A stretch of DNA of 45,260 bases from a virus, in the IMG/VR virus record IMGVR_UViG_3300014325_000022, positions 1 through 45,260 of that record; one strand, 5' to 3'. The notes below the pieces were generated by a model. That model ran no database searches. It was not told where the DNA came from and saw nothing but the letters and a program-made list of their open reading frames with translations. Every line of letters begins with the position of its first letter. Position 1 is the stretch's first letter. Below are positions 1 through 45,260 of this stretch, piece after piece. Position numbers and translations under genes: made by a program.

Positions 1-211
1 CTACTACTAAATAGTGAGCAGTTAACCACAAATATCCAAGCGTGTAGTTTTCTTGATTAGAGAACAATTCTTTATTAATCGCGAAATTCACCTGCCCAAA
101 TGCTTTGACAATATCAGAATCTAAAACACCGGTAGAAGGGTCTGTGCCATAAGGAAAATCACGAACAAAATAGTTTTTAAAATCAGCTACTGTCGGATTT
201 GAATATGGCAC
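1..211 (-). CDS. DUF4054 head-tail adaptor, N-terminal half (cut by window edge)
   Basis: Partial gene of 70 codons reading off the left edge. A GTG start at 211-209 is preceded by AGGAG five bases upstream. The product begins VPYSNPTVADFKNYF, then FPYGTDP and ends LTAHYLVV, the pattern of the DUF4054 family. This small protein follows the major capsid gene in many myophages and sits at the connector between head and tail. It lies 12 bases downstream of the capsid gene. The missing C-terminal half is found at the opposite end of the window (45059-45260), which shows that the genome closes on itself. Family assignment is from recalled sequence pattern, not a search. Confidence 0.85.
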   Translation of the reverse strand, partial: MPYSNPTVADFKNYFVRDFPYGTDPSTGVLDSDIVKAFGQVNFAINKELFSNQENYTLGYLWLTAHYLVV

Positions 212-223
212 AAATTCTCCTAA

Positions 224-1318
224 TCAGGCGCTAGTAGTTGGAAATGTGAAATACATCATTTCTAACGGACGGTAAGCCATCACGCCCGTATATTCGCCAT
301 ATCCTACGTTCTGTAGGGTATAGTTATCGGTGGAATTTGGTACGGTAGTTGTATAGGGTACTGGAATATCCATTCTCAATGACTCTTCATCGCTTCTATA
401 CAAGGTATAAATTTGAAGTTGTTGGTTTACAGGAAGGTTTTTATATATTCCATAAGCCCCATCTGCGTACGCTAATGGTAGTATTCTAAAATCAGGATTC
501 ATGCAGATTGTACGGAAAGTTTCTTGAAGTAATTCGAGTGTACTTTTGATTGGGAAGTCTGGAGAAGCAGTGGATGCAATACCGTTATAATCGCTTTCAG
601 GAATCACAAAATGTGTTGGAAATGTCGTTCTTTGACAGTTGCTACGATATTGCTCAACAATAGTTTGAGTAAATGTTTTCAGCTCAGCAGTAGTCATTTT
701 TGAAATCGGTTTCGATAAAAATGATGGAGTTGCTTGTGTCGTAATTCCCTGCTGATTTAATAGACCGAGACATTGCGAATTTGAGCCATTTCCCATGCCT
801 AAAAATGCAATTGCTTGGATACCCAAGTCCCAGTTGCGTTTACGTGCTTTTTCTAGAGATGTTACAAGATCCCAGTTTCCTGATCTCGCCGCTTTTTGAA
901 GCTGAGGAATACTCCAGCCAATGCTTTTACCCCAATCAAAAACTTGCACTGGAACAGAATCTACGGCTGTATTTGCTTCAGCAAGTCGAGTACTATTTGC
1001 GCCTAAGTTGACTACGCCCGTCTCAAATTCCGCCGCAACATCAAATGAACGATATGTCACAATATTTGAAGACCATGCGCCTTCTCCGGCACGCACAGGA
1101 ATATAATCAGAAGGTCGAATTTGGAAAAACTTTTGTTCTGTTATTCTTCTCGCTATAGCAGTAAGAGAAGTGATGTTAATTTCATATCCCAAACTATTCA
1201 TTAATGATTGAGAATGATTCGCTTGTTGCTGATCAAAAGCATTAAGAATAATTTTCTTTTTTGTTGTGCTGTTATAAATTATTGGCGATGCGTTTGGATT
1301 TCTAGGCGGTTGATACAT
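224..1318 (-). CDS. Major capsid protein (DUF2184 type)
   Basis: 364 residues. It forms the icosahedral head shell. The stretch IPVRAGEGAW (about 74-83), followed by the YRSFDVAAEFETG pattern, and the C-terminal AYRPLEMMYFTFP match the DUF2184 major capsid family of myophages. Length is normal for an HK97-fold capsid protein without a fused protease; maturation would use the DUF2213 protein encoded upstream. ATG start with GGAGAATTTTAA just before it. The neighbours (Ig-like protein upstream, DUF4054 downstream) are the expected head gene order. Family fit is strong by eye; the fold itself is inferred. Confidence 0.9.
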   Translation of the reverse strand: MYQPPRNPNASPIIYNSTTKKKIILNAFDQQQANHSQSLMNSLGYEINITSLTAIARRITEQKFFQIRPSDYIPVRAGEGAWSSNIVTYRSFDVAAEFETGVVNLGANSTRLAEANTAVDSVPVQVFDWGKSIGWSIPQLQKAARSGNWDLVTSLEKARKRNWDLGIQAIAFLGMGNGSNSQCLGLLNQQGITTQATPSFLSKPISKMTTAELKTFTQTIVEQYRSNCQRTTFPTHFVIPESDYNGIASTASPDFPIKSTLELLQETFRTICMNPDFRILPLAYADGAYGIYKNLPVNQQLQIYTLYRSDEESLRMDIPVPYTTTVPNSTDNYTLQNVGYGEYTGVMAYRPLEMMYFTFPTTSA

Positions 1319-1353
1319 TTAAAATTCTCCTTTATTTAAAAATTAATTAAGCT

Positions 1354-2115
1354 TTAACTATCTAGTTTAAAGCTTGGCGCATCTAACATAACTCTCATTA
1401 ATTGACCGGACGCTGTTGCCTGATCAAATGCATATCCCACGATTGGCAAACCGGAACTGCCGGTAACCTGATGCACGCCATTTGGGATATATTGATCAAG
1501 CGTGACTTGTGTTCCACGAGCAATAGCTGCGGTAGAATATAGATACATGCAGCTTCCTTTTGTAGCGACTTCACAACGCATTCCTGATGTAAATACCTGT
1601 GTTTTTTGATCGTAACAAATATATCCGTGAGGTGTAGATGTACCAGCAGCAACTACAGTTGGAATTGAATTGCCATTATTGACAAATTTAACTGGTTGAC
1701 CAGGATATAATCCAGTTAATTGAGTGACATCAATTTGTGCTGTATATACATTTCTTGTTCCAGAAAATAGATCTAAATTTCCTGCAAGCACACTTTGCGC
1801 AAATTGGTTGGGATTTAATGAAGATGGAAGCGTTGTCACAGCAAGAGCTGTATATGTCACAGAAGCAGGAACAGCATCTGTCGCAACAACTTTATAATAG
1901 TAAGTCGTATTTGGAATTAAATTTGTATCATTCAGTGTTAATGCTGTTTGTCCAGTTAAAATATTGGATCCGCTTGGAGTAAATCCTGCGCCACTCGTAT
2001 CACGATACCATTGATATGTGTAGGGTGCCGTCCCGCCCGTTGCGGCAGTAGCAGATAATTGCGCTGAATTAGAACCAGTGTAGACCGACGATATTACGCC
2101 TGCTGTAATTGACAT
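1354..2115 (-). CDS. Ig/FN3-like head surface (decoration) protein
   Basis: 253 residues. Residues 1-95 form an Ig/FN3-like domain (GGTAPYTYQWYR, then NTTYYYKVVATDA). Residues 100-250 form a second module with YPGQPVKFVN, GYICYDQK, MRCEVA and AFDQATASGQLMRV. The gene sits directly upstream of the capsid gene, so it is most likely a capsid decoration or head-fibre protein exposed on the virion. The whole protein is clearly homologous to the first ~250 residues of the tail fibre at 30136-32028, which is unusual. ATG start with AAGGAG. Location on the capsid is inferred from gene order. Confidence 0.75.
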   Translation of the reverse strand: MSITAGVISSVYTGSNSAQLSATAATGGTAPYTYQWYRDTSGAGFTPSGSNILTGQTALTLNDTNLIPNTTYYYKVVATDAVPASVTYTALAVTTLPSSLNPNQFAQSVLAGNLDLFSGTRNVYTAQIDVTQLTGLYPGQPVKFVNNGNSIPTVVAAGTSTPHGYICYDQKTQVFTSGMRCEVATKGSCMYLYSTAAIARGTQVTLDQYIPNGVHQVTGSSGLPIVGYAFDQATASGQLMRVMLDAPSFKLDS

Positions 2116-2153
2116 TTTTTCTCCTTAAAAAATTAATTAGTAGTTAATAATTA

Positions 2154-3248
2154 TTAAAATAGATCTCTTCCTCTTTGAATTCTGTCATTCACAGGATCCA
2201 TATATTGTTCATTTTCTACATATTTTAAGTGAGCATTTTTTAATGTTTCAAAGTTTTTACCAATATTAAGTGAGTTCTTCATTTTTTTATTTTTAATTTC
2301 GTCATCTTTTGGTTTTTTGGTTTTTCTATCTTCATCTCCATCTTCTTCATCTTCGTCTTCATCATCTTCGTTTTCTACAGCGCTTTCCATTTTTAATCCT
2401 TCTGGCTCCATAGAAAGCTCTTTTGTAGTTTTCATTTCTTCATTTTTCTTGACCATATTTTCATATTTTTTAACAAGTTCTGCTACATTAAATGTAGTTC
2501 CGTTTGTTAATTTAACTTTCATATCTGGAGAAGCTTCATTTAATTTTTTCTTTTCTTCAAACTGATCCATTTCATTTACGATTTGAAAAATCGACATTTC
2601 TCTTCCAGATGTTGGAAGAGATACACAAATTTTCTCATAATCAATAGAATTTTCGACTGGCTTTCTCTCAAAGAAATTTAATATACTTCTCATTTTAGGT
2701 TTCTCCTGTGGTTTTGAGTTTGAGTTTGAAATACGAGATAATTGATTTTTTAAATTTTCGTTATATGCTTTAAATTCAGAGGGCGACATAATGACAGATT
2801 CTGCATAACGCGGATTTTTTACAATAGCGAGATGTTCATATTCTCCATCAATAACTTCATTATCGTAGTCAACTCCATTCCAAATTCCCTTTCTTCCGTT
2901 CATTTTAGGCTTATAAGCATTGGATAATCTATAGCCATTTTTTACTGCTCTTTTTCCTCTTTCACTGACAATAATAAATCTTGTCCAATGTTTTCCGTCA
3001 GCTTCATTGTAAAAACTATCGTATACCCATCCATCAGTTTCATTTTTTAATTCGTCTAGATTAGGATTAACTTCATCAACATGCTCAACGAAAATCGGCT
3101 TCCCACAAAATGAAGAATCCATTTTTCTTAATGTGTCTTCGTTTAAATATATTCTATGAGATTTATCGCCATCTTTATATTCCGCTACACCCGGGTAAAA
3201 ATGCATTCCATACCATATTTCCCCTGATGAGTTATTTATATTTATCAT
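2154..3248 (-). CDS. DUF2213 prohead protease fused to scaffold
   Basis: 364 residues. Residues ~1-165 match the DUF2213 prohead protease-like family (GMHFYPGVAEYKDG, GKPIFVEHVDEVNP, GWVYDSFYNEADG, YEHLAIVKNPRYAE). The remaining ~200 residues are charged and low in complexity, with a very acidic Asp/Glu run near residues 296-310 and Lys-rich segments, typical of a scaffold tail. It would shape the procapsid and then be cleaved. It overlaps the next gene upstream (3245-3529) by four bases, indicating translational coupling. Protease activity is inferred from the family; I did not identify catalytic residues with certainty. Confidence 0.8.
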   Translation of the reverse strand: MININNSSGEIWYGMHFYPGVAEYKDGDKSHRIYLNEDTLRKMDSSFCGKPIFVEHVDEVNPNLDELKNETDGWVYDSFYNEADGKHWTRFIIVSERGKRAVKNGYRLSNAYKPKMNGRKGIWNGVDYDNEVIDGEYEHLAIVKNPRYAESVIMSPSEFKAYNENLKNQLSRISNSNSKPQEKPKMRSILNFFERKPVENSIDYEKICVSLPTSGREMSIFQIVNEMDQFEEKKKLNEASPDMKVKLTNGTTFNVAELVKKYENMVKKNEEMKTTKELSMEPEGLKMESAVENEDDEDEDEEDGDEDRKTKKPKDDEIKNKKMKNSLNIGKNFETLKNAHLKYVENEQYMDPVNDRIQRGRDLF

Positions 3249-3529
3249 AAAAAACTCACTACATTATATCCAGTTGTTGCATTTGCATCGATTGCTTTTA
3301 TAGAAAGTCTCTGACCTGCCGGTACATAAATCGGAACAATAATACTGCTGCTTAAGGGACATGAACAAATATCTACTTCGGAACCAACTGCGCCGATAGC
3401 AAGTTTTAATATTTTTCCCGATGTATCTAAAATCTGAATTTTTGAAAAGGAGGGGGTAGAACTAACAAGCGTAGTATATGCGCTTGTACTCACATTCGTC
3501 GATGCGTAAGAAAGAACATTTATTGTCAA
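3245..3529 (-). CDS. Small virion-associated head protein
   Basis: 94 residues, rich in Ser, Thr and Val, with no Lys/Glu-rich tracts. The pattern TLVSSTPSFSKIQILDTSGK, then LAIGAVGSE and YVPAGQRLSIKAID, resembles a small protein commonly encoded beside the protease in myophage head clusters; it probably folds as a beta sandwich. It may be a minor capsid or decoration protein, but no function is established from sequence. Its end overlaps the protease/scaffold start (ATGA). Confidence 0.65.
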   Translation of the reverse strand: MTINVLSYASTNVSTSAYTTLVSSTPSFSKIQILDTSGKILKLAIGAVGSEVDICSCPLSSSIIVPIYVPAGQRLSIKAIDANATTGYNVVSFL

Positions 3530-3547
3530 AATACTCTCCAGAATATA

Positions 3548-4561
3548 TCATTTTTTCACACGCAGCACCGGTATAGCAAAACAACGACAATTATAATCTT
3601 GCCCAGGGTTATTACGACGCTGGGGTTGATCGGGAGCTGTTGTTACCGGTGGATCGTTCCAAGAAAAAATTTTTCCTTCAAGTATTCCGTGACTGTATCG
3701 GACTTCTCCTGGCTTGTAAATAGCGTCAGGAGATTTTTGATGCGGCATGTGGACACATGCCCATCTATATTCTGGAATTCCGGCGGCGACATACTTTGTT
3801 TCTTTATATTTTGCCATCATCAAGTTTGTCTCTTGCCGCGCTAAGAACTTTGCTTTATTGTATGTTACCAAATAATTTTCTTGAAATGATTTAATTAAAT
3901 TTTCGCGTCGAATACCAGAAAAAACATTATCGCTAACTTTTTGACGCAAATCTTTTATCTGTTCTTCAGTAAAATTTTTGATGTACAAACGCATATTTGA
4001 CTGCCATTCGTCAGCAATTTTTTTTCTCTGCTCATCTGTTAATTGAGGCTCAACGGTAATGTTTTTTATAGATTCTGAAAAATCTTTTTCTATTGTGAAC
4101 AAATTTTTATCAAGGATTTGTGAAATATCCAATTTATCAGAAATAACTTCAGGATTCATTCTTGAGAGAGTTTCATCCATTTTATCCAATTTTACATCAT
4201 AGTTATTTTTTGCGATGGAAATTATTCCGCGTATAAATATCGGTATTTTTGATTCTTCTAATCTATAGGATGAATTTTTTGAATCCCATTTTGCGCCTAA
4301 TTTTTGGAGTTCCTTTGATATAAAAGCATTGAATTTACCGAAAAATTGTCCTTGATAGTAGTAAACTCTTCCATAATATAAAGCTTTCTCTAAATTTGTA
4401 TAACTACTATTTTTTATTGTTTTTATTTTTTTTAATGGCTCCTCTAATATAATCAACAAAGGATTATATAACTGTTCAATAAATAATTTAAGTATTTTAT
4501 TTCTTATTAATTCTTGGTAAGATAATTCTTCTTTTATTGGTTTTAATTCTATATAATCCAT
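3548..4561 (-). CDS. Minor head / head morphogenesis protein (phage Mu gpF-like)
   Basis: 337 residues. The C-terminal ~150 residues carry the Mu protein F-like signature: ARQETNLMMAKYKETKY, YRWACVH, the KIFSWNDPP segment and the terminal NNPGQDYNCRCFA motif with two Cys. Proteins of this family sit inside the capsid near the portal. The N-terminal half is helical and charged and diverges from known members. ATG at 4561 overlaps the stop of the upstream gene by one base. It follows the portal, as usual. Confidence 0.85.
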   Translation of the reverse strand: MDYIELKPIKEELSYQELIRNKILKLFIEQLYNPLLIILEEPLKKIKTIKNSSYTNLEKALYYGRVYYYQGQFFGKFNAFISKELQKLGAKWDSKNSSYRLEESKIPIFIRGIISIAKNNYDVKLDKMDETLSRMNPEVISDKLDISQILDKNLFTIEKDFSESIKNITVEPQLTDEQRKKIADEWQSNMRLYIKNFTEEQIKDLRQKVSDNVFSGIRRENLIKSFQENYLVTYNKAKFLARQETNLMMAKYKETKYVAAGIPEYRWACVHMPHQKSPDAIYKPGEVRYSHGILEGKIFSWNDPPVTTAPDQPQRRNNPGQDYNCRCFAIPVLRVKK

Positions 4562-4980
4562 TAAATTTGAGGTTTTCTTTGTAGTGGTTCTGTTTTTTCT
4601 TGAGGTTTATGAATTTGTTCTTCTTTTATTTTTAATTGTTCTTGCTCTAATCGTATTCGCTCTTCCTCTTCTTTTTTTAATTTTTCTTGTTCTATTTTTT
4701 CGTAAGGCATTCTCATGACGTCTTTTTGAAGAATAGATGGGTATCTAGTTCCTCTCGCTCTTCTTAAATAATCCTGATAATGCATTTTTTCGCGTTGTAG
4801 AGCTTCATTAACTTCTTGTTCTTTTATAGCGAAATTTTTTATTTTTTCCTGAAGTTTTTCTAAGCTTATTTTTAAAGAGTTAGCTGTTTGTTGCGCATTT
4901 TTTCTATAATAATCATAAGCTTTTTCTACAACTTTATTTTCTATATCTTCTAAAGACATTCCAGGTGACCATGTTATCAT
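4561..4980 (-). CDS. Charged coiled-coil protein in head cluster
   Basis: 139 residues, almost entirely Glu/Lys/Gln-rich helix (EKLQEKIKNFAIKEQEVNEA, EEEERIRLEQEQLKIKEEQ), with a Pro/Gln-rich tail. I do not recognise a family. It lies between the portal-side small gene and the minor head protein, with 1-4 base junctions on both sides, so it is cotranscribed with the head genes. It could be an internal or assembly-helper protein; this is inference from position only. Confidence 0.6.
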   Translation of the reverse strand: MITWSPGMSLEDIENKVVEKAYDYYRKNAQQTANSLKISLEKLQEKIKNFAIKEQEVNEALQREKMHYQDYLRRARGTRYPSILQKDVMRMPYEKIEQEKLKKEEEERIRLEQEQLKIKEEQIHKPQEKTEPLQRKPQI

Positions 4981-5195
4981 TTATTTTCCTCTTCAATTAT
5001 TACCCATGAGTTATCAAAAAATTCTTCTCCATTCATTTCTACAGGCCAACAATGAGGCTTATCTACGATAAGATTATTGTTATGTTTGCGTATCCTGTTA
5101 TTGGGACTACCCCAATTTACATGATAAACTTTTTTTCCTTCTCTCATAGCTTTGATGGCCTCTTCTAAGTTTACTGTTTTTTCTTCTTTGTCCAT
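4977..5195 (-). CDS. Small DUF2829/Tad2-like protein (tentative)
   Basis: 72 residues. The pattern NLEEAIKAMREGKKVYHVNW at residues 9-28, followed by a variable middle and a DNSWVIIEEE end, follows the layout of the DUF2829 fold (EA..A...GKKV...W ... DW.I.E). Some members, called Tad2, bind Thoeris signalling molecules. The match here is short, and the usual DADDW is replaced by DNSW, so both family and function are uncertain. It is embedded between the portal and head genes, overlaps the next gene by four bases, and looks like a small extra gene inserted in the head cluster. Confidence 0.5.
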   Translation of the reverse strand: MDKEEKTVNLEEAIKAMREGKKVYHVNWGSPNNRIRKHNNNLIVDKPHCWPVEMNGEEFFDNSWVIIEEENK

Positions 5196-5212
5196 ATTAT
5201 CATTTTCTAAAA

Positions 5213-6829
5213 TTATGTTTTTGAATAATCCCAGGCACGCGGTTTGCGCGTATCCTCTCTATTTGCTCCTGGATCGTCAATCGAAGGTCCCGTTGTGCGG
5301 CGCGGATCAGGATTACCGTCATCGACAGCTTTATCGCCAAGCGCTGGAACATTTCTTTGCGGCATAATATCCATGACTCCTGATTCATTTCCTCCTCCTA
5401 TTTTTAACATATCTGTACTCGTGTCGAGCTGAATTCCAAGCAATTTATCTCGATTGCATGCATCTCTAAACTCAAATGATGATATCTGTCCCATTTGAGC
5501 TGCTTGCGACAGACGCGAGAATTTCGATGTTTTAACCTGTTCTTCTTCTACGCTGTTAAGCACTCGCAGAGGCTTAAATGTTATTTCTAAATCAGTTGGA
5601 ATAAATCCAAATTCTCTTTGGCATTTTATTTCAATCATTCTTAAAGCGTCATATTTAGATTTATTTCTTACTTGTCCTTCTACCATAGCATTGTAATTTT
5701 CAATATCATCTTCGCCGCTGTTAAATCCAGATGCACTGATACCGAATAATTTTGTCAAAGGCATCCGCATATCACAAGCGATTTGCATTCTAATTTCTCG
5801 CATAATATCAGAAATACCAGCAAAAGATAATTGTTTTTGCACATAATCATCTTTAGAATCCATTGTAACTGCGCGTTGATAATTCTTTTGCCAGTTAGTT
5901 AATGCGACTCTTTTTTCGACTTGTTGTTGGCCATTTGGCGATAATAAAGTAGATGTGAGCCCTTCTATTTTATAAACATCAATTTTAAATTCATCTAAAA
6001 CTTCAAATGATAAATTATTTGCTTTTAAATATTGATTTATACTACGCACAAGATGCTCTACAACAGAAAATCCCCATCCTCTTAAACGTGGCCGAATAAA
6101 AGATGGGGCGGTCAGACCTTTCAATCTCATAACACGAGATTTATGCAATTTTACTGCATAATAATCATAATACTCAAAATCCTGTGTTTGTATAGCAGGA
6201 TCATATCCCTCGGTATTCAGCTTATCCCAGAATAATTCCCAGAGATCCACTGCGCGAAATTCAAGAGGAGAATCAGGAGATAATGCATCTAAATCAAGGG
6301 GCGTTTCTGGATCCTGGTCAGTAATTATTACAATTCCAGCGCCCCCAAATAAACGATTCCACTTTATTGCTTGCGCAAGCGTATTGATATCATCATCTCT
6401 ATCAAGAGAAACTTGGATTTGTTTTATTTGTTCTTCATCGAGTTGTTTAGAGCTTATTTCTATTCCACCACGAAATCCATCATCAACGGGCAAATCTATT
6501 ATTGTTTGAACCAACCCGTTTTCGACATAAATCTCGGATAGAAGTTGGCGCATATTCGAAATTAAATACCATCTATTGTTGTTAAATAAGGTATTTACTT
6601 GACTTAATTGTGTGCTAAAAGGAGAATAATTTTCTCCTGGCGTAAATCCAATTGCTTCGGCAAGACCGTTTTGAATAATGTTTTTAGTCTCTATTTTGAC
6701 TTCTTTTGAATTAAGAAAGTTTTTAAATTGAGTGTCTTGAATTTGTTCTGTATTCTGAATTATTTCCCCGTTTTTAAATGCTAAATTAGGTTTAACTAAT
6801 GGAGTTTTTAAATCTGATTTTTTTTTCAC
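5213..6829 (-). CDS. Portal protein (DUF1073 type)
   Basis: 538 residues, a normal length for the family. It forms the dodecameric ring at the capsid vertex through which DNA is pumped. Visible signatures: IDLPVDDGFRGGIEI (about 111-125), IKWNRLFGGAGIVII (about 154-168), the RLRGWGFSVVEHLVRS region (about 248-263), and RMPLTKLFGISASGFNSGED (about 358-377). The C-terminal ~60 residues are Pro/Asp/Arg-rich and probably disordered. The start is GTG at 6829 with only a weak GAGA upstream; no better in-frame ATG is near. It follows TerL by 19 bases. Confidence 0.9.
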   Translation of the reverse strand: MKKKSDLKTPLVKPNLAFKNGEIIQNTEQIQDTQFKNFLNSKEVKIETKNIIQNGLAEAIGFTPGENYSPFSTQLSQVNTLFNNNRWYLISNMRQLLSEIYVENGLVQTIIDLPVDDGFRGGIEISSKQLDEEQIKQIQVSLDRDDDINTLAQAIKWNRLFGGAGIVIITDQDPETPLDLDALSPDSPLEFRAVDLWELFWDKLNTEGYDPAIQTQDFEYYDYYAVKLHKSRVMRLKGLTAPSFIRPRLRGWGFSVVEHLVRSINQYLKANNLSFEVLDEFKIDVYKIEGLTSTLLSPNGQQQVEKRVALTNWQKNYQRAVTMDSKDDYVQKQLSFAGISDIMREIRMQIACDMRMPLTKLFGISASGFNSGEDDIENYNAMVEGQVRNKSKYDALRMIEIKCQREFGFIPTDLEITFKPLRVLNSVEEEQVKTSKFSRLSQAAQMGQISSFEFRDACNRDKLLGIQLDTSTDMLKIGGGNESGVMDIMPQRNVPALGDKAVDDGNPDPRRTTGPSIDDPGANREDTRKPRAWDYSKT

Positions 6830-6848
6830 GTTTATCTCGTTTATAAAT

Positions 6849-8273
6849 TTATAAAACGTTTAAAATCGACTGTCCTTCACATAAAACATTAAAAGCCCCT
6901 GAGTATACGTCGACAATATCATCGTGAGCGCCAACTGGGAAGTTTTCGAGTTCGTTAAAAAATTCTTTATTCCAAGCTGCCCGCAAAATTTTTATATTTC
7001 CGAATTCACTTTGGGCAGAAACCGGCTTAGCGCGTGTTTCCTTATCTTTTGTATTGCGTACAGTGCGCACATAGTAACCCGCAAGCATGCGTGTAAAATT
7101 GCCAATATCGGCTTTTCCCGCTGCGCCAGGGTCTTCTTCGCCATAAATTATGGTGTCATAGCCGTCATAGGATGCTGTATTTTTGATGAGTCTTTCGACT
7201 TCTAGTGGCGTACCCCGAATCGATCTTAAATCGCAGACAACATATGTGCCGTTCGGATATTTGAGCATTTTAAGCCCCCTTGTCCAGTCAGGATCTTTAT
7301 TTTCTTCATTTACCTGTGTTGCTGCTCTATCCCAATATCGGACGCTCTGCGTCCAGCCGTGCGGAATAGTCTCGACAAATTCGAACCATTGCTCTTGAAA
7401 ATAAGAGCCTGCGACCGCTTTTACATTCCAGTTCGCGCCGAGAAGTCTCTCGCGCTCTACGCGCGAAAGAGCTTGCAAATTTGCGATGTATGCAGGGTCT
7501 TTTTCCATCAAAATTTTATTGTCTGTGATTTTAGCGGAAATGAAGGTGAATGATTTTGGCTGCGCTTCTTCTCCAAATTTCTGGATTAATTCATCCCGTG
7601 AATTTGCCCAATGCAATATTCCGTCTTTCCTGACAAACCAGCGAATTACACCGGATCTTTCGGGAATTGCGAACCCGTTCGCATCTATGTACCAGTCTAC
7701 CCATTCTCTGACCCATGAATTCACATCGGGATTACATGTTGCACGTATACGCGGCTTTACGCCGCTGGTACTTCTGTTACGGGAAAGCATATAAGTGAAT
7801 TGAGTTTCGCTAAAATGCGTCAATTCATCAAACCCGATAAATGGTATTTGACTACCCTGCCAATCGTAAATAGATTTTTCATGCTCAAGGTGAGCGAATT
7901 TAAGTGTTGATTTTGAGGGGAAAATCCATTCAAGAAAAGCTTCTCTCGGATGACCTTTGTATGATTTATAAATAGCCATGGATTCATGCCATAGTCCGCC
8001 TGGATTACGAACCTGCGTAGAATTTCTACGAAAGATAACACCTCTGAATTTGGGATTGTGGAAGTTTTTAAGATGTTCAAGCAAAAGTGCGTACGATTTC
8101 CCCCCACCTGCTGCCCCCCCATAAAACGCAATTTCCGCCTGTGTACTCAAAAATTGATACTGTGGTCCAGGCTGCGCAAGAGAAAGAACATCAATTTTAT
8201 TACGTTCATATTCGTTGTATTCAATTTCTTTTTTTTGTTTGTGTTGGGAAAGATATATTAGTTCGGCAAGCAT
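6849..8273 (-). CDS. terL: Terminase large subunit
   Basis: 474 residues. ATPase and nuclease that package DNA into the prohead. Walker A is GGAAGGGKS at 52-60; Walker B is FIGFDE ending at D149-E150, followed by THF and the coupling-type motif RATCNPD (177-183). The C-terminal RNase H-like nuclease shows D315 (YWDRA), E379/E380-D381 (GEEDPGAAGK) and H450-D451-D452 (AHDDIVDVYSG). All key residues are present and length is typical. The small-subunit candidate lies about 1.5 kb upstream rather than adjacent, separated by six small genes, which is unusual. Confidence 0.95.
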   Translation of the reverse strand: MLAELIYLSQHKQKKEIEYNEYERNKIDVLSLAQPGPQYQFLSTQAEIAFYGGAAGGGKSYALLLEHLKNFHNPKFRGVIFRRNSTQVRNPGGLWHESMAIYKSYKGHPREAFLEWIFPSKSTLKFAHLEHEKSIYDWQGSQIPFIGFDELTHFSETQFTYMLSRNRSTSGVKPRIRATCNPDVNSWVREWVDWYIDANGFAIPERSGVIRWFVRKDGILHWANSRDELIQKFGEEAQPKSFTFISAKITDNKILMEKDPAYIANLQALSRVERERLLGANWNVKAVAGSYFQEQWFEFVETIPHGWTQSVRYWDRAATQVNEENKDPDWTRGLKMLKYPNGTYVVCDLRSIRGTPLEVERLIKNTASYDGYDTIIYGEEDPGAAGKADIGNFTRMLAGYYVRTVRNTKDKETRAKPVSAQSEFGNIKILRAAWNKEFFNELENFPVGAHDDIVDVYSGAFNVLCEGQSILNVL

Positions 8274-8274
8274 A

Positions 8275-8553
8275 TTATTCTATTAATTTTTTTACTTCAT
8301 CTAATGTTTTTACCACTTTATCCTTTTTATCTAAAACAAACAGATTGTCATTATTAATTATATTATCTCCTATTAATTCATGAAATCTTTTTAATTGTTC
8401 TTCTTCTGTTGTTCCCTCTCTTTCTAAATCAAATTTAAATTCTTTTTCTTCCGTGCTCATGTATTTTTCAACGCATTTTGTAGCTAATTCTGTATTTTTA
8501 TATGAAATATCTCTCAATGCTTGTAGGTATCCTCTGCAAAATTCTAAATTCAT
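8275..8553 (-). CDS. Small charged protein upstream of terL
   Basis: 92 residues, acidic and helical (FKFDLEREGTTEEEQLKRFH), ending LDEVKKLIE. Not recognised. It is immediately upstream of TerL (one-base gap) and immediately downstream of the next small gene, so it is part of the late leader operon. No membrane segment or metal motif is visible. Confidence 0.6.
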   Translation of the reverse strand: MNLEFCRGYLQALRDISYKNTELATKCVEKYMSTEEKEFKFDLEREGTTEEEQLKRFHELIGDNIINNDNLFVLDKKDKVVKTLDEVKKLIE

Positions 8554-8751
8554 TTATTTATCCTCATTCCCCAATTCCTCCCAAGCCTGAGCTGTTATCC
8601 ATCCTAATTCATTTCCGGCAAAATCAACAATCACCATACTACCATCCCGTTTATCAAGAACATTAAATGGGATATGATTAAATCCCACTCCTATGTCACT
8701 GAGTTTTTTAATCAGTATTTGGATTTTTTTCTTGTTGTCTTCTCTGGTCAT
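8554..8751 (-). CDS. Small protein, unknown
   Basis: 65 residues: a basic N-terminal helix (EDNKKKIQILIKKLSD), then GVGFNHIPFNVLDKRDGSMV and an acidic C-terminus with a WITAQAWEEL helix. Not recognised. The hydrophobic centre suggests a compact alpha/beta fold. It abuts the next gene without a gap. Confidence 0.55.
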   Translation of the reverse strand: MTREDNKKKIQILIKKLSDIGVGFNHIPFNVLDKRDGSMVIVDFAGNELGWITAQAWEELGNEDK

Positions 8752-8797
8752 TTATAATATTCCACTGATGCAACCCATATGGGGCTCTTATTTAAAA

Positions 8798-9085
8798 TCA
8801 CAATAATCCTATAGATTTAAGTCTATCCAATATATCCGGTTTATCTTTATCTAATTTTTTTAATTTTTCCAACAATTCTGGATCTTCTCTCATTTGTAGC
8901 ACAGGAATAGCATGATAATTTTCATAGAATTTAATTTTCAACTTTAAAATTTTTGCAATTAAAATATGTTTTTCGAATTCATTATCAGAAAAAGTATCGT
9001 CTACCTCTTTTAAAACGTTATCTAAAGCATCTAAATATGGACTATCTATTTTCTCTTTTTCGCAATTTTCTTCATTAATTTTCAT
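8798..9085 (-). CDS. Small acidic helical protein, unknown
   Basis: 95 residues, Glu/Lys/Leu-rich (YLDALDNVLKEVDDTFSDNE and ELLEKLKKLDKDKPDILDRL). No recognised domain. The 46 bases between this gene and the next hold no gene. It is part of the minus-strand leader series. Confidence 0.55.
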   Translation of the reverse strand: MKINEENCEKEKIDSPYLDALDNVLKEVDDTFSDNEFEKHILIAKILKLKIKFYENYHAIPVLQMREDPELLEKLKKLDKDKPDILDRLKSIGLL

Positions 9086-9090
9086 TGTTA

Positions 9091-9339
9091 TTATCCTTTT
9101 TCATACCTAACTATTTTAGCCTGCAAAATTTCTATTTTTTCTTCCATATCTTCAATTTTAATCCGAGATATTTCATTTTCTATCAATAGCGATGTGTATA
9201 ATATGTCTATTGTTGGACACCGCTCTAGCTTCGAATTTTCTATTAATTCCTGCGCTCTTTTCAACCCATCTATGTAAGATTTATCGCAATTTCTTTGTGT
9301 GTAAATTCTTTCGTCGTTGTCTATTATTAATTTTGGCAT
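9091..9339 (-). CDS. Small coiled-coil protein, unknown
   Basis: 82 residues. The C-terminal half, IEDMEEKIEILQAKIVRYEK, predicts a coiled coil and the N-terminal half is mixed. Not recognised. It starts directly after the stop of the upstream 56-residue gene, so translation is probably coupled. Confidence 0.55.
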   Translation of the reverse strand: MPKLIIDNDERIYTQRNCDKSYIDGLKRAQELIENSKLERCPTIDILYTSLLIENEISRIKIEDMEEKIEILQAKIVRYEKG

Positions 9340-9510
9340 TTATTCTTCCTCTAATTCTTCTATAATTTCAACTTCTTCAATATATGACTTAATATATTTA
9401 TTTTGTTTATCGTCATTCTTGTATTTTAAATCACAATACTTTTCAGCCAATTCTTTTGTCCTAAAAATTAAAGGTGCAAAATAATATGTGGAAATTAAAT
9501 AAACTTTCAT
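9340..9510 (-). CDS. Small DUF7336-like protein
   Basis: 56 residues: MKVYLISTYYFAPLIF, then RTKELAEKYCDLKY and a YIEEVEIIEE end. The pattern (VYL... , TKE.AE.Y, Y.IEE.E) is that of very common tiny phage proteins of the DUF7336 kind, and it recurs as the C-terminal half of the protein at 21058-21504. Function unknown. The ATG overlaps the upstream stop as ATGA. Confidence 0.65.
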   Translation of the reverse strand: MKVYLISTYYFAPLIFRTKELAEKYCDLKYKNDDKQNKYIKSYIEEVEIIEELEEE

Positions 9511-9812
9511 ATATCATCAACCTTCGCATCTTTAGCAAATGAACATTCTTCTTGATCTCCTAATTGTTCTCCATACTTATGATTTTTACATGATTTATTA
9601 GAACAATAATACCAGTAATCCGTACCTGGTTCAGAAGTTTGACATACAACTATGTTATAATCGCAATCTTTGCAGACAATATCTGTTTCAATCCAGCTAG
9701 TTTCTCTTGGTATTTTATATTTTTCTACAGCAGAAAGAAATGCTTTATCGTGTATTTTTTTTTCTTCCTCATTGTATTTTAAGAAATAATATTGTTCATC
9801 ATAACTGTTCAT
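9507..9812 (-). CDS. Zinc-ribbon small protein
   Basis: 101 residues with C47-x2-C50 and C70-x4-C75 (DIVCKDCDYN and WYYCSNKSCKNH), a plausible four-Cys zinc ribbon, plus C57 and C90. The N-terminal 45 residues are charged helix. The last eight residues, KDAKVDDI, are identical to the end of the adjacent upstream protein (9813-10322), pointing to a small local duplication. Role unknown; a regulator or packaging accessory are both possible. Confidence 0.6.
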   Translation of the reverse strand: MNSYDEQYYFLKYNEEEKKIHDKAFLSAVEKYKIPRETSWIETDIVCKDCDYNIVVCQTSEPGTDYWYYCSNKSCKNHKYGEQLGDQEECSFAKDAKVDDI

Positions 9813-10322
9813 TTATATATCATCCACTTTAGCGTCTTTAAAGAATTTCGTAGCAAACTCTTTCAATTGTTCAAAATCAAGCTCAAATTTCTCCGCTAAT
9901 TTTGTCAAGAATTCCTTTTGTTTTAGGGCGAATTCTTTCTTTTTCATTTTAAGGTCTTTTAAATCTTTTGATTCAATTAAATTTCCAAATGTTTTTGCGT
10001 AGAAAATTATGGTTGCTGCTTCGTCTTTTTTTCTTGCAGATTGTTTTAATAATTGTATAGCTTCTAATCTACTTTTATTCTTACCATTTTTATAAGCTTC
10101 TAGGAATTCTGCTTTTCTCCCATGCTCTTCTTCGTATCTTTGTCTGTCTAAAAATTTGTAAAATGTTTCATTACAGATATCAAAATGCTTTACTATTTGC
10201 TTATCATAGCAATATTCTTCGCATGCTTTTGCCCATTCTTGTAAATCTGGTAAAAAACCTTTTTGTCCTCTTTTAGGATTTCTTTTATCATTACAATATT
10301 TGCTGATTCTATTTTTATACAA
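9813..10322 (-). CDS. Terminase small subunit candidate
   Basis: 169 residues. The N-terminal ~70 residues are basic and helical, with an HTH-like stretch (DKQIVKHFDICNETFYKFLD) as in TerS DNA-binding domains. The middle AYKNGKNKSRLEAIQLLKQSA, then IIFYAKTFGN, and a Lys/Glu/Leu coiled coil at the C-terminus fit an oligomerising TerS. It is the only TerS-like gene upstream of TerL. The start is a TTG at 10322 with AGGG nine bases upstream; no in-frame ATG occurs near the N-terminus. Assignment rests on layout and position. Confidence 0.6.
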   Translation of the reverse strand: MYKNRISKYCNDKRNPKRGQKGFLPDLQEWAKACEEYCYDKQIVKHFDICNETFYKFLDRQRYEEEHGRKAEFLEAYKNGKNKSRLEAIQLLKQSARKKDEAATIIFYAKTFGNLIESKDLKDLKMKKKEFALKQKEFLTKLAEKFELDFEQLKEFATKFFKDAKVDDI

Positions 10323-10331
10323 AAAATTACC

Positions 10332-10526
10332 CTATTTCTCTAAATAGTTGTAAATAACTTTAAACATAATTAATGAAAATAATATAAACAGTATAATGGG
10401 AAGAGCAACAATAATTATTCTATCAAAAATTCCCATTTCTTCTTCGAATTGTCGATAAGATTTTAATTCTTCTTTTTCCTTTTGCTCTTCTTCTATTTTT
10501 TTCTTTATTTTATTTATGTTTTTCAT
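10332..10526 (-). CDS. Small single-span membrane protein, first late gene
   Basis: 64 residues: a Lys/Glu-rich coil (KKKIEEEQKEKEELKSY) followed by one strong membrane segment at residues ~36-58 (IIIVALPIILFILFSLIMFKV). It is tail-anchored with a short polar C-terminus. It is the first gene of the minus-strand region. It could be a lysis or membrane-takeover protein, but nothing specific supports that. The ribosome site is weak (GAG before ATG). Confidence 0.55.
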   Translation of the reverse strand: MKNINKIKKKIEEEQKEKEELKSYRQFEEEMGIFDRIIIVALPIILFILFSLIMFKVIYNYLEK

Positions 10527-10530
10527 ATGG

Positions 10531-10543
10531 TCTCAAAATGAGA
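10531..10543. promoter_or_regulatory. Palindrome TCTCA-AAA-TGAGA (operator candidate)
   Basis: Perfect 5-bp inverted repeat just upstream of the first late gene. Nearly the same palindrome, with a 2-base spacer, lies on the promoter at 23564-23592. It could be an operator for a phage regulator or a short 5-prime hairpin in the late transcript. Confidence 0.4.
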
Positions 10544-10655
10544 TAAATTATTCTGAAAATGCCGTCAAAATAATTATTTTGTAATTCGATAAAACAATTT
10601 TGGATCTATATCAAAAAATCAAAAAAGCATCTTAAAAAAAGAGCTACTTAAAATT

Positions 10656-10683
10656 ACCATATCATTTCAACAAGATTTTTCAA
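10656..10683 (-). promoter_or_regulatory. Candidate late promoter
   Basis: On the minus strand TTGAAA (10683-10678) and TATGGT (10661-10656) are separated by 16 bases, and the region downstream is AT-rich. This would drive the late region starting at 10526. A second, weaker candidate (TTGACG at 10568-10563, TATCTC at 10545-10540) would give almost no leader. No other minus-strand promoter stands out here. Confidence 0.4.
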
Positions 10684-10770
10684 AATATTTAAGACGGGCA
10701 GCCAAAAATAATGTAGTCTGATGGTTCAGTTCAGTGAATTTTAAAGAAAAGGTAATCTTAGAATGGCAGA

Positions 10771-10803
10771 TAAAAAAAAGACCCCCGCGCGTGAGAGCGG
10801 GAG
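10771..10803 (-). terminator. Rho-independent terminator, minus strand
   Basis: Read on the minus strand: CTCCCGC, an 8-base loop, GCGGGGG, then TC and eight T. It is a GC-rich 7-bp stem (one wobble pair) with a textbook U-tract. No protein gene on the minus strand precedes it, so it must end a short non-coding or antisense transcript, or insulate the late promoter from rightward-origin antisense transcription. Confidence 0.75.
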
Positions 10804-10882
10804 CTATACTTCAAGGGGATCTTGATCTTGGACGAACAGTTTTCCCAGTAGTAATGGAAACACAGTGTTTTCGTTATGTCAA
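10771..10882 (-). ncRNA. Possible small RNA between rep and the late operon
   Basis: On the minus strand TTGACA (10882-10877) is followed 17 bases later by a weak -10 (TTCCAT). About 75 bases downstream comes the terminator at 10803-10771. Together they would define an ~80-base untranslated transcript. The only long frame here is unconvincing as a protein. The -10 is poor, so this is tentative. The rest of the 10527-10998 gap holds the late promoter and a GCCCC/GGGGC hairpin (10928-10944). Confidence 0.35.
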
Positions 10883-10998
10883 GGGGAACAAACAATTTTA
10901 GGATTTTAAGATTTGATTTATGAGGGCGCCCCCAGGGAAGGGGCACTAGACAATCCATATAAATCATTTCCACCGAAATCTGTCAATAGGAGAATTTA

Positions 10999-12222
10999 AT
11001 GGATTCAAAAAATACAATTTATCAACAACTCGCTATGATCCCTTCCGAAATAGCAGATAAAATAACGAACGCAAAAACCGGAGGCGGCCGGTCTCTGAAT
11101 GCTATCCATGAATCAAAAACACTAAATCACATGGAAAAGCATTTAATGTTAATTTTAGCATCAGAAATGAACTATACGATGAGTTTTGAAAATCAATATC
11201 GATTTATCTCTCTCAATTCATTAGCAGATAAAATGTCTGTTGACCGGCGCACAATCAGCTCAATTTTGAATGGGACAATTAGAAAAGGGAATGCTGTGCC
11301 AGGATTGATTGAAAAAGGCTATATTTTAAAGCAAATAGTCAGTGCAGAGGAGCAAAGAAAATCATATGCGAATCATTATTGCCTTACGTCTAAAATATTT
11401 AATGAATACATGTTGGGCATGATCCAGAAGCACCAGCCTAGTGATCTAGGATCACTAGGGTATGGATCCACGATCACTAGGGGTAGTGATCGTGGATCAC
11501 ACAAATATCCTGTATTAAATACTCCTGTATTAGATCCTTCTAATGCTGCTGTGCAGCAGCGAGCAACAGCAGTGAAACGATGTCGACCGCCGGCAAAAAG
11601 CAAAATGAAAACCTGGGATGAGAAATCAGACGAGGAAAAACGTGAGACGATTTTTAACAAAGCGTTCGAAGCGCATTTGAGCGCGGTGAAACGCAGAATA
11701 GCTCGACCGTTCCCCAGAGACGACATCCCAGATTTAATCACGCCAATAACTACAGGTTATGGTCTTGATAAAGTTAAGATATTCTTTGAAAATTTGGATG
11801 AGAAGGGGATAGATGTTCGCGTAGTTGCTAAGAAGATGGCGGAAACAGACGCAAATCTTCAGATAACTACAATCGTTAATGAGACATCTATTTCCGCGGG
11901 CACTATCTCTGAGCAAGAAGAAAAAATCAATAGAGCGAATGAAAATTTAGGCGTAGAAATTTTAAATCAGCTAGAGGAAAATATGATGTATGCAAATAAT
12001 TTAAGCAAAGTAGACACTGAGCTTGTCAAAATTGAAGATTTTCCGATTCGACTCAAAAAATTTTATGATTCTATCAATTCAAAAATTCAAAAAAATAGCA
12101 TGCTGCGCGAAATCGCAGTGATGGGAATCGACAAATATCTCGAATTGAGAGCGACTGCGATTCTGAGATGCTCGTACGATGAACTATTTGTCGAAAAACA
12201 GTCCATATTTGCCGAATTTTGA
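10999..12222 (+). CDS. Replication initiator, helix-turn-helix (lambda O-like layout)
   Basis: 407 residues. Residues ~30-120 form an HTH replication domain (TLNHMEKHLMLILASEMNY, LNSLADKMSVDRRTISSILN, LIEKGYILKQIV). A low-complexity linker follows at ~146-190 (SDLGSLGYGS, TITRGSDRGS). The rest is a charged helical C-terminal part. The linker is encoded by a cluster of inverted repeats (11437-11498), the layout of lambda O, where the origin lies inside the initiator gene and the C-terminus recruits the replicative helicase. The start is ATG with AGGAG. No helicase loader or polymerase follows, so host proteins are probably recruited. Confidence 0.75.
   Translation: MDSKNTIYQQLAMIPSEIADKITNAKTGGGRSLNAIHESKTLNHMEKHLMLILASEMNYTMSFENQYRFISLNSLADKMSVDRRTISSILNGTIRKGNAVPGLIEKGYILKQIVSAEEQRKSYANHYCLTSKIFNEYMLGMIQKHQPSDLGSLGYGSTITRGSDRGSHKYPVLNTPVLDPSNAAVQQRATAVKRCRPPAKSKMKTWDEKSDEEKRETIFNKAFEAHLSAVKRRIARPFPRDDIPDLITPITTGYGLDKVKIFFENLDEKGIDVRVVAKKMAETDANLQITTIVNETSISAGTISEQEEKINRANENLGVEILNQLEENMMYANNLSKVDTELVKIEDFPIRLKKFYDSINSKIQKNSMLREIAVMGIDKYLELRATAILRCSYDELFVEKQSIFAEF
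11437..11560. repeat. Inverted-repeat cluster inside rep (candidate origin)
   Basis: Four copies of the 7-mer TAGTGAT/ATCACTA at 11439-11445, 11451-11457, 11473-11479 and 11484-11490. The first pair forms CCTAGTGAT/ATCACTAGG (11437-11445, 11451-11459). The second forms a perfect 15-bp inverted repeat GATCCACGATCACTA (11465-11479, 11484-11498) with a 4-base spacer. Downstream come two copies of TCCTGTATTA (11508-11517, 11523-11532) and GCTGCT/AGCAGC (11545-11550, 11555-11560). The arrangement resembles initiator-binding sites of an intragenic origin. Confidence 0.65.
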
Positions 12223-12356
12223 ATTTTTTAGAGTTGGTTGAAGTCAATGTATTGGCATGGCGGTAAACTGACGAAATTTGGCAATTTAAGCGAAATTCAA
12301 TAATACCCGCTAAATCTGCGGGAAAAACCCTCTTCAAAATATTTTGTAGAAAAAAA

Positions 12357-12385
12357 TTGACAACATGTAAACATTTGTTTACAGT
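12357..12385 (+). promoter_or_regulatory. recT promoter with embedded palindromic operator
   Basis: TTGACA (12357-12362), 17 bases, TACAGT (12380-12385). The spacer and -10 contain a perfect inverted repeat TGTAAAC-ATTT-GTTTACA (12366-12383), placed where a bound repressor would block polymerase. The transcript then begins near a GAGAGC/GCTCTC hairpin (12391-12408). The 134-base region 12223-12356 otherwise contains only a CCCGC/GCGGG hairpin near 12308-12324 and no gene. Confidence 0.75.
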
Positions 12386-12390
12386 GATGA

Positions 12391-12408
12391 GAGAGCAATT
12401 TCGCTCTC
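12391..12408 (+). promoter_or_regulatory. Leader hairpin before recT
   Basis: GAGAGC, six bases, GCTCTC near the expected 5-prime end of the recT message. A similar AGAGCA/TGCTCT hairpin sits in the leader at 24487-24502. Such hairpins can protect the message or gate translation; the role here is inferred. Confidence 0.4.
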
Positions 12409-12425
12409 AAAGAGGGACAAAACAA

Positions 12426-13223
12426 ATGTCAGAGAAGTCAGAGAATCAATTAGTACCAGTCATCACATTTTCAGAAATGGAAAAATTAGCGCACGCAATC
12501 GCAACGTCTGGACTTTTCGGACTCAAAACTAAAGAGCAAGCATTTGCACTGATGGCAATAGCGCAAGCGGAAGGAATGCATCCTGCAAGCGCTGCAATGC
12601 AGTACAACATCATTCAAGGCAAACCAGCACTCACAGCCGAATCAATTCTCTCCCGTTTTCAAAAAGCTGGCGGCAAAGTCGAATGGCACGAATACAATGA
12701 TGAAAAAGTTTCTGGCACATTTTCCCATCCTGTCGGCGGGAAAGTGACAATCGAATGGGACATGAATCGTGCTAAAAATGCAGGTTTGGCAGGAAAAGAT
12801 AATTGGAAGAAGTGGCCAAGAAACATGCTTCGTGCGCGCGTAATAAGCGAAGGCGCACGCATGGTTTATCCGGGAAGCACAGGTAATTTTTATACTCCAG
12901 ATGAAGTCGAAGATTTTAATTCTCCTGCCGTAAAACAAAAACCAGAATTACCACAAATACAAAAAATAGAAAATATGTACGACGAAGGAGCGGTTATTGA
13001 TACACCAGTACAAGATGTTTTTGAACAAAAATTTGGAGAATCGCCAGAAGATAAGAAAATTATCTATCAAAAAGCTCTTTCAATTGCGGAGATACATTAC
13101 AATTTAAAAGATGAAAATGTTATAAAAGAAATTTGCCGAGGAGTTCTTACAAAAAATCCGACAGAAAAAACGATTGATTTGGATTTGTCTAAATCATTCT
13201 ATGAATATGTGAAAAATAAATGA
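12426..13223 (+). CDS. recT: RecT-family single-strand annealing protein
   Basis: 265 residues from ATG 12426, chosen because GAGGG lies upstream; the frame remains open further upstream but overlaps the promoter. The family core is visible: residues 15-75 with LFGLKTKEQAFALMAIAQAE, ILSRFQKAGGKVEW (about 77-90), and the diagnostic MLRARVISEGARMVYPG near 139-155, followed by YTPDEVEDF. It anneals complementary single strands during recombination-dependent replication, partnered with the RecE-like nuclease at 16246. The C-terminal ~90 residues are unlike standard RecT. Confidence 0.85.
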   Translation: MSEKSENQLVPVITFSEMEKLAHAIATSGLFGLKTKEQAFALMAIAQAEGMHPASAAMQYNIIQGKPALTAESILSRFQKAGGKVEWHEYNDEKVSGTFSHPVGGKVTIEWDMNRAKNAGLAGKDNWKKWPRNMLRARVISEGARMVYPGSTGNFYTPDEVEDFNSPAVKQKPELPQIQKIENMYDEGAVIDTPVQDVFEQKFGESPEDKKIIYQKALSIAEIHYNLKDENVIKEICRGVLTKNPTEKTIDLDLSKSFYEYVKNK

Positions 13224-13447
13224 CTGATAATCGTGAGTATTTAATAAAAGTAGTTGATTATTTTGGATCCCAGTCTGAGCTATCTAGAGTACTCGATGTG
13301 AGTAGAGATTTAGTTTCGAAATGGGTAAATGGAAAATACAGCATGCAATTAAAGCATGCATTGAAGATACAGTTATTAACAAAAGGTAAGTTTAAGTATT
13401 TTAAATTAATTGATAGGGAGACAAGATGCTATCTGATGAACAAATGA
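13220..13447 (+). CDS. Cro/YdaS-like HTH regulator
   Basis: 75 residues. The YFGSQSELSRVLDVSRDLVSKWVNGK stretch (about 14-39) is a clear Cro/YdaS-type helix-turn-helix like P22 Cro. It starts four bases inside the recT stop (ATGA) and its end overlaps the next gene by 22 bases. It probably binds an operator such as the palindrome in the recT promoter and tunes early expression; the target is inferred. Confidence 0.75.
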   Translation: MTDNREYLIKVVDYFGSQSELSRVLDVSRDLVSKWVNGKYSMQLKHALKIQLLTKGKFKYFKLIDRETRCYLMNK

Positions 13448-13779
13448 AATTTAAAAATGAATTAACTTCATTTTTATCAAAATATAATACACCCGCAGAA
13501 GAAGAAATTGAAAAAAGATGTTATAAATTCAAATCTCTTGATTTAGAAAAAAAAGCAGCAGAAGAATATGAATTTTTTACAAAAATTATGCAGCCTATCT
13601 TATGTAATTATGGTATAGATTTGGAATCTCTTTCAAAAATTTTAACTACAGTGCTTATACAATATAGCATACAGGTTAAAGAATTTAGGCCTGTTTTAAT
13701 AAATATTATTGATAATTTATCATTATCAATAAATACCGATATATTTAAAAAAAAAGAAGAAAAAATAACTAAACATTAA
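13426..13779 (+). CDS. Small protein MLSDE family, unknown
   Basis: 117 residues, Lys/Glu-rich N-terminus, then a hydrophobic helical stretch (IMQPILCNYGIDLESLSKIL). Not recognised. It begins MLSDEQM, close to the start of the next gene (MLSDEEM), a duplicated gene start. The start has GGGAGACAAG upstream. Confidence 0.6.
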   Translation: MLSDEQMKFKNELTSFLSKYNTPAEEEIEKRCYKFKSLDLEKKAAEEYEFFTKIMQPILCNYGIDLESLSKILTTVLIQYSIQVKEFRPVLINIIDNLSLSINTDIFKKKEEKITKH

Positions 13780-13797
13780 AAAATAGGAGGAATCAAT

Positions 13798-14058
13798 ATG
13801 TTATCTGATGAAGAAATGAGCAAAAATTGTGGCGTTGTTGAAACAATATTAATTGATTATGAATTAAACATAAAACTTAAAGCAATGCAGGAAACTGAAC
13901 GGAAGATGATTGATAAATTTAAAAATCATCTAGCACAGATGTTGACAAAAAAAACTAATGGATTTGATTTAACTATAGATATTCCTACAGTTAATAAGAT
14001 AGGAAATTATGTAATTGATATTTTAGAAAAAGAATTCAACGAAAAATGGTTTAAATAA
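13798..14058 (+). CDS. Small protein MLSDE family, unknown
   Basis: 86 residues starting MLSDEEMSKN, with AGGAGG before the ATG. Helical and charged, no recognised domain. Only the first seven residues resemble the upstream neighbour; the remainder is unrelated, so the start region rather than the gene seems to have been copied. Confidence 0.6.
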   Translation: MLSDEEMSKNCGVVETILIDYELNIKLKAMQETERKMIDKFKNHLAQMLTKKTNGFDLTIDIPTVNKIGNYVIDILEKEFNEKWFK

Positions 14059-14082
14059 CAAAAAAAATATTAGGAGAAATCG

Positions 14083-14268
14083 ATGATTATGGACGAACAG
14101 ATTGCCTTTACTAATTTATTACAGGAAATACGCTTAAAAAATCGAGCGAAGCAAGAGCTAATCATAAGAAAAGATAAAAACAATTCAATATTTATAACCA
14201 AAGAATTTTACGATAAAATATGCTCAAAATTAAAGATTTTGACTAAAAAATTTAAATGGGAGATATAA
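14083..14268 (+). CDS. Small basic protein, unknown
   Basis: 61 residues, Lys/Arg-rich (LQEIRLKNRAKQELIIRKDK), likely helical. AGGAG precedes the ATG. Its stop overlaps the start of the next gene. Not recognised. Confidence 0.55.
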   Translation: MIMDEQIAFTNLLQEIRLKNRAKQELIIRKDKNNSIFITKEFYDKICSKLKILTKKFKWEI

Positions 14269-14504
14269 TGACTTCTAAAATAGATAAAGAAAAAATAAAT
14301 GAGTTAAGTATGAAATTTGTAGATTTATTAAGACCACAAGAACTCACTCATGAACAAATATATTATATAATATTTAATATAAAAATATGTTGCGATTACG
14401 CTGTTTTTTGTCAAGAAAAAGATACAATAAAGATAGATAAATTTAATAAATTTATCTATAAAAATTCAGAAAAAAGATTCAAAAAATTTAAGATCGGGTT
14501 ATAA
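14268..14504 (+). CDS. Small protein, unknown
   Basis: 78 residues from ATG 14268, chosen over an ATG 12 bases earlier because GGGAG is correctly spaced for it. The sequence includes LRPQELTHEQIYYIIFNIKI and ends with Lys/Phe-rich residues. No known domain. Confidence 0.55.
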   Translation: MTSKIDKEKINELSMKFVDLLRPQELTHEQIYYIIFNIKICCDYAVFCQEKDTIKIDKFNKFIYKNSEKRFKKFKIGL

Positions 14505-14506
14505 AT

Positions 14507-14755
14507 ATGAATAATCAAGATTATGTTCTATTAAGAGACACTAAACCATTGTCAAACGAAGAATATTTAGAAAGAATAAATTTATACAATGAAATTTCTA
14601 TCGAAGAAAAGATAGCAATACATACAAAATGTATAATAAATATAATGCATAATTTGTCTAGAATTGGTATGACCGTTGATGAAATGACACATATGATGAA
14701 ACATTGGCTAAAATCTCATGATAAAATGATTGAGAAAGAAAAGGAAAATAAATGA
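14507..14755 (+). CDS. Small helical protein, unknown
   Basis: 82 residues with a Met-rich C-terminal half (CIINIMHNLSRIGMTVDEMT). Not recognised. The 25 bases coding its tail (MIEKEKEN) are repeated exactly at 14947-14971 beyond the next gene. Confidence 0.55.
   Translation: MNNQDYVLLRDTKPLSNEEYLERINLYNEISIEEKIAIHTKCIINIMHNLSRIGMTVDEMTHMMKHWLKSHDKMIEKEKENK
14725..14749 (+). repeat. 25-bp exact direct repeat, copy 1
   Basis: Identical to 14947-14971. It encodes the last residues of the gene at 14507-14755. The second copy lies after the intervening gene, so the gene at 14752-14955 is flanked by the repeat, like an inserted or duplicated cassette. Confidence 0.85.
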
Positions 14756-14955
14756 AAGAATGGGAATTTTTAGAAAAACAACATAAATATTTAATAGATT
14801 TAAGAACAATGAAGAATGCCGTAGAAAAACATAAAATAGAAATTATTCGCTTAGAATCTTTAATAAATAGATTTGAAAAAGCCATGGAAATATGTGAAAT
14901 AGAATTGCGGCAATTTCAAAAATTTTATCGAGAAAGTATGGGAAATAATGATTGA
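14752..14955 (+). CDS. Coiled-coil small protein, unknown
   Basis: 67 residues predicted to be one long coiled coil (LIDLRTMKNAVEKHKIEIIR, LESLINRFEKAMEICEIELR). It starts in an ATGA overlap with the previous gene. The gene is bracketed by the 25-bp direct repeat. Function unknown. Confidence 0.6.
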   Translation: MKEWEFLEKQHKYLIDLRTMKNAVEKHKIEIIRLESLINRFEKAMEICEIELRQFQKFYRESMGNND

Positions 14956-14971
14956 GAAAGAAAAGGAAAAT
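14947..14971 (+). repeat. 25-bp exact direct repeat, copy 2
   Basis: Second copy of 14725-14749. Here it starts a 13-codon frame (MIEKEKENGIENI) that stops at once, a remnant rather than a gene. Confidence 0.85.
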
Positions 14972-15027
14972 GGTATTGAAAATATATAAAATATTAGAGA
15001 AAATTTTTGAAGAAAAAAGAGGTGATA

Positions 15028-15363
15028 ATGTTTGAAAAATATAAAGATGAAAATTCTATAGAATATTTAGAACTTTGTAAACATATTGAAAGGCAAGGAA
15101 CTATCTATGGTTTTATAGATTTATTATTAACAAGATATAATATAATTAAGGCTAAAGAACAGGATAAATATAAATTACTATTATCTACTATAGATAAAAA
15201 ATTATCAAGAGTGGCTTTAATAAATGACGAAACATACAATAAAATTGATAATATATTCGATTCTATGTCGGAAGATGATAGAAGTTTTTATTATGTTTAT
15301 CATAATAAAGAAATAATTTCAATTTTGCGTAAAAATTATAAAAAAATGAGGAATGAAGAATGA
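15028..15363 (+). CDS. Small protein, unknown
   Basis: 111 residues from ATG 15028, chosen because AGAGG lies six bases upstream; an upstream TTG extension has no ribosome site. Helical, with YLELCKHIERQGTIYGFIDL. Not recognised. Coupled to the next gene by ATGA. Confidence 0.55.
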   Translation: MFEKYKDENSIEYLELCKHIERQGTIYGFIDLLLTRYNIIKAKEQDKYKLLLSTIDKKLSRVALINDETYNKIDNIFDSMSEDDRSFYYVYHNKEIISILRKNYKKMRNEE

Positions 15364-15677
15364 TAAATGAAGAATATTTAGCCAAACATATTTTAATTAA
15401 TGCTGATATTAAAGAAAAAAATGTAACTGAGGAAGAATTTAAGGAATTATCAGAACTATTTTATAGTTTACCATCAGATGTACAAGTAGAAATATCACAA
15501 CAAATATTGCATGAAATTATTATATTATTTAAATCAAGAGGATTTAAAACATCTACATTTAGAAAAATAATAAGAGATTTTGATTGTACATTGATACTTC
15601 ATGATATTTTTGGGGATAAAATCCATGACCAAAAAACTACTATTGATCCACCTGTATCAATTATTGGAGTTAAATAA
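15360..15677 (+). CDS. Small protein, unknown
   Basis: 105 residues (ELFYSLPSDVQVEISQQILH, LFKSRGFKTSTFRKIIRDFD). No known domain. It overlaps both neighbours by a few bases. Confidence 0.55.
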   Translation: MINEEYLAKHILINADIKEKNVTEEEFKELSELFYSLPSDVQVEISQQILHEIIILFKSRGFKTSTFRKIIRDFDCTLILHDIFGDKIHDQKTTIDPPVSIIGVK

Positions 15678-15958
15678 TGAAAGTAAAAGACATCATAAAA
15701 TTCTTGAACACAGTAGATCAAGAAAAAGAAGTTTGGCATGTTTGGGATGGTGAACCAAGATCGAAAATAGAAGCAATGTGGGTTGCAAGAAATGGAAATA
15801 TTATTTCAGGACCGATAGGTGAGCCGGTTTACTCTGAAGAATCTAGACCCGATGGCGCTCCATTTGAAGAAGAAGATAGATACTGGGAGCCTATAAAAAG
15901 TTTGCATCTTATTAGTACAACAGAAGAAGATATAAAGGAAAATGAAGATGCTGAGTAA
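15677..15958 (+). CDS. Small acidic phage protein, unknown
   Basis: 93 residues: MKVKDIIKFLNTVDQEKEVW, then DGEPRSKIEAMWVARNGNII, ending acidic. The start (MKVKD.I..L...D.E..VW) is a layout seen in many small phage proteins of unknown role. It is less AT-rich than its upstream neighbours. The end overlaps the next gene. Confidence 0.6.
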   Translation: MKVKDIIKFLNTVDQEKEVWHVWDGEPRSKIEAMWVARNGNIISGPIGEPVYSEESRPDGAPFEEEDRYWEPIKSLHLISTTEEDIKENEDAE

Positions 15959-16253
15959 AGAATACCACGCCGAAAGAGAAAAAATTCTTCGAGCACAAAG
16001 AGCTCTGCTTAATGATATTATAGATGATTTTTATTTAGAAATGAAGAAATTCCTTGAAAAAAGAAAAGATTCATTTATTCAAAGAGAAGATTCAATTTAT
16101 CGATCATTTGATTTTTGTATGGGAACAGAACTTAATTTTGATATGATTTTCGCAATATTAGAAGAGCACGACAAAAATTTATTTAAAAGAGAACAAGAAT
16201 ATAAACAACAGGAAGAACTTGAGATTATGATGAAAGGAATGCCAAATGCTTAG
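15948..16253 (+). CDS. Small coiled protein with a recE-like start
   Basis: 101 residues from ATG 15948 (an alternative ATG lies six bases upstream). The first 25 bases (MLSKEYHA) are repeated, with one silent change, at the start of the RecE-like gene (16246-16270). The rest is a charged helical protein (ALLNDIIDDFYLEMKKFLEK) unrelated to nucleases. AAGGA is correctly spaced for 15948. Confidence 0.6.
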   Translation: MLSKEYHAEREKILRAQRALLNDIIDDFYLEMKKFLEKRKDSFIQREDSIYRSFDFCMGTELNFDMIFAILEEHDKNLFKREQEYKQQEELEIMMKGMPNA

Positions 16254-17106
16254 TAAAGAATACCACGCCGATCCTCGCATGTCACAGTCTAAACTCAAAC
16301 TTATTCTGGACGGCGTAGAAGAGTTCAAATATGCCATCGATAATCCTAAAAAGCCTTCAGATTCGCAAAATTTAGGCTCGGCTGTGCATGTGTTGATACT
16401 AGAACCTCACCGGGCCGATGTAATCGCTACAGTGCCCAAATTCGACGGCAATTCGCGGGAAGGGAAAATCTTCAAACTCATGATGCAGGGATGGGGGCCA
16501 GATTATTTCCCTGTGACTGAGAAAAAGGTCAAAAAACAAGAGAAAGGCCGCTTCTATGAAGTCGATAGCCAAGAAAAAGATTTCATCTTCGAAATGGGCT
16601 CAAAATACGCCAAAGTCCTCACAAATCCTAAAGACTATCTCATTCTTACAGAAGAGGAGCACGAGCAAGCAAAGCGGATGGCTGAAGCAGCGTTTAAAAA
16701 TGACGATACGCGGCACATTCTTTCTGCATCAAGACATTTCGAGAAAGTTCACCATTTTAATTACAAAGATATCGATTTTAAATGCCAGTTGGATACCCAG
16801 GGCCATATGTTTATCGCTGATTTGAAGACTACTACCGTCAAAAATAACGATTATGAAATTTTAAGGGCAATGAGAAAATATCGATATCTTTTTCAAGCCG
16901 CTTGTTATTCAAATGTTTTCGGATGTAATTCTTATTACATTTTATTTGTAAGAAGTGAGCCTCCCTATGCTGTTTTTCCAATTAAATTGAGTCAAGAACG
17001 CATTGATGAGGGAAGATTTGAATTTGACAAAGCTTGCGATGATTACAACTACTGCTTAAAACACAATCCAAATTTTATTGCCAATAACGAATTGAGGGAG
17101 ATATGA
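16246..17106 (+). CDS. RecE-like PDDEXK exonuclease
   Basis: 286 residues. The layout of the RecE C-terminal/lambda-exonuclease nuclease (DUF3799-like) is visible: NLGSAVHVLILEP (42-54, with G44 and H48), KCQLD with D183, then ADLKTT with D192 and K194 as the metal and catalytic residues, and the downstream LFQAACYSNVF helix with Q217. It degrades one strand of duplex ends, giving substrate to the RecT-like protein encoded upstream. Base composition is visibly less AT-rich than the small genes around it. The recE/recT pair is split by about ten small genes, so these were probably inserted between them. Confidence 0.85.
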   Translation: MLSKEYHADPRMSQSKLKLILDGVEEFKYAIDNPKKPSDSQNLGSAVHVLILEPHRADVIATVPKFDGNSREGKIFKLMMQGWGPDYFPVTEKKVKKQEKGRFYEVDSQEKDFIFEMGSKYAKVLTNPKDYLILTEEEHEQAKRMAEAAFKNDDTRHILSASRHFEKVHHFNYKDIDFKCQLDTQGHMFIADLKTTTVKNNDYEILRAMRKYRYLFQAACYSNVFGCNSYYILFVRSEPPYAVFPIKLSQERIDEGRFEFDKACDDYNYCLKHNPNFIANNELREI

Positions 17107-17462
17107 AAATTAAACCTACAGAAGAAGAATTTATTGGGAAAATATATAGGAGAGAGGCAATAATTTCTTCTTTATTGTTATTGCTTTTCGATAGACAAAT
17201 AAATTTAAATGATTTTGAAAATATAAGTGAAAATGCTTTATATTCATTTATAAAAAATCATTCAGGAGAATATCAAAAATATAAAAAAGAATTATCCTTA
17301 TATAAATTAGACAAATGCCTACTTAATGTATTGGGAAGATTTAATCATGAGTATGATTCTAAATCAATATTTAGGGTAATAATCCACGAAATAGATCGAA
17401 ATAATCGTAACGAAATTGAAAAACAAATTCAAGAAATATTACTTAACACTCCAGAAAAATGA
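17103..17462 (+). CDS. Small protein, unknown
   Basis: 119 residues, helical and charged (YRREAIISSLLLLLFDRQIN, LDKCLLNVLGRFNHEYDSKS). Not recognised. It starts as ATGA on the recE stop. Confidence 0.55.
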   Translation: MKIKPTEEEFIGKIYRREAIISSLLLLLFDRQINLNDFENISENALYSFIKNHSGEYQKYKKELSLYKLDKCLLNVLGRFNHEYDSKSIFRVIIHEIDRNNRNEIEKQIQEILLNTPEK

Positions 17463-17477
17463 ATTGAGGGAAATATA

Positions 17478-17699
17478 ATGCCATTATTTCGATATCACCG
17501 TGGCTCTTTAGAAGAGTCTATGAAGACAATAATAGAAGTAAATAGTTTAGATGATTTAAAGAAAAAATTATCGGAAGAATACGGAGAAACAAATTTAACT
17601 TGTGATTTTTATTGTTTTGATAAAAGGATTAATTGGGACACATACATGATAAGAAGCAACGGTGATATTATTGGATTTAGCGATGGAGAATTGAAATAA
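17478..17699 (+). CDS. Small phage protein (MPLFRYHRG type)
   Basis: 73 residues starting MPLFRYHRGSLEESMKTIIE, a start shared by small phage proteins of unknown role, followed by YMIRSNGDIIGFSDGEL. It is preceded by GAGGG. Probably a compact alpha/beta protein. Confidence 0.6.
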   Translation: MPLFRYHRGSLEESMKTIIEVNSLDDLKKKLSEEYGETNLTCDFYCFDKRINWDTYMIRSNGDIIGFSDGELK

Positions 17700-17701
17700 A
17701 T

Positions 17702-17758
17702 ATGAAAAAAACATTTGATGAAGTCATACAAGAAATTAAAGAAACGAATTGTCTATAA
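17702..17758 (+). pseudogene. 18-codon remnant
   Basis: ATG through TAA coding MKKTFDEVIQEIKETNCL. Too short for a confident gene; it resembles the start of a helical small protein cut short. It may be decay debris in this duplication-rich region. Confidence 0.25.
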
Positions 17759-17790
17759 TGTTTACAAAAATATAGTAAAAGGAGAATGAA

Positions 17791-17997
17791 ATGAAATTCA
17801 TAAAATTAACTATGCAACCTACCGATTGTAAAATTTATATAAATCCTGATAAAATAGAATCAATAATTGATTATATTGATGCATGTGATGATCAACCTCA
17901 TTCAACTGTCACACCAGATTCAGGAACATTTTTTAATGTCAAAGAAACTCCAAAAGAGATAATAGAAAAAATAAATTTACTTGGAGAAATAAAATGA
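17791..17997 (+). CDS. FlbD-like small protein
   Basis: 68 residues: KFIKLTMQPTDCKIYINPDK, ESIIDY, a gap, then TFFNVKETPKEIIEKINLL. This is the short FlbD/FlbEa-like fold (I.INPD.IE.I ... V.ET.EEI...I) that also occurs in many phages. AAGGAG precedes the ATG. Role in the phage unknown. A second, more diverged member is at 25542. Confidence 0.65.
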   Translation: MKFIKLTMQPTDCKIYINPDKIESIIDYIDACDDQPHSTVTPDSGTFFNVKETPKEIIEKINLLGEIK

Positions 17998-18239
17998 GTG
18001 ATGATAATATATACTATCTAAAACAAAAAATCGAAGAGCAAAATGAAATTATAAAAGATTACGAAGCTAAATGTATCCCTGGATATATCAACAAAATTAT
18101 CATTGACCTTAATTTTAAATTAAATGATTCAGAGACAAGATATAATGAATTATATTCTAAATTTCATGAATATTTAAAAAATCAAAGAGATATGGCGAAT
18201 GTATTCGGTATGTTGATAAATAAAATAGGAGAGAAATAA
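17994..18239 (+). CDS. Coiled-coil small protein, unknown
   Basis: 81 residues, mostly coil (YYLKQKIEEQNEIIKDYEAK, LNDSETRYNELYSKFHEYLK). ATGA overlap with the previous gene. Not recognised. Confidence 0.55.
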   Translation: MSDDNIYYLKQKIEEQNEIIKDYEAKCIPGYINKIIIDLNFKLNDSETRYNELYSKFHEYLKNQRDMANVFGMLINKIGEK

Positions 18240-18240
18240 A

Positions 18241-18501
18241 ATGAGAACAGAATACAACGAGGGTGATTTACTCACAAAAGAAGATATTGGATTAGTATTT
18301 AAAGGCAAGAATGGTAAAAAATGGAGGATAATAAATTTTTTACTCCATAAAGAAAGTTATCCTTTCATTGGTCTTAGTGATTGTGGGAGCCTTATGATGG
18401 GTTTTAGCCTGCATGGGATAGCTCAATTTTCTACCTACGAACTAGTCTCCTTCGTCGGCCCCTATTTTACCGAAGATAAGAAGGAATTACCGAATGTCTG
18501 A
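18241..18501 (+). CDS. SH3-like small protein, paralogue 1
   Basis: 86 residues. MRTEYNEGDLLTKEDIGLVF, KNGKKWRIINF, then ELVSFVGPYFTED. The same layout (start MRT..., G..W.vv in the middle, LVSFVG..FTE at the end) recurs in the next two genes, at 22434, and at 26970. It is probably a small beta-barrel. Function unknown. AGGAG upstream. Confidence 0.65.
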   Translation: MRTEYNEGDLLTKEDIGLVFKGKNGKKWRIINFLLHKESYPFIGLSDCGSLMMGFSLHGIAQFSTYELVSFVGPYFTEDKKELPNV

Positions 18502-18781
18502 ATACAAACATAAACTTTTAGATTTAGCTTGGAGAAATAAAATGAGAACATCATACACAGAAGGCGAATTGCTTACGAAAGACGATGTTGGACTAGTATT
18601 TAGGGCTAGAGATGGACAACAGTGGAAAGTAGTTTGTGTTAGCTCAGAAGGGCACGTATTAGCGTTAAATGAAAAAAATGATGATTATAATAGACTTTAT
18701 AGTGACGGAAAATTATCTGCGACGGATAAAATTTTTGATGAAGATTTAGTCTCCTTCGTCGGCTCAGAATTTACCGAATGA
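18494..18781 (+). CDS. SH3-like small protein, paralogue 2
   Basis: 95 residues from ATG 18494. The part homologous to paralogue 1 begins at an internal ATG, 18542 (MRTSYTEGELLTKDDVGLVF), which has GGAG at the right distance and may be the main start. The preceding 16 codons (MSEYKHKLLDLAWRNK) copy the start of the gene at 18998, so this is a fusion of two duplicated pieces. It ends LVSFVGSEFTE. Confidence 0.65.
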   Translation: MSEYKHKLLDLAWRNKMRTSYTEGELLTKDDVGLVFRARDGQQWKVVCVSSEGHVLALNEKNDDYNRLYSDGKLSATDKIFDEDLVSFVGSEFTE

Positions 18782-19005
18782 AAATTGAATTAAATAAAGT
18801 TTATTTTGATGCAAAAGGTGAACAGTGGAAAGTTGTGGCTATATTACCCATTCATTTATATTTTAACTATATAGTTATAAATAAAAGTCAAAATAAATGT
18901 AATCATATAACAGAAAGCGGTAAGGTCAATATGGTAGAATTACATGATAATGATTTGATTAAATTAGTAGGCGACAATTTTACAGAGGAAAAAATAGGTG
19001 ACTGA
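18778..19005 (+). CDS. SH3-like small protein, paralogue 3
   Basis: 75 residues: MKIELNKVYFDAKGEQWKVV, then DNDLIKLVGDNFTEEKIGD. Same family as the two preceding genes and closest to the N-terminal half of 26970-27512 (MKLELNKVYIDRNGIQYKV). ATGA junction with paralogue 2. Confidence 0.65.
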   Translation: MKIELNKVYFDAKGEQWKVVAILPIHLYFNYIVINKSQNKCNHITESGKVNMVELHDNDLIKLVGDNFTEEKIGD

Positions 19006-19234
19006 ATACAAACACAAACTTTTAGATTTAAAGACAGACGATCAACATTTAATAGGAAATGTCATAGAAAATCTTATAGAACATTCTCGTCGAAAAATAC
19101 AAAATGATGAATACGAAGAAACTATAAGCAATATTGGCCGAATAATTGTAGGACTTGCAAATGTTAGTAGGTTAAATATAGGAATTCTTCCGGTACAATC
19201 AGAACAATTAGAATTTAAAAATAACTTAAACTAG
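18998..19234 (+). CDS. Small helical protein, unknown
   Basis: 78 residues with a GTG start and GAGG upstream. It begins MTEYKHKLLDLKTDDQHLIG, of which the first 11 residues are duplicated at 18494. The rest is helical (NVIENLIEHSRRKIQNDEYE). No recognised domain. Confidence 0.55.
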   Translation: MTEYKHKLLDLKTDDQHLIGNVIENLIEHSRRKIQNDEYEETISNIGRIIVGLANVSRLNIGILPVQSEQLEFKNNLN

Positions 19235-19244
19235 GAGGATAAAA

Positions 19245-19355
19245 ATGAATTTTATAGATATTTTATATGGTTTATCCATGTTATTATTCGCAACTTCATT
19301 GTTTATATTATTATTATTTAATATAAACTTACGTAAGAAAAGAAAGCTATATTGA
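19245..19355 (+). CDS. 36-residue membrane protein
   Basis: MNFIDILYGLSMLLF, continuing through LFILLLFNI to a basic RKKRKLY tail: a single hydrophobic span with positive-inside C-terminus. AGGAGG lies just upstream of the ATG, a strong ribosome site. It could be a small holin-like or regulatory membrane peptide; it lies 0.7 kb before the lysozyme gene. Function is not determinable. Confidence 0.6.
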   Translation: MNFIDILYGLSMLLFATSLFILLLFNINLRKKRKLY

Positions 19356-19364
19356 GGTTTGTCT

Positions 19365-19577
19365 ATGAAATTTTTTGTTGAATTTACTGTACCCGTATTG
19401 TGCTCTTGTGTAATTGAAGCAGAGGGAGAAGAAGAAGCTTGGAATAAAGTTAGCGATTTTAATTTAAAACAATTAAGACAAATTGGATATAACCCGCAAA
19501 TTGAAGATGATAATTTTGAGAATAAAGACTGCGATGTGACAAATGTCAAAGAATTTCAGGAGAATATAAAACAATGA
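19365..19577 (+). CDS. Small protein, unknown (beta-alpha fold)
   Basis: 70 residues from ATG 19365 (GAGG eight bases upstream; a TTG two codons earlier is less likely). MKFFVEFTVPVLCSCVIEAE, then GEEEAWNKV resembles common small phage proteins in which an antiparallel beta hairpin is followed by an E-E-A helix. No function known. ATGA coupling to the next gene. Confidence 0.6.
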   Translation: MKFFVEFTVPVLCSCVIEAEGEEEAWNKVSDFNLKQLRQIGYNPQIEDDNFENKDCDVTNVKEFQENIKQ

Positions 19578-19939
19578 ACTTTACCGATTTTGATCGCGAA
19601 CAGAATGAAATTATAAAAAAATATGTTATTGATCCAGATTTCTTAAATATATCAGAAAAATTTTTTATTAAAAAAGAAGAATTTTATTTTGTTGATAAAC
19701 ATTCGCTTGCTATTAATGAAAAATTTTGTTTTGATTCTATTGATGAAGCAAAAAATAAATTTGTAGAAATAATACAATTAAAAATAAATGATCTTAATTA
19801 TGCAATAACAAAATATGAGTTTTTGCAATATAGAGTAAAAAATTCTATAGACCCTTTGTATTTAAAAGATACAATAATAAAATATTTATCGTCTATAGAA
19901 ATTTTATTAAAAAATACATTGGGAATTGATGATGAATAG
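19574..19939 (+). CDS. Small protein, unknown
   Basis: 121 residues, very AT-rich gene, with alternating Phe/Lys/Asp and a helical C-terminus (YLKDTIIKYLSSIEILLKN). Not recognised. Its TAG stop overlaps the lysozyme start. Confidence 0.55.
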   Translation: MNFTDFDREQNEIIKKYVIDPDFLNISEKFFIKKEEFYFVDKHSLAINEKFCFDSIDEAKNKFVEIIQLKINDLNYAITKYEFLQYRVKNSIDPLYLKDTIIKYLSSIEILLKNTLGIDDE

Positions 19940-20423
19940 CGAAGACAAAATCATAGAACTCCTCAAAAAACAGTCTGAAGGGGTCAAATTGGAGAGTTTC
20001 AAGGACCCGGATGGGTTGATGTGCATCGGCATCAATCTCGTTCAATATTATCCAAATGGAGCCATTATTCGCGAGCATGACACATGTACAGAGCAACAAG
20101 CCTTAGATTGGACCAAAAAAAAGCTTTTCAAAAAAGTCTATCCTGATGTTGAGGATTTTTGCCGGAGGCATCGTGTTCGGAATGAAATTTATGAATCTAT
20201 GTGTGTTTTTGCTTATAATGAGGGATCTCAGTGCATAAAAACAGTTCCCTTCATCGTATGTCTAGTAAATAAGCGTTGGTATGATTTAGCAAGAATAATG
20301 ATAGGTAATATCCACTACAAGGACCCATTCTACTATTCTGAAAATCAGTTAAGAAAAAGAAGAATTGAGATTGATAATTTTAAACACTTAGATGAAAGGA
20401 TAGAACATGATTTTTTATCTTAA
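19932..20423 (+). CDS. GH24 (T4-type) lysozyme-like endolysin
   Basis: 163 residues from ATG 19932 (GGGA seven bases upstream; ATG 19929 is also possible). Spacing of the GH24 triad is exact: E16 (SEGVKLESF), eight residues, D25 (FKDPDG), five residues, but position 31 is Cys (MCIGIN) where T4-type enzymes have Thr. Further family marks are AYNEGS in the middle and QLRKRRIEIDNF near the end. It would cut peptidoglycan at lysis; the Thr-to-Cys change could alter activity. No signal peptide. It is placed among early small genes rather than with late genes, which is unusual. Confidence 0.75.
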   Translation: MNSEDKIIELLKKQSEGVKLESFKDPDGLMCIGINLVQYYPNGAIIREHDTCTEQQALDWTKKKLFKKVYPDVEDFCRRHRVRNEIYESMCVFAYNEGSQCIKTVPFIVCLVNKRWYDLARIMIGNIHYKDPFYYSENQLRKRRIEIDNFKHLDERIEHDFLS

Positions 20424-20670
20424 TATATTTATTATTATATTTTATTTTTTGCTATTATTTTTCTTTATATGGTTAGGAAAGAAAAATTATGAAATAATAT
20501 ATTTATCATTATCATTGAATGGAAAAGTCACTTTATATGGTCTTAATCAAAGAAAACATAAACCATTTTGTTCCCGGCAAAATGATGGCACTGAATGGTT
20601 CCTATCAAAAACCCAAAAAGAGATTGGACCCGGAAATTTTTTACTTGAATTTAGGAGGAAAAAAATATGA
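20407..20670 (+). CDS. Membrane protein fused to a baseplate J fragment
   Basis: 87 residues. Residues 1-25 are one hydrophobic segment (MIFYLNIFIIIFYFLLLFFF). Residues ~38-82 match a piece of this phage's own baseplate J protein: KVTLYGLNQ, then GTEWFLSKTQKEIGPG and EFRR here, against EVTLYGLDQ, GNQWFLQTTQNNIGPG and SFRA there (J residues 105-148). It overlaps the lysozyme end by 17 bases, with AAGGA upstream. Its position suggests a lysis role such as holin, but the attached fragment argues for a chimeric or decaying gene. Confidence 0.6.
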   Translation: MIFYLNIFIIIFYFLLLFFFIWLGKKNYEIIYLSLSLNGKVTLYGLNQRKHKPFCSRQNDGTEWFLSKTQKEIGPGNFLLEFRRKKI

Positions 20671-21068
20671 TATGCCCATGCTGCGGTTCCACTTCAATAG
20701 AAACTAAAGAAATTAAAAAAGTCATGGAAAATGATATTTTTTCTCACGCTATTTTATTACCAACTCTAGTTATTAATATCACATCAAATAAATGCTTACA
20801 ATGTAGTGAAATCGGAGATTTTGAAAACAGAAATTCAGAAATATTAGAAAAAGCAAAAATATATATTCGTGAGAAATCAATGAGTAATTTTTTTATACGT
20901 CTTGATAATGAATGTATAAAATTAACCTATGTTGCTAGAAAATTAGGCTTGCCAATGAACATATTGCAGACAATAAGAGACAAAAATGACTATTCAGACA
21001 CAGCATATTCAATAATTAGAATGGTTTTTATGCTAGAAAATATTTGGGGGGTTAAACGTGAAATTTAA
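20667..21068 (+). CDS. MqsA/YgiT-like zinc protein
   Basis: 133 residues. The N-terminal zinc site MICPCCGSTS (C3, C6) pairs with KCLQCSEIGD (about 43-52), the YgiT/MqsA arrangement. A helical C-terminal part follows (TYVARKLGLPMNILQTIRDK), HTH-like as in antitoxins of this family. No toxin partner is evident beside it, so it could act alone as a regulator or as a decoy antitoxin against a host MqsR-type toxin. That role is inference. Confidence 0.6.
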   Translation: MICPCCGSTSIETKEIKKVMENDIFSHAILLPTLVINITSNKCLQCSEIGDFENRNSEILEKAKIYIREKSMSNFFIRLDNECIKLTYVARKLGLPMNILQTIRDKNDYSDTAYSIIRMVFMLENIWGVKREI

Positions 21069-21504
21069 GGTTGGTGATAGAGTAAGATTAAAACATGATG
21101 TATATGGCGAGCTTAATGGCGAGCTTAATAAGAATGAGTTACTTGGCAAAAGTGGAGAAATATTTATTGTAAAATCGATTTATGGATATTGTATTATTGA
21201 GAACCCAAATAATTTTATTGGATTTCATAAGAATTATTTAGAAGGTCACATTGAACTATACGAAAGAAAAATAGACGATAAATGGTATACCGCAGATGAA
21301 TTGAATAAAATTAAAGAAAGAAAAAAGAAAGTATATATCGTGATGACTCATGGATTTGGAGACCAATATAACGTAGAAAAGGTTTTTAAAACCAAAGAAT
21401 TAGCAGAAAACTACTGCAAAAGACAAAAAGGTATGTTTTCACAAAGTCTTCGTTATACGATAGAAGAACATAATGTTTCTGACAATGAATTGGAGAAAAG
21501 ATGA
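21058..21504 (+). CDS. KOW/SH3-like plus DUF7336-like fusion
   Basis: 148 residues with a GTG start. Residues 1-65 are SH3/KOW-like (KFKVGDRVRLKHDVYG, LLGKSGEIFIV). Residues ~88-145 are a DUF7336-like module (KVYIVMTHGFGDQYN, VFKTKELAENYCK, YTIEEHNV) related to the separate 56-residue protein at 9340-9510. A tandem GAGCTTAATG repeat near 21110-21128 duplicates GELN residues. Function unknown. Confidence 0.65.
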   Translation: MKFKVGDRVRLKHDVYGELNGELNKNELLGKSGEIFIVKSIYGYCIIENPNNFIGFHKNYLEGHIELYERKIDDKWYTADELNKIKERKKKVYIVMTHGFGDQYNVEKVFKTKELAENYCKRQKGMFSQSLRYTIEEHNVSDNELEKR

Positions 21505-22007
21505 GATTTTTTAAATTATTTTACAAAAAAGCAATGAGATTTTTTGTAAGTAAATCTTCTAAAATTTCTACTATACGACAAGAAGAATTTAAAAGCTTCA
21601 TAATCAGATGTATATATGGGTATGGGTTTAAAAAACAAATTAAACCATATTATGAGATTAGTATTTTTGAAAATTTTGATCAAACTCAGGGTTTTTATAC
21701 TATTGATAAATATGAGTTTATCTCTCTTCTTGTTCATAGAATGATATACTTAAATGAAGACGATATTCCTTCTTTTCATGGGACGATAGAAGATTTAATG
21801 AATTCAATAGAACATATTTTTAATTTTATTACTATATTAAAAAATGATAAAAAATGTTATGATTATTATGAATCTATTTATAGAAAGTATATCGAAGAAA
21901 ATAATATTACTGGAAATTTTATATTTTTAGAAGTTAAAAACCCTTGGGAACGACCTATTTTTAAAAAAATTAATAATTTTAAAAACTGTAGATTGGAGAA
22001 AAAATGA
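21501..22007 (+). CDS. Protein of unknown function
   Basis: 168 residues, Phe/Ile/Lys-rich, from a very AT-rich gene. The first 20 residues are basic and hydrophobic (RFFKLFYKKAMRFFVSK) and may be an amphipathic helix. The remainder is soluble alpha/beta-like. No family recognised. ATGA junctions on both sides. Confidence 0.55.
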   Translation: MRFFKLFYKKAMRFFVSKSSKISTIRQEEFKSFIIRCIYGYGFKKQIKPYYEISIFENFDQTQGFYTIDKYEFISLLVHRMIYLNEDDIPSFHGTIEDLMNSIEHIFNFITILKNDKKCYDYYESIYRKYIEENNITGNFIFLEVKNPWERPIFKKINNFKNCRLEKK

Positions 22008-22198
22008 GGTTTGAAGAGATATTGCCTTATATCAGGGAATATAAAAAAGTAAGAAGAAGAAGCTGGAAAAAAGGATTTTGGATTTTATGGGAAGAACATT
22101 ATTTTGATGACAATGGAGGAAATACTTATCATATAGAGATGGAAGAAGATGTGATAGATGCAGATGATTGGGAGTTATTTGAAAGGGTTGAGGAATGA
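22004..22198 (+). CDS. DUF2829/Tad2-like small protein
   Basis: 64 residues: MRFEEILPYIREYKKVRRRSW, a turn-rich middle, then DADDWELFERVEE. The F.E.L.....KKVRR.SW start and the DADDWE end are characteristic of DUF2829-type proteins, including Tad2, which sequesters the cyclic signal of Thoeris immunity. The match is better than for the protein at 4977. An anti-defence role is inference. Confidence 0.6.
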   Translation: MRFEEILPYIREYKKVRRRSWKKGFWILWEEHYFDDNGGNTYHIEMEEDVIDADDWELFERVEE

Positions 22199-22437
22199 AA
22201 CAAATAGAAGATAGATTAAATAATATTTTACTTAACAAAAAATCAATGCGTATGCTTTCTTTTCTTCAAGAAGATTATAAAAATTTATTAAAAAAAGTAC
22301 ACCACATCTTAGGAAGAAATCCTGAAGCTGAAATTGCTTTAATGAACATAGAACAATCTTGGATGTGGGTTAATAAATCATTACAAATTAATCAAGAAGA
22401 GGCGTGGGGATCAAATGATGAAAGGAATGAGGAATGA
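22195..22437 (+). CDS. Small helical protein, unknown
   Basis: 80 residues. The pattern GRNPEAEIALMNIEQSWMWVNKSL resembles a conserved helix (E...A...LE...MW.N..) seen in small phage Acb2-type and related proteins, but the match is too loose to name. ATGA coupling to both neighbours. Confidence 0.5.
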   Translation: MKQIEDRLNNILLNKKSMRMLSFLQEDYKNLLKKVHHILGRNPEAEIALMNIEQSWMWVNKSLQINQEEAWGSNDERNEE

Positions 22438-22646
22438 AATTTGAAGTTGGTCAAAAAATTAAACTACGTAATGGCGAATGTTTAATAGTTATGTCTGTTA
22501 ATCTAGATTCAATCACGCCAGTATCCTTAAAATTTTTGGATGGATCATTTGCAGGTTCTTATTTTCCGAATGGTAAATTTAATTCTACCAATGACATTTC
22601 TCAGTTTGATATCGTAGAAATAATTGAAGAGGACTTAGATAAATGA
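22434..22646 (+). CDS. SH3-like small protein, paralogue 4
   Basis: 70 residues: MKFEVGQKIKLRNGECLIVM, then GKFNSTNDISQFDIVEIIEE. Diverged member of the small-protein family at 18241-19005: a short barrel with a G-rich turn and a final acidic strand. Function unknown. Confidence 0.55.
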   Translation: MKFEVGQKIKLRNGECLIVMSVNLDSITPVSLKFLDGSFAGSYFPNGKFNSTNDISQFDIVEIIEEDLDK

Positions 22647-22693
22647 GAACTTCATGCACTAAAGACGAATTTTTATTATTTTCAAATAATTAA
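22643..22693 (+). pseudogene. Truncated paralogue (MRTSCTKDE)
   Basis: Sixteen codons beginning MRTSCTKDEFLLF, then a stop. It matches the starts MRTEYNEGD (18241) and MRTSYTEGE (18542), so it is a leftover 5-prime end of another copy. The following 22694-22840 contains no gene I can support. Confidence 0.5.
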
Positions 22694-22840
22694 CAAATTA
22701 ATAAACTCTCTAATTTGACTTATAATCGACGAAAATAATCTGTCCTATGCAAAATCTATCCTCGATGTTCTCCTATTCCAAAATCGCCTAAAAAAAGCCA
22801 AATTTTGCACGCTGAATACCAATCAGAGTAAAAATATTAA

Positions 22841-22875
22841 AATATCACATAACATATAATTATGTGATATTTTTT
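22841..22875. terminator. AT-rich hairpin terminator
   Basis: AATATCACATAA (22841-22852), 7 bases, TTATGTGATATT (22860-22871), followed by TTTT on the plus strand. It would end the plus-strand gene run from recT onward. It also overlaps the stop codon of the minus-strand HTH gene and may terminate in both directions. The stem is AT-rich, so strength is moderate. Confidence 0.5.
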
Positions 22876-23087
22876 CTTGGTAACTTTTTAATTGGTTCTG
22901 AAACTTCTTCGAGAAAAGCCTCAAGTCGCATGCGAGTAGACATGCATCCATCATATCTGCCTTTTACTCGTGAAATAAGAGTAAGAGTCGATTTGCTAAT
23001 CCCAGTTTCTTTTGACAGATTAGTCATTTTTTTAACAATACGTAGACAACGTACTAATAGTTGGTATGGCGCCGAGAATTTTTGCAT
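22860..23087 (-). CDS. HTH DNA-binding protein on the opposite strand
   Basis: 75 residues from ATG 23087. An HTH-like stretch MTNLSKETGISKSTLTLISR (about 21-40) is followed by a basic region and an acidic helix (MRLEAFLEEV). It is the only minus-strand gene between 10.6 and 30.1 kb, the position of a repressor. A perfect palindrome TATGCAA-A-TTGCATA lies immediately before the start (23090-23104), suggesting autoregulation. No ribosome site is visible, so it may be leaderless or weakly translated. Confidence 0.55.
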   Translation of the reverse strand: MQKFSAPYQLLVRCLRIVKKMTNLSKETGISKSTLTLISRVKGRYDGCMSTRMRLEAFLEEVSEPIKKLPRKNIT

Positions 23088-23089
23088 GG

Positions 23090-23104
23090 TATGCAAATTG
23101 CATA
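23090..23104. promoter_or_regulatory. 15-bp palindrome before the HTH gene
   Basis: TATGCAA, A, TTGCATA, perfect, three bases upstream of the minus-strand HTH start codon. Another TTGCAT lies at 23083-23087 region over the start. Likely an operator for self-control. Confidence 0.5.
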
Positions 23105-23117
23105 GTAACTAGTTTCT

Positions 23118-23340
23118 GTGTTAAATTTTACATGACAGCCGGGAAAGACCGACTCTCTAGCGCCTACTATTGGAGAGCATATCTCGAATATGAAAAACGG
23201 TAGGCACCTTTTATCCATCACATCACCAAATAGTTTGACTTGCTCACCGACGGTGTTAAATTTTTAATGCCCTAGCGAATGTCGGGGGTTTGTGCTCCCC
23301 ACGCGGCACATGCTAGCCGGAAAGACCGGCATTTTTTATT
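23118..23340 (+). ncRNA. Structured intergenic region with terminator (candidate RNA 1)
   Basis: No credible protein gene. Visible: GCCTAC/GTAGGC (23162-23167, 23200-23205) enclosing GAGA/TCTC; GGGG/CCCC around 23284-23300; and a terminator GCCGG-AAAGA-CCGGC plus six T (23316-23336). Two near-direct repeats occur: ACATG..AGCCGG.AAAGACCG at 23130 and 23309, and GTGTTAAATTTT at 23118 and 23252. A -35-like TTGACT lies near 23236. It is less AT-rich than all surrounding DNA, as structured RNAs are. Confidence 0.45.
23316..23340 (+). terminator. Rho-independent terminator
   Basis: GCCGG (23316-23320), AAAGA, CCGGC (23326-23330), then ATTTTTT. Short but GC-only stem with a U-tract on the plus strand, and no plus-strand protein gene upstream within 600 bases. 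Confidence 0.65.
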
Positions 23341-23411
23341 TGCATTTCTTCCTAAATTATAGTAAATTAATTATAGATATTATAATTAATAATATTGCTT
23401 TATTAATTATA

Positions 23412-23550
23412 ATATAGCGCTTGACTTGTGGATAGAAAGCAATCCAATATGACTGAAGAATCAGCTCTAACTCATAGAGCCAAGCTGCCTTATAAAGTAG
23501 CTGAAAGAAGGCATAGAGCGTTGCCGGGCGTATACCGGCACCTTTATTTT
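23412..23550 (+). ncRNA. Candidate small RNA 2 with three hairpins
   Basis: After an AT-rich stretch and TTGACT (near 23413) come three hairpins in a row: GCTCTA/TAGAGC (23464-23469, 23475-23480), TGCCTT/AAGGCA (23486-23491, 23508-23513) and TGCCGG/CCGGCA (23522-23527, 23535-23540). CC and TTTATTTT then follow, an intrinsic terminator. No convincing reading frame. This looks like a ~120-base structured transcript. Confidence 0.5.
23522..23550 (+). terminator. Rho-independent terminator of candidate RNA 2
   Basis: TGCCGG, 7-base loop, CCGGCA, then CCTTTATTTT. Related in stem sequence (GCCGG/CCGGC) to the terminator at 23316-23340. Confidence 0.55.
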
Positions 23551-23563
23551 CCATAAAAATAAT

Positions 23564-23606
23564 TTGACAAAAATAAATTAAATCGCAATAAATCTCAAAT
23601 GAGATT
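23564..23606 (+). promoter_or_regulatory. Promoter and palindromic operator for the 23645 gene
   Basis: TTGACA (23564-23569), 17 bases, AATAAA (23587-23592). A perfect inverted repeat AATCTCA-AA-TGAGATT (23591-23606) covers the -10 end and start region. Its core TCTCA..TGAGA also occurs at 10531-10543 before the late genes. Confidence 0.65.
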
Positions 23607-23644
23607 GAGGGTCTTTCTTATTTTAAACGTTATTTGGAGAAAAA

Positions 23645-24265
23645 ATGGAAGTTTTAAGCAATTTGTTAACAAATATCAATGAGCAGCTCGCATTGCATCA
23701 TAAAATAGCTAATGATTCGACTATGGAGTTACATATAAGAGAATCTCATAAAAAACTGCATGAAAAGTTTTTTGAGATTAATAATTCTGTAATCTGTTTG
23801 CAAGCAGAACTAAATGTTTTAGAAACAGAAAATAGCAGACTAAAAGAGAAAATCAAAGAATTTGAAGATCGCGCCGCATCGAACGATAATTTTATGGGAC
23901 TCTTGATGTTGAGAAAAGAAGAAATGGAAGGCTTGCCCGAGGAACAGCTAAAAGAGCTTAAAGAATTTTCCAAGGAAAAATCTGACAGCGATATTTTAGA
24001 CATCATCAATGAGAACAAGGGATACGCGACTCTAGATCAACTTATTGTGCGTTTGTTCAAAAAAACCGGCAAAATGACGACGAGGAACTCTCTCACAGCG
24101 CGTCTATACAAATTATCAAGATCAGGTCTAATTTTCAGCGTCCAGGGGCAAAAAGGAGTTTACTCTACATTTGCCCAGGACTTGAAAAAAGAAGCGCCTG
24201 TAGCGCCGGTAGAAGCCTCAGCTCAAGCGGCAATCGAAGCAGATAAAACTCAGGAATTATTTTAA
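23645..24265 (+). CDS. Coiled-coil and winged-helix-like protein
   Basis: 206 residues. Residues ~45-80 are a strong coiled coil (ICLQAELNVLETENSRLKEK). Residues ~115-175 resemble a winged helix (GYATLDQLIVRLFKKTGKMT, SLTARLYKLSRSGLI, FSVQGQKGVYS). The tail is Ala/Pro/Glu-rich. It has its own promoter and TTGGAG ribosome site and is less AT-rich than its neighbours, so it is likely an important early regulatory or replication-accessory protein. No named family is recognised. Confidence 0.65.
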   Translation: MEVLSNLLTNINEQLALHHKIANDSTMELHIRESHKKLHEKFFEINNSVICLQAELNVLETENSRLKEKIKEFEDRAASNDNFMGLLMLRKEEMEGLPEEQLKELKEFSKEKSDSDILDIINENKGYATLDQLIVRLFKKTGKMTTRNSLTARLYKLSRSGLIFSVQGQKGVYSTFAQDLKKEAPVAPVEASAQAAIEADKTQELF

Positions 24266-24271
24266 GCTGGG

Positions 24272-24305
24272 AAAATAAAAACCCATCTGCAACTATGTAG
24301 ATGGG
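24272..24305 (-). terminator. Rho-independent terminator, minus strand
   Basis: Read on the minus strand: CCCATCT, ten bases, AGATGGG, then TTTTTATTTT. No minus-strand protein gene precedes it, so it implies a small transcript or protects the 23645 gene from antisense transcription. Confidence 0.65.
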
Positions 24306-24372
24306 CGGAGACACAGATCGTATGAACAGCTCAGAGTATCAATTTTGACGCAAGCCTGCAAGTTTTTGACTC
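24272..24372 (-). ncRNA. Possible minus-strand small RNA
   Basis: On the minus strand TTGCAG, 17 bases and TACTCT lie within about 24330-24360, followed by ~50 bases to the terminator at 24305-24272. GCTGGG (24266-24271) and CCCAGC (about 24374-24379) could also close a large stem. The 24306-24425 gap has no protein gene and includes a run of seven C (24378-24384). Weak support. Confidence 0.3.
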
Positions 24373-24427
24373 CCCAGCCCCCCCTCTTTATAAAATTATC
24401 CTTATTTTTCAATGATAAAAAATATTT

Positions 24428-24502
24428 TAGTTCATATGATTTATTTTTCTTTACAAAATAGTTCATATGATTTATTTTGTAAACAGAGAGCAATAATGCT
24501 CT
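24428..24502 (+). promoter_or_regulatory. Promoter with direct and inverted repeats, leader hairpin
   Basis: TTTACA (24450-24455), 17 bases, TATTTT (24473-24478). A perfect 11-bp inverted repeat TTTACAAAATA/TATTTTGTAAA (24450-24460, 24473-24483) coincides with the -35 and -10. A 20-bp exact direct repeat TAGTTCATATG... occupies 24428-24447 and 24459-24478. The leader then has AGAGCA/TGCTCT (24487-24502), like recT. Strong sign of regulated expression. Confidence 0.65.
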
Positions 24503-24525
24503 TTAAAACAAGAAGGATATTTTTT

Positions 24526-24747
24526 ATGGACAAAAATAAACAAGAACAAATTTGGTATATCGCAGCAAATAAGAAAACTGGTGAAGTCCTTTCGAAAAGA
24601 TGTTTCGATTGGACAGAGGGTGCACAAGAAGAATGCCGTGAATTTAGACATTTTCAAGGTATTGAAGAAACACAAATTTTAAAAGTAAAACGTAAAAATT
24701 TACCGGAAGATTTTGATCGTATAAGAGCTTCTGATTGCACTTGGTAA
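24526..24747 (+). CDS. Small protein, unknown
   Basis: 73 residues from ATG 24526 (AGAAGGA nine bases upstream). Contains EQIWYIAANKKTGEVLSKRC and an EECREFRHFQGIEETQILKV segment. It may be a small beta-rich protein. First gene of the operon controlled by the repeat-rich promoter. Not recognised. Confidence 0.6.
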   Translation: MDKNKQEQIWYIAANKKTGEVLSKRCFDWTEGAQEECREFRHFQGIEETQILKVKRKNLPEDFDRIRASDCTW

Positions 24748-24788
24748 TAAATGTAAAGTTAAAATTTTATAATAAAAGGATTTGCGTT

Positions 24789-25307
24789 ATGCTTGAAGCA
24801 AGAAGACCAACATTTTTAATAAGAAATTCATTAATTAACGGGCATATAATAGATAACAGTAAAAGAGTAATTCTTCGTTTTAGAGAATATGAATATGGAT
24901 TTGGACGTCGTAATTCTCTTCTAGAAGAAGAAGTAAATAAATTAAATTGTATAATTTCAGAGGAAGGATGGAGATGGGTATTTCACGTAAAATATTCTGA
25001 TGAAGTTAAAAAAATCGATGAAATATTTAACTCAGAATATGTAAATGTCGAATTAGTTATCAAAAAAACACCAAATTTGCGTGAAAACGCAGTTGTATTT
25101 TGTGGTTATACAATTGTAAAAAAACATCCGTCATCTGATTGTGAGTATTGGGGTGCAGAACTTGGAGAGAAAGTAAAATTTAAAAATTCTTCTGATAGTC
25201 ATAATATAACTATCGACCGAATTCCTCTCATTTTCCAAATACAAAAAGGAATCTTAAAAGAATATTTTCATGAACATGAAGATTTTGATGTAAAAATTTT
25301 AGATTAA
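24789..25307 (+). CDS. Protein of unknown function
   Basis: 172 residues from ATG 24789; an upstream extension in the same frame lacks a ribosome site, whereas AAAGGA precedes 24789. Contains YEYGFGRRNSLLEEEVNKLN, WRWVFHVKYSDEVKKID and VFCGYTIVKKHPS. No recognised motif. Alpha/beta-like. Confidence 0.55.
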   Translation: MLEARRPTFLIRNSLINGHIIDNSKRVILRFREYEYGFGRRNSLLEEEVNKLNCIISEEGWRWVFHVKYSDEVKKIDEIFNSEYVNVELVIKKTPNLRENAVVFCGYTIVKKHPSSDCEYWGAELGEKVKFKNSSDSHNITIDRIPLIFQIQKGILKEYFHEHEDFDVKILD

Positions 25308-25344
25308 TAATATATATATTATATAGTAACAAAGGAGATATATC

Positions 25345-25506
25345 ATGAATTTTAGTCAAATCATATCAATGTTCGAAAATAATCTAGAAGCTCAATTATT
25401 TGATGTTTTAATAGACAAAGAGGTAGCAGAGCTACTGCTTGATCAAGGATTTAAAATAATGAAAATCGGCGCTTGTAATTATGAAGTTTATAGGAGGTTT
25501 AATTAA
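25345..25506 (+). CDS. 53-residue protein
   Basis: MNFSQIISMFENNLEAQLFD, then VAELLLDQGFKIMKIGACNY and EVYRRFN. AAAGGAG is well placed before the ATG. Acidic and helical. Not recognised. Confidence 0.55.
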   Translation: MNFSQIISMFENNLEAQLFDVLIDKEVAELLLDQGFKIMKIGACNYEVYRRFN

Positions 25507-25541
25507 ATCATGACAATTATAATTATAGGAGAAAGAATTAA

Positions 25542-25778
25542 ATGAAATTTTTTGAAGTAACTGGCTATTACCCAGAAGCAAAATATTTGATAAAAATTTC
25601 AGATATTAGTTATGTTTATTCTTCTGATAAATATACATATTTAGTATTTAATCATTTTCAAAAAATTTCTGCTACAGAGTATGATGATTATCATACGGAC
25701 GAGATATCACATAGAAAAGAAATAAGAATAAAAGAATCTTATGAAGAAATTAAAACATTATTAATGGAGAAAAAATGA
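25542..25778 (+). CDS. FlbD-like small protein, diverged
   Basis: 78 residues: MKFFEVTGYYPEAKYLIKIS, DISYVYSSDKYTYLVF and final RIKESYEEIKTLLMEKK. The I.ISDI.YV ... I.ESYEEIK pattern is that of short FlbD-like proteins, compare 17791. Role unknown. AGGAG upstream. Confidence 0.55.
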   Translation: MKFFEVTGYYPEAKYLIKISDISYVYSSDKYTYLVFNHFQKISATEYDDYHTDEISHRKEIRIKESYEEIKTLLMEKK

Positions 25779-26080
25779 ACGATAAAATAGATGACGAACT
25801 AGAAAAGATTCATAATGAACATATGAGAGATGAAAAAAATGGAGTTAATAAAGAAGATTTAGATTGGGAAATGTTCAGATTACAATACCCCATGCCAAGT
25901 ATTACTTTGAATGTTAAAAAGGGATCCATAGATGATAATTTTATGAACAATTTATATAAAATAAAAAACAACGATGAATTAATCTTAAAAGAAGAATGCG
26001 AAGATTCAAATAAATACACTTTATTTAAAGGATTCGTAAAAAGAAATGGGAAAGAATTCGAAATTAAATTTGAGGATTAA
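25775..26080 (+). CDS. Small protein with duplicated start MNDKIDDELE
   Basis: 101 residues. The first ~17 residues (MNDKIDDELEKIHNEHM) are almost the same as in the next gene, and the rest differs. Not recognised. ATGA overlap with the gene before. Confidence 0.55.
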   Translation: MNDKIDDELEKIHNEHMRDEKNGVNKEDLDWEMFRLQYPMPSITLNVKKGSIDDNFMNNLYKIKNNDELILKEECEDSNKYTLFKGFVKRNGKEFEIKFED

Positions 26081-26084
26081 TTAA

Positions 26085-26609
26085 ATGAACGACAAAATAG
26101 ATGACGAGCTAGAAAATATTCACAATGAGCGAATGAGATTTTTATTAAAAGATTTTATCTATAAAAATTTAACTCACTTACTTCCATTTACACCAAAAAT
26201 AGATGACGGAATTGAATTCAGATTTGAGTCTATATTCAAAAATCCGGATGATGAAAATAAATGGCATAGTAGATTATCGTTTAGGCTTTCAGATACAGAA
26301 ATAAAGCATCTATTGCATGGATATATAGGCTCTAATTATCGAGTTGATAATAAGTGCAAAAAACATGCATTTATTGGATTTATAAAAAATATTGGTTGTG
26401 AATACATTGAAGATTTTTACAATCGTTCTTACAATCCTTCATCTAAATCTGTAAAATTTGATCAATTAATAATATTGTCAAAACAAGAAGAATTCCCTGA
26501 AGTATCTAAAATAGAATATGCGACAGAATCTACTAATTCTCCTTTTTTTGGAAGAGGTTATAAAGCAAAAAAATACAAAATAACATTGGAGGAAATAGCA
26601 AATGATTAA
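26085..26609 (+). CDS. Protein with duplicated start MNDKIDDELE
   Basis: 174 residues. After the shared MNDKIDDELENIHNERM start it contains FRFESIFKNPDDENKWHSRL, KHAFIGFIKNIGCEYIEDFY and a GRGYKAKKYKI end. No known family. The nucleotide identity of the shared start is high, indicating recent duplication. Confidence 0.55.
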   Translation: MNDKIDDELENIHNERMRFLLKDFIYKNLTHLLPFTPKIDDGIEFRFESIFKNPDDENKWHSRLSFRLSDTEIKHLLHGYIGSNYRVDNKCKKHAFIGFIKNIGCEYIEDFYNRSYNPSSKSVKFDQLIILSKQEEFPEVSKIEYATESTNSPFFGRGYKAKKYKITLEEIAND

Positions 26610-26841
26610 CATCCACATTCAATCCGAATTCTTAGAATTCGTCGGATTACAACAACAAGAACTAGAAGAAATATTCCATAATTCCAAAGACGAAAAAGAA
26701 TTCGTTAAAAATTTATGGATAGAAGAATGCATAGAACAGCTCGATTTCAATGCAAAGCAATCATTTAAAGCGAGAGAAGATGTTTTAAATATGGCTTATA
26801 AACAATATGAGATATTGAATGGATTAAAAAATTGTGTTTAA
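26602..26841 (+). CDS. Small protein MINI family, copy 1
   Basis: 79 residues: MINIHIQSEFLEFVGLQQQE, LEEIFHNSKDEKEFVKNLW, then ECIEQLDF. It is homologous over its first ~50 residues to the protein at 28908 (MINIDSDFLELIGLDKYEL). Probably a helical bundle. Function unknown. Confidence 0.6.
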   Translation: MINIHIQSEFLEFVGLQQQELEEIFHNSKDEKEFVKNLWIEECIEQLDFNAKQSFKAREDVLNMAYKQYEILNGLKNCV

Positions 26842-26911
26842 TATAAAAAAATATTTCGAAAAAACAACTATCATTAGATGAAATTATTTCTATAATTAAT
26901 AAGGATAAAAA

Positions 26912-26962
26912 ATGACAATAGAATATGGTGATATAGTAAAAATAGATAGAAGAAAAGGATGA
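26912..26962 (+). pseudogene. 16-codon remnant
   Basis: MTIEYGDIVKIDRRKG and stop, with AAGGAT upstream. It looks like the start of an SH3-like barrel gene (compare MKFKVGDRV at 21058) cut short. The preceding 26842-26911 has no gene. Confidence 0.3.
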
Positions 26963-26969
26963 TTGAAAA

Positions 26970-27512
26970 ATGAAACTAGAACTTAATAAAGTTTACATAG
27001 ATAGAAATGGAATACAATATAAAGTTTTTTGTATTATTGAATCTTTAATACATGATGATGAACTTTATCCATTTGTTTGTACTACAAAATGTCAAAATAA
27101 TATAATTAGATATACAAGCAAAGGAATTTCTGAACATAATAAACTCTCAGCAGGAAGCGATAATTTAATCGAACTCGTCGGTGATGATTTTACTGATAAT
27201 AAAGAAGAATCATATCTTGTTAATAATGAAGGAATTGATGTATTATCGGAAAATGTAATATCTATTTACGATAAATTTATTTATAGTTTTCATATTGCAG
27301 ATGATGAATATAATTATTGTTGGTTGGACTTTATAAAACTAGATAAAGATTCTGATATGAATAAATATCCAAAATTCGAAGAATCCGAAATGGAGCACAT
27401 ATTTAGGATATGTTTTCAATCGATGAAAGAAATAGACAATATGATTGATGTGATTGAAAAAATAAAATCAAGATATAAAAACAAACTATATTATGATAAT
27501 TATAAAAAATAG
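26970..27512 (+). CDS. SH3-like paralogue 5 with extra C-terminal domain
   Basis: 180 residues. Residues 1-75 match paralogue 3 at 18778: MKLELNKVYIDRNGIQYKVF, then LIELVGDDFTDNKEE. Residues ~85-180 are a second acidic helical domain (YDKFIYSFHIADDEYNYCWL, MEHIFRICFQSMKEIDNMID). The bases coding TDNKE reappear just after the stop (about 27519-27533), another small duplication. Confidence 0.6.
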   Translation: MKLELNKVYIDRNGIQYKVFCIIESLIHDDELYPFVCTTKCQNNIIRYTSKGISEHNKLSAGSDNLIELVGDDFTDNKEESYLVNNEGIDVLSENVISIYDKFIYSFHIADDEYNYCWLDFIKLDKDSDMNKYPKFEESEMEHIFRICFQSMKEIDNMIDVIEKIKSRYKNKLYYDNYKK

Positions 27513-27543
27513 GATATACTGATAATAAAGAAAATAGTAAAAT

Positions 27544-27747
27544 ATGAAAAAACAATTTGTATTTGTAATATGGTTTTCTACAACAGAAGATATAGAGTTA
27601 TACATAAATAGAAATTTATCTTGCGGATTTATTGTAGAACATATGAATTTGTCTTACCACGAAAGAAAAATATCTGATAAATATTATTTATTATCAATAA
27701 TATTTATAAAAGGAAGAAAAAAATTGAATAAAAGGACGAATAAATGA
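27544..27747 (+). CDS. Small protein, unknown
   Basis: 67 residues: KKQFVFVIWFSTTEDIELYI, NLSCGFIVEHM, and a basic end GRKKLNKRTNK. A beta-rich fold is possible. No clear ribosome site. Coupled to the next gene by ATGA. Confidence 0.5.
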   Translation: MKKQFVFVIWFSTTEDIELYINRNLSCGFIVEHMNLSYHERKISDKYYLLSIIFIKGRKKLNKRTNK

Positions 27748-27950
27748 CCGCAAAATGGATTAAAAAACTTCCTCCGGGGAAATATAACACGAATGATTTA
27801 AGAAAAATTACTGGATTAAAACAGCATTTATCAATTAAAATAGTGATGCTTCGCCACGGCGCGACCGTTGAAAAAATTATTTGTCCAAAAACTGATAGAT
27901 ATATAAATGTTTTTACTTGGGATGGTTATAAAGAAGGAGATAAAAAATGA
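27744..27950 (+). CDS. Small DNA-binding-like protein
   Basis: 68 basic residues: WIKKLPPGKYNTNDLRKITG, LKQHLSIKIVMLRHGATVEK, then VFTWDGYKEGDKK. The middle reads like a short HTH (TNDLRKITGLKQHLSIKIVM), as in small phage regulators. Assignment is weak. Confidence 0.5.
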   Translation: MTAKWIKKLPPGKYNTNDLRKITGLKQHLSIKIVMLRHGATVEKIICPKTDRYINVFTWDGYKEGDKK

Positions 27951-28372
27951 ATAATATACAAAAAGATGATGAAGATTTATATGTTATTAAATTTTGGGTA
28001 AAATTAATTTTAATTATTATATTTATAATATCTTTCATAATAACATTATGGCTTATAATTGGACCAAAATATGATATATGGGAACAGGAACAATCTGGAA
28101 AAGCTGAATTGTCAAAAGCAGAATCTACTCGTCGAATAACTGTTTTAGAAGCACAGGCAAAACTTGATTCTGCTAAATTACTTGGACAAGCTGAAATTGA
28201 AAGAGCAAAAGGTGTTGCTCAAGCAAATAAGATTATTGGTGATAGCCTTAAAGATAATGAATCATATTTGCATTATCTATGGATAAATAACATGACAAAT
28301 ACAGGAAAAGAGACTGTTTATATTCCAACAGAAGCTAATCTTCCAATTTTGGAAGCCGGGAGACATAAATGA
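27947..28372 (+). CDS. SPFH/stomatin-like membrane protein fragment
   Basis: 141 residues. One long membrane span at ~16-39 (FWVKLILIIIFIISFIITLW), then a charged helix resembling the coil of SPFH proteins (AESTRRITVLEAQAKLDSAK, QAEIERAKGVAQANKIIGDS), then YLHYLWINNM and VYIPTEANLPILEAGR. The whole beta-rich SPFH core is absent. The same short form occurs in other phages. It may oligomerise in the inner membrane; function unknown. Confidence 0.65.
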   Translation: MNNIQKDDEDLYVIKFWVKLILIIIFIISFIITLWLIIGPKYDIWEQEQSGKAELSKAESTRRITVLEAQAKLDSAKLLGQAEIERAKGVAQANKIIGDSLKDNESYLHYLWINNMTNTGKETVYIPTEANLPILEAGRHK

Positions 28373-28551
28373 AAAAATTAATTGAATTTGTCAAGAATAT
28401 ATTTAAAAGAAAGCCAAAATTTTCAGCCGAAATTGGTGAGTATAAAATTATTTGTAAAAAACCTCCAAAATATATAATGATCTCTATGGATGGAGGGGGC
28501 GGAGGATCTGGAGGATTTGATGATTATGATTCCAAAGGAAATAAAAAATGA
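28369..28551 (+). CDS. Small protein with Gly-rich tail
   Basis: 60 residues: basic N-terminus (KKLIEFVKNIFKRKPKF), then KPPKYIMISMDGGGGGSGGF and DDYDSKGNKK. The DNA coding the Gly-rich tail is repeated at 29153-29232 in another reading frame. Function unknown. Confidence 0.55.
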   Translation: MKKLIEFVKNIFKRKPKFSAEIGEYKIICKKPPKYIMISMDGGGGGSGGFDDYDSKGNKK

Positions 28552-28574
28552 AAAAACGAATCAAGAAGAAAATT
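28495..28574 (+). repeat. ~80-bp direct repeat, copy 1
   Basis: Covers the Gly-rich tail coding region and the start of the MKKRIKKK gene. Copy 2 at 29153-29232 differs at only a few positions and lacks one A in a run, which changes how it is read. Confidence 0.85.
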
Positions 28575-28814
28575 TTTAAACGTAAATATCCCGATATTAA
28601 ATCTATAAAATGGCCTCTCACTGTTGAAGAAATGAAAAAAAAAGTGGAATTGAGGGAATGGGATTTTCTTCGAAACATCAAATCAGAACCATTAATAAAT
28701 TTAGGACCGTTGGAGAATATTCCTCATGATTTTTTTAAAAACTTTAAAGGCCCCCTAATCTTATTTGGAGAATTAAACGATGAAAAAAAGAATCAAGAAG
28801 AAAAAATTTACTAG
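28548..28814 (+). CDS. Small basic protein MKKRIKKK, copy 1
   Basis: 88 residues: MKKRIKKKIFKRKYPDIKSI, WPLTVEEMKKKVELREWDFL, LINLGPLENIPHDFFKNFKG. Basic start, neutral end. Not recognised. Its 3-prime end overlaps the next MKKRIKKK gene by 35 bases. Confidence 0.55.
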   Translation: MKKRIKKKIFKRKYPDIKSIKWPLTVEEMKKKVELREWDFLRNIKSEPLINLGPLENIPHDFFKNFKGPLILFGELNDEKKNQEEKIY

Positions 28815-28911
28815 CATGAAAGAAGATTTTGGATATGTAGAGAAAAATACTTTTATTTTTTATCTACAATTTTATGAAGTTTATATAGAAAAAGTAGGGA
28901 CATTAAAATGA
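28780..28911 (+). CDS. Small basic protein MKKRIKKK, copy 2
   Basis: 43 residues: MKKRIKKKKFTSMKEDFGYV, then FIFYLQFYEVYIEKVGTLK. The start is a copy of 28548; GGAGAATTAAACG precedes it. It may be a functional small protein or a shortened duplicate. ATGA junction with the next gene. Confidence 0.45.
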   Translation: MKKRIKKKKFTSMKEDFGYVEKNTFIFYLQFYEVYIEKVGTLK

Positions 28912-29234
28912 TTAATATTGACTCAGATTTTCTAGAACTCATTGGACTTGATAAATACGAGTTATATGATTTATTTTTATCATCAAAAAATGAAGATGAT
29001 TTTATTAAAAAACTTGAAATTAATAAATGTGTTGATCAAATTAGTTATCCTAAATCAGCATTTTTTAATAGACAAGATGTTGATCAAATAAAAAGAGAAT
29101 TAATATTAGAAACAATAAAACAATGTGAAGATATTTATTATTATTTTACACAGGGGGTGGAGGATCTGGAGGATTTCATGATTATGATTCCAAAGGAAAT
29201 AAAAATGAAGAAACGAATCAAGAAGAAAAATTAG
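28908..29234 (+). CDS. Small protein MINI family, copy 2, with overprinted tail
   Basis: 108 residues. Residues 1-75 match the protein at 26602. The C-terminal ~28 residues (QGVEDLEDFMIMIPKEIKMK, KRIKKKN) come from reading the duplicated Gly-rich/MKKRIKKK DNA in a shifted frame, so a new tail was created by duplication. Confidence 0.6.
   Translation: MINIDSDFLELIGLDKYELYDLFLSSKNEDDFIKKLEINKCVDQISYPKSAFFNRQDVDQIKRELILETIKQCEDIYYYFTQGVEDLEDFMIMIPKEIKMKKRIKKKN
29153..29232 (+). repeat. ~80-bp direct repeat, copy 2
   Basis: Copy of 28495-28574. Includes a third MKKRIKKK start (ATG at 29205) that ends after nine codons. Confidence 0.85.
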
Positions 29235-29244
29235 GAAGGAATAA

Positions 29245-29346
29245 ATGAATACAAGAGAAGCAATTGATACAGCTAAAATTTGTTTCCATAGTTTAAAATA
29301 TATCTATCCTGGTTTTGAGAATAATAATGCTATTTTTAATAAATGA
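29245..29346 (+). CDS. 33-residue protein
   Basis: MNTREAIDTAKICFHSLKYI, then YPGFENNNAIFNK. AGGAAGGA precedes the ATG. Too short to classify; real or a truncated gene. Confidence 0.4.
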   Translation: MNTREAIDTAKICFHSLKYIYPGFENNNAIFNK

Positions 29347-29453
29347 TCACAACAATTTGTGAAGATAAGAAGATAACAAAGAATTTATTTAAGTGGGAAG
29401 GGTTCAAGAGCGGAATAATTTGGGACTTATTTAAAAAAGGAGAGAAAAAATGA
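29343..29453 (+). CDS. 36-residue protein
   Basis: MITTICEDKKITKNLFKWEG, then FKSGIIWDLFKKGEKK. It overlaps both neighbours as ATGA. Basic, possibly helical. Not recognised. Confidence 0.4.
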   Translation: MITTICEDKKITKNLFKWEGFKSGIIWDLFKKGEKK

Positions 29454-29701
29454 AATATACAATAATTGTCTTTTCTTATTATCCTGGATATGATGGTTCA
29501 AAATTAGGAATTGAAAAAGAATTCTGCAAGGAAATTAGTAGAAAAGAAATTGACTATTTTTTAAAAAATCATGATAGTATGGAAATTAAGAAAAAATATC
29601 CAGGTATAGAGAAACTTTCAATAGATTTTGAGAATAAAATAATTCAATTCGAATTTAATGGTATTGATAACGGGGAAAAATTCATTACCAATTTTCAATA
29701 A
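29450..29701 (+). CDS. Small protein, unknown
   Basis: 83 residues: KYTIIVFSYYPGYDGSKLGI, IEKEFCKEISRKEIDYF, then LSIDFENKIIQFEFNGIDNG. Likely alpha/beta. AAGGAG upstream. Not recognised. Confidence 0.55.
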   Translation: MKYTIIVFSYYPGYDGSKLGIEKEFCKEISRKEIDYFLKNHDSMEIKKKYPGIEKLSIDFENKIIQFEFNGIDNGEKFITNFQ

Positions 29702-29768
29702 ATATCTCTGATGACTTTTTTAAAAAAATGTGATACACTACGCCAAATCAATTGAAAGGAGTTATTAA

Positions 29769-30011
29769 ATGTCTGAGTCTGCTATTCTTGCGTTGTTTGA
29801 TGTGATTATCAAAGTTTTGCCGAGTTGTGTTTCATTTATCGAGGGTTTAGTAGGAGATGGCGGCACTATCACTCCTGACCATGTGCCTCAAATTCTTTCG
29901 CACATGGCTGACGTATCAAAAACTGCAACAGATCTGTCAAATACTGCTAATGCTGCTGCGAGTGTTGCTGATGATGCTAAATCTATGGTTAATGACGCAG
30001 TCGCTCAGTAA
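29769..30011 (+). CDS. Last plus-strand gene, Ala/Asp-rich small protein
   Basis: 80 residues. Residues 1-28 are hydrophobic (SAILALFDVIIKVLPSCVSF), then GDGGTITPDHVPQILSHMAD and an Ala/Asn/Asp-rich helix. No Lys-rich bias as in its neighbours; base composition is close to that of structural genes. Strong AAAGGAG site and a possible own -10 (TGTGATACACT, 29730-29740). It may be a structural or lysis-related protein; unknown. Confidence 0.6.
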   Translation: MSESAILALFDVIIKVLPSCVSFIEGLVGDGGTITPDHVPQILSHMADVSKTATDLSNTANAAASVADDAKSMVNDAVAQ

Positions 30012-30078
30012 TCGTTTTAATCACGCTCAAAATCGCCCCGTAGAGCAATCAAAATCATCTGTCTGCAATGTAGATATC

Positions 30079-30112
30079 AAAACCCCTCGAAATTAAAATT
30101 TGAGGGGTTTTT
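30079..30112. terminator. Bidirectional terminator at the convergence point
   Basis: AAAACCCCTC (30079-30088), 13 bases, GAGGGGTTTT (30102-30111) and further T: a ten-pair stem with U-tracts in both readings. It separates the plus-strand genes ending at 30011 from the minus-strand late genes ending at 30136. Confidence 0.9.
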
Positions 30113-30135
30113 GTCGTTATTTGGATTAAAAATTA

Positions 30136-32028
30136 TTAAAACCATTCGGTAATAACTAATCCACCTGCGTCCCCGTCGCCACCATCTGTACCGCCTGTTC
30201 CCCCTGTGCCGCCGACGCCTTTGTCCCCGACCACATAATCTATTGTTATGGGTAGTAAAATAAGGTTATTTATCCATGCGCCACCACCACCACCTAAACC
30301 GGCGTTTACAAGGGTTTGGGTATCAGTATCTATAGCAATTGGTGCCCCCGATCCTCCCGATCCAGTTCCTGCCACTCCTCGACATTTATCCGGGTCTACG
30401 TCTGAAGTTCCACCCCCTGCAAATATTCCTGCACCACCAGCGCCACCGGGAAAATATAGATTAATGCGTAGAGGATCAGAAAAACCAGCTAGAAATGCGC
30501 CTCCTGATTCATTTCCCGATTGTCCATTGGCTGCGCTACCCGGATTTGAAGCAGGAATTCCTGCCACGCTTAGTGCGCCTCCCTCGCCTTTAGCGGTGGT
30601 GCCCCCTTTTCCGCCACCTAATGTGATATTAATACCCTCTCCTGAGTTTATAAGCGTCGTCTCTGTGCCATCCGTTCCGTATTGGGTAGGTGTAAAAGAG
30701 TTTGCAATAGACGCAGAACCACCTCCACCCCCACCCCAGGCTTGAATTGAAATATATTTTACAGAGGGGTCACTGGGGGTATATGTGCCGGTATCTCCTG
30801 GCGCAAAGACATACGATATTGGGAATGTATAGCTGCTAATCGCTGATTGCACGAATTCAGCTGTTACAATTTGAGTCGTATTTGTTCCAGGCGGAGGAGT
30901 TGGGGCTGTAGGTGTTCCTGTGAATGCTGGGCTATCTAAAGAGGCAGCATCGGTTACATCTGAAACATCATAATCATCCGCCATTGGTACTGCTGCTGGT
31001 GTTGTTCTGCCGTTAAAACTGACTAAACCGGGCGCAGACGAATTTATTGCCCATTTTGCAGGATCTTGACCTGGATTATCAACAAGTGCAGTGATTTGAT
31101 CACCGACATCTACATGTTGTGTATCAACTAAATCCAGTGATTCTGGCAAATCTCCAGCGACACTAATTATCCAATATTGGCCGGCTACAATCGGATTTCC
31201 GAATTGATCTGTGGTCGGAAATGTTCCGCCGCTCGCATCCCAGACTCCCTGAAATAAATTTCCACCCTGAGAATCATACATATTACTCGGAACATTGAGG
31301 ATAACACGAAATAATTGTCCGCCTGCCGTCGCTTGATCAAATGCTTCTCCGATAATTGGCAGACCAGAATTTCCCTCTGCTTGTCTAACTCCTGACGCAA
31401 TATTTGGATCTAAAATAACCATCGATCCGCGAACAATAGCCGCCGTCGAATAAAGCCAAATACACGTTTGAGTTCTTGCTATTTCACAACGCATTCCCGC
31501 TGTAAAAGAAGGAGATTTTTGATCATAAACGATATATCCATTGGGCATATCTGTGCCGGCTGAGACAATTGTTGGTATGCCGTAAGGAGAATTCACAAAT
31601 TTAATCGGCTGTCCGGGATATAATGGCGTGGATTGTGAAGCATCAACCTGCGCTGCGACTACATTTTTTGGCCCTTGTTGTAAATCAGTTTGCCCCAAAA
31701 TTGCTGACATCGCAAGTTGGTTCATGCTCTGTGACGCCGGCAATGTCGTCATCGTGAATGCCGCAGATTCTACTGTAGATGTTGTTGCGTCAGTATAAAC
31801 AACCTTGTAAAAATAAGTGGTATTTGGTATCAATCCACCGTCATTTAAAATCAATCCAGTGGCATTTGGTATGATATTTCCTGCGCCTGGCGTGAATGAT
31901 GCATCGGTTGTAGATCTATACCACTGCTGTGTGTACGGCGCTGTGCCGCCACTTGCTGATGTTGTTGATAATTTTGCGCCATTTGATCCGGCTGAGATTA
32001 ATGATAAAATTCCTGCTGTTAAAACCAT
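30136..32028 (-). CDS. Tail fibre: Ig-like, paralogue of the head protein, glycine-rich tip
   Basis: 630 residues. 1-95: Ig/FN3-like (GGTAPYTQQWYR). 96-250: module with YPGQPIKFVN, GYIVYDQK, AFDQATAGGQLFRV; together 1-250 are homologous to the capsid-side protein at 1354-2115. About 250-345: a segment with QGVWDASGGTFPTTDQ and YWIISVAGD. About 350-400: tail-fibre linker SLDSPAFTGTPTAPTPPPGT and IVTAEFVQSAI. 400-630: Gly-rich domain (QAWGGGGGGSAS, several GG runs) ending LVITEWF, likely the receptor-binding tip. It is the last late gene, before the terminator. Confidence 0.8.
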   Translation of the reverse strand: MVLTAGILSLISAGSNGAKLSTTSASGGTAPYTQQWYRSTTDASFTPGAGNIIPNATGLILNDGGLIPNTTYFYKVVYTDATTSTVESAAFTMTTLPASQSMNQLAMSAILGQTDLQQGPKNVVAAQVDASQSTPLYPGQPIKFVNSPYGIPTIVSAGTDMPNGYIVYDQKSPSFTAGMRCEIARTQTCIWLYSTAAIVRGSMVILDPNIASGVRQAEGNSGLPIIGEAFDQATAGGQLFRVILNVPSNMYDSQGGNLFQGVWDASGGTFPTTDQFGNPIVAGQYWIISVAGDLPESLDLVDTQHVDVGDQITALVDNPGQDPAKWAINSSAPGLVSFNGRTTPAAVPMADDYDVSDVTDAASLDSPAFTGTPTAPTPPPGTNTTQIVTAEFVQSAISSYTFPISYVFAPGDTGTYTPSDPSVKYISIQAWGGGGGGSASIANSFTPTQYGTDGTETTLINSGEGINITLGGGKGGTTAKGEGGALSVAGIPASNPGSAANGQSGNESGGAFLAGFSDPLRINLYFPGGAGGAGIFAGGGTSDVDPDKCRGVAGTGSGGSGAPIAIDTDTQTLVNAGLGGGGGAWINNLILLPITIDYVVGDKGVGGTGGTGGTDGGDGDAGGLVITEWF

Positions 32029-32049
32029 GTTTTTTCCCCTTATTTTTTA

Positions 32050-33117
32050 TTATTGGTAATATTCGTCAATAATTATTGTACCGTTTGCTCCCGGACCGCC
32101 ATCCCTTCCGCCAACGCCACCTGCTGTGCCCCCGTTTCCGCCTGCTCCGATTGTAAATGCTATGATACTAAGTGGATTTATTATAATAAAATCCGACCAA
32201 CCTGCTCCTCCTCCTCCGCCTCCCGAGATAAATCCAGCAGAGTTCCCGCTAATGCTGCCCCCTCCCCCGCCTGCGCCTGAATTTTGTATGGCTGATGAAC
32301 CCGCAGAGTCTATTAATGCTACGCCTGCGCCAGAAAATAAACTTTGGCCGCCTTGTCCGCCCGGAATATCACAAGTGAGTGCAGCACCAAAATTAAACCC
32401 CATTCCGGGATTTCCTTTCTGTCCTGCATATGCAACACCCGTGATTGGTATAGAAGAGGCACCTCCGTCTCCTCCGTTTCCAGCTGTGCCTACTCCTCCT
32501 GCTGGTGCCCCCTTCCCTCCACTAGCTATATATGATGATGTTAAAAATGTAGTATCACCCCCATCAGATCCTGCTGTTCCGGCAGAAAAAGAAGAGCCCC
32601 CGCCGCCGCCGCCGCCGCCGCACATTCGGACACGAAGATATAATGGTTTTTGCGGTCCTGTTGGCGTGTATGTTCCAGCTCCTGGCGTCGTAAATATTTG
32701 TTGAGTTGGAGCAACAAGGGCTGTTGATTGCCAATCAGAAGGACTACTCGCCGGATTATTATTTGTATTTGAATCGATTAATGAATAGTACTGAACACTT
32801 CCCACCTTGCAAATATCATTTTCATTATATGTCGTACCCGCATCCCATTCAGGAATTCCTCTCGTAAAAATATATGCTAATTGTTGCGTCATTAATCTTA
32901 AAAGCGAATTAAAATCTTGAATAGTGGGGCTATATGCGCCTCCAACACCATCGTACATCCCCCCTTCAAAATTAGATAATTCTTGAATAATGGTAGGATC
33001 AATTGTTGCTCCAGAATATAATTCCGGAGTGCTTAAAAATGACCCATACTTTGACATTTGATTTGATCCTGCACTCGATCCAAATATTTTTTGCGTATAT
33101 CTATTTAATCCTGCCAT
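32050..33117 (-). CDS. Glycine-rich receptor-binding tail fibre
   Basis: 355 residues. N-terminal attachment part ~1-90 (QELSNFEGGMYDG, FTRGIPEWDAGTTYNENDIC). About 83-130 resembles a CBM5/12-type module (Y.E.D...GSVQYYSL, then NTNNNPASSPSDWQ). 135-355 is Gly-rich (RVRMCGGGGGGGGSS and more), ending IIIDEYYQ, like the tip of the neighbouring fibre. Probably contacts the host surface. A Pro-rich frame on the opposite strand is a shadow of this sequence. Confidence 0.75.
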   Translation of the reverse strand: MAGLNRYTQKIFGSSAGSNQMSKYGSFLSTPELYSGATIDPTIIQELSNFEGGMYDGVGGAYSPTIQDFNSLLRLMTQQLAYIFTRGIPEWDAGTTYNENDICKVGSVQYYSLIDSNTNNNPASSPSDWQSTALVAPTQQIFTTPGAGTYTPTGPQKPLYLRVRMCGGGGGGGGSSFSAGTAGSDGGDTTFLTSSYIASGGKGAPAGGVGTAGNGGDGGASSIPITGVAYAGQKGNPGMGFNFGAALTCDIPGGQGGQSLFSGAGVALIDSAGSSAIQNSGAGGGGGSISGNSAGFISGGGGGGAGWSDFIIINPLSIIAFTIGAGGNGGTAGGVGGRDGGPGANGTIIIDEYYQ

Positions 33118-33125
33118 ATTTACCT

Positions 33126-34043
33126 CTAAATAAAATCACCATATTGTAAAAATATCCAATTACTATCAAAATCTTCATATCTATTAAATGGTTTATTTCC
33201 TGATGGAATTCCTCCATTTTCATATGTGCTAAATCCAAAAAATTGGTCCACAACTGGCGGAATAATTGTATTATAACCAACTGCCATCGGTACAGGAAGC
33301 AATCCTTCTTCAATTATTGCAATAAAAACATCCTTACTGCCAATTGAAGAACCAAATATAAAACTCACATACATTGTTTTATAATCTGTAATAATGAAAT
33401 CACCTGGAAAAAATTGATTGAAAATATTTTCTGCATTAGCAAGAGAAGTCCCTGCATTATTTCTAGAAATTGCGAATTTTATTAATACTCTAAACTCATC
33501 ATCATCTAAAAATATTGTCCTTGTTTTTGTTACTACTGTTCTTTTTACGCCGGTATATTTTCCTAAAATATCGAGCTGAACTCCAATAGCAGTTTCTAAA
33601 TCAAAAGCATTTTGAACAGCTAAAGGCAAAATTAAATCTGTTTCTGTTATCGTTATTTTTGTAGATGGATTTAAATTATTGCTTGAAACAGTCAGTAATT
33701 TTGCGATATTTATGACGCCTAAAAACAATACTGTCAGCCCATCGGTTATGCTCCCTCCAACAATTACTTGTGATAAATCAGGAATTGCTTGTAAAATAGC
33801 AGTAATATCTTCTGCATTGTCATTCCAATTTATCGCTGCCGAGTCGACTCCATCATAATTTAAAACGAATGTACCCGATGAGGGATTAGGAGAAAATGTA
33901 ATTAATTGAGTTGAAGTTTGCGGCATTAAAAGAGGAGCAGTAATTGCTAGAATTGTGTTAAATGCTTTCGGTTTTCCCACATACTGAAGAATCAATAGTT
34001 TTGCATAATATTCATTTAATTCTCGCGTGCTTTCTGTTGCCAT
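33126..34043 (-). CDS. Baseplate-fibre adaptor (DUF2612-like) with inserted module
   Basis: 305 residues. The start (ELNEYYAKLLILQYVGKPKA) and the part after ~137 (FDLETAIGVQLDILGKYTGV, then a RVLIKFAI segment) resemble DUF2612-type proteins, which take the place of P2 gpI in linking baseplate and fibres. Residues ~46-136 are an inserted module (SGTFVLNYDGVDSAAINWND) found also in the sheath and baseplate J proteins. Family name is from pattern memory. Confidence 0.65.
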   Translation of the reverse strand: MATESTRELNEYYAKLLILQYVGKPKAFNTILAITAPLLMPQTSTQLITFSPNPSSGTFVLNYDGVDSAAINWNDNAEDITAILQAIPDLSQVIVGGSITDGLTVLFLGVINIAKLLTVSSNNLNPSTKITITETDLILPLAVQNAFDLETAIGVQLDILGKYTGVKRTVVTKTRTIFLDDDEFRVLIKFAISRNNAGTSLANAENIFNQFFPGDFIITDYKTMYVSFIFGSSIGSKDVFIAIIEEGLLPVPMAVGYNTIIPPVVDQFFGFSTYENGGIPSGNKPFNRYEDFDSNWIFLQYGDFI

Positions 34044-34050
34044 GAAATCC

Positions 34051-35877
34051 TCAACTTACTGTGATATTTGCTGTTGCCATATTTCCAAATGAATCTGTGA
34101 CTTTTGCGACATCCGTCGCAGGCGTCGCGCCGGAGCTATATGCACCCGTAGAAGCGTTTATTGACCCGCCAGATGGATTTGATTGCATCGAATATGTCAA
34201 TGTACCGTAGCCGCCAAGTCCTGTGAAAATTTGGGCATTTGACGTTGAAATAGGGACACTGACAGAAGTCGGAGATAAAACCATCGGCAAAATTATGATT
34301 TTATCTGCGCTGACAACTAGATAGTTTTTCTTTGTACTTGGCGCTAGAATGTTTTGATAACCCTCGTTAAATGAGAATGCGATCGCTGCAGGGGCGCTTG
34401 TTTGAAGCGAATTGCTTTTTACTGTGATTAAACCAAGGGCAGATGTTACGCCGAGCGCAATTGTCAGGGTTTGCCCTGCGATGGTTCCTGTCACCACGGC
34501 CGCGCTTAATCCTGCCAATGCACGCAGTTTTGACTGAATTGTCGCTGTACTATCATTCCAATTTATCGCCGCTGTATCGTTTCCATTGTAAGAAAATTCA
34601 AAGGTGCCACTTGCTGCCACACCGCTTAATGTCGCTATTTGAGTAAGCGCCAGGCTTAAGCCCGCATTTGTTATCAAAGTGTTTGGATCTGCTTGTTGGG
34701 CTATACATGCAACTTGGTTTATATTTGCTTCATCATCTACGCCCAGGACATAATTATTTACGAGTGCGGTTATAATTCCCGCGATATTTGGCGGATTAAC
34801 TCCATTAATTGACGTTGCCGTAAAAGAAATAAACATGTTTTGTGCCATAGCATTATCATAATTAACTGTGAATATTGTGCCATCTTTTTGCGTCACATTA
34901 TAAGATGTGTCGCCTTTCATGCCACAGCCAAGGTTTCTGTAAAAATAAATTTCCATTGCTACCGGGTCATATATACCCCAATTTGTTGAATCAGTTGCAG
35001 GATTATTGTTTAAATTATTATCTTTCCAAGAGATATAATTTGTATTTCCAATGGAAACTAATTGTCCATATGAATAGCTAATTGTGGATGACCACGACAA
35101 AAATGGCCCTACATTCGACGCTCCCTGCACAATTACCCAGATTGAATGGTCTGGAATACCATCTCCATCTGTTGCATTTGTTTTATTTTCGTAAACAAAT
35201 GCGGATGAAATTCCGTTTATATTTCTCAATGCTGCGCGCAGAGCTATCGCTTGGCCTTGGGATGGCATTGCAACCGAAATTTGTCGTCTTATTCTTAATT
35301 CTGCATCAGATTCTTCATTTATTCCGCGCACTGTTTGTGCAGTGGGATTATTAACAGAGACAACGCCGAGTACCACGGTTGACATCACCGTAATCGTATT
35401 TATTTGCGTTACATTCGCTCCAGGCGTTGCAGCTCTGAAAGAGGCTACCGTCGTTCCGGGCCCAATATTGTTTTGAGTTGTTTGTAAAAACCATTGATTT
35501 CCAATGTTATCTGCGACTGTATATACTGGATTTTCTGCTTGATCTAAACCGTATAGCGTGACTTCTTGCGAGGTCACAATCGTAATATTTGTGATTGAAA
35601 AAGTTCCTGCTTGTCTTTCCACGCCATTAATTGCGCATCTTTGATCAAGTGGAACTCCTATCGCTAAATCAGGATCGAATGAATTATATATGGATTGCAT
35701 CAATAGCAGCATATCTATTTGAGTTTGAACATCAATATTAATACGCTGTCCATCTCTTGTATTAGATGATAAATCAATATCAGGACTATAAATTTTCTGC
35801 ATAGCAGCAATTTCATTTGCTAATAATTCTGGCTGTGTTGATATCGTTAATCCTGTTGCATCTAAAATGTTTGGCAT
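34051..35877 (-). CDS. Baseplate J-like protein with three extra modules
   Basis: 608 residues, longer than usual. Core baseplate wedge J: 1-100 (DGQRINIDVQTQID, LAIGVPLDQRCAINGVERQAG), 165-255 (RGINEESDAELRIRRQISVA, GISSAFVYENKTNATDGDGIPDHSIWVIV), 305-415. Inserted or added parts: CBM5/12-like 261-303 (SWSSTISYSYGQLVSIGNTN, NNNPATDSTNW); shared module 415-505 (SGTFEFSYNGNDTAAINWND); C-terminal Ig-like 537-608 (GGYGTLTYS, GGSINASTGAYSSG). It joins wedges in the baseplate of contractile tails. Confidence 0.85.
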   Translation of the reverse strand: MPNILDATGLTISTQPELLANEIAAMQKIYSPDIDLSSNTRDGQRINIDVQTQIDMLLLMQSIYNSFDPDLAIGVPLDQRCAINGVERQAGTFSITNITIVTSQEVTLYGLDQAENPVYTVADNIGNQWFLQTTQNNIGPGTTVASFRAATPGANVTQINTITVMSTVVLGVVSVNNPTAQTVRGINEESDAELRIRRQISVAMPSQGQAIALRAALRNINGISSAFVYENKTNATDGDGIPDHSIWVIVQGASNVGPFLSWSSTISYSYGQLVSIGNTNYISWKDNNLNNNPATDSTNWGIYDPVAMEIYFYRNLGCGMKGDTSYNVTQKDGTIFTVNYDNAMAQNMFISFTATSINGVNPPNIAGIITALVNNYVLGVDDEANINQVACIAQQADPNTLITNAGLSLALTQIATLSGVAASGTFEFSYNGNDTAAINWNDSTATIQSKLRALAGLSAAVVTGTIAGQTLTIALGVTSALGLITVKSNSLQTSAPAAIAFSFNEGYQNILAPSTKKNYLVVSADKIIILPMVLSPTSVSVPISTSNAQIFTGLGGYGTLTYSMQSNPSGGSINASTGAYSSGATPATDVAKVTDSFGNMATANITVS

Positions 35878-35878
35878 T

Positions 35879-36235
35879 TTAAAACCCTATGCTATATTGA
35901 AAATTATCGCCTATGACTGAAAATACTGTCTGAGCTTGATAAGATATACTGAAATTTCTATTGGTTAAATTTACGGAAAGTTGATTTATTCCGGTAACAA
36001 ATGTCGTATTTAATATCACTGCACTTATCGCGGCTCTTAATGCGATTTGATTTTTTGAACCCCCTAGAAATGTAAACCAATCAATTCCCGCAGTGATATC
36101 AAAGAAGCAATCTCCCAAAAAACAAAGAAGTCGTGTTTTTATATTCTGTATTACAGCAGAAATATTTGATAAATAATCATTTATTGATTTACCGAAAGTC
36201 CAATCCCCATCTTGATCTAATGCACCGACAATCAT
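35879..36235 (-). CDS. Baseplate wedge protein (gp25/W-like)
   Basis: 118 residues. GDWTFGKSINDYLSNISAVI, QNIKTRLLCFLGDCFFDITA and a GIDWFTFLG stretch, with ALRAAISAVILNTTFVTGIN, follow the T4 gp25/P2 gpW layout that nucleates the sheath on the baseplate. Overlaps the spike gene by four bases; the next gene is J, as expected. Confidence 0.8.
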   Translation of the reverse strand: MIVGALDQDGDWTFGKSINDYLSNISAVIQNIKTRLLCFLGDCFFDITAGIDWFTFLGGSKNQIALRAAISAVILNTTFVTGINQLSVNLTNRNFSISYQAQTVFSVIGDNFQYSIGF

Positions 36236-36975
36236 TCTATTAGTCCTCCAATATCCGTAGCAATAACAGTAATATTATTACCTATTGCCGTAATATCTGC
36301 CGCATTGGTTGGCGGACCGCTTGTATCCCCGCCAGATGAAACCGCAGTCACTGTCAGAGAAGATAATTGAATCGTTAAATTCTCTAATTGAGTACATAAT
36401 CTTTGTAATAAAGTATTTAATGTTGTGATATTATTCTGAAGAGTTATTTTATTATTTTGAGAATTTATCCCTAATTTTGCATTTCCATTTGTTATTAAAG
36501 CTCGTATTGTGTCATAATTTTGTATTAAAGAAGAAATATTATTTGGACCAATCAAAGCAATCGCATCACTAAAAGAATGAAGGCTTGCTGTGGCATTAGG
36601 GCTAGATAATGCCCCTTGAAACCAATTTTCGATATCTCTATCATTAAACATTAATATGCATTGATCTCCTTTGGATATGGGAAAAGTTATCCTACATGGA
36701 CCTCCTCCAATCACAACAACTGGACAATCAATTAATGTTGGATAATCTAAATTTTTTGGAATAAAATTTCTATTTGTTGAGTCTAATACCCAATAAGTCT
36801 GCTTATAATTTATTGTACATTTAACCGTTTGTTTTACGGCATCAAAGCTCTGAATTGTTGCTAAATGATGACAATTAAAATCTAAATCTGAGTTTAATTT
36901 CCATAAATCCAGCAAATCTTTAAGCTCTGGTTTTCTATTGCTTATAAAAGATTTTGTTAGCTGTGGAGAGCTCAT
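36232..36975 (-). CDS. Baseplate central spike (Gp138 N-terminal-like)
   Basis: 247 residues. Residues ~35-150 look like the OB fold of Gp138/gpV spikes (HHLATIQSFDAVKQTVKCTI, LIDCPVVVIGGGPCRITFPI, GDQCILMFNDRDIENWF). The C-terminal 100 residues are repetitive (NNKITLQNNITTLNTLLQRL), suiting a trimeric stem. The membrane-piercing tip at the end of the tail tube. Confidence 0.85.
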   Translation of the reverse strand: MSSPQLTKSFISNRKPELKDLLDLWKLNSDLDFNCHHLATIQSFDAVKQTVKCTINYKQTYWVLDSTNRNFIPKNLDYPTLIDCPVVVIGGGPCRITFPISKGDQCILMFNDRDIENWFQGALSSPNATASLHSFSDAIALIGPNNISSLIQNYDTIRALITNGNAKLGINSQNNKITLQNNITTLNTLLQRLCTQLENLTIQLSSLTVTAVSSGGDTSGPPTNAADITAIGNNITVIATDIGGLIE

Positions 36976-37928
36976 GTCGGCGCTCCTATGGGACTATTTA
37001 CGGCATAAAATTCAACGTTTGTAATAGCATCTCCACAAACTGCTGGAGAAATTGTTGCTTTATGACGTAGAGATGTAATTTTATAATAATTATCTGATGG
37101 TCCTGTTTGGGATGCGTTTAAAGAAGCATTGCTTAATTGTGGACTTAATTCGCTTTGTAATTGAATTAATTGTCCAACTTTTAATGATGGCTCAAATATC
37201 ATATCAAATGTCACTGTCTGAATTTCTAAAAGAGGAGTGCTCAATAAACCACTATCAACCGATATAATGGGCGCTTTACCTTGGACCTTATTCCACTCTT
37301 TATTTGTTAATACATAAGCAAGTCCGTTATCAATAAAGAACGATTGACCTGAAATATTAATCAAATTTTGCATCACATTTCCAACATATGATTTTGATTT
37401 TTGCAAAACCTGTAAATTCCCAGTAATATTACCATTTATATCCTTAGTATATATGAATGAATCTCCAATTAATCCTAGGCTTGTGGCATCTAAAAAACTT
37501 ATTAATGTTTCATAAACAGTTTTCATCGGAGTGCCTGCGGGAAATGTTCCTTCATTTCCTTGAATTACTGAAAGTGCCGCTGGAACTGCACCATCATTAC
37601 AATCAATGTTTGTAATAAAATCTACGCCTTCTCGATAAGACCAGGCTTGTTGAATGAAACCAGAGAAGATAAGTGGAAGATTATCTCCATATCCAGCATT
37701 TAATTGTACTCTTCTTAATGCTGCAAATGTTGACCAATCCTGACGAATATTATCTCTTAATTTTTGTCCTAGATTTGTTACTCTTATATTGCAATTATTT
37801 GAAGATCCAAGGGTATGTCTTGTTAAACTAAATTCAATAGTTTTAGGGAGAGTAATATCAAAAAATGTATCTTTTTGTGTGCTCTCTACTCTTAGTTGAT
37901 AATTTCTTCCAAATTTATTTTGAGACAT
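36972..37928 (-). CDS. Baseplate hub protein
   Basis: 318 residues from ATG 37928 (GAGG upstream; a GTG five codons earlier is possible). Contains KTIEFSLTRHTLGSSNNCNI, RRVQLNAGYGDNLPLIFSGF, FSGFIQQAWSYREGVDFITN and FDMIFEPSLKVGQLIQLQS, matching the hub (gp44/gpD-like) proteins that connect tube and spike. Overlaps the spike gene by four bases. Confidence 0.8.
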   Translation of the reverse strand: MSQNKFGRNYQLRVESTQKDTFFDITLPKTIEFSLTRHTLGSSNNCNIRVTNLGQKLRDNIRQDWSTFAALRRVQLNAGYGDNLPLIFSGFIQQAWSYREGVDFITNIDCNDGAVPAALSVIQGNEGTFPAGTPMKTVYETLISFLDATSLGLIGDSFIYTKDINGNITGNLQVLQKSKSYVGNVMQNLINISGQSFFIDNGLAYVLTNKEWNKVQGKAPIISVDSGLLSTPLLEIQTVTFDMIFEPSLKVGQLIQLQSELSPQLSNASLNASQTGPSDNYYKITSLRHKATISPAVCGDAITNVEFYAVNSPIGAPT

Positions 37929-38277
37929 TTTGTTTTGCCTCACTTAATCTTTGATTATATTCGTCAACTTCCGCTTTTCTTAATATATATAAATTAAAAT
38001 TTTTACTTGCAAAATCTTGTATTAATGTTGGTTCTCGTCGAGTATTAGTAAAGCATCCTAAGCCAAAATCGATTAAATTTTTAAATTGATTTAGCATATT
38101 TGGACTAACAACAATTCTTAATCCTCGTGCAATAAATGATCCATATTCTAGATTTGTAATAAACCAACCTTGTTGACTATCAGAATAAATAATTTCAAAA
38201 CTCATCACGTTTCCGTTGTACAGTATTAGCGACTGTCTTTGTGAAGCATCTGATGTTATTCTCTGAATTAAATCCAT
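37915..38277 (-). CDS. Baseplate plug (Pam3 gp18-like)
   Basis: 120 residues: QRQSLILYNGNVMSFEIIYS, then WFITNLEYGSFIARGLRIVV and SPNMLNQFKNLIDFGLGCFT. The layout matches the small plug domain protein (Pam3 gp18 type, DUF6983) found between Dit-like and hub genes. Its end overlaps the hub start. Confidence 0.75.
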   Translation of the reverse strand: MDLIQRITSDASQRQSLILYNGNVMSFEIIYSDSQQGWFITNLEYGSFIARGLRIVVSPNMLNQFKNLIDFGLGCFTNTRREPTLIQDFASKNFNLYILRKAEVDEYNQRLSEAKQNVSK

Positions 38278-39240
38278 TTATGTTCCTACGACTCTAAATA
38301 AACTTGGAAAATTATTTGAAAGTCCTGAGCCAATATCAATAGCAGGCACCGGTGTTGATGTACCAAGATTTGATTGAGATTGCGCCATAGTTGATAGTCG
38401 GCCTTGCGAAATATCCGACTGATCCGTGGCTGATTGCACAGTTCTAATTTGCTTAAATGAGCATTCAAATGTCGTGATTATCGGAGTATCTTCACTTTGA
38501 ACAGCACGCACTCTCTCGATTGCCATATTTGAATGAATTGCCCAGGGTGTTTGAATTGTAAAAAGAGTACGACTTATCCAATATCCATAAAAAACTTGAA
38601 ATGCAATTTGCTGTCTGCCCTGTGTTGATAGCGCTGAAAAGCCAGAGGCAAGCCCTGCCGCCGAAAATTCGTTCCCGCTTAAAATCGTTGGGTTTGATGT
38701 TTTTGTACCCAATGATGACCATGCTGCCACTGCTGCATTGGCAACATTGATGGCTGTTTGATATGCCTGGAAAGCTTGATTGTAGGCGATTTGAGCGGTT
38801 TCTGAAACCGAGGGCGCATAAGCAGAAACAGCCGTGAGCTTTTGCGCTATCGTGCGCGCTATCTGTAAAAAAGGAGGAGGAATATCATTGAGCTCTGAAA
38901 TAAATCCTCTAGTGACGATTTTAACCGGTTTTAGAGCAATATTATCTTCTATGGGTATATTACTTTCAGTGAAATGATCTGAGATGTCGGACATCAATTC
39001 TGTGCTTTGCTCCCCATCAAAATCAAACAAAAAAGCCTTGGGTTGAGGAAGTCTTGATGGCGTGCCATCAGAGAGCGGAGGATTTTGTGGCTGATAAGCT
39101 CCGCTTTGCGCAAAGCCATTGACAAGACTCGGCACTACCAATGCAATATTCCCCAATGCCTGAGCCGCAGTCGTAGCGTTAGAAAGCGCTGGCGAGCCTG
39201 TAGATATGGGTGGAATTGACGGCAGTGACGGTAATGACAT
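38278..39240 (-). CDS. Dit-like distal tail protein
   Basis: 320 residues. N-terminal Pro/Ser/Ala-rich region, then KAFLFDFDGEQSTELMSDIS, DHFTESNIPIEDNIALKPVK and VTRGFISELND (about 67-120), the Dit-like N-terminal domain. An Ala-rich helical insertion follows (AYNQAFQAYQTAINVANAAV), then FYGYWISRTLFTIQTPWAIH. Base composition is less AT-rich than flanking genes. Stop and start abut the tape measure. Confidence 0.8.
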   Translation of the reverse strand: MSLPSLPSIPPISTGSPALSNATTAAQALGNIALVVPSLVNGFAQSGAYQPQNPPLSDGTPSRLPQPKAFLFDFDGEQSTELMSDISDHFTESNIPIEDNIALKPVKIVTRGFISELNDIPPPFLQIARTIAQKLTAVSAYAPSVSETAQIAYNQAFQAYQTAINVANAAVAAWSSLGTKTSNPTILSGNEFSAAGLASGFSALSTQGRQQIAFQVFYGYWISRTLFTIQTPWAIHSNMAIERVRAVQSEDTPIITTFECSFKQIRTVQSATDQSDISQGRLSTMAQSQSNLGTSTPVPAIDIGSGLSNNFPSLFRVVGT

Positions 39241-40541
39241 TAGGTTTGTCTCCCGCGATTAAAAATGCTCATTGTATCTACAATTCCTTTTTGTAGAGCG
39301 GTCATTTGCATATTTTGTATGTCGGCAAGATTATCTCCGTTTCCATCGAAACTTATATTTTGTGTGACATTTATGTTGTTATTTTGAGGATTTGAATTCA
39401 TAAAAGGCATTTGTGGTGTTATATTTTTATAGTCAAAAATATTTTTTAATTGATCCTGCCATTGGCCCTTATTTTGGTTTCCAAAAATTAAATCAAGTCC
39501 ACCTCGAACAAAATTTTCTAAGCCAGAGTGCGCTCCTTGTTGAATAATGCTATAAAAATCTCCGATTTTCTTTAAGCTTTCCTGATCTGTATTTCCATAA
39601 TTTCCAGAAGAATTCATATTTTTATTAAATTTTTTATCTACTTCTAAAATTCTCTGATATTGCTCATATAATTGCTTATTATCTCTTATTTCCTGCTCTC
39701 TTTGTTGTCTTAGTTTATTCGCATCTTTTTCGGATGAAAAATCCCCTAAAGTGGCTTTAAGATCTTTTAAAGCATTATCTAATGTTTCAAAAAACTTAAA
39801 TTTCGTCATTAAATTATCTATGACTGTCGCTAATCCAAGAAAAGCTGTCGTGATATCTTTTATTATATCAACTATTTCTTTTCCATGTTTTGCTGTAAAA
39901 TGACCAAAAAACAATCTCACTTTTTCTTCTATATCTGTAAATTGAGAGCTAATATTAGCAAGACTATCAACTTCTTTATTACTTAAAATTGGCGCATGAT
40001 CGACATTAGATAATTTAAATTGTCCACTTTCTATTGAGCCAATTAAATCTGGCGATAATCCAAATTGCTTAAGAATTAGATTTTGTTCATCTCTAGAAAT
40101 CCTTTTTGATTTAGTAAATTCTACTGCTTTTCTGAGAAATTGATCAAAATTCCACGGTTTAGTAAAATCAAAAAGAGTTTCCTGTGCAAATCTATTTGCT
40201 CCTGCTGGTAATGACCCTGGATGAGCTATATTTTCCTCTATAACTTTTTTAATACCGAGTATGCTTCCACGCATTGATTGAACACTAATCCTGGCTTTTC
40301 TCGCCGCATAGTCCCATTTCTCTACGTCTTCTGCGTTAGCATTTATATAAGCAGAAAATCTTTTTAAATCTGATCCTTCATTAGCTGCTCCCGTTGTCAA
40401 TCTTTCAAGTGCATATGCCATCCCTAAAATAGCTGCTTTTGCTTCGAGAGAAGTGCTTGCAATGCTAGAAATACTCAAGCGAGTATTCGCTAATGCACTT
40501 AGTGTTTTTTCACTCCCTTTTACGCCGAGGGCGACGAACAA
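39240..40541 (-). CDS. Tape measure protein (short; non-canonical start)
   Basis: At least 433 residues, setting tail length; short for a myophage, predicting a short tail. N-terminus LFVALGVKGSEKTLSALANT, helical body, LFFGHFTAKHGKEIVDIIKD (about 213-232), C-terminal coil and NNINVTQNISFDGNGD end. The first codon given is TTG 40541, but homologous tape measures usually include IAELF before it, and the frame is open back to the TAG (40577-40575) ending the chaperone frame. No ATG, GTG or other TTG exists there; GAGAGGGGG at 40573-40565 would suit ATT 40556 or ATC 40562. True start unsolved. Confidence 0.75.
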   Translation of the reverse strand: MFVALGVKGSEKTLSALANTRLSISSIASTSLEAKAAILGMAYALERLTTGAANEGSDLKRFSAYINANAEDVEKWDYAARKARISVQSMRGSILGIKKVIEENIAHPGSLPAGANRFAQETLFDFTKPWNFDQFLRKAVEFTKSKRISRDEQNLILKQFGLSPDLIGSIESGQFKLSNVDHAPILSNKEVDSLANISSQFTDIEEKVRLFFGHFTAKHGKEIVDIIKDITTAFLGLATVIDNLMTKFKFFETLDNALKDLKATLGDFSSEKDANKLRQQREQEIRDNKQLYEQYQRILEVDKKFNKNMNSSGNYGNTDQESLKKIGDFYSIIQQGAHSGLENFVRGGLDLIFGNQNKGQWQDQLKNIFDYKNITPQMPFMNSNPQNNNINVTQNISFDGNGDNLADIQNMQMTALQKGIVDTMSIFNRGRQT

Positions 40542-40574
40542 TTCCGCTATTTGAATAGAGATATCCCCCTCTCG

Positions 40575-40760
40575 CTAAGTCTTGTTAATCTCTAAATAAG
40601 CCGCTTCATAATCCGAAACAAATTTCTCGTAATATAACGCTTGCAAAACCTGTCTCGCATCCCATTTTCTTATCTGATTTACTGAACCGTAACCTGCTTT
40701 ACAAAGCCTGAAATAAATCAATAAATCGTCTTCTCGAGCCTTTATGCTAGGTCTTTTTTT
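40575..40760 (-). CDS. Tail chaperone C-terminal extension made by -1 frameshift
   Basis: This frame has no plausible own start; it is reached by a -1 shift at A AAA AAA (40760-40754) near the end of the chaperone gene. The fused product reads LIETIKK then RPSIKAREDDLLIYFRL and CKAGYGSVNQIRKWDARQVL, ending EINKT. The GYG..NQI..WD pattern is typical of T domains in lambda gpGT-like chaperones that bind the tape measure. The full fusion spans 41134-40575. Confidence 0.8.
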   Translation of the reverse strand, partial: KKRPSIKAREDDLLIYFRLCKAGYGSVNQIRKWDARQVLQALYYEKFVSDYEAAYLEINKT

Positions 40761-41134
40761 ATCGTCTCGATAAGTGGTTTGTACTTGGCATAAAGGCTCT
40801 TCGTAAAAGGCATTACATTTTCTTTTGCAACCTCTAAACAAACTGTTAAATAATCGTCTCTTGCTTCTTCTGGCTCAAAAGTATCTTTATCGATTTTTAA
40901 ATCACCATTTCCTGAATTATAAAGACATCTTTTAAAACATTTTTCTAAGCACATTTCTATTCTTTTTGATGAAAATCCATAACAAATTAAGTCCTTTAAA
41001 GCCTCTTGAACAGAAGATTTAAAATTAATTGTTTTTATTTCTTCTAGAAATGCCTGATATAAATCTCTCGAATCAGAAAAAGGCGCTAATGTTATTTTTA
41101 ATATTGCTCCGCTTGGGAGTGTTATTTCTTTCAT
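40742..41134 (-). CDS. Tail assembly chaperone (gpG-like)
   Basis: 130 residues: MKEITLPSGAILKITLAPFS, DSRDLYQAFLEEIKTINF, then CLEKCFKRCLYNSGNGDLKI. It coats the tape measure during tail assembly. It lies between the tube and tape measure genes, as expected, and carries the -1 slip site A AAA AAA G eight codons before its stop-proximal end (LIETIKKDLA). Confidence 0.85.
   Translation of the reverse strand: MKEITLPSGAILKITLAPFSDSRDLYQAFLEEIKTINFKSSVQEALKDLICYGFSSKRIEMCLEKCFKRCLYNSGNGDLKIDKDTFEPEEARDDYLTVCLEVAKENVMPFTKSLYAKYKPLIETIKKDLA
40754..40760 (-). promoter_or_regulatory. Programmed -1 frameshift site
   Basis: Heptamer A AAA AAA, followed by G, in the zero frame ATA AAA AAA GAC. It satisfies X XXY YYZ, and slippage connects the 40742-41134 frame to the frame ending at 40575 without another change. 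Confidence 0.8.
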
Positions 41135-41147
41135 TTATACCTCAAAA

Positions 41148-41603
41148 TTATCTTATGCTACGAGGACTATTTGTAAACTTCATTTCATAAATAGCTACAG
41201 ACTGCGTAGCGTCACCTTCAACATTGCTTTGTGCTTCCACTTGTTTTGTAAAAACACCCCCACTTGTGATATATGTATCACTCTTAATATTTCCTTGTCC
41301 ATCACCTAATTTTTTTACGAATTGTCCTTGCATAAGAACAAATCCAGCAAAATTAAGATTCTGTTGATTAAGCAAATTATTTAAAAAAACATCATCGTTA
41401 GAACCACGAATTATTCTTACTTTAAATCCGGATTGTAATCCTGAACTATTTAATCCATAAATAGAATTTCCATTTTTTCCAGTTTTTACTTGTGCTATTT
41501 CATTTGGAAATGAGAGTTCAGCAACATTCCCTTCCGCAAGATCCGTCAATATTCGATTATTAATAATAATTGTATCATTTCCCGACATGGCTACTGTTGA
41601 CAT
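41148..41603 (-). CDS. Tail tube protein (DUF3277-like)
   Basis: 151 residues: NDTIIINNRILTDLAEGNVA, LSFPNEIAQVKTGKNGNSIY, then GLQSGFKVRIIRGSNDDVFL and a TQSVAIYEMKFTN end. Fits the DUF3277-type tube proteins that follow DUF3383 sheaths. Forms the inner tube. AGGAG upstream. Confidence 0.8.
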   Translation of the reverse strand: MSTVAMSGNDTIIINNRILTDLAEGNVAELSFPNEIAQVKTGKNGNSIYGLNSSGLQSGFKVRIIRGSNDDVFLNNLLNQQNLNFAGFVLMQGQFVKKLGDGQGNIKSDTYITSGGVFTKQVEAQSNVEGDATQSVAIYEMKFTNSPRSIR

Positions 41604-41626
41604 TTAATTCTCTCCTTTAAATATTC

Positions 41627-43369
41627 TTACGGATTTACAAAAACCAGAACATCACTTTTTTGTATTGCTCCGGCCTCTTTTATTGCGATTTGACAAAGTG
41701 GCGCAATTCTAGTGATTCTATCAGCAGCAAATTGTTTAGAAATTGGCGTAGAATATATATAATAACCAAATTGAGCGATATTTTGTAAGAACAATAATTG
41801 ATTTCCAAATGTTGATGAACTTGTCCATGATCCCGGTGCGACATATTGATTTGTAACGGCTTGTTCACAGACTGTCCCATAAGCATTTTTAAGCCCATCC
41901 ATGCCGGCTTCTGTTTGCGGCACTTTTGTTGCTGATTGTGCTAAATAATTAAATCCTGCGACTTGTAGAGCTCCCACAAACCATTCTAGGTTATAAACCT
42001 GGTCAAAATATTGGTTTGCGCCCGATGTGAAGACGCAGGGATCGCCTTGAATTGAAACATAACAATCCGCACCAGCAGCTTGAGCAAGATCGAGGATTGT
42101 TTGCGTCATTGTTGGATCTGGTTGAATACCACGCAATGTTTTTAAATGCATTGTCATCGTAGTATTTGAGCCTGAGAAATTTACAGAGAGTGCAAGTCCC
42201 ATGTAAGCGGCCATCATTAAAACAGCATTTAAACCGTTATTTGATGAGTCTCCATAGTATAATCCGCGTGAATTATTGAAAGACCCTGATTGCAATAAAT
42301 CGATTTTTCCACCTGGTTGAATATCTGCGCTTTGATAAGATGCAAACGCACCAATAATATTTCTTGGAAGAGTAATTGCAGCGGCTGCAAGCATATCTGT
42401 TTGACCGATTACTGCTAATGTTTCTGTTGGCATGACTCCAAAATATTGAACAAGCCCGTTAGTTCTAGCAAGAGTTTCTCCGTAAGTTTCTCCCGTAACT
42501 GTTTGGACAATAGTGATCGTAATTGCGGCCGGAGCAGAACTTTGAAGAGAAGATGTTGCCGTTAATGCAAGTGCATTTCCGTATACACCATTGAATATTA
42601 CCGTTAATAATTCATTTGCTATTGAGCCTGTTACAACAACCCCCTCAAGACCCGGAACTGCCCGTAAAGCTGTTTGAATATCGCTTATAGTTGCATTCCA
42701 ACTTATCGCTGCTGTATCATGTCCGTTATAGTGAATGACAAAAGTTCCACTCGCTGCAACCGCAGAAAATGTTAGTGTCTGTTGAGAAACATTTCTTAAA
42801 AGTGCAATAAATTGTCCGTTACCATTTAAAATATTTGGTTGTTGAGAGAACACGGCTTCTGCCATCAAAAATGTGCGGCTGCTTGTGCCAAAATCAATTC
42901 CCACTTGCTGAGGATCATTATAAAGTGCATATCCTAATGCTTCTCCAGACCATCCGGTTGAGAGAGTTTTTGATGTGATTGTGATGTCCACGCTACCAGC
43001 CGTTTCTAGCGTATTTGTTGGCGTGGTAGGTATTGGAATTGCGCCAAATTGCCCCGGCTGCGTTAGCGTCAAAGCTTTAGATGCGATTGAGCCAGTGACA
43101 ACGACATTGCTAAACCCAGAGAGCGCATTAATAATCGCCTGAATTGCTGCCGCCGTAGCATTATATGCAATTGATGTCGTCGTTAAATCCCCAAATTTTA
43201 AAGTAAAGGCACCTGAGCCTGCCACATCACTAAAATCAATTTCAATAGATGCAGCCAAGACAGGTTCGCCCGTCACAACCGCTAAATTCGAAGTGTTATA
43301 TGAATTTAAACCTCTATTCATCGCCGCAACTGAGATACTAATTACATTGTTAATCGATAATGCTGTCAT
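41627..43369 (-). CDS. Tail sheath protein (DUF3383) with two inserted modules
   Basis: 580 residues. DUF3383 marks: SINNVISISVAAMNRGLNSY at 5-24, TSNLAVVTGEPV, STGWSGEALGYALYNDPQQV (about 137-156), then GQTDMLAAAAITLPRNIIGA and a LDLAQAAGADCYVSIQGDPC region. Two copies of the shared ~90-residue module are inserted at ~38-138 (SGAFTLKFGDLTTTSIAYN) and ~198-290 (SGTFVIHYNGHDTAAISWN), explaining the large size. Contracts to drive the tube into the host. Confidence 0.85.
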   Translation of the reverse strand: MTALSINNVISISVAAMNRGLNSYNTSNLAVVTGEPVLAASIEIDFSDVAGSGAFTLKFGDLTTTSIAYNATAAAIQAIINALSGFSNVVVTGSIASKALTLTQPGQFGAIPIPTTPTNTLETAGSVDITITSKTLSTGWSGEALGYALYNDPQQVGIDFGTSSRTFLMAEAVFSQQPNILNGNGQFIALLRNVSQQTLTFSAVAASGTFVIHYNGHDTAAISWNATISDIQTALRAVPGLEGVVVTGSIANELLTVIFNGVYGNALALTATSSLQSSAPAAITITIVQTVTGETYGETLARTNGLVQYFGVMPTETLAVIGQTDMLAAAAITLPRNIIGAFASYQSADIQPGGKIDLLQSGSFNNSRGLYYGDSSNNGLNAVLMMAAYMGLALSVNFSGSNTTMTMHLKTLRGIQPDPTMTQTILDLAQAAGADCYVSIQGDPCVFTSGANQYFDQVYNLEWFVGALQVAGFNYLAQSATKVPQTEAGMDGLKNAYGTVCEQAVTNQYVAPGSWTSSSTFGNQLLFLQNIAQFGYYIYSTPISKQFAADRITRIAPLCQIAIKEAGAIQKSDVLVFVNP

Positions 43370-43377
43370 GACTTCTC

Positions 43378-44121
43378 CTATGGATTTACCAGCAAAGCAG
43401 GCGTTGGAAAGTTTTCAAAATATGGAACTGATTGAACTTTTTTAGTAAAAAATTGCATATTGACATCAATTTGAAATCGATAAGGAATAGCAGCACCATC
43501 GATTTTTGAGAGATTATTAAATTGTGATCCAACCGGTATTTTTCCCACATAAAATGAATTTAACTCTTGTTGAGATTCACAATAATTGCTGTTAACTGCC
43601 ATTATTATCTCTTCTTTTCTATTTTTTGCGGCAGGTCCTCTACTTATTGCGTCAATTTGTATTTTATCGCATGAATTTGTCGATTGAATGCTCTGCTGAT
43701 TTTCTCCATCCCATTCATTTGTATTTCCAAATATTTTTGGATAAAGAGTGCTTACAGCAATGTATAAATCGTAATCTTGTGGTTCTTTAATTTTTTGGTC
43801 CCATATGTATACGCGGCCATCTGCCAATCCTAATTGATTTTGTAAAATTTCGCATAAAAGAAGAAGTGGAGGACCAACCATGATTCTTCTTGTAGCTGTG
43901 TTTAAATCGGCATCTGTGACCTGAATTATGTCATATTGATGCCGTGGACTGCTTGGAAATATAGCAGGAGAAGTATAAATGCCCGTAGAAGCGTCTATTG
44001 TGCCACCAGCGCCATTTGGTAGTACTTCGTATACATAGGGTTCAACTCCACCGATTCCGACGAAACTAGCCGGCAAATTGATGCTCAATGCTGATATGTA
44101 CGAGAATAGTGATAATGTCAT
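43378..44121 (-). CDS. Tail terminator/neck protein with N-terminal Ig-like domain
   Basis: 247 residues. Residues ~10-80 are an Ig-like repeat (GIGGVEPYVYEVLPNGAGG, TIDASTGIYTSP, VTDADLNTATRRIMV) similar to the end of baseplate J. Residues ~85-247 (LCEILQNQLGLADGRVYIWD, the QKIKEPQDYDLYIAV stretch) look like a tail-completion/terminator protein, consistent with its place between neck genes and sheath. It overlaps its neighbour by four bases. Confidence 0.65.
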   Translation of the reverse strand: MTLSLFSYISALSINLPASFVGIGGVEPYVYEVLPNGAGGTIDASTGIYTSPAIFPSSPRHQYDIIQVTDADLNTATRRIMVGPPLLLLCEILQNQLGLADGRVYIWDQKIKEPQDYDLYIAVSTLYPKIFGNTNEWDGENQQSIQSTNSCDKIQIDAISRGPAAKNRKEEIIMAVNSNYCESQQELNSFYVGKIPVGSQFNNLSKIDGAAIPYRFQIDVNMQFFTKKVQSVPYFENFPTPALLVNP

Positions 44122-44537
44122 GGCGTAGGGGGACCTGCCTGCTCCCAGTCTTCCACCAATTCATAATAAAAATATTTGTAAAGAGAATAGTCTTTGCTGT
44201 TTTGTACTCGATATTGTTTACCAAGATAAATTATAATGTCATCAATTTCTAATTTTAGAGTGAGATCGCTGTGAACCATGATCCAATTCCACTGTCTCTG
44301 TCCTTCGGGCTTCATTTCGATTTGACGGCCCGATAACGGCTGAATAACGCCATGAAATGTGACATTTACGACATCTTCTACGAGCTGAAATGCACTGACA
44401 GTTTTTGTGATCACCCCAAATGTCATCAACTGAAACCAGTCCATCATTGTGTCAGCCATGTCGGGAACGGTGCCCGAATTTGCATTTAAAGGCACGTCCT
44501 TTGCATTATTTAACCATGGTATTGATGCTGCACTCAT
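44118..44537 (-). CDS. Head-tail connector / neck protein
   Basis: 139 residues: MDWFQLMTFGVITKTVSAFQ, GVIQPLSGRQIEMKPEGQRQ, WNWIMVHSDL, then IIYLGKQYRV and DYSLYKYFYYELVEDWEQ. The conserved MDWF..MTFG and MKPEGQR.W.W pattern belongs to a neck/stopper-like family in myophages. Four-base overlaps at both ends. Confidence 0.7.
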   Translation of the reverse strand: MSAASIPWLNNAKDVPLNANSGTVPDMADTMMDWFQLMTFGVITKTVSAFQLVEDVVNVTFHGVIQPLSGRQIEMKPEGQRQWNWIMVHSDLTLKLEIDDIIIYLGKQYRVQNSKDYSLYKYFYYELVEDWEQAGPPTP

Positions 44538-45046
44538 GATTTTTGATCCACTCTAAAATCGATGGAATGAAGTAATTGCTCACTTTCAACCAGTGTTTGT
44601 TTAATTTTTTTTCTTTTAAGTGTACGCGGGGACAGCGCTTGCCATGTCCCAAATCCATTCGTATCAAATGCTTCTAAAACAGTGGCAACTCCCAAAGCTC
44701 CCACTTTTTCCGCGAGCGCCTTTGTATTTCCTTGTTTTGCAATAATTTCTAAATCTTTATTATTAAATAATTGAGCTTCTTTTAATTTCGGCGCCAAAAA
44801 TAAACTGAGTGGCATTCTTAAAAATGAACGCCTAGGAATTTTTGTGCCGCCAAATTCTTGACCAGTCCCTTGTTCTAATTGCTCATGAAAATTCCCTACT
44901 GTCGCATTGGAATTTATACCATTTTCTGAAGTGCGGGCATCTTTCGAACCGAGTATGCCAATTTTTGTAGTATAGCCTTTTGACGCTAGCGCTTTGATTA
45001 TATTGTCGAGTGGTTTAAAATTAAATTCAGAATCTTGATCGCTCAT
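44534..45046 (-). CDS. Virion morphogenesis / tail completion protein
   Basis: 170 residues: TKIGILGSKDARTSENGINS, then ATVGNFHEQLEQGTGQEFGG, IPRRSFLRMPLSLF, ALGVATVLEAFDTNGFGTWQ, and ALSPRTLKRKKIKQTLVESE. The VG..HE...., IP.R.FLR and WQALSP.T motifs match the Mu gpG/HK97 gp10-like group that completes the head-tail joint. It follows DUF4054 by 12 bases. Confidence 0.8.
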   Translation of the reverse strand: MSDQDSEFNFKPLDNIIKALASKGYTTKIGILGSKDARTSENGINSNATVGNFHEQLEQGTGQEFGGTKIPRRSFLRMPLSLFLAPKLKEAQLFNNKDLEIIAKQGNTKALAEKVGALGVATVLEAFDTNGFGTWQALSPRTLKRKKIKQTLVESEQLLHSIDFRVDQKS

Positions 45047-45058
45047 GTTTTGTCCCTT

Positions 45059-45260
45059 TTACGGATGTGTATGTCCAGGTACAGTAAACATTTGGCCAAT
45101 TAATTGTGGTAACAATAATTCCAAATATTTCGCTCCGTATCGTGTTTGCGTCAACATCGCAAAACTTGGAAAATCAAGAATTCTTTGTGGAATAGAGTAA
45201 CCGCTGCTTACATTTCCCACCGATTTATTTGTCTCCAGCCAATTATACCTGCCAGCAACC
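45059..45260 (-). CDS. DUF4054 head-tail adaptor, C-terminal half (cut by window edge)
   Basis: Sixty-six codons reading in from the right edge: VAGRYNWLETNKSVGNVSSG, then YSIPQRILDFPSFAMLTQTR and YGAKYLELLLPQLIGQMFTV, ending PGHTHP. The KSVG.VS.GY.IP and YG.KYL elements are those of the DUF4054 C-terminus. It continues the N-terminal half at 1-211; the frames need 1+3k missing bases between the window ends. Confidence 0.85.
   Translation of the reverse strand, partial: VAGRYNWLETNKSVGNVSSGYSIPQRILDFPSFAMLTQTRYGAKYLELLLPQLIGQMFTVPGHTHP

Follow-up and report, generated by a model that had tools for sequence, protein, structure and literature searches.

Directly downstream of the lysozyme gene in the accessory operon of this phage (the window comprises 45,260 nucleotides) lies a short open reading frame (ORF) in which a hydrophobic segment is joined to a diverged fragment of the phage's own baseplate wedge protein J (Table 1). 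A preliminary description had placed this ORF exactly, in position and length, while its statement that the ORF directly follows the lysozyme understates the case, as 17 nt are shared by both genes. At the other end, the stop codon overlaps the start of the downstream gene as ATGA. The accessory operon, which extends from 12.4 to 22.6 kb, is tightly packed: 28 of its 31 junctions measure 20 nt or less, with a median of -4 (a 4-nt overlap), and without the ORF a gap of 243 nt would remain, unusual there. Given its overlap with both neighbours in such an operon, the ORF can with high probability be regarded as a genuine chimeric ORFan gene, presumably translated. The homology to J ends at the AGGAGG ribosome site of the downstream gene, so that the last residues of the product (RRKKI) are shaped by the neighbour's site.

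Table 1. Features of the chimeric gene, its neighbours and its source in J
Feature	Position	Strand	Basis
36-aa single-transmembrane peptide, possible holin or lysis partner	19245..19355	+	read from sequence
Phage GH24 lysozyme lacking a signal peptide, upstream operon partner	19932..20423	+	PF00959 2.2e-8
Chimeric ORF (hydrophobic anchor and J-barrel fragment, 87 aa)	20407..20670	+	ATG start, AAAGGA upstream
Predicted single transmembrane helix, codons 5-23, followed by KK	20419..20475	+	Kyte-Doolittle; AlphaFold2 helix 5-23 (low confidence there)
Diverged copy of J residues 93-149, ORF codons 28-84	20488..20658	+	blastp, tblastn, HMM and fold matches
End of J homology, AGGAGG ribosome site and ATGA start of the downstream gene	20650..20670	+	sequence TTTAGGAGGAAAAAAATATGA
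Downstream operon gene, 133 aa, weak zinc-ribbon/Lar-like N-terminus	20667..21068	+	PF14354 E 0.14, below cut-off
Baseplate wedge protein J, full length, 608 aa	34051..35877	-	PF04865 E 7.1e-9; PHROG baseplate wedge phrog_6 8.6e-33
Source segment in J, residues 93-149	35431..35601	-	tblastn E 2.8e-10

The hydrophobic N-terminus that had been noted at the outset is borne out by a 19-residue Kyte-Doolittle mean of 2.77 at residues 5-23. By the positive-inside rule, the sequence suggests a product oriented N-out, C-in, with the two lysines after the helix pointing to a cytoplasmic location of the J part. Most likely, the gene encodes a single-span inner-membrane protein with a J-type barrel facing the cytoplasm, both the topology and the folding being predicted.

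A tblastn search of the phage genome with the ORF as query returned, besides the ORF itself, a single place, located inside J on the other strand and about 15 kb away (37%). With blastp, residues 28-83 of the ORF aligned to residues 93-148 of J with 37.5% identity over 56 residues (E 1e-10), and an HMM of five J proteins, built without the ORF, found it at 9.3e-10, pairing ORF residues 28-84 with J residues 93-149 in a single ungapped block. The match first described, to J residues 105-148, therefore holds as homology, but its extent does not, the segment being somewhat longer (J 93-149). When profiles of the structural genes were run against all 139 accessory ORFs, this ORF was the sole significant match (32 bits, 2.8e-10), against a best score of 12 bits among 2,780 shuffled ORFs. 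At the sequence level, these searches confirm that the resemblance to J is real and not due to chance. That it arose by chance or convergence, for example as a single beta-propeller blade, can practically be dismissed: virginiamycin B lyase, a propeller, does match ORF residues 22-74 (phmmer, E 0.013) and Pfam Vgb_lyase gives E 0.29, but we rejected a Vgb identity: the propeller match reaches 18.9 bits, far below the 32-48 bits for J, the J match is ungapped, is recovered by independent profiles and includes residues invariant in J, and a single blade alone is not expected to fold.

Among solved structures, the one closest to J in sequence is gp16, a baseplate wedge protein of 404 residues (7kh1, E 9e-26), which from its name and length we take to be gp16 of phage XM1. 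Three domains are described for XM1 gp16 (PMC10457771): a helical core bundle, a dimerisation domain and, as an insert at residues 87-178, a wing-like domain lying over an inner protein of the baseplate. With the limits taken from this protein (PMC10457771), the copied J segment corresponds to the first two thirds, approximately, of the inserted barrel or "wing" domain, and the last third is missing. Compared with the Baseplate_J/wedge family (PF04865, with P2 J, Mu gp47, T4 gp6 and XM1 gp16), the ORF is thus homologous over the first part of the barrel and has gained a membrane anchor, but is devoid of the N-terminal helical core-bundle domain (J residues 1-92), of the remainder of the barrel and of the C-terminal dimerisation domain. 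Furthermore, Baseplate_J genes lie in the tail operon, while the ORF lies outside it, in the accessory operon on the opposite strand.

An AlphaFold2 model of the ORF showed a strand-rich domain at residues 31-80 (pLDDT 83-87), and its best fold matches were Baseplate_J proteins, including those of the phage Mu and E217 baseplates, at E values above 0.001. The alignment behind this model consisted of J segments from the window and from viral-contig loci only, so that the model is not independent support for the assignment; a model of full-length J (pLDDT 51) was too poor for use. Because the last third of the barrel is missing, the copy may not fold.

The fusion was found nowhere else. The preliminary description had proposed to look for it in other phages, and no second case appeared in IMG/VR (single-sequence and alignment scans), in 50,697 phage records (INPHARED phages were searched by tblastn with the ORF) or in GTDB genomes. 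All other matches to the ORF were J genes; the six from the IMG/VR alignment scan were J, either complete or truncated at the edge of a contig, and related contigs checked singly, including one of 44 kb, matched in J alone. Synteny searches with the lysozyme, the downstream gene and another accessory gene as bait returned nothing, and for neither the lysozyme nor the genes immediately next to it was a homologue found in the relatives. Absence from all relatives, together with frame-disrupting variation, had been put forward as the mark of a chance fragment; the absence holds among the records searched, and the ORF exists as one copy.

The phage is close to the phiPLPE-type dwarf myoviruses, in which the structural half of the genome is conserved and the other half variable (PMC3391216), and the ORF sits in the variable half. 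Bdellovibrio phage phi1422, of the same group, is alike in genome size and in its combination of a conserved structural and a variable accessory module; the J homologue of the group stands at 36-40%, while phi1422 has no counterpart of the ORF, with no match at the threshold used for the related contigs. The contig itself is probably a near-complete permuted genome. Its ends (1-211 and 45059-45260) seemingly carry parts of one gene, and the homologue in a related contig spans both, although the joined ends give no single clean frame. A strong terminator-like stem (30079-30111) separates the converging accessory and tail operons.

Several other segments recur in this genome. A Hoc-like gene for head decoration (1354-2115, - strand), located next to the capsid gene, is 58% identical to the N-terminal 253 residues of a tail-fibre-like gene (30136-32028, - strand); one relative has three copies of this segment, and a head fibre whose tips can be exchanged is a possible reading. 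A domain with the motif YNG.DTAAINWN is common to J, a DUF2612 protein (33126-34043) and a 580-residue protein (41627-43369), all on the - strand and at 30-46% identity, and this sharing is domain exchange between virion genes. On the + strand, the accessory operon holds a diverging tandem paralogue family (18241-19005 and 26970-27512, with a remnant near 22641), and a 54-nt stretch is duplicated at 96% identity 658 bp apart (28494-28547 and 29152-29205), the second copy being in another frame. A 60-residue ORF (28369-28551, + strand), in which a Gly-rich stretch resembles the likewise Gly-rich tail fibre (32050-33117), was considered as a second fragment of a structural gene and rejected: its matches (blastp 3e-4, HMM 0.002) were not clearly above those of shuffled sequences.

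The way in which the copy has diverged from J speaks for selection on the protein. Nucleotide identity between the two at codon positions 1, 2 and 3 is 0.42, 0.58 and 0.49, so about half of the positions differ, without the usual excess of differences at the third. Amino acid identity is about 36%, compared with roughly 20% from neutral decay. Of the 20 identical residues, no more than 8 keep the same codon (12 use a different one), and selection at the protein level, rather than recent copying, therefore explains the identity. The copy has kept 10 of 15 positions that are invariant across six J proteins, as opposed to 10 of 37 elsewhere (Fisher P 0.0098). In simulations of neutral decay to the same DNA identity, which start from present-day J with an assumed base composition and serve as a rough guide of modest power for an ORF known as a single copy, a stop-free frame persisted in 2.3% of 20,000 runs, and 0 of 20,000 kept both the frame and the observed amino acid identity.

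At the same time, the copy has evolved fast. Its dN is 0.74, against 0.21 for J compared with J at similar dS (about 3.5 times faster), and dN/dS is about 0.56 between copy and J and 0.17 between Js, with dS near saturation. In a tree, its branch measures 1.4-1.6 changes per site, and its placement among the Js received bootstraps of 57, 30 and 18. Selection has held some positions of the copy and left the rest free, which looks like a repurposed domain. Of the three options that had been offered for the gene, debris is consequently disfavoured, since neutral decay would almost always lose the frame or the identity: the frame is intact and coupled on both sides, and residues invariant in J have been kept despite synonymous change.

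As for function, the context points to lysis. The lysozyme begins with MNSEDKIIELL, a hydrophilic N-terminus without a signal or SAR sequence, and with no export signal it needs a holin. (Its E-8-D-5-C departs from the E-8-D-5-T usual in GH24 enzymes.) Direct coupling to such a lysozyme makes lysis the likeliest job of the ORF, a tentative guess from context to which we give a probability of about 0.4. The J segment would have been copied from the structural operon into the accessory one, where it lies inverted and behind a hydrophobic anchor, and the product would act as a holin, or as the partner of one, its cytoplasmic domain being the barrel derived from J. The ORF is the sole single-span protein overlapping the lysozyme, and several features expected of a holin are present: a small size, one transmembrane segment and an adjacent endolysin without export signal. 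Judged from the sequence, a holin with a recruited domain would be the best fit to this context among the three options first proposed.

Single-span holins and lysis accessory proteins likewise are small, have one transmembrane segment and a basic C-terminus, and overlap the lysozyme gene. Unlike them, the ORF matches no holin, antiholin or spanin family in Pfam or PHROGs, and it carries a virion-derived domain. Its predicted orientation is also opposite to that of T4-type single-span holins, which are not N-out/C-in. Alternative holin candidates in the genome are the 36-residue transmembrane peptide of Table 1 and the ORFs at 10332, 27947 and 29769.

Nearly as likely as a role in lysis, though doubtful in itself, is that the gene is a relic with little function, born of a chance fusion and kept open for a time by its position between coupled genes, in which only the anchor or the act of translation (through coupling to the downstream gene) matters. 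Such an origin would agree with a fusion known once only and absent from all relatives found, with a truncated domain on a long branch, with the higher dN/dS against J (about 0.56) than between Js (0.17), and with an accessory region rich in duplications, some of them out of frame. However, an open frame combined with retained J-invariant positions is unlikely under neutrality, and the homology runs through 57 codons without gaps.

A further and rather unlikely possibility is that the protein acts as a decoy in tail assembly, in which the anchored barrel would bind the baseplate partner of J (the protein covered by the wing) and block or delay baseplate assembly, either that of a competitor or, early on, that of the phage itself. 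A dominant-negative membrane fragment, as the preliminary description had suggested, is compatible with the anatomy of the product, given its predicted cytoplasmic C-terminus: baseplates assemble in the cytoplasm, the barrel residues are under constraint, and the homologous insert of XM1 gp16 (87-178) lies over an inner protein of the baseplate (PMC10457771). Small proteins of mobile elements that stop tail assembly are known, namely Tab, Tai and Rta (PMC10884400, PMC11364771, PMC12987554), and the ORF could be, like them, a small accessory protein acting on tail assembly; but in the sections of these sources cited here they are not described as tail-protein fragments, let alone membrane-anchored ones. 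Moreover, a blocker of the phage's own baseplate would be self-harming unless timing or divergence protects it, the segment is only 37% like J, and no integrase was seen in the phage, so that there is no clear prophage state in which a decoy could act. The ORF had no match in PADLOC-DB 2023.

Very improbable, finally, is a gating of lysis timing by tail assembly, in which free wedge partners would bind the barrel and hold a holin-type protein inactive until their depletion into tails releases lysis.

Taken globally, the locus clearly shows a phage turning part of its own virion into a new accessory gene. Should the barrel have retained its binding to baseplate partners, the gene would provide either a tail decoy of the phage's own making or a connection of lysis with tail assembly; we found neither in the literature searched. 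If the barrel binds none, the gene still documents how phage ORFan genes originate.
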